A stretch of 64,000 nt of DNA from Roseomonas gilardii subsp. gilardii (GTDB taxonomy: Bacteria > Pseudomonadota > Alphaproteobacteria > Acetobacterales > Acetobacteraceae): NCBI RefSeq assembly GCF_023078375.1, contig NZ_CP095554.1, forward strand, positions 3,216,501 through 3,280,500, written 5' to 3'. A program made the position numbers and the translations under genes. Below are positions 1 through 64,000 of this stretch, in pieces. How positions within the stretch are numbered: the first letter of the stretch is position 1; each line of letters starts with the position of its first letter. A model generated the notes under the pieces. The model had not been told where the DNA came from and searched no databases. It worked only from the letters and a program-made list of their open reading frames with translations.

Positions 1-2
1 CC

Positions 3-50
3 ACCGTCGTCGACATGCTGGTCGGCGAGGCCGAGTACAGCGTGGTCTGA
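3..50 (+). CDS. 3' end of an unidentified gene (partial)
   Basis: Only the last 15 codons and a TGA stop (48-50) lie inside the window; the peptide ends in GEAEYSVV. The stop is 4 bases before the start of the cytidylyltransferase gene, so the two are probably co-transcribed. Too little is present to assign a family. A role in making the sugar that the next gene activates would be a guess. Confidence 0.6.
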   Translation, partial: TVVDMLVGEAEYSVV

Positions 51-54
51 CGCC

Positions 55-750
55 ATGCGCATCCTGGCCATGATTCCTGCCCGCATGGGCAGCCAGCGCC
101 TGAAGCAGAAGAACCTCAAGGAGATCCGCGGCGCGCCGCTGATCGCGCATGCGATCCGCAAGTGCCAGGAGGCCGGGGTCTTCGACGAGGTCTGGGTGAA
201 TTCCGAGCACCCGGCCTTCGGCCCCGTGGCACTGGCCGAGGGCGCCCGCTTCCACCAGCGCCCGGAGCATCTCGGCTCCAACACCGCGACCTCCGAGCAG
301 TTCGTCGCGGAGTTCCTGGAGAAGCGGAGCTGCGACGCGGTGGTGCAGGTGCATTCCATCGCGCCGCTGCTGACGGCGGAGGAGGTCCGCTCCTTCGTCA
401 ACCGGTTGCGGGAAGGCCAGGAGGACGCGTTGCTGAGCGTCATCCACGAGAACCTGGAATGCATGCATCGCGGCGCGCCGGTGAACTTCACCTTCGCCGA
501 GAAGACCAACAGCCAGGACCTGCTGCCGGTCGAGCGGATCACCTGGTCGATCACCGGCTGGCGGCGCGAGACCTATCTGGAAGCCTTCGCCGCGGGCCGC
601 TGCGCCACCTATTCCGGCCGCATCGGCACCTGGCCCGTGGGCCGGATGGCCGGGCACGTGATCAAGACGCAGGAGGATTTCGACATCGCCGAGGCGCTCT
701 GGGACACGGTGCACCGTCCCGCCGCGGCGCTGGGTGCCGCCGCCGCCTGA
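55..750 (+). CDS. Cytidylyltransferase family protein (CMP-sugar synthetase type)
   Basis: The 231-residue protein belongs to the acylneuraminate/KDO cytidylyltransferase family, which couples CTP to an acidic sugar to give a CMP-sugar for surface glycans. The N-terminal nucleotide-binding loop is visible as IPARMGSQRLKQKN (about residues 7-20), followed by the expected alternating strand/helix pattern and a late TQEDFDIAEAL segment, which resembles the D-x-D-x-x-x-A ending of the family. The length is normal. The ATG at 55 follows the previous stop by 4 bases. The actual sugar (sialic, legionaminic, KDO-like) cannot be told from sequence alone, and the polysaccharide or flagellin glycosylation locus that would help must lie upstream of the window. 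Confidence 0.8.
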   Translation: MRILAMIPARMGSQRLKQKNLKEIRGAPLIAHAIRKCQEAGVFDEVWVNSEHPAFGPVALAEGARFHQRPEHLGSNTATSEQFVAEFLEKRSCDAVVQVHSIAPLLTAEEVRSFVNRLREGQEDALLSVIHENLECMHRGAPVNFTFAEKTNSQDLLPVERITWSITGWRRETYLEAFAAGRCATYSGRIGTWPVGRMAGHVIKTQEDFDIAEALWDTVHRPAAALGAAAA

Positions 751-816
751 CGGCGCGGCGCATCGCCTGACAGGAAGCGCCGGGAGGGAGACCTTCCGGC
801 GCTCCGTCTTTCCGGC

Positions 817-1602
817 TCAGGCCGGAACCCGCATCTCCACCGCGCCGAAGCGTCCGAAGGAGGCCCGCACCAGCCCGGGCCGCGGCGGTTGCAGGCAACC
901 TGTGCAGGAACCGGTCAGCACGTATTGCCCCGTCTGGATCGTGTAGCCACGCGCATTGGCCAGGGCCACGAAGGCCACGGTGGCGCCGAAGGGACCACCC
1001 TCCACCAGCGCGCCGGTGCCGGACGCCGCCTCGGCTCCGTCGAAGCTGACGGAGACCCGCAGCTCCAGCAGCTCCTCCGGCGTCCAGTCCGCGACACCCT
1101 CCCCGACGATGCCGAGCCCCGAGGCGCCGTTGTCGGCGATCAGGCCGAAGGCGCCGAACTGCCCCAGCGCGGCGAAGCGCGTCTGCGGCACCTCGATCGC
1201 GGGATGCAGGCCGGTGATCGCCGCCCGCACCTCCTCCGCCGACCAGGGCGCGCCGCGCGGGTCCAGGTCACGGCCGAAGCGGAAGGCGATCTCGCTCTCC
1301 ACGCCCACCTGCGGCAGGTCCGAGGCGGCGGGACCGGCCCCGGAGGGCAGCACGCGCTCCGCTGGCAGCACCCCGAAGAAGCCGCGCTCCAGCCCGAAGC
1401 CCTCGCGCACCGACTTCACCGTGGCGCCCAGCTTCCAGGCCCCGATCCTGCGGATCGTGCCCGCCACCACCGCGTCCTGCACCGCCTCGGCTTCCGCCAG
1501 GCTGGCCGGGATCTCGGCCGGCTGCGGCGCCAGGACGGCGCGGTCCCGCACCGCCGCGATCAGCTTCGCCGCCAGCGCGCGGCGCTCCGCCACGCCGCTC
1601 AC
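817..1602 (-). CDS. 2-keto-4-pentenoate hydratase / fumarylacetoacetate hydrolase family protein
   Basis: This 261-residue protein resembles the MhpD-like hydratases, which add water to 2-hydroxypentadienoates or related enolic acids using a divalent metal. GVESEIAFRFGRDL carries the paired glutamates expected as metal ligands, and the late LTGSCTG segment matches the family's conserved LTGS region. An in-frame ATG exists further upstream, but that stretch lies inside the neighbouring phosphatase gene and is not convincing. A GTG at 1602 overlaps the phosphatase TGA (GTGA), a coupling used repeatedly in this window, so I start there. No other aromatic-degradation gene is adjacent, so the substrate is unknown. 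It forms a two-gene operon with the phosphatase. Confidence 0.8.
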   Translation of the reverse strand: MSGVAERRALAAKLIAAVRDRAVLAPQPAEIPASLAEAEAVQDAVVAGTIRRIGAWKLGATVKSVREGFGLERGFFGVLPAERVLPSGAGPAASDLPQVGVESEIAFRFGRDLDPRGAPWSAEEVRAAITGLHPAIEVPQTRFAALGQFGAFGLIADNGASGLGIVGEGVADWTPEELLELRVSVSFDGAEAASGTGALVEGGPFGATVAFVALANARGYTIQTGQYVLTGSCTGCLQPPRPGLVRASFGRFGAVEMRVPA

Positions 1603-2327
1603 GAGGGTGCCCTCCCGGTCACGGCGCGCACATGCATCGGCCCGCCGACCTCGCCCGTGATGGCGATCTCGCCGCCCGCGCCCTCCACCAGCGCGCAACC
1701 GGCGGCGACGTCGTACCAGTTGATGCCTTCCTCCTCGTAGCCGTCGAAGCGCCCGCAGGCGACCCAGGCCAGGGAGAGGGCGGCGCTGCCGATCATCCGG
1801 ATCTTGGTCCAGCCCTCGAACCGGCCGATCACCCGCGCCAGGCCCTCGGGCGAGTGGTCCGCCTTGGCGGGCAGGCCGGTGGACAGCACCGCGCGCGGCC
1901 GGGCCGGCGGCTCGACCGGCACGCCGTTCTGCCGGAAGCCCAGCCCCGGCCCGCCGGAGAAGAGCTCGTCGCGGTTGAAGTCATAGATCGCGCCCAGCAC
2001 CGCTTTGTCGTCACGGCACAGCGCCACCGAGACGCAGCAGAGCGGCACGCCGCGAAAGAAGTTCCACGACCCGTCCAGAGGGTCCACCGCCCACCAGGCC
2101 TCGCCCGGCCCCGGCTGGCCGCCGATCCAGCCCGCTTCCTCGCTCAGGACGGGAAAGGGCGCGGCCTCGCGCAGCGCGGCGATGATCAGGGCCTCCGAGG
2201 ACTTGTCCTGCTGGAGCTTGATGTCGCGGCCGATGGCGGATTCCGCCACGCCGCCCCCGGCGCGCAGCAGATCCCGGCTCACCCTGGCGGCCGATTCGGC
2301 CAGGGCGAGAGCTGTCAGGTTGTCCAT
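1599..2327 (-). CDS. Inositol monophosphatase family protein
   Basis: About 242 residues. The family's first metal-binding motif is WAVDPLDGSWNF (residues 79-90, with Asp82 and Asp85), preceded by the SEEAG motif (62-66). The second, WYDVAAGCALVEGAGGE, sits near residue 200. These define Mg-dependent, lithium-sensitive sugar or nucleotide phosphatases such as IMPase and CysQ. The Thr usually found in DPLDGT is Ser here, a conservative change. The reading frame could start at 2357, but the ATG at 2327 (MDNLTALALAES) begins where family members usually begin. The gene overlaps the downstream hydratase by four bases. The substrate cannot be assigned. Confidence 0.85.
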   Translation of the reverse strand: MDNLTALALAESAARVSRDLLRAGGGVAESAIGRDIKLQQDKSSEALIIAALREAAPFPVLSEEAGWIGGQPGPGEAWWAVDPLDGSWNFFRGVPLCCVSVALCRDDKAVLGAIYDFNRDELFSGGPGLGFRQNGVPVEPPARPRAVLSTGLPAKADHSPEGLARVIGRFEGWTKIRMIGSAALSLAWVACGRFDGYEEEGINWYDVAAGCALVEGAGGEIAITGEVGGPMHVRAVTGRAPS

Positions 2328-2404
2328 GCCTTCAGTCTGCTCCATCGCAGCGCGCAAAGACAGTGCGGAACACGCGGAGAGCAGAATCCCCCGGCCTTGC
2401 GGGC

Positions 2405-2418
2405 AAATCGTACGATTT
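2405..2418. promoter_or_regulatory. Perfect 14-bp palindrome, possible operator
   Basis: AAATCGTACGATTT is an exact palindrome. It lies between the divergent phosphatase (start 2327) and YdjM-like gene (start 2505), inside an unusually AT-rich patch. Position and symmetry suggest a dimeric repressor site, but no cognate regulator is encoded next to it. Confidence 0.35.
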
Positions 2419-2458
2419 CAGGGAAAAACGCCAGGCTTCAGCCTTGTAGACCGATTCT

Positions 2459-2475
2459 TTGAGACCTAATCTCAA
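2459..2475. promoter_or_regulatory. Inverted repeat (6-bp arms, 5-bp spacer)
   Basis: TTGAGA at 2459-2464 and TCTCAA at 2470-2475 are exact inverted arms around CCTAA. The element lies 29 bases upstream of the YdjM-like start and 40 bases from the 14-bp palindrome. It could be an operator or a short RNA hairpin in the 5' leader. Confidence 0.3.
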
Positions 2476-2504
2476 GCGGTTTCAATAAGGACGCAGCCAC
2501 TGGC

Positions 2505-3116
2505 ATGATGGCGGGGTCGCATATCGCGCTCGGCGCCGCGGCCTGGCTGGTGGCCGCGCCGAAATTCGGCCTTCCCGCCGTGGACGCCGCCTCCCTGGGC
2601 TTGGCCGTGCTCGGCTCCCTGCTGCCAGATATCGACCATCCGAAATCCTGGGTCGGCAAGCGCACGCGGCCGCTCTCCAACGTCATCGGCTGGATCTTCG
2701 GCCATCGTGGCATCACCCACTCCGCCCTGGCGGTGGCGGCCTGCTTCGTGCTGCTGCTGCAGACCGACCTGCCGCGCTGGGTCATGGCGCCGCTGCTGGT
2801 GGGCTATCTTTCACATCTGGTGGCGGATCTGCTGACGCCCGGCGGCCTGCGCCTCGCCTGGCCGCTGAAGGGCACGTGGTCCTTGCCCCTCTGCCGCACC
2901 GGCTCCGCCTTCGAACCGCTGGTGGTGGCGCTGATCCTGAGCTTCGCGGGCTGCGGGACCTTCGGCAAGCCGGACCTCGCCTCCGGCTGGCGCGCCGCCG
3001 GGTTGTGCCGGGTCTGGCAGGGCTATGACGGCTTCCGCCCCTGCGTGCCGGAGCGGGAGCAGCGTGCCCATTCCGTGGAGCGCGCCATCGCCGGGCGCTT
3101 CGCCAACCGCTCCTGA
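2505..3116 (+). CDS. YdjM-like inner-membrane putative metal-dependent hydrolase
   Basis: This 203-residue membrane protein is of the YdjM/LexA-binding inner-membrane hydrolase superfamily. The family signature is present: GSHIALG near the N-terminus, LLPDIDHPKS (about 43-52), GHRGITHS (about 65-72) and SHLVADLLT (about 106-114), each supplying His or Asp for a likely metal site. Hydrophobic segments lie around residues 28-42, 73-87 and 92-108. Either the first or second ATG (2505 or 2508) could be used. The cellular substrate of this family is not established. The last 60 residues are less conserved, but third-position GC stays high to the stop, so I see no frameshift. Confidence 0.8.
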   Translation: MMAGSHIALGAAAWLVAAPKFGLPAVDAASLGLAVLGSLLPDIDHPKSWVGKRTRPLSNVIGWIFGHRGITHSALAVAACFVLLLQTDLPRWVMAPLLVGYLSHLVADLLTPGGLRLAWPLKGTWSLPLCRTGSAFEPLVVALILSFAGCGTFGKPDLASGWRAAGLCRVWQGYDGFRPCVPEREQRAHSVERAIAGRFANRS

Positions 3117-3220
3117 GGCTGATGAAACGGGCCGATTCGCGGCCCTGGCAAACCGCCCTGCCGGATCGGGCGTTCCAGAGGATGGAAGCCGCTCCACGTC
3201 CCGCGCCCGAGGAAGGCCAT

Positions 3221-3556
3221 ATGATGCCGCAGCCGCCGACTAAGCCGACACCCGCATGGCGCAGCCTGCCCCGGCTCGCCGGGCTCCTCGCCCTCCTGGC
3301 CGGGCCGGCCCTGGCGCAGGCCCCCGCGCCCACGGCGCCCGGCAACCCCTCCTCCCCCGCGCCCACTGCCCCGGACCGGAACAGTTCGCCGGACCGCTCC
3401 GACCCGATACCGCGCAGCGGCGTGATCCAGCCCCCCGCAACCGGACAGGTGGACCCGGGCATCCGCACCACCGTCCCTGATCCGCGCCCCAACACCACGC
3501 CCGTCATCCCGCCGCCCGGCACGCCCGGCGGGAATCCACAGATCCAGCCCCGCTAG
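3221..3556 (+). CDS. Small proline-rich exported protein, function unknown
   Basis: About 111 residues. A strong ribosome binding site (GAGGAAGG, 3209-3216) precedes tandem ATGs at 3221 and 3224, which decides the start over the ATG at 3122. Residues from about 14 form a signal peptide: RSLPRLAGLLALLAGPALA followed by QAP, a good signal peptidase I site. The mature part is a low-complexity chain rich in Pro, Thr, Asn and Asp with no Cys and no recognisable domain, ending PGGNPQIQPR. It is probably a disordered periplasmic or surface peptide. Its stop is 6 bases before the flavoprotein gene, so they may be co-transcribed. Confidence 0.6.
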   Translation: MMPQPPTKPTPAWRSLPRLAGLLALLAGPALAQAPAPTAPGNPSSPAPTAPDRNSSPDRSDPIPRSGVIQPPATGQVDPGIRTTVPDPRPNTTPVIPPPGTPGGNPQIQPR

Positions 3557-3562
3557 GGCAGC

Positions 3563-4498
3563 ATGGCACATCCAGGCCCCACGGAACCGGAGGCCGGCTG
3601 GGAGGTCGTGGTGGTCGGCGCCGGGCCGGCGGGCCTCAGCGCCGCGCTGATCCTGGGGCGCTGTGGCCGCCGCACGCTGGTCTGCGATTCGGGAGAGCAT
3701 CGCAACGCCGCCGCCAAGGCAATGCGGGGATATCTCGGACGTGACGGCACACCGCCTGCCGAGATGCTGCGTATCGCGCGGGGGGAGATCGCCCGCTATC
3801 CCAGCGTGTCCGTGCAACGCGCGACCGCCCTGCAGGCCGTGCGGCAGGATGACGGCACCTTCCGCCTGGATCTGTCCGATGGCCGGACGGTCCTCGCCGC
3901 GAAGCTGATCCTCGCCACCGGGGTGGTGGATCAGTTGCCGGCCCTGGAAGGGCTGGAGGTGGTCTGGGGGCGCAGCGCCTGGCGCTGCCCCATCTGCGAC
4001 GGCTGGGAGCATCGCGACCGCCCGCTGGCCGTCTATGGCAACAGCGAGGATGCGGTGCGCTTCGCCCTGGAGATCCGGCACTGGACGCCGGATCTCGTGC
4101 TCTGCACGGACGGGCCGCCTGAGTATCCGGAACGCTGGCGGCAGCGCCTGGAGGACCAGGGAATCGCGGTCAGGACGGAACGCATCGCACGCCTCGAATC
4201 GGAGGCGGGCAACCTTTCTGCCATCCTCTTCGCACAGGGCGACAGGCTGCCGCGCGACGGGCTCTTCCTGGCCACGCCCTGGCGCCAGCGCTGCGATCTC
4301 GCCGAGGCGCTGGGCTGCGAGATGACGGAGCACGATACGGCCCGCACCGGGCGGCACGAGGCCAGCACGGTTCCCGGCCTCTATCTCGCCGGCGACATCG
4401 CCGGTGGCTACCAGCTCGCGATCGTCGCCGCCGCGCAGGGCGCGACGGCCGCCGTCGCCGTCAACACGGAACTGATTCGCGACGGGCTGCGCGGCTGA
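3563..4498 (+). CDS. Thioredoxin-reductase-like NAD(P)/FAD-dependent oxidoreductase
   Basis: A 311-residue two-dinucleotide-domain flavoprotein. The FAD loop is VVVGAGPAGLSAAL (about 16-29), a redox CxxC is in WRCPICDGWE (about 142-151), and GLYLAGDIAGGYQLA near the C-terminus binds the FAD ribityl phosphate. Classical thioredoxin reductases carry CATCDG; CPICDGWE is closer to the TrxB-like disulfide oxidoreductases that act on small thiols or secondary metabolites. The central NAD(P)H domain reads AVYGNSEDAVRFAL where most have GGGxxA, so pyridine nucleotide binding may be altered. No thioredoxin gene is adjacent. The function is a thiol/disulfide redox reaction of unknown substrate. Confidence 0.8.
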   Translation: MAHPGPTEPEAGWEVVVVGAGPAGLSAALILGRCGRRTLVCDSGEHRNAAAKAMRGYLGRDGTPPAEMLRIARGEIARYPSVSVQRATALQAVRQDDGTFRLDLSDGRTVLAAKLILATGVVDQLPALEGLEVVWGRSAWRCPICDGWEHRDRPLAVYGNSEDAVRFALEIRHWTPDLVLCTDGPPEYPERWRQRLEDQGIAVRTERIARLESEAGNLSAILFAQGDRLPRDGLFLATPWRQRCDLAEALGCEMTEHDTARTGRHEASTVPGLYLAGDIAGGYQLAIVAAAQGATAAVAVNTELIRDGLRG

Positions 4499-4666
4499 CC
4501 GCGATCCTCGCTTTCGCAGTGCACAAAAGACATCCCGCCCAGCCCCGCCCCGCTGCATTGGCCAGAGGAAGCGATGGAAAACGCGATTCCCTTGCTGTTT
4601 ACTCGCATCCGGCAGAGACAGCGCAAAACGGCTGCGTTATGGAAGCCGCACTACTGGAGGGGTTGC

Positions 4667-5002
4667 ATGAGCAAGAAGTTCCTCACTGGCGTGATCGTGG
4701 AGTCCAGCGAGATGACGGGCGTCGCCGCCAACCGGCTGGCGACCGACCTCATCGAGGCGATCAAGAAGGAGATCATCGAGACCGGCCGCTTCTCGCTGCC
4801 GGAGTTCGGCTCCTTCATCGTCCGCGAGACGCCCAAGCGTACCGCGCTGAACCCGCGCACCGGCGAGAAGGTGGCCGTGAAGGCCGGCGCCACCGTGCGC
4901 TTCAAGCCTTCGCCGGCGCTCAAGGAATCGGCGCTGGCCGGGCTCAAGAAGGCCAAGCGCAAGGCCGCGCGCAGCACGAGCAGCAGCAGCAGCGCGGGCT
5001 GA
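4667..5002 (+). CDS. HU family DNA-binding protein (paralogue 1)
   Basis: About 111 residues. It has the HU/IHF fold: helical dimerisation half, then FSLPEFGSFIVRETPKRTALNPRTG, which contains the beta-arm with the conserved RxxxNPxTG DNA-intercalating tip, then VKAGATVRFKPSPALKES. The tail KKAKRKAARSTSSSSSAG is a basic then serine-rich extension not found in ordinary 90-residue HU. The ATG at 4667 is preceded by a GGAGGGG-type ribosome binding site; an upstream ATG at 4574 lacks one. A second, standard HU gene lies at 51333-51608. It is a standalone gene convergent with lpxI. Confidence 0.85.
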   Translation: MSKKFLTGVIVESSEMTGVAANRLATDLIEAIKKEIIETGRFSLPEFGSFIVRETPKRTALNPRTGEKVAVKAGATVRFKPSPALKESALAGLKKAKRKAARSTSSSSSAG

Positions 5003-5094
5003 TCCGGCAGCCGCCGGCCGACCGTCGTCCCGATGCGCCGGCCCGGCGGCCACCTTTCGCGGCACCATCGGGGGTGTCCCCTGTGCCGCGCGGG

Positions 5095-5112
5095 GCCGGG
5101 CCCCAGCCCGGC
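5095..5112. terminator. Hairpin between convergent HU and lpxI genes
   Basis: GCCGGGC (5095-5101) and GCCCGGC (5106-5112) form a perfect 7-bp stem with loop CCCA, ending just before the lpxI stop codon. There is no T-tract on either strand, so a bidirectional terminator role is only plausible. Confidence 0.35.
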
Positions 5113-5973
5113 TCAGCGAGCGGCATAGTCCTCGGGCCTGATGGCCAGCAGGAAGATCTCGTTCTCATCCGCCACGCGGATCATGTCCTCCCGCTGAATC
5201 ACCAGCGCCCCTCGCGCCTCGAAGGCGATTCCCGCCAGCCCCGCCTGGACCGCCATGCGCACCGTGGCCGGCCCCAGCGAAGGCATATCCAGGCTGCGGT
5301 CCTGATCCGGCTTCACCAGCTTCACCAGCACGCCGCCACGGCCCTCCCGCCGCAGCGCGCCGCAGCGGGTGATCAGCGCATCCGTGCCCTCGATCCCCTC
5401 GACGCCCAGCACGAGGCCCTGCTGCACCACAGCCCCCTGCCCGACATCGAGCCGGCCCAGCGCCTGCACCACCGCGACGCCGCGGCGGATATCCTCCAGA
5501 TGGCCAGGCTCCGGCACGACCCGGCCGAGCAGCCCCGGCGGCACCTGTAGCCCGTCCAGCAGCGCATCCGGCCCGACCAGCGAGAAGCCCTCTTCCGTCA
5601 GGACCTTCCGCAGTGCGCTGAGCAGCCCGTCATCGCCGGCGAAGGCGCGCGCGCCAATCCGGGCGAGGTAGCGCGCCGTCGCCGCATCCGGCCGCAGCGA
5701 CAGCAGAGAGGGGCGGCGCACATGGCCGCAGAGCACCAGTTCCCGCACCCCCTCGCCCCGCAGCCAAGGGATCGAGGAACCCAGCGCACCGAGACGGAGC
5801 CGCAGGCCGGGATAACCCGCCCAGGCGGCAGGATCGGCGAAGCCTTCCAGCAGTACGGGCCGCACCTCCCGGCCCGCTGCCCTGGCGGCGGCGGCGACAC
5901 GGAGCGGAAGTTCCCCTCCCCCGGCGAAGATGCCCAATCGGGGGGCATGGGGGGGCGCAGACGGCGATGTCAC
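5113..5973 (-). CDS. lpxI: UDP-2,3-diacylglucosamine diphosphatase LpxI
   Basis: LpxI (formerly DUF1009) cleaves UDP-2,3-diacylglucosamine to lipid X and UMP in lipid A synthesis, and replaces LpxH in many alphaproteobacteria. The 286-residue protein starts LGIFAGGGELPLRVA and has the C-terminal catalytic region VKPDQDRSLDMPSLGPATV, both typical of the family. The GTG start at 5973 overlaps the restored lpxA stop (TGA 5972-5970) as GTGA. Where related genomes place lpxB next, this gene is followed by a hairpin and a convergent HU gene, so lipid A disaccharide synthase must be encoded elsewhere. Confidence 0.92.
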   Translation of the reverse strand: MTSPSAPPHAPRLGIFAGGGELPLRVAAAARAAGREVRPVLLEGFADPAAWAGYPGLRLRLGALGSSIPWLRGEGVRELVLCGHVRRPSLLSLRPDAATARYLARIGARAFAGDDGLLSALRKVLTEEGFSLVGPDALLDGLQVPPGLLGRVVPEPGHLEDIRRGVAVVQALGRLDVGQGAVVQQGLVLGVEGIEGTDALITRCGALRREGRGGVLVKLVKPDQDRSLDMPSLGPATVRMAVQAGLAGIAFEARGALVIQREDMIRVADENEIFLLAIRPEDYAAR

Positions 5974-6802
5974 GCCGCCTCGCCCGGCGCCTCGTCCTCG
6001 CGCAGCCCATGCACGCGGGCCCGCATCAGGCCGCGCCGGCTATGCGTGTCCACGAAGGCCAGGATCTCCGCCACCGCCGGGTCCTCCCCCAGCTCGCCCG
6101 GGTCCGGGTCAGACGTTCGGAGAAGACACCGTCACCGGCGAAGAGGCTCCGCACCGCCGCCCGCAGGGCATGGATGCGCGGCCGCGAGAAGCCGCGGCGC
6201 TTCAGCCCGATCAGGTTCAGCCCGGTCAGCCTCGCCCGGTCGCCCAGGCAGGCGCCATAGGGGATGACGTCCGCCTCGACGCCGCTCATGCCGCCGATCA
6301 CCGCCTGCCGGCCGATGCGCACGAACTGGTGCACCGCCGCGCCGCCGCCGACGAAGACCGTGTCGCCGATCTCCACATGGCCGCCGAGCATGACGTTGTT
6401 GGCCAGGATCACATTGTCCGACAGGTTGCAGTCATGGCCCACATGGGCGCAGGCCATGATCAGGCAGTTGTCGCCGATGCGGGTCAGGCCATGGCCACCG
6501 ACGCTGCCACGATGGATCGTCGAATGCTCGCGGAAGGTGCAATGGGCACCGATCTCCACGCGCGTGGGCTCGCCCTTGTACTTCAGGTCCTGCGGCGGCA
6601 GGCCGACCGAGGCGAAGGGCATCAGCTTCGTGCCCGGCCCGATGCGCGTGTCGCCGTCCACAACGGCATGGGAGACGAGCTCGACGCCGTCCCCCAGCAC
6701 CGCCTGGGCACTGACGCTGCACCAGGGGCCGATCCGGACGCCGGCACCCAGCCGGGCCCCCTCGGCGACGACGGCGCTGGGATGGATCTCTGCCACGCTC
6801 AC
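5970..6802 (-). CDS. lpxA: UDP-N-acetylglucosamine acyltransferase LpxA (frameshifted as read)
   Basis: LpxA transfers a 3-hydroxyacyl chain from ACP to UDP-GlcNAc, the first step of lipid A synthesis. The left-handed beta-helix hexapeptides are clear (for example IHPSAVVAEGARLGAGVRIG) and the active-site histidine region reads ACAHVGHDCNLSDN. The start GTG at 6802 overlaps the fabZ stop (GTGA). In the sequence as given, the frame runs to a stop at 6026 with a basic, atypical tail. One extra base at about 6110 switches to a frame giving DPAVAEILAFVDTHSRRGLM, the normal LpxA end. That frame stops at 5970, overlapping lpxI, for about 277 residues. I therefore give 5970 as the true end. Confidence 0.85.
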
Positions 6803-7278
6803 TTGTCCAGAATCATCGCGGCATAAGTGGCCTCGGCCACGACCGTGCCATCGACCTTCGCTTCCGCATGAAATTTCCACACGTTCCCGCGCTGCCGCTC
6901 CTTCACCACATGGATGCGGAGCTGGTCGCCCGGGACCACCGGGCGGCGGAACTTCGCGCCCTCGACGCTCATGAAATAGACCAGCTTGCCATTCGCGGAG
7001 GGGCCCAGCGTCCGCACCACCAGCACGGCCGCGGTCTGCGCCATGCTCTCGATGATCAGCACCCCCGGCATCACCGGGTGGCGCGGAAAGTGGCCCTGGA
7101 AGAAGTTCTCGTTGACCGTGACGTTCTTGATGCCGATGGCGCGCTCGCCCAGCACGACATCGACCATGCGGTCCACGAGGAGCAGGGGATAGCGATGCGG
7201 GATCGCCTCCATGATCTGCGCGATATCGAAAGTCTCGAAGGTCTCGCCCTCGGCCCGCGGCTCTTCCTGCCCGCTCAT
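6799..7278 (-). CDS. fabZ: 3-hydroxyacyl-ACP dehydratase FabZ
   Basis: FabZ dehydrates 3-hydroxyacyl-ACP in fatty acid elongation and competes with LpxA and LpxD for the same hydroxyacyl-ACP, which explains the shared operon. The 159-residue hot-dog protein has the catalytic segment FFQGHFPRHPVMPGVLIIES (His in GHFP, Glu in ESMAQ). The ATG at 7278 overlaps the lpxD stop (ATGA), and its own TGA overlaps the lpxA GTG. Length is normal for the family. Confidence 0.95.
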   Translation of the reverse strand: MSGQEEPRAEGETFETFDIAQIMEAIPHRYPLLLVDRMVDVVLGERAIGIKNVTVNENFFQGHFPRHPVMPGVLIIESMAQTAAVLVVRTLGPSANGKLVYFMSVEGAKFRRPVVPGDQLRIHVVKERQRGNVWKFHAEAKVDGTVVAEATYAAMILDK

Positions 7279-8312
7279 TCTGTCCTGTCCGTTGAAACCT
7301 TCTTGGCGGCCAAGCGGCGTAGGGCCGCGAAGCCCCGCATCGCGTCCCGTGCTGGCTGAGCCGGGCTGCCCAGAACGTCCATGCCCGCCGGCACATCATT
7401 CATGACGCCCGCCTGCGCACCGATACGCGCCTTTGTTCCGATTGAGAGATGTCCCGTCAAGCCTGCCTGGGCGGCCACGGTCACATAGTCGCCCAGCACC
7501 GTGGAGCCGGAGATCCCGGCCTGGCCCACGATGATGCAGCCACGACCCGTCCGGACATTATGGCCAAGCATCACAAGATTGTCGGTCCGCGTCCCCTCGC
7601 CGAGGACCGTATCGCCCGCCGCCCCGCGATCGACGCAGGAATTCGCCCCGATCTCGACGCGGTTCTCCAGCACGACACGCCCCAGTTGCGGAACCGTCAC
7701 AAAATTCCCGGACGGATCGGGAACGAAGCCGAAGCCCTCATTCCCCACCCGCGCGCCCTGGTGCAGCACCACCCCGTCCCCCGCCAGGCAGAAATAGGCG
7801 CTGGCCTGGGCATGGATGCGGCAGCCGGCGCCGAAGACGCAGTTCGGGCCGATCACGGCATGCGGCCCGACGATGCAGCCCGGCCCCAGCTTCGCGCCCT
7901 CGCCGATCACGGCATAGGGGCCGATCTCGGAACCCTCGCCGATCTCCGCGCCCTCCCCCACCACGGCGGTCGGGTGGATGCCCGGGCGTGGCGGCGCTGG
8001 TGGGTGGAACAACCCCGCGATCCGGGCGAAGGCCAGTTGCGGCGAGCGCGACAGCAGGATGGCCGCCCCTTCCGGGGCCTCCGCCTGCATCGACGCGGCG
8101 ACGATCACCGCCCCCGCCCGCGTCGCCCGCAGGGCGTCGCGGTTGCGCTGCCCTTCGGCGAAGGCAATCTCGCCCGGTCCGGCATGGTCCAGCGGCGCCA
8201 CGTCCGTCAGGGTCAGGGCGGGGTCGCCGCGCAGGATCTCGGCGCCTCCGACGCGCGCAACCTCCTCCAGCGTCCGCTTCCCCGCATGGATATGGAAGCG
8301 CGTGTCCGCCAT
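7275..8312 (-). CDS. lpxD: UDP-3-O-(3-hydroxyacyl)glucosamine N-acyltransferase LpxD
   Basis: LpxD adds the second, N-linked hydroxyacyl chain in lipid A synthesis. The 345-residue protein has the N-terminal uridine-binding domain, a long run of hexapeptide repeats from about residue 105 (IHPTAVVGEGAEIG onwards), the catalytic His region VMLGHNVRTGRGCIIVGQ, and the typical C-terminal DVLGSPAQPARDAMR segment before a short helix. The length matches the family (about 340). It lies 3 bases from the skp-like gene upstream and overlaps fabZ downstream. Confidence 0.95.
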   Translation of the reverse strand: MADTRFHIHAGKRTLEEVARVGGAEILRGDPALTLTDVAPLDHAGPGEIAFAEGQRNRDALRATRAGAVIVAASMQAEAPEGAAILLSRSPQLAFARIAGLFHPPAPPRPGIHPTAVVGEGAEIGEGSEIGPYAVIGEGAKLGPGCIVGPHAVIGPNCVFGAGCRIHAQASAYFCLAGDGVVLHQGARVGNEGFGFVPDPSGNFVTVPQLGRVVLENRVEIGANSCVDRGAAGDTVLGEGTRTDNLVMLGHNVRTGRGCIIVGQAGISGSTVLGDYVTVAAQAGLTGHLSIGTKARIGAQAGVMNDVPAGMDVLGSPAQPARDAMRGFAALRRLAAKKVSTDRTE

Positions 8313-8315
8313 GGC

Positions 8316-9086
8316 TCAGCGACGTTGCTGTGCCGGCTTGGCCGCCTGCGGCTCAGCCTGCGCCGCGGGCGCCGCCTCCTCCTTGGCGAGGGTCACGCTG
8401 CGGAGCACCTTGTTCAGTTGCTGGCTGATCTCGTCCGTCAGGTCGAAGGGCGGGTCGTTGTAGATCACCAGCGGCCGCGGCAGGACGAGGTTCACCTTGT
8501 GGTTCGCCGCCACCTGCCGCACCACCCCGGCCAGGGCGCGCTCGATCTCGTTCAGGGCGGTCTGCGCCGCCTGCTCGATGGCCCGCGAGCGGTCGCGGAA
8601 GACGCGCTGGCTCTCGGTGATCTTCTCCTGCAGCTCGCGCTCCCGGTTGCGCAGCGCCTCGGGCGGGTTGCGCTGCTGGTCCGGGGTCAGGGCCGCGCGC
8701 TCCTGCTGCAACTGCTGCTGCGCGTCGCGCCAGCCCGTCTGCTCCTTTTGCAGGTCCTCGTTCAGCTTCTGCCGGCGGCGCTCGATCTCCTCGCGCACCC
8801 CGTTGAAAGCGGTCGAGTTGCGCTGCACCTCCGGCACGTCCACCACGCCGATGATGGCGTTGGGCGGGGACTGGCCGGGGCCGAGCGCCGCGCGGTTGGC
8901 GGCGGCGGGCTGTGCCGGCTGCTGGGCCGGCTGCTGCGCCGGGCGTTGCTGCGCCGGCTGCGCCGGGCGGGTCTGCTGCTGTTGGCCCTGCGGCACGAAC
9001 CAGTCCTGCGCCAGGGCCGGGCTGGCCCATTGGGTGGCGGGAATCAGGACTGCCAGGGCGGCGAGAGCGGTGCGCGCCTTCATCAT
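8316..9086 (-). CDS. OmpH/Skp-like periplasmic chaperone with Gln/Pro-rich linker
   Basis: This 256-residue protein has a signal peptide (ALAALAVLIPATQWASPALA then QD). A striking low-complexity stretch rich in Gln, Pro and Ala follows (about residues 35-62, repeats of PAQQ). The Skp/OmpH core is IGVVDVPEVQRNSTAFNGVR, a long coiled-coil rich in Gln, Glu and Arg, and a C-terminal half with VNLVLPRPLVIYNDPPFDLT, as in Skp. Skp chaperones unfolded outer-membrane proteins to BamA, whose gene is directly upstream in the operon. At 256 residues it is longer than Skp (about 160-190) because of the linker and an Ala/Gln-rich tail. Confidence 0.85.
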   Translation of the reverse strand: MMKARTALAALAVLIPATQWASPALAQDWFVPQGQQQQTRPAQPAQQRPAQQPAQQPAQPAAANRAALGPGQSPPNAIIGVVDVPEVQRNSTAFNGVREEIERRRQKLNEDLQKEQTGWRDAQQQLQQERAALTPDQQRNPPEALRNRERELQEKITESQRVFRDRSRAIEQAAQTALNEIERALAGVVRQVAANHKVNLVLPRPLVIYNDPPFDLTDEISQQLNKVLRSVTLAKEEAAPAAQAEPQAAKPAQQRR

Positions 9087-9103
9087 CGATACTCCGGAAT
9101 TTC

Positions 9104-11461
9104 TCAGAAACGGGTGCCGAAGCCGAAGCGGAACACCTGCGTCTTGTCGTAGGACTTCTTCACCACGGGCGCGGCGAAGTCGAGGTTGATCAGGCCGAAG
9201 GGGCTGGCCCAGGAGATGCCGGCACCGGCGCCCACGCGCGGCGAGCTGTCATCCACAACCCCATCGCCCTTCTCGGACTGGCTCAGGGCGCCGACATCCA
9301 CGAAGGTGCGGCCGGTGATGCCCAGCTCGTCCGGGATCGGCAGCGGGAATCGGAACTCGGTGGACTGGGTCCAGAGGAAGCGGCCACCCAGGGACTCGTC
9401 GTTCTGCACGCCGTTCACATAGGAGCGGTCGCGCGGGCCGACGCCCGCCACCTCGAAGCCGCGCAGGTTCTCGCCACCCAGGAAGAAGCGGTCCACGATC
9501 AGATCCCTGCCGCCGCCCCAGGTCTGCAGATAGCCGGCGCTGCCGCTGACCGCGAGGACGTATTTCGGATCGCCTAGCAGTTTCTCGAAGGGCACGTAGA
9601 CGGCGGCGTCGCCGCGCCAGCGGACATACTTCGCGTCGCCGCCAAGGCCGGCGAAATCCGTACCGAAGCGCAGCACGTAGCCGCGCGTCGGGTCGAGGCG
9701 GGAGTCGCGCTTGTCCCAGGTCAGGGTCTGGCCGACCTGCGACAGCAGCGTCTTGCCCTTCTGCTCCAGGATGTACTTGCTGGTGACGTCGTTGCTGATG
9801 TCGAAGATGTTTCGCTGCGACAGGGTATAGGTCCAGGACTGGCGCAGGAACTCGTTGAACTCGTAGCCCGCGCGCAACGCGAAGCCGTAGCGGCGCTCCT
9901 CGTAGCCCGAATAGTCGCGCAGGTCGCGGGTCACGTAGAAGACGTCCGCGCCGACGGCGAGGTTGCGGTCCAGGAAGGACGGATCGGTGACCGAGGCGTC
10001 GATCGAGGACCGGCGCTGCGCGATGGTGCCGTTGATGCGGGCGTCGATGCCCGTGCCGAGCAGGTTGCGCTCGCGCAGGCCGATATCGGCGAGCGCGCCC
10101 GCATCCGTCGAGTAGCCACCGCCGAGGCTGATCTCGCCCGTGGCCTTCTCCGAGACCGCGGTGTTGACGACCACCCGGTCCGGCGCCGAGCCGGGCGAGG
10201 TGGTGATGTTCACGTCGTTGAAGTAGCCGAGATCGCGGACGCGCTGGCGGGAGCGGCGGATCTGCGCGGCGTTGAAGGGGTCGCCCTCGGCGACGCGGAA
10301 CTCGCGGCGGATGACCCGGTCCTGGGTGCGCGTGTTCCCGGTAATGTCGATGCGGTCCACATAGAGCCGCTCGCCCTCGCGCACATCGAAGGTGATCTCG
10401 ACCGTGCCCTTTTCCCGGTCGCGCTGGATGCGCGGCTGCGCCTCGGCGAAGGGGGCGCCCAGCTCGTTGGCGCGGTCCTGGATCGCCTGGACGGCGTTCT
10501 CCACCGCTTCCCCGTCATACCAGTCGCCGGGGGAAAGGCTGATCTCCGGGCGGAGCTGCTCCGGCTTGATGTTGCGCAGCTCCGAGGTCAGGTCGATCTT
10601 GGAGACGCGGTAGCGCTTCCCCTCGTTGATCGTATAGGTGACGAAGAAGCCGGAACGGTCCGGCGCCAGCTCGGCCGTGGCTGCCGTCACCTGCACATCG
10701 GCATAGCCGTGGCGGAGGTAGTAACGGCGCAGCAACTCGCGGTCGAAGTTCAGCCGGTCCGGATCGTAGGAATCCGAGGAGCTGAAGGGGCGGTACCAGG
10801 CGGCCTCGCGGCTGGCCACGATCTCCTTCAGCCGGCTGTCCGAGAAGGCCTCGTTGCCGACAAAGTTGATCCGGCCGATCAGCGCGGTGTCGTTCTCCTT
10901 GATCTCGAAGACGACATCGACCCGGTTCTGCGGCAGTTCGATGATCTTCGGCTCCACCGTGGCGGCGAAGCGACCGCGGCGGGCATAGAGCTCCAGGATC
11001 TTTCCCCGGTCGGCCTGGGCCGCCTGGGGCGTGAAGACCGCCCGCGGGCGGAGGGAGACCAGCGGCTGAAGCTGGTCGTCCGAGATCTTGCGGTTGCCCT
11101 CGAAGGCCACGCGGTTGACGATCGGGTTCTCCTGCACCCGCACCACGATGCGGTCGCCCTGGCGCCCGACCTGGACGTCACGGAACAGGCCGGTGGCGAA
11201 AAGGGTGCGGAGCGACCGGTCGAGCTGCTCCGAATCGAAGCGGTCGCCCGGCTGGAGCAGCATGTAGGAGCGGATGGTGTCCGCTTCGATGCGCTGGTTT
11301 CCGACGACATCGATGCCACTGACGATGCCCTGCCCCGTGCCCTGTCGAGGGGCGGCGGCCGGGGCACCCTGGCGCCCGCGCTGCGGCTGGGCGCTCGCAG
11401 GGCTCGCGAGCACAGGGACGAGACAGGTAGCAGCGAGAAGCAGGGCGCGTGTGGCGTTCAA
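9104..11461 (-). CDS. bamA: Outer membrane protein assembly factor BamA
   Basis: BamA is the central Omp85 subunit that folds beta-barrel proteins into the outer membrane. The 785-residue product has a signal peptide (LLLAATCLVPVLASPASA), five POTRA domains (first starting about IVSGIDVVGNQRIEADTIRS) and a C-terminal barrel whose last residues FRFGFGTRF end in the aromatic residue needed for assembly. The length is normal. It sits between rseP and skp, 125 bases after rseP. Confidence 0.95.
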   Translation of the reverse strand: MNATRALLLAATCLVPVLASPASAQPQRGRQGAPAAAPRQGTGQGIVSGIDVVGNQRIEADTIRSYMLLQPGDRFDSEQLDRSLRTLFATGLFRDVQVGRQGDRIVVRVQENPIVNRVAFEGNRKISDDQLQPLVSLRPRAVFTPQAAQADRGKILELYARRGRFAATVEPKIIELPQNRVDVVFEIKENDTALIGRINFVGNEAFSDSRLKEIVASREAAWYRPFSSSDSYDPDRLNFDRELLRRYYLRHGYADVQVTAATAELAPDRSGFFVTYTINEGKRYRVSKIDLTSELRNIKPEQLRPEISLSPGDWYDGEAVENAVQAIQDRANELGAPFAEAQPRIQRDREKGTVEITFDVREGERLYVDRIDITGNTRTQDRVIRREFRVAEGDPFNAAQIRRSRQRVRDLGYFNDVNITTSPGSAPDRVVVNTAVSEKATGEISLGGGYSTDAGALADIGLRERNLLGTGIDARINGTIAQRRSSIDASVTDPSFLDRNLAVGADVFYVTRDLRDYSGYEERRYGFALRAGYEFNEFLRQSWTYTLSQRNIFDISNDVTSKYILEQKGKTLLSQVGQTLTWDKRDSRLDPTRGYVLRFGTDFAGLGGDAKYVRWRGDAAVYVPFEKLLGDPKYVLAVSGSAGYLQTWGGGRDLIVDRFFLGGENLRGFEVAGVGPRDRSYVNGVQNDESLGGRFLWTQSTEFRFPLPIPDELGITGRTFVDVGALSQSEKGDGVVDDSSPRVGAGAGISWASPFGLINLDFAAPVVKKSYDKTQVFRFGFGTRF

Positions 11462-11586
11462 GTTCCAGGTTCCGAGCCGGCATTCCCCGTCCGGTACCCT
11501 GAAGGGCCGGACGGGGGCGGGCGCAAACTAGCGGCAAGCCCCCGGGAACGCCAACCCCGTCTCAACAACCAAGGCGAAGCGTATGG

Positions 11587-12699
11587 TTATCCAGCCAGAC
11601 CTGTGATCCATCGGACAACGCCCAGATGGCTCAGATCGTTCCAGGTCGAGAAGATGAACAGGGCCGCCAGCACCGCCAGCCCGGCCCGCAGCCCGTATTC
11701 CATGGCCCTGGCGGAAAGCGGCCGGCCGCGAATCGCCTCGGCCGCGTAGAAGACCAGGTGCCCGCCATCCAGGACCGGGATGGGGAAGAGGTTGATCAGC
11801 CCCAGATTCACCGAGAGCACGGCGATGAAGGTGATCAGGCTCGGCAGGCCCAGCGCCGCAGCCTGCCCGGAGATCTGCGCGATCCGCAGCGGGCCGCCGA
11901 GATCGTCCGTCCCGCGCTGGCGGGTGATCATCTGCCAGACCCCCACCAGGGTCTGCTTCGACACCTCGTAGGTATTGGCGACCCCGCCCCAGAGCGCCGC
12001 GGCGGGGTTCATCCGCTCGAAGCTCGGCGCCCCCGCGGCAATGCCCAGGACCCCCACCGTCGCGCCGTCGCGGTCGCGCGATTCGGGCGTGGCGGAAATG
12101 GTCATGTCCTGCACGCCGCGCCGGACCATCAGGGTGACCGCCTGCCCCGGATGCGGCTCGATGCGGCTCTGCAGGTCGGAGAAGCGGCTGACCGGCTGGC
12201 CATCCACCGAGAGGATGGTGTCCCCCGCCTGCAGCCCCGCCCGCTCGGCGGCGCTGCCGGCCACGACCGTGCCGACGACATTGGCGTTCATCACCGGCTG
12301 GCCGACGGTCATGAAGAGCCCGGCGAAGAGCACCGCCGCCAGGGCGAAATTGGCCACCGGCCCGGCCGCCACCACGATGGCCCGGTCGCGCACCGGCTTG
12401 TCGTGGAAGGTCTCGCCCGCGCGCCACGCGGCCCGCACCGCCGGGTCCACATCCCCCGGCTGCTCCTGCCCATGCAGCTTCACATAGCCGCCCAGGGGCA
12501 GCCAGCCGATGCGCCATTCCGTGCCGCGCCGGTCGGTCCAGCGGGCGAGGGCCTGGCCGAAGCCGATGGAGAAGCGCTCGACATAGACCCCGCGCCAGCG
12601 CGCAGCCCAGTAGTGCCCGGCCTCATGGATGAAGACCAGCACGCCCAGCACCACCACGAAGGCCAGGATCGTCCGGCCAGAGCCCAGCAATGCGTCCAA
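11587..12699 (-). CDS. rseP: RIP metalloprotease RseP (site-2 protease)
   Basis: RseP is an inner-membrane zinc protease that cuts anti-sigma factors and remnant signal peptides within the membrane. The 370-residue protein shows the zinc motif HEAGH (in VFIHEAGHYWAARW, about 24-37), one clear PDZ domain (VAGSAAERAGLQAGDTILSV) and the second active-site motif NLFPIPVLDGGH near the C-terminus. Gamma-proteobacterial RseP has two PDZ domains and about 450 residues; one PDZ and this length are usual for alphaproteobacteria. The gene is 69 bases downstream of the true dxr stop. Confidence 0.93.
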   Translation of the reverse strand: MDALLGSGRTILAFVVVLGVLVFIHEAGHYWAARWRGVYVERFSIGFGQALARWTDRRGTEWRIGWLPLGGYVKLHGQEQPGDVDPAVRAAWRAGETFHDKPVRDRAIVVAAGPVANFALAAVLFAGLFMTVGQPVMNANVVGTVVAGSAAERAGLQAGDTILSVDGQPVSRFSDLQSRIEPHPGQAVTLMVRRGVQDMTISATPESRDRDGATVGVLGIAAGAPSFERMNPAAALWGGVANTYEVSKQTLVGVWQMITRQRGTDDLGGPLRIAQISGQAAALGLPSLITFIAVLSVNLGLINLFPIPVLDGGHLVFYAAEAIRGRPLSARAMEYGLRAGLAVLAALFIFSTWNDLSHLGVVRWITGLAG

Positions 12700-12768
12700 C
12701 TCAGTGTCCTCTCAGGGTCCTGCCCCTGGGGTCTCGCCCCCGAAAACCTCGATATGGGCTGGCCCAGC

Positions 12769-13937
12769 CTAGGCGGCCATCCCCATCCGCTGCGCCTCGG
12801 CCTCGGCCACCCGGCGCGCCTCCCCGTCCAGGGCCAGCACGGCCTCCAGATCGGGGATCGCCGGTGCGCCCAGGCGGCCCATCACGGCCTCCACCACACG
12901 GGCGATGCCCAGGAAGCCCAGCCGGCGGCCGAGGAAGCAGGCCACCGCCACCTCGTTGGCGGCATTCAGGATGGTGGGGGCGCCGCCCCCGCGGACAAGG
13001 CTTCCCGCACCAGACGCAGGGCTGGGAAACGTTCCGGATCGGGCGGAAAGAATTCGAGACGTCCCAGCGCCGCCAGATCCAGCCGCCCCACATCCACGTG
13101 GCGCCGGCCGGGCCAGGACAGCGCATGGGCGATCGGGGTCCGCATGTCCGGCGTGCCGAGCTGGGCGATCAGCGAGCCGTCGGCATACTGCACCAGCCCG
13201 TGCACGGCGGACTGGGGATGCACCAGCACCTCGATCCGCTCATGCGGCACGGGGAAGAGATGCGCCGCCTCCATGATCTCCAGCCCCTTGTTGAACATGG
13301 TGGCGCTGTCGATGCTGATCTTGGCGCCCATGCTCCAGATCGGATGGCGGATGGCCGCCTCCGGGGTCGCGGCGGCCATCTCGGCCAGGCTCGCCTGACG
13401 GAAGGGGCCGCCCGAGGCGGTCAGGATGATCTTCTCCGGCACCGAAGGCTGGCGCGCGTCCAGAGCCTGGAAGATCGCGTTGTGCTCGGAATCGACCGGC
13501 AGCAGCAGCGCCCCGGCCTCCTGCGCCACCCGCATCACGATCGCCCCGGCGCAGACCAGGCTCTCCTTGTTGGCCAGCGCCAGCGTGCCGCCCCGGCCCA
13601 GCGCCGCCAGGGTCGGGCGCAGCCCCGCCGCCCCGACCACCGCCGCCATGGTCCAGTCCGCCGGGCGGGAGGCCGCCTCCAGCACCGCGGCCTCGCCCGC
13701 CGCACAGGCGATGCCGCTGCCGGCCAGGGCCTCGCGCAGCGCCGGAAGGCAGGTCTCGTCAGCCAGCACGGCGATGGCGGGCCGCAGCCGCCGCGCCTGC
13801 TCGGCCAGGGTCCGGGCATCGCGCCCGGCCACCAGAGCCTCCACCGCGAACTCGCCGGGCGCGGCCGCCTCCAGCAGCGCCACCGTGCTCTTTCCCACCG
13901 AGCCCGTGGAGCCCAGAACCGTGATCCGTCGCGTCAT
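12769..13937 (-). CDS. dxr: 1-deoxy-D-xylulose 5-phosphate reductoisomerase Dxr (frameshifted as read)
   Basis: Dxr catalyses the second step of the MEP isoprenoid pathway, feeding UppS in the same operon. The NADPH loop is VLGSTGSVGKSTVALLE at the N-terminus, and VDSEHNAIFQ holds the metal/substrate acid residues. As given, the frame ends prematurely at 12966 after SAGAAPPPS. One extra base in the G5 (12976-12980) or C5 (12986-12990) run restores APTILNAANEVAVACFLGRR, the canonical LNAANEVAV motif, and the normal helical C-terminus ending QRMGMAA at 12769. The restored length is about 389 residues, normal for Dxr. Confidence 0.88.
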
Positions 13938-13991
13938 CGCCCCTGCGTCACCCCCTGGGTCACCACTTCTTCTTGCCTGTCCCGCGCGGCG

Positions 13992-14843
13992 TCAGCGCCA
14001 CAGGGGTATCCCGTAGCCCACTCCCAGGGCCAGCAGCGCCGCCACGGGCGCCGCCGCCAGCAGGCCGTCCAGCCGGTCCAGCAGGCCGCCATGGCCGGGG
14101 ATCAGGCTGGAGGTGTCCTTGACCTTAAAATGCCGCTTGATCGCGCTTTCCAGCAGGTCGCCCGCCTGGGTGGCAACGGCGAGGATCGCCGCCACCGCCG
14201 CGGCCCGCGCCATGGAGCCGGGGGCCAGCACCAGCGTCAGCAGCGCGCCCACCAGCATGGCGAAAAGCAGGCCGCCGACGGCCCCGGACCAGGTCTTGTT
14301 CGGCGAGACCTGTGGCCAGAGCTTCGGCCCCCCGACGATCCGCCCGGCCATATAGGCCCCGATATCGCTGGCCCAGACCGCGGAGAGGAGGAAGAGGATG
14401 TTGTCCCGCCCGGCCTCGTTGTCGTGGCGGAGTTCGATCAGGCAGAGGCCGGCGATGCCGATATAGAGCACGCCGAGGGCCAGGCTCAGCGCCGGCTGCT
14501 GCGGCACGCCCCGGCGCCCGCGCGAGCGTTCCGCCCCCATCCAGGCCAGGAAGAAGCCCGCGACCAGCACCACCCAGGACAAGGCCGAATGCCCGATCAC
14601 CGCGACGATGCCGGCGAGGAAGATGGCGATCGGCACGCCCAGGCCAGGAAAGGCCCGCGTCCGCATGCCGCAGAGATGCACCCATTCCCAGGTCAGGATG
14701 GCGATGCAGATGGCGATCAGCAGCGTGTAGAGCTCGGCCCCCAGCCAGACGCAGAGCAGCGCCGTGGGGCCCAGGACCAGGGCGGAGAGGAAGCGCTTAC
14801 GCAGGTCGCGCCAGCGCTTCTCCTCGGTCTTCGCCTCCGCCAT
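13992..14843 (-). CDS. cdsA: Phosphatidate cytidylyltransferase CdsA
   Basis: CdsA makes CDP-diacylglycerol from phosphatidate and CTP, the branch point of phospholipid synthesis. The 283-residue product has about seven hydrophobic segments and, in its second half, the family signature: SDIGAYMAGRIVGG, SPNKTWSGAVGG and VKDTSSLIPGHGGLLDRLDG. The ATG at 14843 shares one base with the uppS stop (TGATG), so I use it rather than a longer upstream extension that would overlap uppS. The C-terminus is normal. Confidence 0.93.
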   Translation of the reverse strand: MAEAKTEEKRWRDLRKRFLSALVLGPTALLCVWLGAELYTLLIAICIAILTWEWVHLCGMRTRAFPGLGVPIAIFLAGIVAVIGHSALSWVVLVAGFFLAWMGAERSRGRRGVPQQPALSLALGVLYIGIAGLCLIELRHDNEAGRDNILFLLSAVWASDIGAYMAGRIVGGPKLWPQVSPNKTWSGAVGGLLFAMLVGALLTLVLAPGSMARAAAVAAILAVATQAGDLLESAIKRHFKVKDTSSLIPGHGGLLDRLDGLLAAAPVAALLALGVGYGIPLWR

Positions 14844-15586
14844 CAGCCCGCGACGGCGCCGTAGCGGCGCTCCCGCCGCCCGAATTCGTCCAGCGCGGCC
14901 CGGAGATGGCCCGCGTTGAAATCGGGCCAGAGCACGTCGGTGAAGTACAGCTCGGCATAGGCCGACTGCCACAGCAGGAAGTTCGACAGCCGGTGCTCGC
15001 CGGAGGTGCGGATGATGAGATCCGGGTCCGGCATCCCGGCGGTGGAGAGGTGGCGGGAGAACTGCTCCTCGTCCAGTGCCTCCGGGTCCAGCCGCCCCTC
15101 GGCCACGGCCTGGGCCACCGAACGGGCGGCGGCCAGGATCTCGGCCCGGCTGCCATAGGACAGCGCCACGTTCAGGTTCAGCCGCGTGCCGCCGGCGGTG
15201 TCGCGCTCCGCCCGCAGGATGGCCTCCCCGGTTTCCGCGCCGAAGCGCGCCCGGTCGCCGATCACCCGCAGCCGCACGCCATCGCGCACGAGCTGCGCGA
15301 CCTCATGCCGCAGGTAGTGCCGCAGCAGGCCGGTCAGCTCCAGCACCTCCTGCGCCGGGCGCCGCCAGTTCTCCGAGGAGAAGGCGAAGATCGTGAGCCA
15401 GGGTATGCCGGCCTGGGCCGTGGCCTCGATGACCCGCCTGGTGGCCTCGGCCCCGGCGCGGTGGCCCATGGCGCGGGGCAGGCCCCGTGCCGCGGCCCAG
15501 CGGCCATTGCCGTCCATGATGATGCCGATATGGGTCGGCATCGCGGCCGACGCCGGTTCGGGCCGACGTTCGGGCGCCGCATTCAT
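14843..15586 (-). CDS. uppS: Isoprenyl transferase / undecaprenyl diphosphate synthase UppS
   Basis: UppS condenses isopentenyl diphosphate with farnesyl diphosphate to make the C55 carrier used in peptidoglycan and O-antigen synthesis. The 247-residue cis-prenyltransferase shows HIGIIMDGNGRWAAARGLPR (substrate loop with the catalytic Asp), the FAFSSENWRRP motif, and the late DLIIRTSGEHRLSNFLLWQ motif. Length is normal. Its stop overlaps the cdsA start by one base. Confidence 0.95.
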   Translation of the reverse strand: MNAAPERRPEPASAAMPTHIGIIMDGNGRWAAARGLPRAMGHRAGAEATRRVIEATAQAGIPWLTIFAFSSENWRRPAQEVLELTGLLRHYLRHEVAQLVRDGVRLRVIGDRARFGAETGEAILRAERDTAGGTRLNLNVALSYGSRAEILAAARSVAQAVAEGRLDPEALDEEQFSRHLSTAGMPDPDLIIRTSGEHRLSNFLLWQSAYAELYFTDVLWPDFNAGHLRAALDEFGRRERRYGAVAG

Positions 15587-15621
15587 CCGCTGGTCTTCAT
15601 CCTGTGCAAGGCTTCCGGGGG

Positions 15622-16194
15622 TCAGACCGCCTTGATATCCTTTTCCTTCTCCGCGAGCGCCTCGTCCACCCGCTTGACTGCCTGATCGGTCAGTTTCTGG
15701 ATCTCGTCGGAATGGCGCTTGGCATCGTCCTTGGAGATCTCGGACTTGGTCTCCCAGCCCTTCACCGTCTCCATGCCGTCCCGGCGCACGCCGCGCACCG
15801 CCACCTTGGCGGCCTCGGCATAGCGGGAGGCCTGCTTGGCCAGCTCGTTGCGGCGCTCCTGGGTCAGCGGCGGCAGCGGCACGCGGATCACCTGCCCCTC
15901 GGCCTGCGGGTTCAGGCCCAGGTTGGAGTCCCGGATGGCGACCTCGACGGCCTTGACCACCGACTTGTCCCAGACCTGCACCGAGAGCAGGCCGGGTCCG
16001 GCCACCGAGACATTGGCGACCTGGCTCAGCGGCTGGTTCGCGCCATAAGCCTCGACCCGGATGGGCTCCAGCAGCGCCGGGCTGGCACGGCCGGTGCGCA
16101 GGCCGGAGAATTCCTTCTTCAGCGTGTCGAGGGCCCCATCCATGCGGCGGATGAGGTCCTGCTTGAGATGGGTGAAATCCGGGGCGGCGGCCAT
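15622..16194 (-). CDS. frr: Ribosome recycling factor
   Basis: Frr splits the post-termination ribosome together with EF-G. The 190-residue protein begins with a helix and [27 protein letters not shown], the diagnostic N-terminal part. It continues with LSQVANVSV and the RIPLPPLTxERR-type motif (here RVPLPPLTQERRNELAKQA) and ends with a long basic helix. It lies 13 bases after pyrH, as in most bacteria. Confidence 0.95.
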   Translation of the reverse strand: MAAAPDFTHLKQDLIRRMDGALDTLKKEFSGLRTGRASPALLEPIRVEAYGANQPLSQVANVSVAGPGLLSVQVWDKSVVKAVEVAIRDSNLGLNPQAEGQVIRVPLPPLTQERRNELAKQASRYAEAAKVAVRGVRRDGMETVKGWETKSEISKDDAKRHSDEIQKLTDQAVKRVDEALAEKEKDIKAV

Positions 16195-16207
16195 GAAACG
16201 GTATTCC

Positions 16208-16927
16208 TCAGTTCTCGACGACCGTGGTGAATCGCCCTTCGCCCTTCATGACGGCGGTAAAGGCACCCGGCTCGTGGATGTTGAAGACGACGATCGGCAG
16301 CTTGTTCTCGCGCGCCAGGCTGATCGCGGCGGCGTCCATCACCGCGAGGTCGCGGGCCAGGACGTCCAGATAGGTCAGGGTTTCGTAGCGCTCGGCCTGC
16401 GGGTTCTTGCGCGGGTCGGCGGAATAGATGCCGTCCACCTGCGTGCCCTTCAGCAGCGCGTCACAGCTCATCTCCGCGGCGCGCAGGGCGGCGGCGGTGT
16501 CCGTGGTGAAATAGGGGTTGCCGGTGCCGGCGGCGAAGATCACCACCCGCCCCTTCTCCATGTGGCGGATCGCGCGGCGGCGGATGAAGGGCTCGCACAG
16601 GCTCTGCAGGGGAATGGCGCTCTGCACCCGCGTCGTGACGCCCTGCCGCTCCAGAGCGCTCTGCATGGCGAGCGCGTTCATGACGGTGGCGAGCATGCCC
16701 ATCCCGTCCGCCTGCACCCGGTCCATGCCCGAGGCGGCGCCGGAGATGCCGCGGAAGATGTTGCCGCCGCCGATCACCAGGCAAACCTCGATCCCCAGCG
16801 CCACCACGTCCCGCACGTCCTGGGCGATGGCCTTCAGCGTCGCGGTGTCCAGGCCGTAATCCCTGGCCCCCATCAGGGCCTCCCCGGACACTTTGAGCAG
16901 GACGCGCTTGTAGGTCGGGGAGGACAT
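16208..16927 (-). CDS. pyrH: UMP kinase PyrH
   Basis: PyrH phosphorylates UMP to UDP. The 239-residue amino-acid-kinase-fold protein shows [12 protein letters not shown] at the N-terminus, [13 protein letters not shown] for the phosphate-binding loop, and [20 protein letters not shown] near the C-terminus. The length and position between tsf and frr are typical. Confidence 0.95.
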
Positions 16928-17070
16928 CGGCGGGCTATCCTTGAAGGTCGGGGAAGTTACTCAACGGTGCCCAGCCCCGGCAAGGGGGCCGGGCAAGGGC
17001 CGCCCGGCCAGCGGCCCCGGGCCGGAGGATGCACGCCCCCGGGAGGGGCGCGCGGCCTCTGGAACACACC

Positions 17071-17093
17071 GGCCCCGGCCATGCGGCCGGGCC
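17071..17093 (-). terminator. GC-rich hairpin between tsf and pyrH
   Basis: GGCCCCGGCC (17071-17080) and GGCCGGGCC (17085-17093) pair with a single bulged base around the loop ATGC. The hairpin is 24 bases downstream of the tsf stop within a 189-base gap. No T-tract follows, so it may be an attenuator, an mRNA processing site or a terminator of the rpsB-tsf unit. Confidence 0.35.
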
Positions 17094-17116
17094 CGGGTGG
17101 GACGCAGGGGAAGCGT

Positions 17117-18031
17117 TCAGCCGCCCACGCCGGCCGCGGCGGCGACCTCGGCGGCGAAGTCGCCGGTCTGCTTCTCGATGCCCTCGCCAAGCTGGAAGCG
17201 GGCGAAACCCGTCAGCTTGGCGCCGGCCTTCTCGACGACCTTGCGCACGCGGCTCTCGCCGTCATGCACCCAGACCTGCTCCAGCAGCACCACTTCCTCG
17301 TAGTACTTGCGGATGCGGCCCTCGACCATCTTCTCGATGATGTTCTCGGGCTTGCCGGAGGCGCGGGCCTGCTCGGACAGCACCGCCTTCTCGCGTTCCA
17401 GCGCCGCCGGATCGACCGCGTCGACATCCAGCGCGTCCGGGCGGGTGGCGGCGATGTGCATGCCGACCTGACGGCCCAGGGTCTCCAGGGCGGAAACCTC
17501 GGAGGCACCCTCGACGGCCACCAGCACGCCGATCTTGCCCAGGCCCGGCTTCACCGCGTTGTGCATGTAGGTCGCGACCGCACCCTGGGGCACGGAGAAG
17601 GTCCTGGCGCGGCGGATCGTCATGTTCTCGCCGATCGTGGCGATCAGGCGGGTCAGCTCCTCGGCCACCGTGCCCTCGCCGCCGGGATAGCGGGCGGCCT
17701 TGATGGCCTCCACATCCTCGCCGACTTCCAGGGCGACCTCGGCCACCTGGGCGACGAAGTTCTGGAACTGCTCGTTGCGGGCCAGGAAGTCGGTCTCGGC
17801 GTTCACCTCGACCATGGCGGCCTTCAGCGGCGCGGAAGCCACGGCGACCAGGCCCTCGGCGGCCACGCGGCCGGACTTCTTGGCGGCGGCGGAAAGGCCC
17901 TTCTTGCGCAGCCAGTCGATGGCGGCTTCCATGTCGCCATTCGCCTCAACCAGCGCCTTCTTGCAGTCCATCATGCCCGCACCGGTCTTCTCGCGAAGGT
18001 CGCGGACGAGGGCAGCCGTGATCTCGGCCAT
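17117..18031 (-). CDS. tsf: Translation elongation factor Ts
   Basis: EF-Ts recycles EF-Tu by exchanging GDP. The 304-residue protein begins [20 protein letters not shown] and continues [20 protein letters not shown], the conserved N-terminal module, followed by the core [13 protein letters not shown] and a coiled-coil region. An in-frame upstream codon at 18052 exists, but the ATG at 18031 has a GAGGAG ribosome binding site at the right distance and matches family starts. It is 86 bases downstream of rpsB, with which it is normally co-transcribed. Confidence 0.96.
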
Positions 18032-18117
18032 GGTGTTCTCCTCAATTGGCAAGGCCCGCGCGCGGAGCTTCCACCCCGCGCGCGGCCCGTTTTCCGGTGG
18101 ACCGGGTGGCCGCGGCC

Positions 18118-18999
18118 TCAGCCGGCGCGGCTGTCTTCCGCGGCCTTGGCCTCGGCCTCGATCTCGGCGCTGGGCAGGCCGCTGGTCGGGCTGGACTGGA
18201 CCTCGCCCTCCAGGGCCACGTCACCGGCCAGCTCTTCCGGCAGCACACCCTCGGGCAGCGCCTCCTCCGGCAGTTCCTCGACCGCGCCCAGGTCCACGCC
18301 CGAGGCCTGCAGCTCGGCGCTGATGCCGTCGAAGACGGCGCCGGCGACCATGTCGCAGTACAGGTTGATGGCGCGGATGGCGTCGTCATTGCCCGGGATC
18401 GGGTAGGTCACGCCCTGCGGATCGGCATTGCTGTCGCAGACGGCCACGACCGGGATGCCGAGCTTGTTGGCCTCCTCGATAGCCAGCTTCTCCTTGATGG
18501 TGTCGATCACGAAGATGATGTCGGGCAGGCCGCCCATCTCCTTGATGCCACCCAGGGCGCGGTCCAGCTTCTCCTTCTCGCGCGTCAGCATCAGGACCTC
18601 CTTCTTGGTGAGGCCCTGGGTGTCGCCGGAGAGCTGCACTTCCATCTGCTTCAGGCGCTTGATGGAGCCGGTGATGGTCTTCCAGTTGGTGAGCATGCCG
18701 CCCAGCCAGCGGTGGTTCACGTAGTACTGGCCACAGCGGGTCGCGGCCTCGGCCACGTACTCGGCGGCGGACTTCTTGGTGCCCACGAAGAGCACGCGGC
18801 CGCCGGCGGCGACCACGTCGCGCACGGCCTTCAGCGCGCGCTCCATCATCGGCACGGTCTGCTGCAGGTCCAGGATATGCACCTGGTTGCGCACGCCGAA
18901 GATGTAGGGCGCCATACGCGGGTTCCAGCGCCGCGTGTGGTGGCCGAAGTGGACGCCCGCCTCGAGCAGGCCGCGCAGGGAAACTTCCGGCATCGCCAT
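18118..18999 (-). CDS. rpsB: 30S ribosomal protein S2
   Basis: The start ATG at 18999 follows a GGAAAGGA ribosome binding site. The protein begins [20 protein letters not shown], with the S2 signature [20 protein letters not shown] next, and contains [13 protein letters not shown] and [10 protein letters not shown]. At 293 residues it is longer than the usual 240-260. The extra C-terminal 45 or so residues are acidic and Glu/Ala-rich (ending KAAEDSRAG), similar to tails seen in some alphaproteobacteria. First gene of the rpsB-tsf-pyrH-frr run. Confidence 0.95.
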
Positions 19000-19377
19000 G
19001 ATTGGCGTTCCTTTCCTTCCGATGGAGTCCGGTTGAACCTCCGCGGCGCCGAGCCCCCTTGCCCTGATGGCCTGGGGAGCACCGGACCCTTGCCGCTTGT
19101 GTCGGAAGGGCGCGCCGCGTGCGGATTTGCCGCCGGCGGAACGATCCCGCAGGTGGCGTGGGGCACATGGCACAGTCATGCCGCCCACGCAAGAGGCGAG
19201 GGCCGCGCCGGAGGCTGCCATGCCGCGCCGCCACACCTCCGCCCCCATGCCCATGCCGTAAGGGCGAATAAGACAATACCGTTAAATCAGCATGTTAACA
19301 CGGAAGCGCGGTTGTCCCGCGATCCCCGCCGCCGCTATGCCGCAGCCGCCGACGACCTCAAGGGATCCACAGGCCCC
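19000..19377. other. Divergent intergenic region between rpsB and phoX
   Basis: This 378-base gap must hold the rpsB promoter (minus) and the phoX promoter (plus). The only clearly AT-rich patch is 19262-19300, which includes GTTAA (19281-19285) and TTAAC (19295-19299) as inverted 5-bp arms. I could not identify a convincing pair of Pho boxes. No gene with supporting features is visible here. Confidence 0.5.
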
Positions 19378-21378
19378 ATGTCCATCACCGTGGAGCAGCC
19401 GCTCGCCGCGGCGGATGCCGATCTCGACGAGATCGGCGTGAACGCCTCCCCCGAGCCCGACCTCCAGGCCGTGCTGGGGCGCCGCCTGGCGCGCCGCTCC
19501 TTCTTCCGGAGCGTGCTGGGCACGGCCACCGTGGCCAGCCTCGGCGCTGCCCTGCCCGGCTCGCGCCAGGCGATGGCCGCGGGCAGCCTTCCGGCCCAGG
19601 GGCAGGGGAAGGGCCAGGGCCTGTCCAGCCTGACCTTCCCCGAGATCCAGCACGGGCCGCGCCCCGACCTGGCCGTCGCGGAGGGCTATGAGGCCCGGGT
19701 GCTGATCCGCTGGGGCGACAAGGTCCTGCCGGGCGCGCCGGACTTCGACCCGCACCGCCAGACCGCCGCCGCCCAGGCGCAACAGTTCGGCTACAACAAC
19801 GACTTCCAGGCCTTCCTGCCGCTGCCCCGCGGCTCGGCCGCCTCGGACCACGGGCTGCTCTGGGTGAACCATGAGTATCCCGAGGCGCAGATGATGTTTC
19901 CTGGCCTGGACGCGAAGACCATGGGCGACACCCTGACGCGGGAGCAGGTGGACGTCACCATGCAGTCGATCGGCGGCAGCGTGGTCGAGCTCCGGCGGCA
20001 GGACGGCGCCTGGCAGGTCGTGCTGGGCCCGCACAACCGGCGCATCACCGCCAGCACCCCGATGCGGATCTCCGGCCCCGCCGCCGGCGACACCCGGCTG
20101 CGCACCGGCGCCGACCCGGAAGGCCGCAGCGTCCTCGGCATGATCGGCAACTGCGCCGGCGGGGTCACGCCCTGGGGCACGATCCTGACCTGCGAGGAGA
20201 ATTTCGACACCTATTTCTCCGGCGACGCCACGAAGGGGCCGGAAGCCGTCGCCTGGAAGCGCATGGGGCTGAACGGCAAGTCGCAGCAGGGCTGGGCGCG
20301 CTTCCATGACCGCTTCGACCTGGGCAAGGAGCCGAACGAGCCGAACCGCTTCGGCTGGGTGGTCGAGATCGACCCCTACGATCCGGCTTCCACCCCGGTG
20401 AAGCGCACCGCCCTGGGCCGCTTCAAGCACGAGGCCGCCACCACCGCCCTCACCCCGGAAGGCCATGTCGTCGTCTACACGGGCGACGACCAGCGCTTCG
20501 AATACCTCTACCGCTTCGTCAGCCGCGACCGCTACGACCCGCGGAACCGCGAGGCGAACCGCGACCTGCTGGATCACGGCACCCTCTCCGTCGCCCGCTT
20601 CGGCGATGATGGACAGGTGGAATGGCTGCCGCTGGTCTTCGGCCAGGGCCCCCTCACCCCGGAGAACGGCTTCCGCAACGCCGCCGATGTCATGATCGAC
20701 GTCCGCCGCGCCGCCGACCTGATGCGGGCGACGCCGATGGACCGGCCGGAGGATGTGGAGCCGAACCCGGTGACCGGGCGGGTCTATGTGGTGCTGACCA
20801 ATAACAATCAGCGCAAGGCGGACCAGACCGACAAGGCCAATCCCCGCGCCGCGAACCTCTATGGCCAAATCCTGGAGATGACGCCCCCGGACCGCAACGG
20901 CAGGCCCGACCACGGCGCCGCCCGCTTCGCCTGGGAGATGTTCATCATGGCCGGCAACCCGGAGATCGAGGAGCACCAGGCCTCCTACGGCTCCGGCGTC
21001 TCCTCCTCCGGCTGGTTCGCCTGCCCCGACAACATCGCCTTCGACGGCCAGGGCCGCCTCTGGATCGCCACCGACCAGGGCGAGCAGCAGGCGGCGAACG
21101 GCATCGGCGACGGCATCTGGGCCTGCGACACCACCGGGCGCGGCCGTGCCGTCACCCGCATGTTCTTCCGCACCCCCACGGGCGCGGAGATGTGTGGCCC
21201 GGCCTTCACGCCCGACAGCCGGAGCTTCTTCGTGGCGGTGCAGCACCCGGCCAATGACGACCCGGCCACGACCTATGCCGCGCCGACCACCCGCTGGCCG
21301 GATTTCCGCGACGACATGCCGCCCCGCCCCTCCGTGGTGAGCATCGTCCGCAAGGATGGCGGGATCATCGGGAGCTGA
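19378..21378 (+). CDS. phoX: PhoX family (DUF839) alkaline phosphatase, Tat-exported
   Basis: A 666-residue protein of the PhoX family, calcium/iron-dependent phosphatases that release phosphate from organic esters in the periplasm. A twin-arginine signal lies about 40 residues in (ARRSFFRSVLGTATVASLGA). Family features include PEIQHGPRPDLAVAEGYEARV, LLWVNHEYPE, NCAGGVTPWGTILTCEENFDTY, FGWVVEIDPYDP, VEPNPVTGRVYVVLTNN and the late FACPDNIAFDGQGRLWIATDQG. The ATG at 19378 is chosen because everything upstream is antisense to rpsB. It stands alone, convergent with dnaE. The substrate range is not established by sequence. Confidence 0.85.
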   Translation: MSITVEQPLAAADADLDEIGVNASPEPDLQAVLGRRLARRSFFRSVLGTATVASLGAALPGSRQAMAAGSLPAQGQGKGQGLSSLTFPEIQHGPRPDLAVAEGYEARVLIRWGDKVLPGAPDFDPHRQTAAAQAQQFGYNNDFQAFLPLPRGSAASDHGLLWVNHEYPEAQMMFPGLDAKTMGDTLTREQVDVTMQSIGGSVVELRRQDGAWQVVLGPHNRRITASTPMRISGPAAGDTRLRTGADPEGRSVLGMIGNCAGGVTPWGTILTCEENFDTYFSGDATKGPEAVAWKRMGLNGKSQQGWARFHDRFDLGKEPNEPNRFGWVVEIDPYDPASTPVKRTALGRFKHEAATTALTPEGHVVVYTGDDQRFEYLYRFVSRDRYDPRNREANRDLLDHGTLSVARFGDDGQVEWLPLVFGQGPLTPENGFRNAADVMIDVRRAADLMRATPMDRPEDVEPNPVTGRVYVVLTNNNQRKADQTDKANPRAANLYGQILEMTPPDRNGRPDHGAARFAWEMFIMAGNPEIEEHQASYGSGVSSSGWFACPDNIAFDGQGRLWIATDQGEQQAANGIGDGIWACDTTGRGRAVTRMFFRTPTGAEMCGPAFTPDSRSFFVAVQHPANDDPATTYAAPTTRWPDFRDDMPPRPSVVSIVRKDGGIIGS

Positions 21379-21389
21379 CCCGAACGCCC

Positions 21390-21410
21390 CCGGTGCCGCC
21401 ATGGCACCGG
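21390..21410. terminator. Bidirectional hairpin between phoX and dnaE
   Basis: CCGGTGCC (21390-21397) and GGCACCGG (21403-21410) form a perfect 8-bp stem with loop GCCAT in the 51-base gap between the convergent stops. There is no T-tract, as often in very GC-rich genomes. Position supports a shared terminator. Confidence 0.55.
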
Positions 21411-21429
21411 AGGCCCCGTGTCGGCCGGC

Positions 21430-24400
21430 TCAGGCCGCCCGCACATCCGTCACGCCGGGCAGGACGCGCAGCCGCTGCGTCAGGCGCGGCGAGACGTTCC
21501 AGGTGCCCGGCACGGTGATCTCCACCTCCTGCGTCTCGCCCAGGCAGGGCACGAGCACCACCTTGCTCTTGCCCTTGCCCTCCCCGCGCAGGATCTCGGC
21601 GACGCTGTGCACCGCCTCCTCCTCCGCGACCAGGATGCGGATACCGGTGGCGACCGCCGAGGCCGCCTGATCCAGCGATTCGCAGGAGCTCGCGGTCAGG
21701 CGCAGCGCATCGCCATCCATCCGCACATCGGCGGCGAAGATGACGGCGTGGCCTTCCTTCAGGATCTCTCGCGACTTGGACAGCACCTCGGAGAAGCAGG
21801 TGACCTCCGTGCTGCCGGTGGAATCGGAGATCCGGACCCAGGCCATGCGGCTGCCGGTCTTGGTGGTGCGCTCCTTGGTGCCGACCACCGTGCCGGCGAG
21901 CTTGAGCACCCCCGCCCCGCCCCGCGCCGCCGCCTCCATCCGCGCGATCGGCGTGACGCGCAGCTTGGCCAGGACCTCCTTGTAGCTGTCCAGCGGATGC
22001 GCCGAGAGGTGGAAGCCGATCGCCTCCGCCTCCTCGGCCAGCTTCTCCAGCGTCGGCCAGTCGGGGCGCTCCGGCAGGCGCAGCGGCGCCTCCTCCGCCG
22101 CCACCCCGCCGAAGAGGCCGATCTGGTCGCTCGTCCGCTCCTCGGCCGAGGACTGGGCGCGGCGCAGGATCGCCTCCGCCCCGTACATCACCCGGGCACG
22201 GTTCCTGTCGAGGCATTCGAAGGCCCCGGCACGGGCCAGGTTCTCCAGCTGCATCTTGTTCAGCAGCTTGGGATCAACGCGGGAGGCGAAATCCACCAGC
22301 GAGCGGAAGGGGCCGCCCTGCTTGCGGGAGGCGACGAGGTCGCGCATCGCCCCCAGCCCGACGCGCTTCACCGCGGCCAGGGCGAAGCGGATGGACTTCC
22401 CACCATCCTCCGCGATCTCGACATTGAACTCGGCCTCGGAGCGGTTCACGTCCGGTGGCAGAACCTTGATGCCGAGGCGCGAGGCCTCGCCCATATGCCC
22501 GGCCAGCTTGTCCGTGTTGCCGAGGTCCAGCGACATCGAGGCCGCCAGGAACTCCTCCGGGTAATTCGCCTTCAACCAGGCGGTCTGGTAGGCGACCAGC
22601 GCATAGGCGGCGGCATGCGACTTGTTGAAGCCGTATTCCGCGAACTTCTCCATCAGGTCGAAGATCTCGCCGGCCTTGTTCTCCGGCACGTCGTTCTTCA
22701 CCGCGCCCTCGACGAAGATCTTGCGCTGCGCCTCCATCTCGGCACGGTTCTTCTTGCCCATGGCACGGCGCAGCAGGTCGGCGCCGCCGAGCGAATAGCC
22801 CGCCAGTTCCTGGCTGATCTGCATGACCTGCTCCTGGTAGACCAGGATGCCGTAGGTCTCCTCCACGAGCCGGCGCATCTTCGGATGCGGCGCGTCCCAG
22901 GCCTCGCCATGCTTGCGGGCGCAATAGGCGGGGATATTGGCCATCGGGCCGGGGCGGTAGAGCGAGACGGCGGCGATCAGGTCCTCGAACCGGTCCGGCC
23001 GCATCATCCGCAGGACGTCGCGCATGCCCTGGGATTCGAACTGGAACACCGAGGCGGAATCGCCCCGCGCCAGCATCTCGTAGGTCTTCGCGTCATCCAG
23101 CGGAATGCGCGCGAGATCGACCTCGATGCCCTGCTTTGCCAGCATCTGCACCGCGCGTTGCAGCACGGTAAGCGTCTTGAGGCCCAGGAAGTCGAACTTC
23201 ACCAGTGAGGCGCTCTCCACGTATTTCATGGAGTACTGCGTCACGAGGTCCGGCGCGCGCGGGTCGCGGTAGAGCGGCACGATCTCGATCAGCGGCTTGC
23301 GCCCGATCACCACGCCGGCGGCATGGGTGGAGGCGTTCCTGTACAGCCCCTCCAGTTCCAGCGCCGTCTCCATCAGCCGCGCCACCGTCTCGTCCGCCTT
23401 CTGCAATTCCTGCAGGCGCGGCTCCCCGTCGATGGCCTGACGCAGGCTGACCGGCTTGGCGGGGTTGAAGGGGATCAGCTCCGCGATCTTGTTCACCTGG
23501 CCATAGGGCATGCCCATGACGCGGCCGACATCGCGCACCACCGCCTTGGCCTGAAGGCGGCCGAAGGTGATGATCTGCCCCACCCGGTCCTCGCCATATT
23601 CACGCCGGACGTAGTTGATTACCTCGTCGCGCCGGTCCTGGCAGAAGTCGATGTCGAAATCCGGCATCGAGACGCGTTCCGGGTTCAGGAAGCGCTCGAA
23701 CAGCAGGCCGAACTGCATCGGGTCGAGATCGGTGATGGTCAGCGCCCAGGCCGCCACCGAGCCCGCGCCCGAGCCGCGCCCCGGCCCCACCGGGATGTCC
23801 TGCGCCTTGGCCCACTGGATGAAGTCGGCCACGATCAGGAAGTAGCCCGCGAAGCCCATCTTCTCGATGATGTCGAGCTCGAAGGCCAGGCGCTTGCGAT
23901 AGGGCTCCCGGTCCGTGGTGCCCTGCGCGTCCAGCCGCGCCTCCAGCCCGCGCTTGGCCATGTCGCGCACCGTCTCGGCCTCGGTCATGCCCGGCTGCAC
24001 CTTGGGGCAGATCGGCAGTTCCGGCTTGCGCGTCTCCGCCATCACCGCGCAGCGGCGCGCGATGGCCAGGGTGTTGTCGCAGGCTTCCGGCAGGTCGGCG
24101 AAGAGCTTGCGCATCACCTCGGGCGGCTTGAACCAGTGCTCCGGCGTGCAGCGCGGCCGGTCCGGCTCGGCGAGGGTGCGGCCATGCGCGATGCAGAGCA
24201 GCGCGTCATGCGCCTCGTACATCCGCGCCTCGGCGAAATGCACGTCATTGGCCGCCACCAGCGGCACGCCGACCCGGTCGGCGAGCGCGATCAGACCCGG
24301 CTCCGCCGCCCGGTCGCGCTCCGTGCCGTGCCGCGTCAGCTCCACCGCCAGACGGTCGCCGAAAGCCTCGTGCAGGGCGCGCAGCAGATGCTCCGCCGGG

Positions 24401-24864
24401 TCCCGCCGCCCTTCCAGCAGCAGCCGCCCGAGCGGGCCACGCGTGCCGCCGGTCAGCAGCGTGACGCCCTCGCTGCATTCGCGGAGCTGGTCCAGGTCGA
24501 TGCAGGGAAGGCCGGAGATATCCTCGCCCAGCCAGCCGAGCGAGGAGAGGCGCTGCACGTTCACCAGCCCCTGCCGGTCCATCGCCAGCGCCACCACCGG
24601 ATCGGGCTGGCAACGCATCGGCTCCGGCCTCTCCTCCGTCGCGCGGCGTGAGAGCCAGAGCTGGCAGCCCATGATCGGCTGCACGTTCTCCTTGGTGGCG
24701 TACTGGGCGAATTCCAGCCCGCCGAACATGTTGGCGGTATCCGTCAGGGCCACCGCCGGCATGCCGAGCTTGCGGGCGAGGCCGGGGAGCTTGTCGGCCT
24801 TGATGGCGCCTTCCGCGAGGGAATAGGCGGAATGGACGTGGAGATGGACGAAGCTGCCGGACAT
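21430..24864 (-). CDS. dnaE: DNA polymerase III subunit alpha
   Basis: The replicative polymerase catalytic subunit, 1144 residues. It starts with a PHP domain (FVHLHVHSAYSLAEGAIKAD). Next come PVGPGRGSGAGSV (359-370) and the catalytic PDFDIDF (401-407) with two of the three metal-binding aspartates. The FNKSHAAAYALVAYQTAWLK helix-hairpin region and a C-terminal OB domain (MAWVRISDSTGSTEVTCFSE) follow. The length is normal for DnaE1. In relatives dnaE commonly follows lolD directly; here about 3.8 kb of other genes lie between them. Confidence 0.96.
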   Translation of the reverse strand: MSGSFVHLHVHSAYSLAEGAIKADKLPGLARKLGMPAVALTDTANMFGGLEFAQYATKENVQPIMGCQLWLSRRATEERPEPMRCQPDPVVALAMDRQGLVNVQRLSSLGWLGEDISGLPCIDLDQLRECSEGVTLLTGGTRGPLGRLLLEGRRDPAEHLLRALHEAFGDRLAVELTRHGTERDRAAEPGLIALADRVGVPLVAANDVHFAEARMYEAHDALLCIAHGRTLAEPDRPRCTPEHWFKPPEVMRKLFADLPEACDNTLAIARRCAVMAETRKPELPICPKVQPGMTEAETVRDMAKRGLEARLDAQGTTDREPYRKRLAFELDIIEKMGFAGYFLIVADFIQWAKAQDIPVGPGRGSGAGSVAAWALTITDLDPMQFGLLFERFLNPERVSMPDFDIDFCQDRRDEVINYVRREYGEDRVGQIITFGRLQAKAVVRDVGRVMGMPYGQVNKIAELIPFNPAKPVSLRQAIDGEPRLQELQKADETVARLMETALELEGLYRNASTHAAGVVIGRKPLIEIVPLYRDPRAPDLVTQYSMKYVESASLVKFDFLGLKTLTVLQRAVQMLAKQGIEVDLARIPLDDAKTYEMLARGDSASVFQFESQGMRDVLRMMRPDRFEDLIAAVSLYRPGPMANIPAYCARKHGEAWDAPHPKMRRLVEETYGILVYQEQVMQISQELAGYSLGGADLLRRAMGKKNRAEMEAQRKIFVEGAVKNDVPENKAGEIFDLMEKFAEYGFNKSHAAAYALVAYQTAWLKANYPEEFLAASMSLDLGNTDKLAGHMGEASRLGIKVLPPDVNRSEAEFNVEIAEDGGKSIRFALAAVKRVGLGAMRDLVASRKQGGPFRSLVDFASRVDPKLLNKMQLENLARAGAFECLDRNRARVMYGAEAILRRAQSSAEERTSDQIGLFGGVAAEEAPLRLPERPDWPTLEKLAEEAEAIGFHLSAHPLDSYKEVLAKLRVTPIARMEAAARGGAGVLKLAGTVVGTKERTTKTGSRMAWVRISDSTGSTEVTCFSEVLSKSREILKEGHAVIFAADVRMDGDALRLTASSCESLDQAASAVATGIRILVAEEEAVHSVAEILRGEGKGKSKVVLVPCLGETQEVEITVPGTWNVSPRLTQRLRVLPGVTDVRAA

Positions 24865-25121
24865 GTCCCTCCTGTAGCACAGGCCGGCGATTCGGGCCGG
24901 GGGCGGCAGGGCGATCCAGCCTCCCGCTCCCGGTGTGACGCCGCCCTGGCGCCCCCTTCAGCGTCCCCGCATCGGCGGGCCCGGCATGCCCTGGCCGTCC
25001 GCTCCTCCGGCCGGCCAGTCCGGCGGGGCCGCACCCTGCCGCTGCTCGCGGCCCTGGTCCCGTGGGAAAGGCGCACCATGGCCGTGCTCGCCGCCACCCG
25101 GCATACGGCCGGCATCCCGGT

Positions 25122-26504
25122 TCAGGTCGTTCGCGCCACGCCCCCCGGCACCGGTGCCGCCTCCCAGCGGCCACCCGCATCCGGCGCTCCCACCGGTCCT
25201 CCCATGGAACCCGTTCCGGCCCGTGCCGTTCCCGGGGCGCCATGCGGCGCCGCCAGCCCGCCCGGACCCGGCCGCGCCGCCCCCGGGGAAGCCGTGCCAC
25301 GGGGCCCGGCCGCGCCGCCCCTGCCCGCCCCGGGAGTTGCCCCCATGGCCGGGGCCTGCGGCCCCATCGGCGTCCCGGCCCCCGCGGCGAAGGGCGCGTT
25401 CCGCAACCCGGTCGCGACGATTCCGCGCCCGGGCTCCCGCCGCAGGTCGAGCACGCCGCGCCCGGCGGCACCGCCCGGCGACGGCGGCGCGATCGGCCCC
25501 AGCCCATAGCCGGGGCGGAGATAGCGGCCATCCCAGCCGATATAGGATTCGACCACGAAGCGCCCGACACCGGGGCCGAAGCTGGCCGGCAGATCCGTCA
25601 GCAGCCGGTCCGTCTCCACCGAGCGCGCCAGCATCCGGTTGCCGGAGAGGGGGCCGCTGGCCACCACATAGCTGCCCGGCCGCAGATCGATCCCCGCGCC
25701 CGGGCTGACGGGCAGCGCGCCGATCCGCAGGCTGCCATCCGCGTCGCGCGCCAGCAGCCCATGGACGGTGACATCCCCGGGCGGGCGGCGGTCGATGCGC
25801 GTCGCCGTGATCGCCCCGTCGGGGTCCCGCAGCCCGCTCACGGTGATCCAGTCGCCCGGCATCCAAGAGGTTCCGCCGCGCGTCGCGGCATCCAGCCTCA
25901 CGCGCTGGCCCGCGACGGCCAGGACACGCCCGTCGGAACCCTCCGACACGCTGCTCACCGGGCCGGAGACCTCGTAGCGGACGGCCATGCGCCGCGCCCG
26001 CAGCACCTGGCCCTCCCCGCCCGCCTCCAGCACCACGAGTTGGCCGACCCGCAGCGCATCCGGCCGCGCCCAGCCATCCTCCAGCGCCACCGGCAGGGAG
26101 TCGTCGTAGAGCACCTCCAGCCCGTTCACGCAGATGCTGGCGAAGCCGGTGACGACGCCGACGATCCCGGTACCGCCGATGCCACGATCCTGGCCCCCGG
26201 TCTTGCCGTTATCCGCCTCGGCAACGGCGCCCGTCCCGCCGATCCCGCGATCCTGCGCGGCCGCGACCGCCCCCGTGCCGCCGATGCCACGGTCCTGGCC
26301 GGACGGCGTTCCAGCCACGGCGCCGGTCCCGCCGATGCCGCGCTCGGCCAGGACCGGCCCGTCATCCGGACCGATCCGGCAGAATCCGGGCTCCTGCGCC
26401 CCGGCGGGGGGAGCAGCCACGCCGGCATTCCACCCGGCGGGCGGCGCGTTCACGCAGGCCGCCAGCAGGAACGGAAGAGCGACAGCCCAACGCATGCGTG
26501 TCAC
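25122..26504 (-). CDS. DUF5666 lipoprotein with RGIGGTG repeats
   Basis: A 460-residue predicted lipoprotein: the GTG at 26504 is followed by a signal peptide with lipobox LAAC (Cys17). Four RGIGGTG repeats (residues 55-61, 72-78, 86-92, 107-113) come next, then GFASICVNGLEV and several DUF5666 beta modules (about 120-340; for example VLAVAGQRVRLDA, VTVHGLLARDADGSL). The C-terminal part is a collagen-like Gly/Ala/Pro chain. It overlaps the DUF6502 stop by four bases (GTGA), so the two proteins are probably made together. The frame may continue past 25122: one extra G in the G6 run at 25141-25146 (minus-strand G's, C's on plus) opens a GC3-rich tail to 24958 ending PGPPMRGR. The function of DUF5666 proteins is unknown. 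Confidence 0.75.
   Translation of the reverse strand: MTRMRWAVALPFLLAACVNAPPAGWNAGVAAPPAGAQEPGFCRIGPDDGPVLAERGIGGTGAVAGTPSGQDRGIGGTGAVAAAQDRGIGGTGAVAEADNGKTGGQDRGIGGTGIVGVVTGFASICVNGLEVLYDDSLPVALEDGWARPDALRVGQLVVLEAGGEGQVLRARRMAVRYEVSGPVSSVSEGSDGRVLAVAGQRVRLDAATRGGTSWMPGDWITVSGLRDPDGAITATRIDRRPPGDVTVHGLLARDADGSLRIGALPVSPGAGIDLRPGSYVVASGPLSGNRMLARSVETDRLLTDLPASFGPGVGRFVVESYIGWDGRYLRPGYGLGPIAPPSPGGAAGRGVLDLRREPGRGIVATGLRNAPFAAGAGTPMGPQAPAMGATPGAGRGGAAGPRGTASPGAARPGPGGLAAPHGAPGTARAGTGSMGGPVGAPDAGGRWEAAPVPGGVARTT
26166..26342 (-). repeat. Region encoding four RGIGGTG repeats
   Basis: Within the DUF5666 gene, four near-identical heptapeptides, each usually preceded by QD and followed by AVA, are spaced 17, 14 and 21 residues apart. 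The DNA repeats are imperfect, with synonymous differences, which suggests selection on the peptide rather than recent slippage. Confidence 0.8.
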
Positions 26505-27355
26505 CCTTCCGCGCGGTTCCCGTCATCCTCGGCGTAGAGATATACGCCGAGATTGAACCGGCGTGTCAGGGTCCCGGCCGCGGCCTCGCCCTTTTCCTCC
26601 AGCAGGGCCAGGGCGAGGCGGTTGATCTCGATCAGCATCCGCTGCGCCGACTCGCGCCCGGCGGCCTCCAGCGCCGTCACGACCTCCGGGCTCAGCCCGT
26701 CATAATGCACGCTGCGATCGAGGAAGGGCGCCGATCCGGAGGCGGCGACATTCGCCGTGGCTGCCGCGATGTGGTCATGCAGGTTGCGGGCGAAGAAGAA
26801 GAGCTGCTCTTCCTTGCCCGGCGCCGGCAGGAAGGCCGCGGCCAGCAGGTGAACGCGGTCCTCGGCGTCCAGCCGCACGATCCCCTGGGCGATCCAGTCA
26901 TCCAGCACCGCCCTCGGCCGGACATCGGTGGTGACCGAGGCAACCAGCCCCTCGAAGGACGGCACGCCCTCCGGTGCGCTGCGCGGCAGGGGCAGCGGCC
27001 GCCCGTCCGGGCCGGTATGGGAGGGCTGGCCCAGCCAGCGCGCGATGATCCCGGTGGCCAACGTCACCACCGCCGGCACCTCCGCGAGATCGGCGCCCTC
27101 CTCCCGCAGCCGGCGGATCTCCTTCCTATGCACGCCGGTCAGCAGGCTGATCCGGCTGTCCGTGCGGCTCTTCGGGTCCGGCAGCAGGTCCGTGGCCGCC
27201 ACCTCCACATAGAGGCCGCGCAGCAGGTCGGCGAAGACAGGGAAGGTCACGCCGCTGCGGATCAGCAGCCGCACGAGCGGGCGCAGGAGGCGGCGCAGCG
27301 GCCTGGTCAGACTGTCCGGCAGAGGCAGGTCGGCGCGGTCGGGAACAACTGGCAT
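26501..27355 (-). CDS. DUF6502 family protein
   Basis: About 284 residues. It begins with LTRPLRRLLRPLVRLLIRSGVTFPVFADLLRGLYVEVA split across two helices, followed by SRISLLTGVHRKEIRRLREE, a segment that looks like a helix-turn-helix typical of DUF6502. The ATG at 27355 gives the usual family N-terminus; a GTG at 27388 is an alternative. The protein has no signal peptide or membrane segment and is probably a cytoplasmic DNA-binding protein. It is coupled to the downstream DUF5666 gene by GTGA overlap. Two palindromes sit in its promoter region, so autoregulation is plausible. The molecular function of the family is not established. Confidence 0.75.
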   Translation of the reverse strand: MPVVPDRADLPLPDSLTRPLRRLLRPLVRLLIRSGVTFPVFADLLRGLYVEVAATDLLPDPKSRTDSRISLLTGVHRKEIRRLREEGADLAEVPAVVTLATGIIARWLGQPSHTGPDGRPLPLPRSAPEGVPSFEGLVASVTTDVRPRAVLDDWIAQGIVRLDAEDRVHLLAAAFLPAPGKEEQLFFFARNLHDHIAAATANVAASGSAPFLDRSVHYDGLSPEVVTALEAAGRESAQRMLIEINRLALALLEEKGEAAAGTLTRRFNLGVYLYAEDDGNRAEG

Positions 27356-27403
27356 CCGGAGGGATGGATCCTTGGGCTGCCTCTTCACTAGCACGGATCT
27401 TTC

Positions 27404-27420
27404 GTGGGAAAAATGCCCAC
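27404..27420. promoter_or_regulatory. Palindromic operator-like site 1 (17 bp)
   Basis: GTGGGAAAAATGCCCAC has inverted GTGGG/CCCAC ends around an AT core. It matches the reverse complement of site 2 at 15 of 17 positions. It lies 49 bases upstream of the DUF6502 ATG (16 from the alternative GTG), in the divergent region shared with the kinase gene. Confidence 0.55.
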
Positions 27421-27441
27421 AAAGCCCGCTCCGGCATTGAC

Positions 27442-27458
27442 GTGGGCAAATTTCCCAC
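27442..27458. promoter_or_regulatory. Palindromic operator-like site 2 (17 bp)
   Basis: GTGGGCAAATTTCCCAC is a near-perfect palindrome, 40 bases upstream of the kinase TTG start. Its centre is 38 bp from the centre of site 1. Two such sites in one divergent promoter region suggest cooperative binding of a dimeric regulator. Confidence 0.6.
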
Positions 27459-27497
27459 AAATACTTCGCCCATCACACCACTCCCAGGACCGGTCCC

Positions 27498-28220
27498 TTG
27501 TCTTTCGATGTCTCCGATCCGTCCTTCGTCCCCGCCCTGCCTCCTTCGCTGGCCCCTTCACTGGCCCCTTCACTGGCCCCTTCACTGGCCAGGATGATGG
27601 GCCGCCCCTGCCAGACCACCGGAGACGACGCGCTCCGGCAGCTTCGCCATCATTCCAAGAACGCCCTGCAAAGGATCCTGGCCCAGCTTTGGCATTCGGA
27701 GGATCTCCAGGCGACACCGGAAGGGCGGCGCCTAGTGCGGGACCTGGAAAACCGGATCAGCCTTTCCGCCGGGATCTCCGACGATCTCTTCGGCTTCACC
27801 CGGGAGCCCCGGCCGCTGGACGAGCGCCTCCGCTCCCTGTGCGAGAAGGTGGTCGGGCTGATGGCCGATCCGGACCAGCGCATCACCCTGACGCTGCGGA
27901 CCGACGACACCTGCCCGGACCACCTGGAGAACCTCGTGCTGCGGGTCGCGCATGAGATGGTGGGCAATGCCGTGAAGCACGGCCTTCACGTCCGCCTGTC
28001 CGGGCAGATCGCCGTGGAGTTCGGGTGGCAGGGAAAGGGCTGGCAGCTCCGCGTCGCCGATGACGGCTGGGGCCCTTCCCCTGGCGCCGCGGATGGCGAC
28101 GGCATGCAGCTGATGCGCAGCCTGGCCGCGCCCTATGGTGGCCAGATCATGATGAACCGGCAGGACAACATGACCGTCGTCACGCTCGACCTCCCCGCCA
28201 CCGACTCCGAAAGCCACTGA
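27498..28220 (+). CDS. Sensorless HisKA_2/HWE-like histidine kinase
   Basis: A 240-residue soluble kinase. The phosphoacceptor box is RQLRHHSKNALQRI (His51/His52), resembling HisKA_2/HWE kinases. The ATPase part has HEMVGNAVKHG (N-box, Asn157) and VADDGWGP (188-193), and ends GMQLMRSLAAPYGGQI. No sensory domain, membrane segment or receiver domain is present, and no response regulator gene is nearby. The TTG at 27498 has AGGA eight bases upstream; ATGs at 27594/27597 are alternatives that would skip a PSLA-repeat N-terminus. It is transcribed divergently from DUF6502/DUF5666 and may share regulation through the two palindromes. Confidence 0.75.
   Translation: MSFDVSDPSFVPALPPSLAPSLAPSLAPSLARMMGRPCQTTGDDALRQLRHHSKNALQRILAQLWHSEDLQATPEGRRLVRDLENRISLSAGISDDLFGFTREPRPLDERLRSLCEKVVGLMADPDQRITLTLRTDDTCPDHLENLVLRVAHEMVGNAVKHGLHVRLSGQIAVEFGWQGKGWQLRVADDGWGPSPGAADGDGMQLMRSLAAPYGGQIMMNRQDNMTVVTLDLPATDSESH
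27551..27586 (+). repeat. Three exact 12-bp tandem repeats
   Basis: GGCCCCTTCACT occurs three times in a row (27551, 27563, 27575), followed by a partial copy. In the kinase frame it encodes repeated Leu-Ala-Pro-Ser. Because 12 is a multiple of three, copy-number change would lengthen or shorten the N-terminus without breaking the frame. Confidence 0.85.
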
Positions 28221-28320
28221 CGCGGTCCGGCCACGGCCCGCCTCGCACGAAAGGAAGCACCCTCTGCTCCCTTCCCTGTTCCTCAGCCCCCTGCCAGCAG
28301 CCGGCCCGCTGTTCCTGAGC

Positions 28321-28680
28321 GTGCCGCTGGCCCTGGCGGTTCCGCTGCTGCACCGGGAGCATGCCGCCCGGCATGTGGGAACCTCAGCCGGCGGCCCCGG
28401 AATGCCAGAGACTGGAATGGTGACCGGATTGCTCACCGGATTGGCCAGACGGAGGCCCGTTTCCGGAGGGCTGTCCTTCCGGCAGGAGCACCCCCTCTTG
28501 GGCTGGGGCGATGCCGGTGCCCCGTTCCGGCAGCCCCGCCCCGTCCCTCTCGCCTCGGGGGAACCGCTGCCCCTGGCCCCCCGGCACTGGCAGGCCCGGG
28601 ATGTCCTGGCTGTCCTCCTGATCGCCCTGGCCGGTATCGCCATCGCCTACGGCTTCGGCCAGTTGGATGAGTTGCGGTAA
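28321..28680 (+). CDS. Small hypothetical membrane protein
   Basis: About 119 residues from a GTG at 28321. The frame is open further upstream and a good AAAGGAAG ribosome binding site (28250-28257) precedes a CTG at 28264, so the true start may be there, adding a hydrophobic leader. A clear transmembrane helix near the C-terminus is [20 protein letters not shown], ending QLDELR. The middle is Pro/Gly-rich without a known domain. It follows the kinase by about 100 bases on the same strand and ends 3 bases before the convergent lolD stop. No function can be assigned. Confidence 0.5.
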
Positions 28681-28683
28681 CCC

Positions 28684-29365
<682 letters not shown>

Positions 29366-29373
<8 letters not shown>

Positions 29374-30619
29374 TGCGCAGCGCCACCACCGGATCGGTCT
29401 TCGCCGCGCGCCAGGACGGGTAGAGCGTCGCCAGCAGCGACAGGCCGAGCCCCATCAGCACCACCTGCGCCACCTCATGCGGGTTCACCACCGCCGGCAA
29501 CTTGGTGAGGAAATAGACCTCCGGACTGAACAGCTCCGTCCCCGTCAGCGCCTGCAGGGCCTCGCGGATACGCTCGATATTGGCGCAGAAGACGATGCCG
29601 ATCAGGAAGCCGATCAGCGTTCCCGCCACGCCGACGCTGGCGCCGCAAAGCAGGAAGATCCGCATGATCGCGCCGCGCGTGGCACCCACCGTGCGCAGCA
29701 CCGCGATGTCCTTGGTCTTGTCCTTCACCAGCATGATCAGGGAGGAGACGATGTTGAAGGCCGCCACGACGATGATCAGGGTGAGGATCAGGAACATCAC
29801 GTTCCGTTCCACCTGCACCGCGTTGAAGAAAGAGGAATTGGCGCTCTGCCAGTCGAGGATACGCACGCGGGTTGGCATCAGCGCGGCATAGATCTCCCGC
29901 GCGATGGCGGAAACACGGTCGGGGTTGTCCACGAAGACCTCGACCTGCGAGGCCGCACCCTGCAACTGGAAATAGACCTGCGCCGCCTGGAAGGGCATGA
30001 AGACGTAGGAGCTGTCGTATTCGTTCATCCCCGCCTCGAACATCGCCACGACCTCATAGGACCGCAGGCGCGGCACGGTGCCGATGACGGTGGTGCGCCC
30101 CTGTGGCGAGACCAGGGTGATGCGGTCGCCCAGGCGCAGGCCCAGCTTCTGCGCCAGCCGCGTGCCGATGACGATGGTGTCGTCGCCACCGAAACGCTCC
30201 AGGCTGCCGAGGCGGATATTGCCGGCGATCAGGGGACGCGCGCGCAGGTCCTCCGGCCGGATGCCGCGGGCGATGCCACCCGAGGCGCCGCCGGCATCGG
30301 AGGTGAAGAGTACCTGCCCCTCGACGATCGGCGTCGCCGAGACCACGCCGGGCACGGCACGCACCTTGGCCGCGATCTCGTCGAAATCCGGCAGCTTCCC
30401 GCCCTGGGCCGCATAGACGCCCATATGGCCGTTCAGCCCGAGGATGCGGCCCAGCAACTCCTGGCGGAAGCCGTTCATCACGCTCATGACGATGATCAGC
30501 GTCGCCACGCCGAGGGCGATGCCCACCAGCGAGAAGATCGCGATCACCGAAACGAAGCGTTCGCCCTTCCGCGCCCTCAGGTAGCGGAAGGCGACGGCAC
30601 GCTCGAAGGCGTTGAACAT
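29366..30619 (-). CDS. lolC: Lipoprotein-releasing ABC transporter permease (LolC/LolE type)
   Basis: The 417-residue permease has the LolC/E layout. An N-terminal helix ([20 protein letters not shown], about 22-41) is followed by a large periplasmic domain of about 230 residues and three C-terminal helices ([20 protein letters not shown]; the segment around [30 protein letters not shown]). The motif [20 protein letters not shown] is typical. Only one permease gene is next to lolD, so this may act as a homodimer or LolF-like protein unless a second copy is elsewhere. Its ATG overlaps the proS stop (TGATG). Confidence 0.92.
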
Positions 30620-31926
30620 CAGGCGCGGAGCTTGGCCAGCGCGTCCTCGACCGACAACTCCTCGCGCTCGCCGGTCATGCGCCGCTTCAGCTCGACCTTG
30701 CCGGCCGCCGCGCCGCGCGGGCCGACCACCACCTGCCAGGGGAAGCCCATCAGGTCGGCATCGGCGAACTTCACGCCGGCGCGCTCGGGGCGGTCATCAT
30801 AGACCGCATCCCCGGCGAATTCCGCGTAGATCCGATCGCAGACCGCGTCGCAGGCCGCATCGCCGCTCTTCAGGTTCAGGATGGCGAGCCTGTAGGGTGC
30901 GATGGCGTCCGGCCACTTGATGCCGTTCTCGTCGTGATTGGCCTCGATCGCCGCGGCCACGAGGCGCGACACGCCGATGCCGTAGGAGCCCATCTCCGGA
31001 TGCACGGGATTGCCTTCCGGCCCCGTCACCTGGAAGCCCATGGAGGCCGAGTACTTGGTGCCGAAATAGAAGATATGGCCGACCTCGATGCCGCGCGCCG
31101 AGACCTGCTCCTCCGCCGCGACGGCGTTCCAGGCGGCCTCGTCATGCATCTCGTCGGTGGCGGCGTAGCGGCTGGTCCAGAAATCGACATGCGGCGTCAG
31201 GTCGCCGTCATAGTCCGGCGCCTCGGCCAGCGGGTCATAGGCCAGCAGGTCACGGTGCAGGAAGACCTGGCTCTCGCCCGTCTCCGCCAGGATGATGAAC
31301 TCGTGGCTCAGATTGCCGCCGATCGGGCCGGTATCCGCCCGCATCGGGATCGCCTTCAGCCCCATCCGCGCGAAGATCCGCAGATAGGAGACGAACATCC
31401 GGTGATAGGACTTCCGCGCCTCCTCCGGCGAGATGTCGAAGGAATAGCCGTCCTTCATCAGGAACTCGCGGCCGCGCATCACGCCGAAACGGGGGCGCAC
31501 CTCGTCCCGGAACTTCCACTGGATGTGGTAGAGGTTGCGCGGCAGGTCGCGATAGGACTTGGCGAAGCCCTTGAAGATGTCGGTGACCATCTCCTCGTTG
31601 GTCGGGCCGAACAGTATCTCGCGATCATGCCGGTCGCGGATGCGCAGCATCTCCTTGCCGTAGTCGTCATAGCGCCCGCTCTCCCGCCACAGCTCGGCGG
31701 ACTGGATCGTGGGCATCAGGATCTCCTGCGACCCGGTCCGATCCTGCTCCTCCCGCACGATCCGCTCGATGTTGCGCAGCACGCGCAGGCCGAGCGGCAG
31801 CCAGGCATAGATGCCGGCGCTGGTCTGGCGGATCAGCCCGGCGCGCAGCATCAGGCGGTGCGAGGCGATCTGCGCCTCGGCGGGCGTTTCCTTCAGCGTC
31901 GGCAGGAAGGCGCGGGACAGGCGCAA
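30619..31926 (-). CDS. proS: Prolyl-tRNA synthetase (short alphaproteobacterial type)
   Basis: A class II synthetase of 435 residues, the short type lacking the large editing insertion found between motifs 2 and 3 of the E. coli enzyme. Visible motifs are [33 protein letters not shown], motif 2 ([20 protein letters not shown]) and motif 3 ([17 protein letters not shown]). The anticodon-binding domain follows, ending [10 protein letters not shown]. It has its own intergenic region upstream, preceded by a terminator-like hairpin at 32022-32054. Confidence 0.95.
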
Positions 31927-32245
31927 AGCAGTCGTCTCCGGGAGAACGAGGGCAAAGGAAGCGGTTCAGGGGGCGCAACCTAGAGCGGATCGCGGCGCGG
32001 CGAAACGGCCCGGAAAGCGACAAAAAGAAAGGGCCGCACCAGGAGGCACGGCCCGAAGTTTAGGGAGGAAACGCCAGTCACACGGCAGAAAGAGGACTAA
32101 CCCTCTTCCTGTTCCTGAATCTGACCCTTCTGGTCCTTCTTCGCAATCGCGAAACGGCCATCGGAGAGCGAAAATTGGGCTCCTCTCTCCGGAACAGCCC
32201 ATTTTCCCGGCTATAATGGCTTTATTTTAGGCAAACAGCCGAAAC
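31927..32245. other. Intergenic region between DUF1467 gene and proS
   Basis: A 319-base gap. It holds a strong minus-strand terminator (32022-32054) and, below it, the probable proS promoter. Upstream of the terminator there is a region with somewhat biased codons but no start codon in the best frame, so I do not call a gene there. Confidence 0.5.
32022..32054 (-). terminator. Rho-independent terminator after rnj-DUF1467
   Basis: Read on the minus strand, a 10-bp stem (32054-32045 with 32040-32031, loop TCCT) is followed by TTTCTTTTT (32030-32022). Two of the pairs are G-U wobbles only on the minus strand, which agrees with the T-tract in giving direction. It separates the rnj/DUF1467 transcript from proS. 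Confidence 0.8.
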
Positions 32246-32503
32246 TCAATGCATCGCAAGCCAGCCATGGCGAAAGGAAAGGTAATCGCTGCGGATCACC
32301 ATCTCCAGCCCGATCCAGATCACGGCCGAAATGGCCGTGGTCAGCAGGGCCTTCCGCCCGAGGCGAGGGGCCAGCGGCGCGCCCCGCCAGCCACCGGGCG
32401 TCGATTCCGCATCCGTGTCCGGCCGCACCCCGAGGGGCAGGGTGACGAACAGCACGGTCCACCAGACAAGAAAGAAGACCACGATCCCGGTGACGACGCC
32501 CAT
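32246..32503 (-). CDS. DUF1467 family membrane protein
   Basis: An 85-residue protein with two transmembrane helices: GIVVFFLVWWTVLFVTLPLG at the N-terminus, with GVRPD directly after it, and LLTTAISAVIWIGLEMVI near the C-terminus. This is the DUF1467 pattern, found in alphaproteobacteria next to proS and rnj. It is 3 bases downstream of rnj and surely co-transcribed. No function is established. Confidence 0.85.
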   Translation of the reverse strand: MGVVTGIVVFFLVWWTVLFVTLPLGVRPDTDAESTPGGWRGAPLAPRLGRKALLTTAISAVIWIGLEMVIRSDYLSFRHGWLAMH

Positions 32504-32506
32504 GGC

Positions 32507-34153
32507 TCAGACCCGCAGCAGATGCACGTCCACCATCGGCCGCTTGCGCAGCCGGCGGCCGAGCGCCCGGCGCAGGATGGCACGGGCGGCCTCGCGCAGC
32601 GGGTCGTCGTCCCGCCGCAGGTTGAGCGGCAGTTCCTCCACGGCACGGGCCAGCTCGGCGGCGATCTGCCCCGGCGCCGCGTCGAGCTGCTCGAACAGAC
32701 CGGGGGCGGAAACCTGCGGCTCCCCGCGCACCCGCCCTTCCCGGTCCACCGCCAGGGAGGCGACGATCACCCCGTTGAACAGCATCCGCCGCCGGGCCGA
32801 AAGTACCCCGCCCTCCAGCGGCAGGAGCCTGTCGCCGTCGATGGCCAGGCGGCCGGTGGGGACGGAATCCACCACATCCGGCTTGTTGCCGGACAGCTCC
32901 AGCACATCGCCGTCCTCGATCAGGATCGGCGTCGCCCCGATCGCACGCGCCAGCTCCGCATGCTGCTCCAGATGGCGCCACTCGCCATGCACAGGCACGG
33001 AGAAGCGCGGCCGCACCAGCTCGTAGAGGCGCTTCAGCTCCCCCTTCGCCGGATGGCCGGACACATGGACCTGCCGCTCATCGGCGGTCACCACCCGGCA
33101 GCCGGCCCGGCGGAGCTGATCCTGCACCCGGGCGATGGCGCGCTCGTTGCCGGGGATCTGGCGGGAGGAATAGATCACCGTATCCCCCTCCCCCAGCGAG
33201 ATATTGGGATGGGTGTCGGCGGCGATCTTGGACAGCGCCGAGCGCGGCTCGCCCTGGCTGCCGGTGCAGATGATCAGCAGCTCCTCGTCCGGCAGGTAGC
33301 CGGCCTCGTCCTCGCTCAGGAAGGGCGGCGTGTCCTTCAGATAGCCGCACTCCCGCGCCGCCGCATCGGCATTGCGCAGCGAGCGCCCGAACAGCGCCAC
33401 CTGCCGCCCATTGGCCCGCGCGGCATGGGCGATGCTTTCCACCCGCGCCACATTGGTGGCGAAGCAGGTCACGGCCACCCGGCCACGCAGCTCGCCGATC
33501 AGCGCCGTCAGCTCGCGGCGGACATCCGCCTCGCTGCCGGAATAGCCCTCGACCAGCGCATTGGTGCTGTCGCAGACCATGGCCAGCACGCCCTCACGCC
33601 CCAGGGCGGCGAAACCCTCCTCATCCGTGGGCAGGCCCAGGAGGGGGTTCGGGTCGAGCTTCCAGTCGCCCGTGTGCAGCACCGTACCGTATGGCGTGCG
33701 GATCGAGAGGGCCTGCGCCTCCGGCACCGAATGCGCGACCCGGAGGAAGCGCATGGCGAAGGGGCCCAGCTCCAGGCTGCCGCCGAGCGGGATGGTGTGC
33801 AACTCCGCCTGGTGCAGCAACCCGGCCTCCCCCAGCTTCCGGCGCAGCACGGCGGAGGCGAAGGGGCTGGCATAGATCGGGCATCGAAGCTGCGGCCAGA
33901 GCGGGGCCACGGCGCCGAGATGGTCCTCATGCGCATGGGTGATCACCAGCCCGACCAGCTTGTCGCGCCGCTCGGCCAGCCAGCCGGCATCGGGGACCAT
34001 GACCTCGGCTTCCGGCGTGTCGGTGCCGCCGAAGCCGATGCCACAATCCACCGCGAGCAGAGCCCCGTCGCAGCGGTACACATTCAGGTTCAGGCCGATC
34101 TCCCCGGTCCCGCCAAGCGGGATCAGGGCGAGGCCGGAGGAGGATTCCGTCAT
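32507..34153 (-). CDS. rnj: Ribonuclease J
   Basis: RNase J is a metallo-beta-lactamase/beta-CASP nuclease with endo- and 5'-exonuclease activity in mRNA and rRNA processing. The 548-residue product has the zinc motif ITHAHEDHLGAVAPLW (about 72-87), the DSTNALVEGYSGSEADVR segment of the beta-CASP region, IICTGSQGEPRSALSKIA, and VHVSGHPAKGELKRLYELVRP, of which only parts are quoted here, before a short C-terminal domain. The length matches alphaproteobacterial RNase J. It lies between coaX and the DUF1467 gene. Confidence 0.94.
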   Translation of the reverse strand: MTESSSGLALIPLGGTGEIGLNLNVYRCDGALLAVDCGIGFGGTDTPEAEVMVPDAGWLAERRDKLVGLVITHAHEDHLGAVAPLWPQLRCPIYASPFASAVLRRKLGEAGLLHQAELHTIPLGGSLELGPFAMRFLRVAHSVPEAQALSIRTPYGTVLHTGDWKLDPNPLLGLPTDEEGFAALGREGVLAMVCDSTNALVEGYSGSEADVRRELTALIGELRGRVAVTCFATNVARVESIAHAARANGRQVALFGRSLRNADAAARECGYLKDTPPFLSEDEAGYLPDEELLIICTGSQGEPRSALSKIAADTHPNISLGEGDTVIYSSRQIPGNERAIARVQDQLRRAGCRVVTADERQVHVSGHPAKGELKRLYELVRPRFSVPVHGEWRHLEQHAELARAIGATPILIEDGDVLELSGNKPDVVDSVPTGRLAIDGDRLLPLEGGVLSARRRMLFNGVIVASLAVDREGRVRGEPQVSAPGLFEQLDAAPGQIAAELARAVEELPLNLRRDDDPLREAARAILRRALGRRLRKRPMVDVHLLRV

Positions 34154-34176
34154 TCTGTTCTCGTTCTGATAAGCAT

Positions 34177-34995
34177 CTAATCGGGGTCCGGTTTCAGGGC
34201 GTCGGGCAAGCTGGTGCGGTGGAAGATGGGCGTGGGGTTACGATCCGCCAACAGCCGCAGACCCTCCAGGGTGATATCGGGGTCGGTCTTCTCGATCACC
34301 GCGGTACCCTCGGCGAAGAGCGGCGCCAGCCCGCCGGTGGCCACCACCTTCATGGGCGCGCCGAATTCCGCGCGGATCCGCTCCACGATCCCCTCGATCA
34401 GCCCGACATAGCCCCAGAAGATCCCGGACTGCATGGCTGGCACCGTGTCGCGCCCGATCACCGATTGCGGCCGGCCGATGCCGATCCGCGGCAGGCGGGC
34501 GGCGGCCCGGTGCAGCGCCTCGATCGACAGGCTGATGCCCGGAGCGATCACGCCGCCGAGATAGCTGCCCTTCCCATCCACGACATCGAAGGTGGTGGCG
34601 GTGCCGAAATCCACCACCACCAGCGGCCCGTGATAGTGGTGATGCGCCGCCAGGGCGTTCAGCAACCGGTCGGCGCCAACCTCCTTCGGGCGGTCCACCA
34701 GGATCTGGAAGCCCCAGTCCACCGCGGCCCGGGCCACCAGGGGCTCGCAGGAGAACCATTCCCGCGACAGGCGCCGCAGATTGTACAGGGCGGCCGGCAC
34801 CACGGTGCCGATGGCGCAGCGGTCGATGGCCGAAGGGTTCAGCCCCACATGGCGGAACAGGGCCAGGAGCCAGACGGCGTATTCGTCGCTGGTCCGGTCG
34901 TCCCGCGTGGCGATGCGCCAGCGGCCACGCCATTCCCGGCCGTCATGAACCGCGAAGACGACATTGGTGTTGCCTGCATCGATGGCCAGCAACAT
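34177..34995 (-). CDS. coaX: Type III pantothenate kinase CoaX
   Basis: CoaX phosphorylates pantothenate in coenzyme A synthesis. The 272-residue acetate/sugar-kinase-fold protein starts [19 protein letters not shown] (phosphate 1 motif), and has [16 protein letters not shown] and [20 protein letters not shown] with [11 protein letters not shown] after it. The length is normal. It lies 15 bases after birA. Confidence 0.94.
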
Positions 34996-35010
34996 GGATC
35001 TTGGCCTCCC

Positions 35011-35766
35011 TCAGCCCGCGAGTTCACCCGCGACAACGGTGTGAACACGTTCCTCCGTCGCTATCAGGAGAGCCCCGTCCTCGGCCAGCCCCTCGAAACG
35101 ACCCGTTATCGATCCCTGCGGACGCCGCACCGTCAGGACGGCGCCGGGTGCCGGCCCGCGCGCCATCCAGGCGGCCCGGACAGGGCCGAAACCCTCCTCT
35201 GCCCGGCGCTGCCGCCAGTGGCTGAGACATTCCAGCAGCCGCCAGGCGAAAGTTTCCGGCCCCGGCGGAACCCCACAAACATCGGCGAGACATGTCACAG
35301 GCCGGTCAGGAAGCTGCGGCGCATAGGCGAGATTGACCCCGATCCCCAGCACGATCCACGGCATCCCTGCCGCGTCCAGGCCGGAATTCAGCAGGATGCC
35401 CGCGCATTTCGCGCCGTTCAGCAGCAGGTCGTTCGGCCATTTCACGGAGAGCGGCACGCCGGCAGGCAGGAAGCCTGCCAGGGCATCGGCCAGAGCCACC
35501 GCCGCCAGCAGCGAATACTGCGGCAACTGCCGTGGCGCCTCGCGCGGGCGCAGCAGGAGCGAGAGATGCAGGTTGCCGGACAGGGACTGCCATGCCCGGC
35601 CATACTGGCCTCGCCCCGCCGTCTGGCGCAGCGCCAGGGCGGCGGTTCCTTCAGGCTCGCCCGTGGACGCGAGGGCCAGCAGGTGGTCCTGCGTGCTGGA
35701 AAGGCTCTCATGCACCTGGAGCCGCCAGCCGAAGCCGGCGGCCCCGGGTGTCACCGGCTCACTCAC
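35011..35766 (-). CDS. birA: Biotin-[acetyl-CoA-carboxylase] ligase BirA (group I)
   Basis: BirA attaches biotin to the carboxylase carrier protein. The 251-residue enzyme has [10 protein letters not shown], the biotinyl-AMP loop [13 protein letters not shown] (normally GRGRxGR; the fourth residue is Gln here) and [19 protein letters not shown]. There is no N-terminal winged helix, so it cannot act as a repressor as in E. coli. The GTG at 35766 overlaps the nuoN stop (GTGA), which places birA at the end of the complex I transcript. Confidence 0.92.
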
Positions 35767-37193
35767 CCGGCCAGGGCGGCGACGGCGGCCTGCGCCGCCG
35801 CGAGCAGCGGCGCGGCGAAGAAGACCAGCGCCACGTTCAGGATGCCCGCGCCGGCCAGCAGCACCGAGACGCCGGCCGCGCGCGGCTCCAGGGCCCCGGC
35901 CGCCTCGTCGAAATACATGACCTTGACGATGCGCAGGTAGTAATAGGCTGAGACCACCGAGGTCAGCACACCGATCACCGCCAGCGTCCAATGGCCCGCC
36001 TGGACCGCCGCCAGGAAGACGTAGAGCTTCGAGAAGAAGCCGGCCAGCGGCGGGATGCCAGCCATGGAGAACATGAAGATCGCCATGGCGAGCGCCATCG
36101 CCGGGTCCGTCTTGCCGAGACCCGCGAGGTCACCGATCCCCTCCACCGCGCGGCCATTGCGGCGCATGGAGACAAGCACGGCGAAGACGCCGATATTCAT
36201 CACCAGGTAGATGGCCAGGTAGAAGAGCAGGCCGCGCACGCCGACCTCCGTGCCCACCGCCAAGCCCATCAGCGCGTAGCCGACATGGCCGATGGAGGAA
36301 TAGGCCATCAGCCGCTTGATGTTGCGCTGCCCGATCGCGGCCAAGGAGCCCAGCAGCATGGACAGGATGGAGACCACCACCATCACCTGCCCCCACTGCG
36401 CCACCAGTTCGCCGAAGGGGCCGACCACCACGCGGGTGAGCAGCGCCATGGCCGCCACCTTCGGCGCGGAGGCGAAGAAGGCCGTCACCGGGGTCGGCGC
36501 GCCCTCATAGACATCCGGCGTCCACATGTGGAAGGGCACGGCCGAGACCTTGAAGGCCAGGGCGGCGATCACGAAGATCAGGCCGATCACCACGCCCGCC
36601 GAGACGCCCCCGCTGCTGCTCATCGCGGCGGCGATGCGGACGAAATTCGTGGTGCCGGTGAAGCCGTAGATCAGGCTCGCGCCATAGAGCAGCAGGCCGG
36701 AGGCCAGGGCGCCGAGCACGAAATACTTCAGCCCAGCCTCCGCCGAGCGGACATTGTCGCGGTCGAAGGCGGCCACGACGTAGAGCGAGAGCGAGAAGAG
36801 CTCCAACCCCAGATACAGCATCATCAGGTCGCTGGCCGCGAGCATGACCAGCATGCCCAGCGTCGCGGTCAGGATCAGGATCGGGAACTCGAAGCGGGCG
36901 ATGCCCTCCTTCGCGTTCCAGTTCAGCGCCAGGATCATGGTCGCCAGGCTGCCCACCAGCACCAGCAGCTTGGTGAAGCGGGCGAAGGCATCGGAGACGT
37001 ACTGGCCGAAGAAGCCCGTCCCGTCCGCTTGCCCGATCACCAGCGCCGCCGTGACCAGCAGGGCACCGATGCCGCCCATGGTGACGCCGAAGCTGGTGTC
37101 GCGCTTCGGCAGGACGCCGCAGACCAGCAGCACCAGGACCGAGACCGCCAGCACGATCTCCGGCAGCGAGAGGGTCCAGTTGATCGGGTTCAT
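35763..37193 (-). CDS. nuoN: NADH-quinone oxidoreductase subunit N
   Basis: NuoN is one of three antiporter-like proton-pumping membrane subunits of complex I. The 476-residue protein has 13-14 hydrophobic segments, with the conserved [20 protein letters not shown] (pumping Lys and loop) and [17 protein letters not shown]. The length is normal. It starts 4 bases after nuoM. Confidence 0.94.
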
Positions 37194-37197
37194 GCTG

Positions 37198-38709
37198 TCA
37201 CATCCCGGCCAGGCGCGGCAGAGCCAGAGCGGCCTCGTGCCGCTCGATCAGCGCCGCCACGCTGGCCTCGAAGAACTGAAGGAAAGAGGACGGGTACACG
37301 CCGAGCCAGATCGTCAGCAGGATCAGCGGCGCGAAGGTCACATACTCGCGCGGGCTCAGGTCGAGCAGCGCGCGCAGGTCGTCGCGCGTGATGCGGCTGA
37401 AGATCACCCGGCGGTACAGGTACAGCATGTATCCCGCGCCCAGGATCATGCCGAGCGCGCCACCGAAGGCGGCCCAGGGATTCACCTTCCATGTGCCGAC
37501 GAGCACCAGGAACTCGCCCGGGAAACCGGCCAGGCCGGGCAGCGCCACCGAACCCATGGTGAAGAACATGAAGACCAGCGCATAGGCCGGCATGATCTTC
37601 GCCACGCCGCCATAGCGCGCGATCTCCCGCGAATGCACGCGGTCATAGAGCACGCCGACGCAGAGGAAGAGCGCCCCCGACACCACACCGTGCGAGATCA
37701 TCTGCAGCAGCGCGCCGGAGATGCCCTGCTGGTTGAAGGTGAAGAGGCCGAGCGTGACGATGCCCATATGCGCCACGGAGGAATAGGCGATCAGCTTCTT
37801 CATGTCCTCCTGCGCCATGGCGACGAGGCTGGTGTAGACCACCGCCACCACCGACAGCACGAAGATCAGCGGCGCGAAGAGCACCGCAGCTTCCGGGAAG
37901 AGCGGGATGGAGAAGCGGATGAAGCCGTAGGCCCCCATCTTCAGCAACACGCCCGCCAGGATCACCGAGCCCGCCGTCGGCGCCTCCACATGCGCGTCCG
38001 GCAGCCAGGTGTGCACCGGCCACATCGGCACCTTCACCGCGAAGGCGGCGAAGAAGGCCAGGAACATCCAGATCTGCGTCGAGCGCGGCAGGTTCAGCTG
38101 CATGATCGCGCCGATGTCGCTGCTGCCGGCATTGTACCAGAGCGCCAGGATGGCGAGCAGCATCAGCACGGAGCCGAGCAGCGTGTAGAGGAAGAGCTTG
38201 AAGGCCGCATAGACGCGGCGCGGACCGCCCCAGACCCCGATGATCAGGAACATCGGGATCAGCACGCCCTCGAAGAAGACATAGAAAAGGACGATGTCCA
38301 GCGCGCTGAACATGCCCACCATCATGGTCTCGAGCAGCAGGAAGGCGACCATGTACTCCCGCACCCGGTTCTGCACGGACTCCCAGGAGGCCAGGATGCA
38401 GAGCGGCGTCAGCACGGTGGAGAGCAGCACGAAGAGGACGGAGATGCCGTCCACCCCCATGTGATAGCCGAGGCCGAATTCCGGCAGCCAGCGGTGCTGC
38501 TCCTCGAACTGATAGGCCGCCGAGGCGGTATCGAAGCGGAACCAGAGCAGCAGCGACAGAGCCAGCACGATCAGGCTGGTCCAGAGCGCCGTCCAGCGGG
38601 CATTGGAGGCGACGACCGCTTCGTCGCCCCGCACGCACATGATGATCGCCGCCCCTGCCAGCGGCAGGAAGGTCAGCAGGGAAAGAAGGGGGAACCCGGC
38701 CGCGTTCAC
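37198..38709 (-). CDS. nuoM: NADH-quinone oxidoreductase subunit M
   Basis: NuoM, 503 residues, is an antiporter-like complex I subunit. Typical sequences are [20 protein letters not shown] (with the conserved Glu of helix 5), [20 protein letters not shown] and [19 protein letters not shown]. The hydrophobic profile of about 14 helices and the length fit. It overlaps nuoL by four bases. Confidence 0.95.
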
Positions 38710-40631
38710 CGCATGACTCCCAGCAGGAAGATGGACACGAAGAGCGCGAGCCCGATGATCATGGCGAAGGCGTAGTTGGCGAGCTTGCCGGTCTGCATCT
38801 TCACCGCGCCGCGGGAAGCCTCGACCGTCAGGCTGGCCGCCCCATTGGGCATGCCGTCGATGATCTGCGCGTCACCCACCTTCCACAGGGTACGGGCCAG
38901 ACGCTGGCAGGGACGCACGAAGAGGAAGTCGTACAGCTCGTCGAAGTACCACTTGTTCAGCAGGAACAGGTAGATCGGGCGGAAGGTGCTGGCCAGCTTG
39001 CCCGGCAGCGAAGGCACGAACATGTACATGACGTAGGCCAGGGCGATGCCGGAGAGGCCCATCACGGTCGGCGCCAGCGGCACCCATTCGGGCACCTCGT
39101 GCATCGCATGCATGATATGGTTGGTCTCGGCATTCACGATGGAGCCGTTCCAGAACTCCTCCCAGTGATGCCCGACCATCAGGTCGAAGAAGGCATAGCC
39201 GGTGAAGACCGCGCCGACCGCCAGCAGCACCAGCGGGATCAGCATCACCGGCGGGCTCTCATGCACATGCTCCATCACGTGATGGTCCGCCCGCGGCTTG
39301 CCGTGGAAGGTCAGGATCGTCAGGCGCCAGGAGTAGAAGGCCGTCAGGAAGGCGGCGATCATGGTCATGACGAAGCCGTACATGCCGATCGCGCTGCCCG
39401 AGGCGAAGGCCGCCTCCATGATCGCGTCCTTGGAGTAGTAGCCGGCGAAGAAGGGAATGCCGGCCAGCGCCAGGTTGCCGATCCAGAAGACCACATAGGT
39501 GACCGGGATCTTGGTCCAGATCCCGCCCATGCGGCGGATGTCCTGCTCGTCGGACATGGCGTGGATCACCGAGCCCGCGCTCAGGAAGAGCAGCGCCTTG
39601 AAGAAGGCATGGGTGAAGAGGTGGAAGATCGCCGCCTGATAGGCGCCCACGCCCACCGCCACGAACATGTAGCCGAGCTGCGAGCAGGTGGAGAAGGCGA
39701 TCACCCTCTTGATGTCGTTCTGCACGCAGCCCACCGTCGCCGCGAAGAAGGCGGTGGTGGCGCCGATGAAGGTCACCAGCGTCAGCGCATGCGGCGCCAG
39801 CTCCATCAGCGGCGACATGCGCGCCATCAGGAAGACGCCGGCCGTCACCATGGTCGCCGCATGGATCAGCGCGGAAACCGGGGTCGGGCCCTCCATGGCG
39901 TCCGGCAGCCAGGTGTGCAGCACGAGCTGCGCCGACTTGCCGCAGGCGCCGGCGAAGAGCAGCACGCCGATCACCTCAATGGAGGAGAAGCCGAAGATGG
40001 TCTGCCCCTGCGCCTCCGGCAGCGCCGCGAAGATCTCGTTGAAGCCGAGTTCTCCGAAGGTCCAGAAGGTGAGCGCCATGCCCATCATGAAGAACAGGTC
40101 GCCCACACGGTTGACGATGAAGGCCTTCATCGCCGCGCGGTTCGCACTCTCGCGCTCGTAGTAGTAGCCGATCAGCAGATAGCTCGCGAGGCCCACGCCC
40201 TCCCAGCCGAAGAAGAGCTGGACGAGGTTGTCCGCCGTCACCAGCATCAGCATGGCGAAGGTGAAGAGCGAGAGATAGGCGAAGTACCGCGACGGCGTCT
40301 CGTCATGGGCCATGTAGCCCACGCTGTAGAGATGGATCAGCGTGGAGATCAGCGTGATCATCCCGACCATCATGGCCGAGAGCGTGTCGTAGCGGAGCGC
40401 CCAGTCCACGCTGAGCGAGCCGGCCTCGATGAAGTTGGTCACCACCACTGTGGCGGGCTGGCTGTGCAGTCCGACCTGCCAGAAGGCGGAAAGCCCGCAG
40501 ACCGCAGCCAGCGCCATGCAGATCACGGTGGACCACTGGGCGGCCTTGTCGCCGATCCAGCGGCCCAGGAAGCCGGAGATAGCGGAGCCCAGCAGGGGGA
40601 AGAAGACAGCGCCGACGAACATGCCGCTCAA
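38706..40631 (-). CDS. nuoL: NADH-quinone oxidoreductase subunit L
   Basis: NuoL, 641 residues, is the distal antiporter-like subunit with the long lateral helix. Visible features are [40 protein letters not shown] with [15 protein letters not shown] following, and [19 protein letters not shown]. The C-terminal part holds the lateral helix region and a final transmembrane helix ending LGVMR. Four-base overlaps join it to nuoK and nuoM. Confidence 0.95.
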
Positions 40632-40939
40632 CCCTTCAGGGTGGACACGTCTTCCACCTCGATGCTGCCACGGTTACGGAAATAGATGACGAGGATCGCA
40701 AGGCCGATCGCGGCCTCTGCCGCGGCCACCGTCAGGATGAACAGGGCGAAGACCTGCCCGGTCAGGTCGCCCAGGGCCGAGGAGAAGGCCACCATGTTGG
40801 TGTTGACCGAGAGCAGGATCAGCTCGATCGACATCAGCAGCACGATGACATTCTTCCGGTTCATGAAGATCCCGAAGATGCCGAGCAGGAAAAGGATCGC
40901 CCCTACCGCCAGGTAGTGGCCAAGCCCGATGGTGAGCAT
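40628..40939 (-). CDS. nuoK: NADH-quinone oxidoreductase subunit K
   Basis: NuoK, 103 residues, three transmembrane helices, with the conserved helix-2 Glu in [17 protein letters not shown] and the second Glu in [16 protein letters not shown]. The ATG at 40939 shares a base with the restored nuoJ stop (TGATG). Longer upstream starts would overlap nuoJ and are not credible. Confidence 0.95.
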
Positions 40940-41636
40940 CAGTGGTGGCCCCCCCGTGGCCATGATCAGCGTGGTGGATCGCCTTGGGCTTGTCCTTCGG
41001 CTCCGGCGGCAGCGGCCGCAGGATGCCGATCTCGCCCAGCCCGGTGCCGCTCGGCACCTTCTGCATCTCCACCTTGCCCGCACGCGCGATCTGCTGGGCG
41101 ATGTTCTGCCGGCGCGACGGCCCGGTCTTCTCGCGATGGGTCAGGACGATGGCCCCGATCATCGCGACCAGGAGGACCATGCCCGCCGCCTGGAACAGGA
41201 AGATGTAGTCCGTGTAGATCAGGTGCCCCAGCGCGTGGGTGTTGGTCATGTCGGACGGCACCGCGTTCATGCGCAGCGTCAGCGCCTCCGAGCTGAACTG
41301 CCAGCCGGCCAGGACCAGCAGCAGCTCCAGGAAGAGGATACCGCCGATGATCGCCCCGATCGGGGCGTAGCGCTGGAAGCCCTCCCGCATCCGGATGAAG
41401 TCCACATCCAGCATCATCACGACGAAGAGGAACAGCACCGCGACCGCGCCGACATAGACGATGACCAGGATCATCGCGAGGAACTCCGCCCCCGCGAGGA
41501 GGAAGAGCCCGGCGGCGTTGAAGAAGCCGAGGATGAGGTACAGCACGCTGTAGACGGGATTGCGGCTGGTCACCACCATCACGGCGGAGGCGATCAGCAC
41601 CGCCGCGAAGGCGTAGAAGGCGAGAGCTGCGATCAT
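40939..41636 (-). CDS. nuoJ: NADH-quinone oxidoreductase subunit J (frameshifted as read)
   Basis: NuoJ is a five-helix membrane subunit: [40 protein letters not shown], then [20 protein letters not shown] with VMMLDVDF next are diagnostic. As given, the frame fails to stop and runs through nuoK to 40674. One extra base in the seven-base run 40949-40955 (C on plus, G in the gene) gives HGHGGGHH and a TGA that overlaps the nuoK ATG, for about 232 residues. The C-terminal tail is unusually histidine-rich ([10 protein letters not shown] and on). I take 40939 as the true end. Confidence 0.85.
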
Positions 41637-41665
41637 CGGGCCAGGCAGTCCATGGGGCGTTCCAT
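41633..41665 (-). CDS. 10-codon leader reading frame before nuoJ
   Basis: [10 protein letters not shown], whose TGA overlaps the nuoJ ATG (ATGA). It starts just after the 10-bp hairpin at 41675-41700. It may serve only to couple translation of nuoJ, or be chance; there is no independent support. Confidence 0.2.
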   Translation of the reverse strand: MERPMDCLAR

Positions 41666-41674
41666 CTTCGTGAA

Positions 41675-41700
41675 CCGGGGGCGCTTTGCGGCGCCCCCGG
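41675..41700. other. Perfect 10-bp hairpin between nuoI and nuoJ
   Basis: CCGGGGGCGC (41675-41684) and GCGCCCCCGG (41691-41700) pair perfectly around TTTGCG, inside the complex I operon. There is no T-tract, so a full terminator is unlikely. An mRNA stabilising or processing element, or a partial attenuator, fits better. Confidence 0.6.
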
Positions 41701-41708
41701 ATGCGTTC

Positions 41709-42197
41709 TCAGCGATAGGGAGCGTCGAGCTCGAGCCTTGCGGCGAGCAGCGGTTCCCACCGGTCTCCGTTCGCGAGCAGCTTGTTCTTGTCATAGAGAA
41801 GCTCCTCCCGCGTTTCCGTGGCGAATTCGAGGTTCGGCCCCTCGACGATCGCATCCACCGGGCAGGCCTCCTCGCAGAGGCCGCAATAGATGCACTTCAC
41901 CATGTCGATGTCGTAGCGCGTGGTGCGGCGGGACCCGTCCTCGCGCGGCTCGGCCTCGATGGTGATGGCCAGCGCCGGGCAGATCGCCTCGCAGAGCTTG
42001 CAGGCGATGCAGCGCTCCTCCCCGTTCGGATAGCGGCGCAGCGCGTGCTCGCCCTTGAAGCGGGGCGAGAGCGGCTGCCGCTCGAACGGGTAGTTCAGCG
42101 TGACCTTGGGCTTGAAGAAAGCCTTCAGCGTCAGCCACATGCCCTGCGCGATATCCACGAGCAGGTAGCCGCGCGCCAGGCTGTCGAGCGTCGCCAT
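41709..42197 (-). CDS. nuoI: NADH-quinone oxidoreductase subunit I
   Basis: NuoI, 162 residues, carries clusters N6a and N6b that pass electrons toward quinone. Both ferredoxin motifs are intact: [16 protein letters not shown] and [20 protein letters not shown]. The N-terminal [20 protein letters not shown] matches the amphipathic helix of the subunit. Confidence 0.96.
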
Positions 42198-42201
42198 GAT
42201 G

Positions 42202-42273
42202 CTATGCCTTTCCGGCCAGGGCCATGGTGGTGGCGAAAGAGGGGATGCGCATGTCGTCCGGGGCCCGCGTCAT
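42202..42273 (-). CDS. 23-codon reading frame filling the nuoH-nuoI gap
   Basis: An ATG at 42273 overlaps the nuoH stop (ATGA) and the frame ends at TAG 42204-42202, four bases before the nuoI ATG. The peptide begins [13 protein letters not shown] and ends MALAGKA. Twenty of 23 sense codons end in G or C, like real genes here. It may be a coupling leader or a microprotein; no homologue is known to me. Confidence 0.3.
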
Positions 42274-43280
42274 GCCGGCAGCCACCCGAAGGCCTTCAGC
42301 GCCACCGCGGTCAGCACCAGCCAGCCCAGGGTGAAGGGCAGGAAGACCTTCCAGCCCAGCCGCATCAGCTGGTCGTAGCGGTAGCGGGGGAAGGTCGCGC
42401 GGACCCAGAGGAAGACGAAGAGGCAGATCAGGATCTTCAGGATGAACCAGAGCGGCCCCGGGACCCAGTTCAGCGGCGCCACGTCCATCGGCGGGTACCA
42501 GCCACCCAGGAAGAGGATGGTGGTCAGCGCGGACATGAGGATCATGTTCGCGTATTCGCCGAGGAAGAAGAGCCCGAAGGTCATCGAGCTGTATTCGACG
42601 AAGAAGCCCGCCACCAGCTCGCTCTCGCCTTCCGGCAGGTCGAAGGGCGCGCGGTTCGTCTCGGCCAGGATCGAGATGAAGAAGATGATGAACATCGGGA
42701 AGAGCGGTATGGCGAACCACACATGCTCCTGCGCCCGCACGATGTCCGTCAGGTTCAGCGACCCCACGCACATCAGCACGGTCACGATGATGAGGCCCAT
42801 CGAGACCTCGTAGGACACCATCTGCGCCGCCGAGCGCAGCGCGCCCAGGAAGGCGTATTTCGAGTTGGACGCCCAGCCGGCGATGATGATGCCATAGACG
42901 CCGAGGGAGGAGATGGCGAAGAGATAGAGCACGCCGACATTGATGTTGGCGATCGCCCAGCCATCGTTCACCGGAATCACCGCCCAGGCCAGCATGGCCA
43001 GGACGAAGGTGATCATCGGCGCCATGATGAACAGCACGCGCGACGCGCCGGTCGGGATGATGGTTTCCTTGGTCATCATCTTCAGCGCGTCGGCGAAGGG
43101 CTGCAGCAGGCCGAAGGGGCCGACCACGTTCGGCCCCCGGCGGTACTGCATGGCGGCCAGCACCTTGCGTTCCGCATAGGTGAGGTAGGCCACCGCGATC
43201 AGCAGCGGCACCAGCAGCGCCAGGGTCTGCGCCAGTGTCAGGGCCAGGATGCCCAGGGGTGAGGAAAGGAAGCTGTCCAT
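42270..43280 (-). CDS. nuoH: NADH-quinone oxidoreductase subunit H
   Basis: NuoH, 336 residues and about eight helices, forms the quinone chamber with NuoB and NuoD. Signature sequences are [20 protein letters not shown], the Glu-rich loop [20 protein letters not shown], and [20 protein letters not shown] near the C-terminus. The ATG at 43280 has GGAG eight bases upstream; a GTG at 43289 overlapping the nuoG stop lacks a spaced ribosome binding site. Confidence 0.95.
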
Positions 43281-43285
43281 CGCGC

Positions 43286-45379
43286 TCACTCCGCCGCCAG
43301 ATGGGAGGCCAGGCGGGGTTCGGCCGCGGAGGCCCGGACCCGGCTGCACTCGGCCATCACCTCGCTCGCCCGGCTGATCGGATCGACGCGGTAGTAGTCC
43401 GTGATCGGCAGCACGAAGCCGGCCCCGCCCAGCGGCTGCCCGCCGGCCCGCGGCCCGTTGCTCTCGCGGCAGGACGGCGCATCCACCGCGTCCAGCCGCC
43501 CGAAGACCGGATTGGCCCGCACCAGCGCGGCGCGGATCGCATCCTCGTCGTCATAAGGCAGCGGCCGCCCGATGATCTCGCTGGCCGCGCGGATGATGCG
43601 CCAGTCCTCGCGCGCCTCGCCCGGGGCGAAGACGGCGCGGCGGGCACGCTGCACCCGGCCCTCCGTGTTCACGTAGGTGCCGTTCTTCTCCAGATAGGTC
43701 ACGCCGGGCAGGATCACGTCGGCCCGCGCCGCGGCACGGTCGCCATGATGGCCCTGGTAGACCACGAAGGTTCCCGCGCCGATCAGCGCGGGGTCGAAGC
43801 TGTCGGCGCCGAGCAGCCAGAGCAGATCCACCCCGCCGCCGAGCATGGCGCCCAGATCCTTGCCCCCCTCGCCCGGCAGGAAGCCGAGATCAAGCGCGCC
43901 CACCTGGCCACCGAACTGATGCAGCAGGTTGAAGCCGTTCCAGTCCTCGCGCAGCGCGCCGACCCGGCCCGCCAGCGCCCAGGCGGCGGCCAGCACCGCC
44001 GCCCCGTCCGGACGCGCCAGCGCGCCACGGCCCAGGATGACCATCGGCTTCTTCGCCCCGCGCAGCGCCTGGGCGAAAGCCCCCTCGCCCACCTCGATGC
44101 CGGAGAGCAGATTCGGCCCGTCGCCCAGATGCTCGGCCGGATAGGTCAGGTCCAGCGCCTCGGGGCCGACATAGGCCACCCGAAGAGCCGTCTGGTTCCA
44201 GCGCTTCAGGATGCGGGCGTTGAGCACCGGCGCCTCCAGGCGCGGGTTGCTGCCCACGATCAGGATGGCATCGGCCTCGTCGATCCCGGCGATGGTCGAG
44301 TTGAACAGGTAGAAGGCGCGCCGCGAGGCGTCGATCGCCGCCCCGTCCTGGCGGCAGTCGAGGTTCCGCGAACCCAGCCGCTCCATCAGGTCGCGCAGCG
44401 CCAGCAGGCTCTCGGCATCCGCCATGTCGCCCGCCACAGCGCCGACGCGCTCGCCCGGCACGCCCTTCAGGCGGTCGGCGATGACCTCGAAGGCCTCGTG
44501 CCAGCTCGCCGGCTGCAGCCGCCCGTCGCGCTTCACCCAGGGGCGGTCCAGCCGCTTCCGCTTCAGCGCGTCATGCGAGAAGCGCGAGCGGTCGCCCAGC
44601 CACTCCTCGTTCACGTCGTCGTTGATGCGCGGCAGGATGCGCAGGATGTCCGGCCCGCGCGCATCCACGCGGATCGCGGCGCCCAGCGCGTCCATCACGT
44701 CCACGCTGTCGGTCTTGGTCAGTTCCCAGGGCCGTGCCGTGAAGGCATAGGGCCGGCTGGTCAGCGCGCCGACCGGGCAGATGTCGATCAGGTTGCCGGC
44801 CAGCTCCGTGGTCAGCGCCTTCTCGACATAGGTGCCGATCTGCATGCTCTCGCCACGGCCGGTGGCGCCCATCTCCTGCACCCCCGCCACCTCCGCCGAG
44901 AAGCGGACACAGCGGCTGCACAGGATGCAGCGGTTCATGATGGTCTTGATCAGCGGCCCGACATACTTGTCCTTCACCGCCCGCTTCGCCTCGCGGTAGC
45001 GGCTGTGGTCCATGCCATAGGCCACGGCCTGGTCCTGCAGGTCGCACTCGCCGCCCTGGTCGCAGATCGGGCAATCCAGCGGATGGTTGATCAGCAGGAA
45101 TTCCATGACGTTCCGGCGCGCCTGGCGAACCAGGGCGCTGTCCGTCTTGATCACCATCCCATCCATCACCGGGAAGGCGCAGGAGGCCTGCGGCTTCGGC
45201 GACTTCTCCACCTCCACCAGGCACATGCGGCAATTGCCGGCGATGGAAAGCCGCTCGTGGTAGCAGAAGCGCGGGATCTCCTTGCCCGCGACCTCGCAGG
45301 CCTGCAGCGCGGTGGCGCCCGCAGGCACCTCCACCTGCTGACCGTCCACCGTGACCTTGACGGTCTTGATCTCGCTCAT
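43286..45379 (-). CDS. nuoG: NADH-quinone oxidoreductase subunit G
   Basis: NuoG, 697 residues, holds several iron-sulfur clusters of the hydrophilic arm. The N-terminal 2Fe-2S domain reads [20 protein letters not shown], the next motif [16 protein letters not shown], and the 4Fe-4S part [16 protein letters not shown]. The rest is a molybdopterin-oxidoreductase-like domain without cofactor, as in other alphaproteobacterial and mitochondrial homologues. It is shorter than the 900-residue E. coli protein, which is usual in this class. Confidence 0.95.
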
Positions 45380-45383
45380 CGGA

Positions 45384-46706
45384 TCACTCCGCCGCCAGGG
45401 GAATGGAGGGGGGCATTGAGGGCGCCGCGTGGCGCTGCTTGTACTCGGCGATGCGCGCTTCCATCACCGGGCGGTAGTGCCGGATCAGGCCCTGCACCGG
45501 CCAGACGCCGCCATCGGCGAGCGCGCAGATCGTGTGCCCCTCGATCTGCTTCGTCACCTGCTCCAGCACGTCGATCTCGTCGATCTCCGCGCGGCCCTGC
45601 ACCATCCGCCACATCACCCGGTTCACCCAGCCCATGCCCTCGCGGCAGGGGGTGCACTGGCCGCAGCTCTCATGCTTGTAGAACTGCGACAGGCGGGCGA
45701 TCGCCTTGATGATGTCGGTGGACTTGTCCATCACGATCACGCCCGCCGTGCCGAGGCCCGACTTGTGCTCGCGCAGTGCGTCGAAATCCATCAGCACGTC
45801 GTCGCAGATATGCTTGGGCAGCAGCGGCGTGGAGGAACCGCCGGGAATGACGCAGAGCAGGTTGTCCCAGCCCCCGCGCACGCCGCCGGCATAGCGCTCG
45901 ATCAGCTCCCGCATCGGGATGCTCATCTCGGCCTCCACATTGCAGGGCTTGTTCACATGGCCCTGGATGCAGAAGACCTTGGTGCCCGAGTTCTTCGGCC
46001 GGCCGAAGCCGGCGAACCAGGCGCCGCCACGGCGCAGGATGGTCGGAACCACCGCGATGGTCTCGACGTTGTTCACCGTGGTGGGACAGCCATAAAGGCC
46101 GACCGCCGCCGGGAAAGGCGGCTTCAGCCGGGGCATGCCCTTCTTGCCCTCGAGGGATTCGATGAGCGCCGTCTCTTCGCCGCAGATATACGCACCCGCG
46201 CCGCGATGGAGGTAGAGGTCGAAGTCCCAGCCCGACCCGGCCGCGTTCGCGCCGAGCAGACCGGCCTCATAGGCCTCGTCGATCGCCGCCTGCAGGATGA
46301 CGGCCTCGTTGTAGTACTCGCCGCGAATGTAGATATAGGCCGCATGCGCGCCCATCGCGAAGCTCGCGATCAGGCAGCCCTCGATCAGCGTCTGCGGGTC
46401 GTTGCGGACGATGTCGCGGTCCTTGCAGGTCCCGGGCTCGGACTCGTCGCAGTTCACGACGAGATAGGAGGGCCGCCCGTCCGGCGAGGACTTGGGCATG
46501 AAGCTCCACTTCATGCCGGTCGGGAAGCCCGCGCCGCCACGGCCGCGCAGGCCGGACTGCTTCATCTCCTCGATGATCCAGTCCCGGCCCTTGGCGATGA
46601 TACCCGCCGTGCCGTCCCAGTTGCCCCGCCGCCGCGCTTCCTTGAGCTGCCAGGAATGCAGCCCGTAGAGGTTGGTGAAGATGCGGTCCTTGTCGCTCAG
46701 CGCCAT
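45384..46706 (-). CDS. nuoF: NADH-quinone oxidoreductase subunit F
   Basis: NuoF, 440 residues, binds FMN and NADH and cluster N3. [20 protein letters not shown] is the FMN/NADH glycine-rich loop, [20 protein letters not shown] the second nucleotide motif, and [12 protein letters not shown] supplies three of the four N3 cysteines. It ends in a short tail beyond the usual C-terminus. It is four bases from both nuoE and nuoG. Confidence 0.96.
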
Positions 46707-46710
46707 GGTC

Positions 46711-47403
46711 TCACTCCTTCACCGGAAGGTCACGGCCATCGGCATCCACCATCGGGATGTCGAGCAGGGTCTCCGCCCCGCCCACCGGCGCGCTGCACAC
46801 GCGCCCGATGGCGCTGCCCGCCGGCGGCCGCTCGCCGCGCTTCAGGGACTCGATGAGCTTCACCGTGCTCTCGTAGTCCAGGTCCTCGTAGTAGTCGTCA
46901 TCCACCTGCAGCACCGGCGCGTTCACGCACCCGCCGAGGCACTCCACCTCGGTCAGCGTGAAGAGCCCGTCCGCGCTGGTGTCGCCATAGCCCTTGAGGT
47001 GCCCAGCATCCTTGCAGGCGCGCAGGACGTCGTCGGAACCGCGCAGCCAGCAGGGCGTCGTGCCGCAGACCTGCAGGTGGTAGCGCCCGATCGGCTTGGT
47101 GTTGAACATGAAATAGAAGCTGGCGACCTCGTAGACGCGGATCGGCGCCATGCCGAGCCGTTTCGCCACCTGGTCCATCGCCACGCGCGGCACCCAGGCG
47201 CTGCCCGTCTGCCGCCCCATCTGCCGCTGCACGACATAGAGCAGCGGGATGGTGGCGCTGGCCTCCTTCCCCGCCGGATAGCGCTTCAGGATCTTCTCGA
47301 TCTGCGCCTCGCTCTCCGCGTCGAAGGCGAAGGAGGCAGGCTCGTGATGCGCCTCGGCCTTGCCGACGGCCTGGGTCGGACCCTCGTGCGCGTGGTCGCT
47401 CAC
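46711..47403 (-). CDS. nuoE: NADH-quinone oxidoreductase subunit E
   Basis: NuoE, about 230 residues, holds the 2Fe-2S cluster N1a. The cysteines are in [12 protein letters not shown] and [20 protein letters not shown]. The GTG at 47403 overlaps the nuoD stop (GTGA); the frame is open further upstream, but that stretch is antisense-like relative to nuoD and not real. The N-terminal 20 residues are His/Glu-rich, and the C-terminus extends about 40 residues beyond the cluster domain. Confidence 0.93.
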
Positions 47404-48641
47404 CGGTCGATCTCCCCGAACACGACATCGATGCTGCCGATGATCGCCACGGCGTCGGCCAGCATGTGTCCCTTGGTCATGAGCTCCGTCGCCTGCAGAT
47501 GGGCATAGCCCGGCGAGCGGATCTTGCAGCGGTACGGCTTGTTGGTGCCGTCGGCGACCAGATAGACCGCGAACTCGCCCTTCGGCGCCTCGACGGCCGT
47601 GTAGGTCGCGCCCTCCGGCACGTGATAGCCCTCGGTATAGAGCTTGAAGTGGTGGATCAGCGCCTCCATCGAGCGCTTCATCTCCGACCGCTTCGGCGGC
47701 GCGATCTTGTTGTCCTGCACCTTGACCGGGCCGGGCTTCATCTGCGCCAGGCACTGCTTGATGATCTTCACGCTCTCCCGCATCTCGGCGATGCGGACGA
47801 GGTAGCGGTCGTAGCAGTCGCCGTTGCGCCCGACCGGGATGTCGAAATCCATCCGGTCATAGACGTCATAGGGCTGCTGCTTGCGCAGGTCCCAGGCGCA
47901 GCCGGAGGCGCGCAGGCAGGGTCCGGAGAAGCCCCAGGCCATCGCCTCCTCCGGCGAGACGATGCCGATATCGACGGTGCGCTGCTTGATGATGCGGTTG
48001 CCCGTCACCAGCGTGTCCAGCTCGTCGATGAACTTCGGCAGCCCGTCGGCCCAGGCGGCGATCCGCTCCTCCAGCCCGGCCGGCAGGTCCTTCGCCACGC
48101 CGCCCGCGCGGAAGTAGTTCGCGTGGTAGTGGCTGCCGCTCACCGCCTCGTAGAATTCCAGCCCGCGGTCGCGCTGCTCGAAGCCCCAGAGCGGCGGCGT
48201 GGTGGCGCCGAGGTCCAGCGCGAAGGTGGTGACGTTCAGCAGGTGGTTCAGCAGCCGCGTGATCTCGCTGAACAGCACGCGGATATACTGCGCCCGCTCC
48301 GGCGCCTCGATGCCCAGCAGCCGCTCCGTCGCCAGGGCGAAGGCATGCTCCATGCACATCGGGCTCACATAGTCGAGCCGGTCGAAATACGGGTTCGCCT
48401 GGACGTAGGTCTTGTACTCGATCAGCTTCTCGGTGCCGCGATGCAGCAGCCCGATATGCGGGTCGGCACGTTCGACCTGCTCGCCCCTCATCTCCAGGAT
48501 CAGGCGCAGCACGCCATGCGCGGCGGGATGCTGCGGGCCGAAATTGATGGTGTGGCTGTCCACCTCGATGGTGGTGCGGGTATTGCCCTGGTCGGCATCG
48601 CCCTCGGCGGGGCCGACATCTCCGGTGAGGAGGTGGCTCAC
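47400..48641 (-). CDS. nuoD: NADH-quinone oxidoreductase subunit D
   Basis: NuoD, 413 residues, the 49-kDa subunit lining the quinone site. It begins with [20 protein letters not shown] and has [38 protein letters not shown] and a C-terminal DVVFGEIDR, all typical. It is separate from nuoC (fused in E. coli), the usual alphaproteobacterial state. It overlaps nuoC and nuoE by four bases each. Confidence 0.96.
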
Positions 48642-49345
48642 TTCTGGGCCTCCTTCTGCTCGTCCGCCGGGCCTTCCTCGGGCGGCGGCAGGCGGTTCAG
48701 ATGCACCTTCTCGTCACCGGGCAGCGTGGTCATGCCCTCCCAGGGAGAAAGGAAGTCGAACTGGCGGAATTCCTGGGTCAACTTCACCGGCTCATAGACC
48801 ACCTCGCGCCGCTCGGAATCGTAGCGGACCTCGACATGGCCGGTGAGCGGGAAGTCCTTGCGCAGCGGATGCCCTTCGAAACCGTAATCCGTGAGCAGGC
48901 GACGCAGATCGGTCTGTCCGGCAAAGAGGATGCCGTACATGTCCCAGGCCTCTCGCTCGAACCAGGTCGCCGTCGGCCAGATCGCCGCCACGCTGGGCAC
49001 CGGCGTGTTCTCGTCCGTGCTGGCGATCACGCGGACGCGGTGGTTGTGCCGCAGGCTCAGCAGGTTCCAGACCACTTCGAAGCGCTCGGCCCGCCCGGGC
49101 CAGTCCACACCGCAGATGTCCATGCACTGCTCGAAGGCGAAGCGCGGGTCGTCGCGCAGCATCAGCATCACCGGCAGCACCGCCTCGCGGCGCAGCCGGA
49201 CCACCAGCTCGCCCGGCGCGGTCTCGGCCCGCCGCGTCACCCGCGCATCCAGCACGGAACCCTGGGGCGCCGCCGCGGTGATCGCCTGGCCGAGCGCTGC
49301 CAGCGGCGAGAGCGGCGCGGAAGGAGTGGAGTCGGTATCAGCCAC
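48638..49345 (-). CDS. nuoC: NADH-quinone oxidoreductase subunit C
   Basis: NuoC, about 235 residues, the 30-kDa subunit. [37 protein letters not shown] and [17 protein letters not shown] are the family signatures. The GTG at 49345 overlaps the nuoB end by eight bases; the longer frame to 49507 would lie within nuoB. The C-terminal Glu/Lys-rich tail ends [13 protein letters not shown]. Confidence 0.94.
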
Positions 49346-49889
49346 GAAGGATGGTCCCCGTCCGCCGGATCTTCTTCTGAAGCTGCAGCACGCCATAGAC
49401 CAGCGCCTCGGCCGTCGGCGGGCAGCCGGGCACATAGACATCGACCGGCACGATCCGGTCGCAGCCGCGTACCACGCTGTAGGAATAATGGTAGTACCCG
49501 CCGCCATTGGCGCAGGAGCCCATGGAGATCACCCAGCGCGGCTCCGACATCTGGTCGTAGACCTTGCGCAGGGCCGGGGCCATCTTGTTGGTCAGCGTGC
49601 CGGCCACGATCATCACGTCGGACTGGCGCGGCGATCCGCGCGGGATGGCGCCGAAGCGGTCGAGGTCGTAGCGCGCCATATAGGCATGGATCATCGGCAC
49701 CGCGCAGCAGGCCAGGCCGAAGGTCATCGGCCAGAGGCTGCCGGTGCGGGCCCAGTTCACCACCTTGTCCAGGTTGGCGATCACGAAGCCCTTCTCCTGG
49801 ATCTCCCCGGTCACGCCACGGATCACCGCATCCTGTCCCGGGCCGGGCGGAAGCGCGTCCTTGTTCCAGGCAACGGCTTGATCAGACAT
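49338..49889 (-). CDS. nuoB: NADH-quinone oxidoreductase subunit B
   Basis: NuoB, 183 residues, binds terminal cluster N2 that reduces quinone. The four ligand cysteines are visible in [25 protein letters not shown] and [13 protein letters not shown]. The ATG at 49889 lies 116 bases after the nuoA stop, the largest gap in the operon. Confidence 0.96.
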
Positions 49890-50005
49890 TCAACTCTCCC
49901 ACCCGCCGGTCACTCAGCATGGTCACGCAGCACATTCCTTCCAGGGGCCCCATCGCGGCGCCCCACGGCGGCAAGGCGGCTCCTGCCCCGCCCTGCCTGC
50001 CGTGC

Positions 50006-50374
50006 TCACTCCCAGTCCAGCGCGCCCTTCCGCCACTCATAGACGAAGCCGACCGTCAGCACGGTCAGGAAGCCCATCATGGACAGGAAGCCCACCCAGC
50101 CGAGGGTGCCCAGCGAGATCGCCCAGGGGAACAGGAAGGCCACTTCGAGGTCGAAAATGATGAACAGGATGGCCACGAGGTAGAAACGCACGTCGAAGCG
50201 ATGCCGCGTGTCCTCGAACGGCTCGAAGCCGCACTCATAGGTCGAGAGCTTTTCCGGATCCGGCTTCTGGTGCGCCGCCAGGAACGAACCGCCCACCATG
50301 GCGATGGAGATCACCACCGCGATGGCCAGGAAGACGAGGATCGGGAAGTACTCGGCGAGGAGCGGCTGCGTCAT
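50006..50374 (-). CDS. nuoA: NADH-quinone oxidoreductase subunit A
   Basis: NuoA, 122 residues with three helices, first gene of the complex I operon. It starts [20 protein letters not shown] and carries [20 protein letters not shown] followed by [20 protein letters not shown], the conserved loop and helix. The ATG at 50374 is chosen since the upstream extension is atypical. The 245 bases between it and the tRNA-Asp gene should hold the operon promoter. Confidence 0.95.
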
Positions 50375-50529
50375 CGTTTCGTTATCCAATGCAAACAGCG
50401 CCACGAGGGCGTGTGCGATGCAGCGCGAACATACTGCGACCCGCAGGACACTGCCATAGCGCGCGGGCAGCAATACCGCCATGTGACCCAAAGACAAGGG
50501 GGCATGCCGACATGACAGGCCGACAATAA

Positions 50530-50552
50530 ATCCGGACAAATTCGGTCCGGAT
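50530..50552. promoter_or_regulatory. Inverted repeat upstream of nuoA
   Basis: ATCCGGAC (50530-50537) and GTCCGGAT (50545-50552) are perfect 8-bp inverted arms around AAATTCG, 156 bases upstream of nuoA and 68 bases after the tRNA-Asp gene. It may be an operator for the complex I operon or a hairpin ending the tRNA transcript. Confidence 0.45.
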
Positions 50553-50619
50553 ACATGGGGCAGTTCTTGTGACGAAAAGAATGCCGCCGCGCTGATCGAA
50601 AGGCAAGGAATGCGGTGGA

Positions 50620-50696
<77 letters not shown>

Positions 50697-50767
50697 GCAA
50701 AACAATGCGACAAGGGCCGACGGCGATCCGTCAGCCATGCCGGGTCCAGGAACGATGCTGCATCGGG

Positions 50768-50844
<77 letters not shown>

Positions 50845-51178
50845 ACACGATGCAAGCCCCACTGCCCTGGGGCGAGAGGAGCGCCGCGCCCTTCGGTGCG
50901 GCTCGTGGGGCGGGGTTTATGGGGTGGCGGGGAAGGTGTCAAGCAGGCCACGGACCATTCGGGCCACCATTCCCGGCGCATCCGCCGGATCGTCCGCCAC
51001 CCCGGAAACCGCCCCGGTCAGTCCGATATGACATGCATGACAGCCCCCTCCTCCGGCATCCCATCCGGTGAGCGACTCGCCGCCGAATCCGGAATGGGCG
51101 CTGGTGCGCCGGCCCGCCCGGAACAAGGCCCGGCAGGATACGAAACGAGGAAGGCGGAAAGGGAAGCAGTGCGCGGAA
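50845..51178. other. Spacer between tRNA-Asp and tRNA-Val
   Basis: This 334-base stretch has no supported gene. It contains a hairpin at 50883-50902 (GCCGC/GCGGC arms, inner pairs closing a UUCG-type loop) that is best paired on the plus strand. The rest is GC-rich without clear signals; the tRNA-Asp promoter should be here. Confidence 0.4.
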
Positions 51179-51250
51179 TGGGCGCTGAGGGATTCGAACC
51201 CCCGGCATCCTCGGTGTAAACGAGGCGCTCTACCGCTGAGCTAAGCGCCC
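51179..51250 (-). tRNA. tRNA-Val (TAC)
   Basis: A 72-base cloverleaf. Acceptor GGGCGCT pairs with AGCGCCC, the anticodon stem is CCTCG/CGAGG with TAC anticodon, and the T arm has GGTTCGAATCC. The 3' CCA is not encoded, unlike the nearby tRNA-Asp genes. Confidence 0.97.
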
Positions 51251-51332
51251 AAGGACATCCGCCAGGGCAACAGGGCCGGCAGGATAAGGCGGAAGCGAGG
51301 CCCAGGCCACCGCCCCCGCCATGCCTCTGGAA

Positions 51333-51608
51333 TCAGGAGTTCAGCGCGTCCTTGAGCCCCTTGCCGGGCTTGAAACGCACGGAGGTGGAAGCCTCGATCC
51401 TGATCTCCTCCCCGGTGCGCGGGTTCCGGCCGGTGCCGGCCTTACGGGTGGAAATGGAGAAGGTGCCGAAACCAACCAGCCGGACCTCCTGATTCTCCTT
51501 CAGGGACGCTTCGATCGCCTTGAACATCGCGTCCACCACCTCGGTGGCCTTGGCCCGGGTCAGTTCGCCCGTCTCGGCCACCACGGCCACGAGATCCTGC
51601 TTGTTCAC
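51333..51608 (-). CDS. hup: HU family DNA-binding protein (paralogue 2)
   Basis: A standard 91-residue HU. It starts at GTG 51608 (VNKQDLVAVVAETGELTRAK) with GGAGGGG eight bases upstream, and has VGFGTFSISTRKAGTGRNPR with TGEEI after it (beta-arm tip) and VRFKPGKGLKDALNS at the end. An upstream in-frame start at 51638 lacks a better site. It lies after lon, as in most alphaproteobacteria, separated by a hairpin (51691-51726). Confidence 0.94.
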   Translation of the reverse strand: MNKQDLVAVVAETGELTRAKATEVVDAMFKAIEASLKENQEVRLVGFGTFSISTRKAGTGRNPRTGEEIRIEASTSVRFKPGKGLKDALNS

Positions 51609-51690
51609 CTGCGATACCCCTCCGGTGATCACCAACAATACGGGGGAAGCCCCGAGCGGAACTTCCCCCTCCTGGCCGGGACACTAGGCA

Positions 51691-51726
51691 GCGCGGTTTC
51701 CGGCCGTCAACGGCCCGAAACCGCGC
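51691..51726 (-). terminator. Strong hairpin between lon and hup
   Basis: GCGCGGTTTC (51691-51700) pairs with GAAACCGCGC (51717-51726), and inside it GGCCG pairs with CGGCC around TCAA, with one C-C mismatch: a 15-pair stem. It is 110 bases beyond the lon stop. No T-tract follows, so it is a probable terminator or mRNA 3' stabiliser for lon. Confidence 0.6.
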
Positions 51727-51835
51727 GGAAGCCGCACCTCGCGCACTTCCCTGGGAGAAGCGGCAGGGCGGCCACGATGGCCGTCCCGCAACCCTGGGGT
51801 GCAGGAGCCGCGAGGCCCCTGCCCCACCCGGAGGA

Positions 51836-54244
<2,409 letters not shown>

Positions 54245-54428
54245 GGGACCTCACTATGGACAGTCGGCCCGGGGCCGCCCACAGGAAGACCCGACCTCGG
54301 GCTTCCATCGGACGGCACGGCCCCGGTGCCACGGGGATGGGATGACAGATGGTGCGCCGCGCCCTTGCATACAACCGTGTAGGTCAAGACCCTCTCGGTG
54401 GTGCGGGCGGGCGCGGCTCCCATCGGCG

Positions 54429-55685
54429 TCAGGCGGAGGTCTGTTCCGCCGGACGCTCGCCATAGATGAACAACGGCGTGGCCCGTCCCTCGGCCACTTC
54501 CTTGTTCACCACGACCTCCTCGACCTGATCCAGGCCAGGCAGCTCGAACATGGTCCCCAGCAGGATGTTCTCCATGATCGAGCGCAGCCCGCGGGCGCCC
54601 GTCTTGCGCTGGATCGCCCGCGTCGCCACCGAACGCAGCGCATCCTCGGTGAAGGTCAGCTTGGTGGCCTCCATCTCGAACAGGCGCTGGTACTGCTTCA
54701 GCAGGGCGTTCTTGGGCTTGGTCAGGATCTCGATGAGCGCCTTCTCGTCCAGATCCTCCAGCGTCGCGACCACCGGCAGGCGGCCGATGAACTCGGGGAT
54801 CAGGCCGAATTTCAGCAGGTCCTCGGGCTCCACCTCCCGCAGGATGGCGCCCTGGCGGCGCTCGTCCGGGCCGCGGACCTCGGCGCCGAAGCCGATGCCG
54901 GAGCCCTTGCCCTTGGCGGCGATGATCTTGTCGAGGCCGGCGAAGGCGCCACCCACGATGAAGAGGATGTTGGAGGTATCGACCTGCAGGAATTCCTGCT
55001 GCGGGTGCTTCCTTCCGCCCTGGGGCGGGACGGAGGCCACCGTGCCCTCCATGATCTTGAGCAGCGCCTGCTGGACGCCCTCCCCGCTCACGTCGCGCGT
55101 GATCGAGGGGTTGTCCGACTTGCGGCTGATCTTGTCGACCTCGTCGATATAGACGATGCCACGCTGCGCCCGCTCGACATTGTAGTCGGCCGACTGCAGC
55201 AGCTTGAGGATGATGTTCTCGACATCCTCGCCGACATAGCCCGCCTCGGTCAGCGTCGTGGCGTCGGCCATGGTGAAGGGCACGTCGAGGATGCGTGCCA
55301 GCGTCTGGGCGAGCAGCGTCTTGCCCGAGCCGGTCGGCCCGATCAGCATGATGTTGCTCTTGGCGATCTCGACGTCGCCAGACTTCCCGCCCGCGGCCAG
55401 CCGCTTGTAATGATTATGGACCGCCACCGAGAGCACCTTCTTGGCGTGCTCCTGGCCGATCACGTAATCATCGAGGACCTTGCAGATCTCCTTCGGGGTC
55501 GGCACCCCGTCGCGAGACTTCACGAGGTGCGTCTTGTGCTCCTCGCGGATGATATCCATGCACAGCTCGACGCATTCATCGCAGATGAACACGGTCGGAC
55601 CGGCGATAAGCTTGCGCACCTCATGCTGCGACTTGCCGCAGAAGGAGCAATACAGTGTATTCTTCGAGTCGCCGGACTTGCTCAT
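54429..55685 (-). CDS. clpX: ATP-dependent Clp protease ATP-binding subunit ClpX
   Basis: ClpX, 418 residues, unfolds substrates for ClpP. The N-terminal zinc domain reads [20 protein letters not shown] then [10 protein letters not shown], Walker A is [15 protein letters not shown], Walker [14 protein letters not shown], and the ClpP-docking IGF-type loop corresponds to [12 protein letters not shown]. Sensor 2 is [17 protein letters not shown]. Confidence 0.97.
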
Positions 55686-55853
55686 GCTCGCTCCTGACCC
55701 CGGTTACCGTCCCCTGGACGCGGAACGCCCGGGTTTCGCCCGAAGGGCAAAGGGTACTCTAGACCCCGTATGACAAATGGGGGAAGCCTCGGGCGCCGGC
55801 GAGCCCCCAAAGAACACATCTCCGGGTTGCCCGCCGGGCATTTCTCGCGCGGC

Positions 55854-56510
55854 TCACACCGGCTTGGGCGCCGCCCCATCGGCCGTGGCACTGGCCGGGC
55901 GCTGCTCCACCACCTGGTCGATCAGCCCGAAATCCCGGGCCTCCTCGGCCGACATATAGGTGTCGCGCTCCAGCTTCGCCTCGATCGCCTCGACCGGCTG
56001 GCCGGTATGCTTCACATAGATCTCGTTCAGCCGCTTGCGCAGGCTCAGGATCTCGCGCGCCTGGATCTCGATGTCGGTCGCCTGGCCCTGGGCGCCGCCG
56101 GAGGGCTGATGCACCATGATCCGGCCATTCGGCAAGGAGAAGCGCTTGCCCTTCTCGCCGGCCGTCAGCAGCAGGGAGCCCATGGAGGCCGCCATGCCCA
56201 TGCAGACCGTGCTCACGGGGGCGCGGACATACTGCATCGTGTCATAGATCGCGAGGCCCGCCGACACCACGCCGCCCGGAGAATTGATGTAGAACGAGAT
56301 CTCCTTGTTCGGGTTCTCGCTCTCCAGGAACAGGAGCTGGGCGCAGATCAGCGAGGCAACGCCGTCATAGACCTGCCCCGTCAGGAAGATGATCCGCTCC
56401 TTCAGCAGGCGCGAATAGATGTCGAAGGAACGCTCCCCGCGAGCGGTCTGCTCGATGACCATGGGAACGAGCGTATTGTTATAGATCTCAACCGGATCGC
56501 GGTCACGCAT
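55854..56510 (-). CDS. clpP: ATP-dependent Clp protease proteolytic subunit ClpP
   Basis: ClpP, 218 residues, is the serine peptidase partner of ClpX. The active-site Ser lies in [12 protein letters not shown], the His in [19 protein letters not shown], and the Asp in the [22 protein letters not shown] region. The ATG at 56510 has AAGGAAG upstream; the frame is open to 56714 but without family similarity. Confidence 0.96.
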
Positions 56511-56829
56511 GTCACTTCCTTTCGCCACCGGGCCCAGAACCGATGCTGGCGGCGGAAGGGCATGAAGGCAACCGCCTCCCGGCCCGTCCGGTCCCCAGTC
56601 CCGGCCCTCCCCCGGGGGTATATGCCCGGCAAGGATTGACGAAACATGCGGCGAACCGGCCCGCCCCGGCACGTCGCGCGCCTCGGCGAAACCAAGATGG
56701 CCCGCCCCGCCCACCGATGGAAGGGGGCGGAAGACAGATCGGTGACCGGGGAGAAGGCATCACCCCGGTACCCTTCCCGCAGATGGGGCCCGGCGGGTGG
56801 AACCCGCCGGGAAAGGGACCCGGCCGGGG
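56511..56829. other. Intergenic region between tig and clpP
   Basis: A 319-base gap with the tig terminator hairpin near its low end and, presumably, the clpP promoter near its high end. No further gene is supported. Confidence 0.45.
56789..56811 (-). terminator. Perfect hairpin downstream of tig
   Basis: CCCGGCGGGT (56789-56798) and ACCCGCCGGG (56802-56811) form a perfect 10-bp stem around GGA, 18 bases after the tig stop. There is no T-tract. It would separate tig from clpP transcription. Confidence 0.6.
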
Positions 56830-58203
56830 TCAGGCCGCGTCGGTGGCCTCGGCCTTCTCGGGGGCCTGCAGCTCCTCGGGCGTCACGCTGCGCTCGTTGA
56901 CCTTGGCCAGCTCCAGCATGAAGTCCACGACCTTCTCCTCGAAGAGCGGGGCGCGGATGCTGTCCATGGCCTGCGGGTTGCGCTGGAAGTACTCCATCAC
57001 CTGCTTCTCCTGGCCGGGATAGCGGCCGGCCTCGGCGCGCATGGCCCGCAGGATCTCCTCCTGCCCGACCTGCACGCCGTTGGTGCGGCCGATCTCGCTG
57101 ACCAGCAGGCCCAGGCGGATGCGGCGCTCGGCGATCTTGCGGTACTCGGCCCGCAGGGTCTCCTCGTCCTTGCCCTTGTCCTCGGCGTCCAGGCGCCCGG
57201 CCTTCAGATCGGCCTCGACGCGCTGCCAGATGCCCTCGAACTCGGCATCCACCAGGCCCTGCGGCACCGGGAAGTCGGCCCGCTCGGCCAGCGCGTCCAG
57301 GAGCTGGCGCTTGACCTTCAGGCGGGAGGCCTGGTCGTACTGGCTCTGCAGGATCTCCTTCATCTGGTTCCGGAGGTCCTCGATCCCGCCCGGCACGCCG
57401 ACCTTCTTGGCGAACTCGTCGTCCAGCGCCGGCTTCACGGCCTTCTTCAGCGCCTTGGCCGTCATCTCGAAGACGGCGGGGCGGCCGGCGAGGTCAGGGG
57501 CGTGGTATTCCTCGGGGAAGGTCACCTCGACATGCCGGGTCTCGCCGACCTTGATGCCGACCAGCCCGTCCGCGAAGCCGGGGATGAAGCCCTCGCCGCC
57601 GAGCTCCACCGGCATGTCGCTGCCGCTGCCGCCCTGGAACTCCTCCAGCTCGCCCTCGGGATTGTCCTTCGGGCGGGCACGGCCCACGAAGTCCACGATC
57701 ACCGTGTCGCCGGCCTCGGCGGGGCGGTCCTCGGTCACGTCCTCCAGCGAGGCCGCGCGGGCCGCCAGACCCTCCAGCGCCTTGTTCACCTCCTCCTCGG
57801 AAGGCTCGGCCTTCAGCCGCTCCACCTCGATGGAGGAGAATTCCGGCATCGGGATCTCGGGCAGGACCTCCATCTCGATATGGAAGGCGACGTCCTTGCC
57901 CTCGCCGATCTCCTCGCTCTTCAGCTCCACCTTGGGCTGCTGCGCCGGCTTCAGCCCGCGCTCGGAGAGCAGGTCGCGGGTCGCGGTCTGCACCGCCTCT
58001 TCCAGCACCTCGCCGTTGATGGCCGTGCCGTAGCGGTTCTTGACCACCGACATCGGCACCTTGCCCGGGCGGAAGCCCGGCAGCCGGAGATCCCTGGCCA
58101 CGGCCGCCAGACGCTTGTTCCGCGCCGCGTCCACCTCGGCCGCCTGCACCACCACGTCAAAGGAGCGCTTCAGCCCCTCCGTCGCGACCTCGGTCACCTG
58201 CAT
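56830..58203 (-). CDS. tig: Trigger factor
   Basis: Trigger factor, 457 residues, is the ribosome-bound chaperone and peptidyl-prolyl isomerase. The ribosome-binding signature is LPGFRPGKVPMSVVKNRYG (about 40-58), the FKBP domain starts around DTVIVDFVGRA, and the C-terminal helical arms include FAKKVGVPGGIEDLRNQMKE. The ATG at 58203 is chosen because the upstream open frame covers the tRNA-Leu gene. Confidence 0.95.
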   Translation of the reverse strand: MQVTEVATEGLKRSFDVVVQAAEVDAARNKRLAAVARDLRLPGFRPGKVPMSVVKNRYGTAINGEVLEEAVQTATRDLLSERGLKPAQQPKVELKSEEIGEGKDVAFHIEMEVLPEIPMPEFSSIEVERLKAEPSEEEVNKALEGLAARAASLEDVTEDRPAEAGDTVIVDFVGRARPKDNPEGELEEFQGGSGSDMPVELGGEGFIPGFADGLVGIKVGETRHVEVTFPEEYHAPDLAGRPAVFEMTAKALKKAVKPALDDEFAKKVGVPGGIEDLRNQMKEILQSQYDQASRLKVKRQLLDALAERADFPVPQGLVDAEFEGIWQRVEADLKAGRLDAEDKGKDEETLRAEYRKIAERRIRLGLLVSEIGRTNGVQVGQEEILRAMRAEAGRYPGQEKQVMEYFQRNPQAMDSIRAPLFEEKVVDFMLELAKVNERSVTPEELQAPEKAEATDAA

Positions 58204-58261
58204 GTCGTTCGGTCCCAGTTCCAAAATCCTTGTGCGGCACTGCCCGTGGCGGGGCGGTGGC

Positions 58262-58346
58262 TGGTGCGGGCGGAGGGACTTGAACCCCCACGACTTGCGC
58301 CACTGGAACCTAAATCCAGCGTGTCTACCAATTCCACCACGCCCGC
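58262..58346 (-). tRNA. tRNA-Leu (TAG)
   Basis: An 85-base class II tRNA with encoded CCA. Acceptor GCGGGCG pairs with CGCCCGC, the anticodon stem CTGGA/TCCAG encloses TTTAGGT with anticodon TAG, there is a short variable arm, and the T arm has GGTTCAAGTCC. It lies just upstream of tig. Confidence 0.97.
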
Positions 58347-58483
58347 ATGCGCCGTGCCGTCGAAGCGCCGGCGTGTAACCCATAGGGCGGGCATTTCCAA
58401 GCCGGCACCCGGGACTTCACGCCGCTTCCGCCCCGAATCCGCGCGCCCCGCCCCCCGAAACCACCCGCGGGGAGGCGCCCGCC

Positions 58484-59608
58484 TCACCCCCGACGGATGC
58501 GCGGCTGCGGCCGGCGGACCTGCCCGATCTTGCGGAAGGCATAGAGGAAGGAGGTCCAGCGCCCGGTCGGCAGGTCCAGCAGGCCCGTATCCTCGCGCAG
58601 CTCCACCGGCACGCAGCCATGCCGGTTCGCCAGGGCGAAGACCGCGCGCTGCGGGAAGACATGGAACTCCCGCTCCGCCACCGGCTCCCGCGCCAGGTAT
58701 TCCGCGGTGGAGAAGCGGTAGCCCTCGGCCCAGCCGGGCACCGAGAAGATCGCCATCCCCCCGTTGCGCAGCGCGGCGAAGGCCTGGTCCAGCACCGCCG
58801 CCACCACCGGCGGAGGGTCGTGCCACAGGGTCAGCCGGCTGTAGAACAGATCATAGGCCCTGGCCGGGACGAGATGCTGCGCGGTGACGGGGTGGAAGCG
58901 GACATTGCCGATCCCCGCCTCCTCCATCCGCGCCGCCGCCACGTCCAGGTGCGGCTGCGAGATGTCGCAGGCGATGACCTCCCGGAACCAGGGCGCCACC
59001 TGCCCCGTCACCCGCCCGACGCCGCAGCCATATTCCAGCATGACCGGCAGGTCCGCGGTAGCGAGGCCGGCGCGGCGGAAGATCGACAGGATCAGCCCGA
59101 GATCAAAGAGCCCCGTCTGGTAGAATCCGTCCCGGTGCGCTTCCAGATTCTCCGGCCGGTGCTGTGGCAGGGGCAGCACCGACCAGTGCGGGGCCTCCTC
59201 GCCCAGCGCCGTCCAGCAGGCGGTCAGCCGTTCCAGCAGCCGCGCCAGTTCCTCGGGTGGTGCCTCGGCCTCGATCTCCTGCAAAGGCGCGTCCAGCGGC
59301 GCGAAGGGCGGCGGCGGGGTGATCGCCAGGCCGAGCCCGTCCAGCTTCGCCCGGAACTCGTCCGAGCCCAGGAATTCCCGCCGCAGCGTGGCGAGGTCCG
59401 GCGTCATCGCCGCCCGCGACGCCAGGGCGGCCGTCTCGTCCGGATGCGGTTCCCGCCCCAGGATCAGGCGATAGGCGGCACGCACATCCTCGGCCGTCAC
59501 CTGCGCCCGGCGGGGGGCGGGCGCCAGCAGGGTGTCGCCCTCCGCCGGGGCAGAGACTTGCCCTTCCCCACTCTTCCCGTCCTCACGGGCCTGGCGATCG
59601 GCAAGCAT
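58484..59608 (-). CDS. SAM-dependent methyltransferase with N-terminal DUF4214-like helix region
   Basis: About 374 residues. The N-terminal part (VTAEDVRAAYRLILGREPHP and on, to FLGSDEFRAKL) resembles the DUF4214/phycobilisome-linker-like helical repeat often fused to cell-surface glycan enzymes. The second half is a class I methyltransferase with the SAM loop MLEYGCGVGRVTGQV (about 200) and YDLFYSRLTLWHDPPP (motif IV region). The ATG at 59608 has GGGAGGCGG upstream. The methyl acceptor is unknown; fusion with this helical region hints at a polysaccharide or sugar substrate, which is an inference. Confidence 0.75.
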   Translation of the reverse strand: MLADRQAREDGKSGEGQVSAPAEGDTLLAPAPRRAQVTAEDVRAAYRLILGREPHPDETAALASRAAMTPDLATLRREFLGSDEFRAKLDGLGLAITPPPPFAPLDAPLQEIEAEAPPEELARLLERLTACWTALGEEAPHWSVLPLPQHRPENLEAHRDGFYQTGLFDLGLILSIFRRAGLATADLPVMLEYGCGVGRVTGQVAPWFREVIACDISQPHLDVAAARMEEAGIGNVRFHPVTAQHLVPARAYDLFYSRLTLWHDPPPVVAAVLDQAFAALRNGGMAIFSVPGWAEGYRFSTAEYLAREPVAEREFHVFPQRAVFALANRHGCVPVELREDTGLLDLPTGRWTSFLYAFRKIGQVRRPQPRIRRG

Positions 59609-59742
59609 GATCCGCCTCCCATCCTTGAACCCGGGCATGGCTAACACGGGTGCGGCGCACAAACGACCACTTTTACGGGAAAATCCCCCATGCCGCGCCC
59701 GCAAGGGTCGTCCTCCGGCATGGGAATCCGGTCGCAGCGGGA

Positions 59743-61194
59743 TCATCCGCCGGCGCGCATCTTCTCCGCCAGGGCCAGGGCCGCCGGAATCCCCGCCACC
59801 ACATCCTCGGCGATCAGCCCCGGCCCCGGCGAGGCGGCGGCGCCATGCACCCAGACCGCCGCGGCGGCAGCCTCGAAGGGCGGCATCCCCTGCGCCAGGA
59901 AGGCGCCGCAGATCCCGGACAGCACATCCCCCGTCCCGGCCGTGGCGAGGCTTGGCGGGGCGTTGTCGTTGATCGCCACCCGCCCGTCCGGCGCGGCGAT
60001 GATCGTGTCGCTGCCCTTCAGCACCACCACCGCCCCGGTCCGCGCCGCCGCCGCGCGCACGGAGGCCAGCCGGTCCTCCCCCACCGCGCCGAAGACCCGC
60101 GCGAACTCCCCGCCATGCGGCGTGAGGATCGAGGCGCCTCGCAGGCGCTCCGGATGCCCGGCGCAGAGGGTCAGCGCCCCCGCATCCGCCACCACCGGCT
60201 GGCCGCCCGCGAGCACCTTGTCCAGCAGGGCGCCCGCCCTCTCGTCCGGCGGCAGGCCCGGCCCCAGGACCCAGACACGCCCTTTGCTTCCGCTCATCGC
60301 ATCCGGCGGCGGATCGGCGATGATGTCGCCCGGCATGGCGACGCCGCGCAGGGTGAAGGCCGCGCCGGGCGAGGTCGCGGCGATGGTCAGCATCCCCGCC
60401 CCCGCGCGCCGCGCCGCCATCGCGGCCAGGCGCGCCGCCCCGGGCATGGTCGCCCCCGCGGCCACCAGGACATGGCCGCGCTCATGCTTGTGCATCGCCG
60501 CCGCCGGGCGCGGCAGGCGCCAGAGCCGGGGCCCGTTGCGGAAGGCACGCGGCGCGATCTCGGCGATCACGGAATCGGGCAGGCCGATATCCGCCAGTTC
60601 CACCTCTCCGCAGAGATCGCGCCCCGGCAGCAGCAGGTGCCCCGGCTTCAGCCGCGCGAAACTCACCGTGGCCATGGCCTGGGCCGCATGGCCCCGCACC
60701 TGCCCCGTGCCGCCATCCACGCCGCTCGGCACATCGACCGCGAGGACCGGTGCCGCGATGGCGCGCAGCACATCCGCGACCGCCCCGTCCACCGGCCGCG
60801 ACAGGCCGGCGCCGAAGACCGCATCCACCACCACCGCCGCCCGCGACACCGCCGCCGGCCCCCAGCCCAGCCTCGGCCCGCGCCAGCGCGCCGCCGCCTC
60901 CGCAGCGGCCCCGCCCGGGCGTGGCTCCGCCAGGGCCGCCACCGCGACGGGCCAGCCCTCCTGCGCCAGCAGCCGCGCCGCCACCCAGCCATCGCCGCCA
61001 TTGTCCCCGGGCCCGCACAGCACCACGACCCGCCGGGGCCGCCAGCGCCGGCGCAGCGACCGCGCCACCGCCCGCCCGGCCGCCGCCATCAGCACGCGCG
61101 TCGGATGCCCCGCCTCGGCGGCCAGCGCATCGGCGCGGGCCATCTCGTCAGGGGTCAGCAGTTCCGGCGGGACGGGAGAGGTCGTGTGGATCAA
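59743..61194 (-). CDS. nnr: Bifunctional NAD(P)H-hydrate epimerase / ADP-dependent dehydratase
   Basis: This enzyme repairs hydrated NADH and NADPH. About 483 residues: an N-terminal YjeF_N epimerase (ELLTPDEMARADALAAEAG; CGPGDNGGDGWVAARLL) and a C-terminal carbohydrate-kinase-like dehydratase (HKHERGHVLVAAGA; TPHGGEFARVFG; VLKGSDTIIAAPDG; LATAGTGDVLSGICGAFLA). A TTG at 61194 has GAGGAA at good spacing; an ATG at 61239 is an alternative without a clear ribosome binding site. It is divergent from the hydrolase gene that follows. Confidence 0.9.
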   Translation of the reverse strand: MIHTTSPVPPELLTPDEMARADALAAEAGHPTRVLMAAAGRAVARSLRRRWRPRRVVVLCGPGDNGGDGWVAARLLAQEGWPVAVAALAEPRPGGAAAEAAARWRGPRLGWGPAAVSRAAVVVDAVFGAGLSRPVDGAVADVLRAIAAPVLAVDVPSGVDGGTGQVRGHAAQAMATVSFARLKPGHLLLPGRDLCGEVELADIGLPDSVIAEIAPRAFRNGPRLWRLPRPAAAMHKHERGHVLVAAGATMPGAARLAAMAARRAGAGMLTIAATSPGAAFTLRGVAMPGDIIADPPPDAMSGSKGRVWVLGPGLPPDERAGALLDKVLAGGQPVVADAGALTLCAGHPERLRGASILTPHGGEFARVFGAVGEDRLASVRAAAARTGAVVVLKGSDTIIAAPDGRVAINDNAPPSLATAGTGDVLSGICGAFLAQGMPPFEAAAAAVWVHGAAASPGPGLIAEDVVAGIPAALALAEKMRAGG

Positions 61195-61411
61195 GCCAGG
61201 TTCCTCGCGAGGGCCGGTCGCCCTCCTGAAACAGCCCATGGATCGGGCCCGGCGGGCGATAGGAAGCCCGTGAGCGCCCAGGGCGGGAGCTTCCTGCACC
61301 CCGGCGCCCATGTCACCCTGCCAACGCCGCGCCCCGCCCCCGGATGCGGGGAAGGTCCTCCCGTTTCCTCCGGGCCAGGGCGAGGCGGGCAGCCAGCCGC
61401 ACGGAAGGATC

Positions 61412-62326
61412 ATGACGATGACGGATTTGCACGGCCTCGACGGCCTCATCCAGCCGGCCGGCCCGCGTGGCGCCGCCACCCCGGATCGCGATGGCCTCCA
61501 CCGGCGTGACGTCATCATCATGACCTCGCTGATGACCGGGCTGACCCTGGCCACCGCCCATGGCGCGGCGGCCCAGGTGATCCAGACGGACAATGCCGGC
61601 CTGCAGGCGGGCGAGGTGCAGATCCCCACCCGGGATGGCCGCATCCCCGCCTATGCCGCCCGTCCGGCCGGCGAGGGTCCCTTCCCCACCGTGCTGGTGA
61701 TCGAGGAGATCTTCGGCGTCCACGACTACATCAAGGATATCTGCCGCCGCCTGGCCAAGGCCGGCTACCTTGCCGTGGCGCCGGAACTCTATGCCCGCCT
61801 CGCCGACCTCTCGAAGATGACCGACGTGCAGCAGATCGTGCGCGACGTGATCAGCAAGGCGCCCGACACGACCATGCTCTCCGACCTCGATGCCACCGTG
61901 GCCTGGGCCAAGGCCGAAGGGCATGGCGACACCACGCGGCTCGGCGTCACCGGCTTCTGCCGGGGCGGCCGCAACACCTGGCTCTACGCCGCCCACAACC
62001 CGGCGCTGAAGGCCGCCATCGCCTGGTACGGGCCGGTCGGCGGCGGCACCAGCGACATCCAGCCGCGCACCCCCATGGATGTGGCCGCCGAGCTGAAATG
62101 CCCGCTCCTGGGCCTCTATGGCGGCGCCGACACGGGCATCCCGGTCGATCAGGTCCAGGCCGCCGCGCAGAAGGCCCGCGCCGCCGGAAAGCAGGTGGAG
62201 ATCGTGGTCTTTCCCGATGCCCCGCACGGCTTCCACGCGGACTACCGCCCCAGCTACCGGCGGGAGGCCGCCGAGGAGGGCTGGCGCCGCATGCTCGCCT
62301 GGTTCCGCGACCACGGCGTCGCCTGA
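61412..62326 (+). CDS. Dienelactone hydrolase family protein, exported
   Basis: About 304 residues, alpha/beta hydrolase of the dienelactone hydrolase family. The nucleophile is Cys in VTGFCRGGRNTWL, the Glu in VIEEIFGVHDYIKD, the Asp in LYGGADTGIPVDQ, and the His in APHGFHADYRPSYR, a complete set. An N-terminal HRRDVIIMTSLMTGLTLATA then HGAAA looks like a Tat or Sec signal. The ATG at 61412 has GAAGGA upstream; a longer frame from 61310 is less likely. It likely cleaves a lactone or ester in the periplasm; the substrate is unknown. Confidence 0.85.
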   Translation: MTMTDLHGLDGLIQPAGPRGAATPDRDGLHRRDVIIMTSLMTGLTLATAHGAAAQVIQTDNAGLQAGEVQIPTRDGRIPAYAARPAGEGPFPTVLVIEEIFGVHDYIKDICRRLAKAGYLAVAPELYARLADLSKMTDVQQIVRDVISKAPDTTMLSDLDATVAWAKAEGHGDTTRLGVTGFCRGGRNTWLYAAHNPALKAAIAWYGPVGGGTSDIQPRTPMDVAAELKCPLLGLYGGADTGIPVDQVQAAAQKARAAGKQVEIVVFPDAPHGFHADYRPSYRREAAEEGWRRMLAWFRDHGVA

Positions 62327-62373
62327 GGCCAGCCGGGCGGAGGCGCCCATCGCGGTGTCGTTCGCCAAACCGG

Positions 62374-62403
62374 ATGAAAAGCCCCAGTATGAAAAGCCCC
62401 AGT
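62374..62403. repeat. 15-bp tandem duplication
   Basis: ATGAAAAGCCCCAGT occurs twice in direct succession (62374-62388, 62389-62403), in the gap between the hydrolase and the ParA-like gene. It is an exact tandem copy with no coding role that I can support. Confidence 0.85.
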
Positions 62404-62510
62404 CTGCGAGCCCGGTCTGCAGCGGAAGGCGGATTCGCCCTGGCCACCGGGGCGGGGGTGGCCGGTGCCCCGGACAGAGACTTCGGAAGAGACCAGGAAA
62501 GGGAACGGCA

Positions 62511-63137
62511 ATGGCATTCGTGGTGGCGGTGGCGAGCCAGAAGGGCGGGGCGGGCAAGTCCACGGTGGCGGCGAACCTGGCCACGGCCCTGCTGGCCGAG
62601 GGCGTCCCCGTCGCCCTGCTCGACACCGACCCGCAGGGCACGCTCACCCGCTGGCACCAGGAACGCTCCGGAGACGCCCCGGCGCTGGACTTCGACGCCC
62701 CGGCGGGCTGGCGCGTGTCGCAGATGGTGGACAGGCGCCGCAAGGCTCCCGGCTTTTTGATCCTCGACACGCCGCCGCATGCCGATGCCGATGCACGCCG
62801 CGCCATCCGCTCGGCGGATCTGGTGCTCATCCCCCTGCAGCCCTCGATGCCCGATGTCTGGGCCATCGACGCCACCCTCTCGGTCGCCGCCGAGGAGAAG
62901 CGCCCCGTCGCCCTGCTGCTGAACCGTGTCCCCTCCCAGGGGCGGCTGCGGGACGAGGTGCGGGCGCATCTGCGCGAGCGCGACCTGCCGGTCCTGTCCG
63001 CCACGCTCGGCAACCGCACCGCCTTCGCCGCCGCCTTCGGGCGTGGCCTCGGCGCGGTGGAGGATGCGCCGCGCGGCCTGGCCGCCCAGGAAGCACGCGC
63101 CCTGGCCGAGGCCCTTCGGCGCGAGGCGGCGCCCTGA
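62511..63137 (+). CDS. ParA-like P-loop ATPase (orphan)
   Basis: A 208-residue deviant Walker-A ATPase: VASQKGGAGKSTVAANLATA (residues 7-26), ALLDTDPQGTLTRWHQ (switch region), FLILDTPPHADADAR (Walker B) and LIPLQPSMPDVWA. This is the short ParA/MinD-superfamily type without an N-terminal DNA-binding domain. No parB or parS-like gene is adjacent, so it is likelier to position a protein complex than to segregate the chromosome. The ATG at 62511 has AGGAAAGGGA upstream. Confidence 0.85.
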   Translation: MAFVVAVASQKGGAGKSTVAANLATALLAEGVPVALLDTDPQGTLTRWHQERSGDAPALDFDAPAGWRVSQMVDRRRKAPGFLILDTPPHADADARRAIRSADLVLIPLQPSMPDVWAIDATLSVAAEEKRPVALLLNRVPSQGRLRDEVRAHLRERDLPVLSATLGNRTAFAAAFGRGLGAVEDAPRGLAAQEARALAEALRREAAP

Positions 63138-63281
63138 GGCGTACCTCCTGACGCAGGCCCGGCGATCCGCTGACTTCCTTTTGTCACGCACCGGGGCGCG
63201 CCGCGTCTAAGCTGCGGCGGTCCGCGGGGACCCAGCAGAGCCAGCACATGGCCATCCCGCGGCGATCAGGAGGAAGAGCCC

Positions 63282-63659
63282 TTGGCCAGCATCATCGCGT
63301 TCAGCGCCTTCGGGCGCCTGCCCATGCGCCCCGTCACCGATCCCGAGCTGGATTCCGTCCTCGCGGAAAGCGGTCCCGGGCAGGTCAGCATCCTCTATCT
63401 CTGGGGCAGCCGCTGCGCCGATTGCGAGGCAGTCCGCGCCGCCCTACGCAGCACGCCCGAAAGCTTCCTCTGGCCCGGCGTCCGCTGGCTCGAAAGCGAC
63501 CTGCGCGACGACCTCAGCCTGGCGACGCGCTTCGGGCTGCTCGGCATCCCGGCCTTCCTGATCTTCGCCGGGCGCCGCCCCCGGGGCCGGATCACCGGCT
63601 GGCCGGGCGTCCCCACCTTCACCCGGCTGGTCGGCGAACAGCTCCGGCGCCTCCACTGA
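63282..63659 (+). CDS. Thioredoxin-fold protein with CxxC (CADC)
   Basis: A 125-residue cytoplasmic thioredoxin-like protein. The redox site is WGSRCADCEAVRAAL (CADC instead of the classic CGPC), and the cis-proline loop is FGLLGIPAFLIFAGRRPRG. The TTG at 63282 is chosen because of a near-ideal AGGAGGAAG site just upstream (63268-63276). No signal peptide is seen. It is probably a reductase or a thioredoxin-like partner of unknown target, 144 bases after the ParA-like gene. Confidence 0.75.
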   Translation: MASIIAFSAFGRLPMRPVTDPELDSVLAESGPGQVSILYLWGSRCADCEAVRAALRSTPESFLWPGVRWLESDLRDDLSLATRFGLLGIPAFLIFAGRRPRGRITGWPGVPTFTRLVGEQLRRLH

Positions 63660-63684
63660 GGCGTCGCGGCGAGGCCGCCGGCGC

Positions 63685-64000
63685 TCAGCGCCCGTTGCGC
63701 TCGATCGTCACCCGCACGTCCAGCGGGGGCGCCGTATAGGGGGCGGAGGTCACGATCACATCCACCCCGGCCCGGGCATAATCGGCGATGTTGCGATCGT
63801 CGATGCCGCCGGTGGCGACCAGCACCGGCCGCTTCGGATGGCCGTTCAGCGCGCGCACCACCTCGGCCACCTGTTCCGGCGAGAACTTGTCGCACTGCAC
63901 GATATCCACCCCGGAATGGGCGAACTGCACCGCCTCGTCCACATTCCCCGCCTCGGCCGCGATCTTGCGCTCGGGCTGCGCGGCGCGGAGCTGCGCCACC
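63685..64000 (-). CDS. modD: ModD-like pyrophosphorylase, C-terminal part (partial)
   Basis: The 3' part of a quinolinate phosphoribosyltransferase-fold gene; the start lies beyond the window. RKIAAEAGNVDEAVQFAHSG, VDIVQCDKFSPEQV, VLVATGGIDDRNIADYARAG and VDVIVTSAPYTAPPLDVRV match this fold. The ending VTSAPYTAPPLDV is nearer to ModD, a protein encoded in molybdate transport loci, than to NadC, whose corresponding part usually reads SVGALTHSAPALD. If so, a mod transport operon should follow outside the window. Confidence 0.7.
   Translation of the reverse strand, partial: VAQLRAAQPERKIAAEAGNVDEAVQFAHSGVDIVQCDKFSPEQVAEVVRALNGHPKRPVLVATGGIDDRNIADYARAGVDVIVTSAPYTAPPLDVRVTIERNGR

Follow-up and report, generated by a model that had tools for sequence, protein, structure and literature searches.

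The window (the whole 64-kb stretch of DNA that was analysed) carries a gene island between dnaE and lolD, at 24865 through 28683. Going by the nearest named loci, the host is probably a Roseomonas-like member of the Acetobacteraceae. The ORFs and profile matches agree with the coordinates and gene content that a sequence-only reading had assigned to the island; the genes and features are as follows.

21430-24864, minus strand: dnaE
25122-26504, minus strand: DUF5666 putative lipoprotein gene (PF18914, E 1.1e-13)
26501-27355 (ATG start) or to 27391 (GTG start), minus strand: DUF6502 gene (PF20112, E 1.3e-29), with predicted helix-turn-helix and winged helix
27404-27420, no strand: candidate operator 1, proximal to DUF6502, GTGGGAAAAATGCCCAC; same site class in other loci
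27437-27465, plus strand: predicted sigma70-type kinase promoter, TTGACG-17-AATACT; the sole promoter-like site found in 24860-28760
27442-27458, no strand: candidate operator 2, distal, GTGGGCAAATTTCCCAC; 38 bp from operator 1
27498-28220, plus strand: sensorless histidine-kinase-like gene resembling the HisKA_2/HWE type; TTG start, AGGA 8 nt upstream
28321-28680, plus strand: small membrane ORF just before lolD, outside the conserved cassette
28684-29373, minus strand: lolD (best model TIGR02211, 231.5 bits, below its 307.75 cut-off)

The DUF6502 protein matches PF20112 over positions 6-265 of 268 (103.3 bits; cut-off 27), which places it in the family, and its stop codon overlaps the GTG start of the DUF5666 gene by 4 bp. 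DUF6502 was the sole family found in a Pfam scan at E ≤ 1; no IclR, MarR or DtxR profile matched, nor did Response_reg, so a receiver domain is absent. The AF2 model (pLDDT 84.1, pTM 0.65) has helices at 50-69, 78-85 and 89-98, a winged-helix-like part at 103-189 and C-terminal helices at 194-216 and 235-267; a conserved RNLxDH region lies at the C terminus. DUF6502 differs from the IclR, MarR and DtxR winged-helix regulators in its preceding helix-turn-helix (49-99), which holds the residues that covary with the palindrome. Neither Pfam nor PDB sequences relate it to winged-helix regulators, and proteins that are not regulators, RuvB among them, reach equally high scores, so the likeness is at most one of fold. 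Over 212 residues, HetR from Fischerella and Anabaena compares with DUF6502 at an rmsd of 10.9 with 10% identity; we claim no relationship.

The DUF5666 protein belongs to its family, sharing with other DUF5666 (PF18914) proteins the domain at its residues 181-238 (51.7 bits; cut-off 27). A candidate lipobox, LLAAC, and RGIGGTG repeats are visible by eye, and a model of residues 1-347 is ordered from about 110 to 330, as about three OB-like barrels.

HWE/HisKA_2 kinases are recognised by a phospho-acceptor His with a following Asn, an N-box and glycine boxes. The divergently encoded protein has RH-x3-N, an N-box and glycine boxes in common with these kinases and with PhyK; the His, the N-box Glu/Asn and the glycine-box residues are invariant in 34 of 34 aligned homologues. 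It differs from both in being without a sensor domain: as the sequence-only reading had it, the protein is sensorless (Pfam). Its only Pfam matches at E ≤ 1 are HATPase_c (24.2 bits; cut-off 26.4) and HATPase_c_2, both sub-cut-off. Neither HisKA_2 nor HWE_HK matched, and we therefore call it kinase-like rather than a member of the HWE/HisKA_2 group. The best NCBIfam model is PhyK, at 40.5 bits against an equivalog cut-off of 750, which leaves the protein outside that family.

Conservation of the cassette

Samples of 200 genomes from the family, 289 from the class and 398 from the phylum, each taking in the source genome, gave DUF6502 in 34, 13 and 21 genomes, respectively. We analysed 144 loci: 30 from the family sample, 12 from the class, 22 from the phylum and 80 named loci, the best 80 of at least 552 relatives, which span Acetobacteraceae, Methylobacterium, Bradyrhizobium, Bosea, Microvirga and others. 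This set excludes L031, which is the L001 gene again, and L044, which is another fragment of the L043 gene. The named loci partly duplicate family-sample genes (e.g., L106 and L022), an overlap for which a set of 97 dereplicated loci corrects.

DUF6502, DUF5666 and the kinase-like gene were not found scattered and independent in other genomes; they recur as a cassette. The family, class and phylum samples together supply 64 loci, of which 45 yielded a gene call downstream of DUF6502, and a Pfam scan found DUF5666 in 43 of these 45 proteins; the two others include L012, where the called gene is dnaE (PHP match). A GIGGT-bearing frame was found in 116 of the 144 loci; in 91 of the 116 it could start at -4 or -1 relative to the stop codon of DUF6502. 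The co-occurrence check proposed with the sequence-only reading was run on the 200 family genomes. A DUF5666 profile search, which misses some copies that tblastn sees beside DUF6502 (e.g., L005), finds the family in 32, namely 25 of 34 genomes with DUF6502 versus 7 of 166 without (p 3e-18). At E ≤ 1e-15, 18 of the 200 genomes have a member of the kinase subfamily, and 15 of these 18 carry DUF6502 (p 8e-11); by position the two genes are adjacent and divergent in all 15.

The place of the kinase-like gene in the unit holds for a subset of Acetobacteraceae, where alone it is a DUF6502 partner, and fails in other lineages, where the divergent slot holds a response regulator, a glycosyltransferase/ABC-2 fusion or secreted proteins. 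Kinase matches occur in 36 of the 144 loci (including the best 80 of at least 552 relatives): in 33 the gene is adjacent to DUF6502 and divergent from it, in two it lies downstream (L113, L122) and in one it is co-directional (L116). In two genomes (G112:C34:111946-115965, L021 and L133; G024:C23:220340-224245) the kinase is flanked by a pair of oppositely oriented DUF6502 genes that are about 2.4 kb from each other; in G112, two AT-cored sites lie beside the first of these copies and a third precedes the other copy by about 1.3 kb.

A survey of lolD gave a match in 37 of 40 genomes, and 30 loci were read with 1.5-kb flanks. dnaE lies within the flank at 20 of the 30 and within 450 bp at 14, in keeping with the view that the two are usually neighbours; the 10 loci with no dnaE in the flank include all three genomes with the island at this address. 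In the congener G003 the dnaE-lolD gap is 95 bp, and the DUF6502-kinase cassette sits on contig C59 while dnaE and lolD share another contig. It is thus the cassette that is conserved and not the address, which is a local feature and does not define the unit. Chance insertion of unrelated genes between dnaE and lolD is scarcely credible: among loci read the address is confined to the source genome, G102 and G159, but the gene order and candidate operators recur at other places of other genomes.

The small ORF at 28321-28680, once counted with the island, has no family match in a profile search and is not conserved: its only relative among the loci searched is in G102 (L009; 52% over 107 aa), and a search of the G159 locus gave no match. 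In G159 (L012, G159:C2) the DUF5666 match begins at residue 224, with no match to the first 223 residues in the locus; DUF6502, the kinase-like gene and the candidate operators are still there. At L092 (G199:C20) the DUF5666 gene is on a different contig from DUF6502, with a candidate operator about 140 bp upstream, and the congener loci L024 and L174 have no GIGGT protein after DUF6502; together these suggest a split operon that kept its operator.

A paired palindrome that covaries with a DUF6502 helix

The exact pattern GTGGG-N7-CCCAC occurs twice in the window, both times between the divergent units, against an expectation of 0.13; two copies were reached in 1 of 100 shuffles. With one mismatch allowed, the count is ordinary (6 versus 4.33 expected). 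Nor is the bare pattern enriched across the source genome, with 10 places versus 11 for a reversed control: four are AT-cored, two have GC-rich cores (L045, L054) and the other four, with a core of the TTCGAA type, include three that fall within tRNA-Ser genes. The AT-cored form GTGGGNNWWWNNCCCAC occurs 4 times versus 0 in the control and the wider form TGGGNNWWWNNCCCA 6 times versus 0. These six places are the DUF6502/kinase promoter (twice), a DUF192 promoter, a DUF374 promoter and two positions within ORFs, L207 (inside a gene) and L282 (GC-flanked core, inside a called ORF).

Among relatives, the exact palindrome lies within 450 bp upstream of DUF6502 at 108 of the 144 loci (including the best 80 of at least 552 relatives) and the reversed control at 0 of 144; an upstream stretch cut by a contig end (L105) was scored as without site. 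By sample, the counts are 23 of 30 (family), 8 of 12 (class), 5 of 22 (phylum) and 72 of 80 (named, the best 80 of at least 552). The paired palindromes seen in the sequence-only reading are thus conserved where DUF6502 is, in the shared control region, and the opposite outcome, genes conserved without them, did not appear. Site presence follows the DUF6502 helix motif: 108 of 128 loci with xHR[KR] carry the site and 0 of 16 with other motifs do (same loci, including the best 80 of at least 552 relatives). After dereplication at 90% identity, the figures are 64 of 83 versus 0 of 14 (p 2.9e-8). The changed-motif groups of Acetobacteraceae type, LQRR (L014/L123), IYRK (L113/L122) and INRR (L028/L030), are all without site.

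Taking 147 distinct sites, every one in both orientations, gives the consensus AYGTGGGAAAWTTTCCCACRT. Neighbouring sites are spaced at 25-30, 35-39, 42, 49, 52-54, 59-60, 66 and 81-82 bp; the best period for 47 deduplicated spacings is 10.7 bp (R 0.62), with a Rayleigh p of about 2e-8 at 10.5 bp for sequences that are related. In the 200 family genomes, AT-cored sites are found in 26 of 34 with DUF6502 versus 19 of 166 without (reversed control: 8 of 34 and 31 of 166), and the strict form GTGGGANWWWNTCCCAC in 18 of 34 versus 2 of 166, the two being G148 and G082.

L036 and L197 have the variant ATGGG-N7-CCCAT upstream of DUF6502, whose helix reads LHRK there; this suggests that specificity has shifted. 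At L200, where the helix reads LTRR, the upstream palindrome differs (TAAATGTGCGTTTTGCACATTTA). G148, in which DUF6502 gave no match, has kept two consensus sites, one of them (G148:C459:6554-6570, L086) before a response regulator, like its DUF6502-bearing relatives.

The site also marks other genes. Two further promoters of the source genome have an AT-cored site. One belongs to the gene of a secreted DUF192 protein (L047), before which G102 and G159 have the site as well; the other belongs to a DUF374 acyltransferase gene (L052), before which the site recurs in G102 and Roseomonas populi (L237). The genes on the far side of the DUF374 site (G000:C1:3960295) are, by eye, presumably of the CbtB/CbtA cobalt transport type. 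Divergent neighbours at the DUF6502 promoter elsewhere include a haem peroxidase (L013), an RTX protein (L008), a fasciclin protein (L082), response regulators (L068, L080) and, in Bradyrhizobium, the glycosyltransferase/ABC-2 fusion (L142 scanned). Away from DUF6502, genes preceded by the site encode a haem peroxidase (L063), the second-place DUF5666 protein (L092), a peroxiredoxin (L238, the site being within a weak ORF call) and an ABC-2 type permease (L239, with a double site). Some extra sites are less convincing: at eight loci (L087, L091, L093, L096, L099, L207, L217, L221) the site lies inside a called gene, and several sites beside Lichenibacterium, Methylobacterium and Beijerinckia genes have no common theme. 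The envelope/secreted theme among predicted targets is no more than a trend.

Promoter position and a proposed repressor

Operator 2 coincides with the 17-bp spacer between the -35 and -10 elements of the predicted kinase promoter; shuffles of 24860-28760 give a mean of 0.1 promoter-like sites. In relatives, TTGA[CT] abuts the palindrome at 43 of 148 sites reading away from DUF6502 and at 1 of 148 reading toward it, and promoters with at least 8 of 12 matches are found at 29 of 148 sites versus 10 of 2,960 random places. Counted as distinct, 41 of 97 distal sites have TTGA[CT], as do the distal sites of 23 of 27 kinase loci; Bradyrhizobium distal sites do not. The same TTGAC-operator layout occurs at L008, L066, L088 and L239, among 22 loci listed of 24 target stretches. 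An operator within a 17-bp promoter spacer is in the classical position for a repressor.

The conservation of cassette and palindrome, the covariation of palindrome and helix and the position of the palindrome in predicted promoters were computed directly. Our reading, to which we give a probability of roughly 0.78 on the strength of these sequence patterns, is that DUF6502 is an autoregulated repressor, that the palindrome is its operator and that it controls both the kinase-like gene and the DUF6502-DUF5666 pair. DUF6502, probably as a dimer, would bind AYGTGGGAAAWTTTCCCACRT through its N-terminal helix-turn-helix, whose predicted recognition helix starts His-Arg-Lys and lies beside the winged helix. 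It would occupy the two operators between the divergent promoters; at the distal one, in the spacer of the kinase promoter, it would block RNA polymerase, and the pair would also autoregulate DUF6502-DUF5666. It may be released by an inducing signal, for which the conserved RNLxDH region at the C terminus is a possible binding site. Since the site stands before several secreted, surface, envelope and signalling genes in other Alphaproteobacteria, the most likely role of the cassette is that of a switch, which would keep a small surface-remodelling set off until then.

The sequence-only reading had combined lipoprotein, DNA-binder and kinase into one envelope-sensing circuit, which would make them a phosphorelay. 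The consistent adjacency of kinase and DUF6502 in the family genomes speaks for it, as do the response regulators in the kinase slot at L068 and L080 and the PhyK-type protein passing phosphate on that is described in one report (PMC5964349). Against these points, DUF6502 has no receiver domain, Pfam finds neither a sensor domain nor a response regulator in the island, and most DUF6502 loci have no kinase. The circuit was not borne out directly and seems unlikely; a repressor with a defined operator is better supported.

It is distinctly unlikely that DUF6502 instead activates the divergent gene. MerR-type activators, too, bind between -35 and -10, but the predicted kinase promoter has a normal 17-bp spacer, so no untwisting would be needed. 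The site does not name its protein, and another regulator might bind it, with DUF6502 merely one target; the strict sites in the two genomes without DUF6502, one of which precedes a response regulator, would fit. G082 is 73% complete and G148 is a congener of the DUF6502-bearing G084, so missed genes or recent losses are possible there, and site presence tracks both DUF6502 and its helix motif, which leaves this explanation improbable.

A broader extension of the repressor reading is tentative, and we think it rather doubtful: DUF6502 might represent a new transcription-factor superfamily with a ligand-binding RNLxDH helix pair, the OB-barrel lipoprotein might feed back the envelope state, the divergent kinase or response regulator might couple the switch to phosphorelays, and specificity at the HRK position might re-evolve to give lineage-specific operators such as that of L036 and L197.

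Significance for the DUF6502 family

An autoregulated repressor between divergent genes is a familiar kind of system. In the literature searched, which lay outside most subscription journals and preprints, we found no mention of DUF6502 or of five exact operator strings; in the parts of the sources that were accessible, DUF5666 appears as single table entries. As far as that literature goes, the function of DUF6502, its operator, the link between helix and operator, and its partner are undescribed. The proposed reading would turn DUF6502, a Pfam family without assigned function, into a testable transcription factor with an operator defined to the base and a predicted recognition helix, and would give it a small set of predicted target genes and, as its usual partner, a putative lipoprotein. 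Any genome that has an HRK-type DUF6502 can be searched for the site, which makes it directly testable what DUF5666 and the sensorless kinase do.
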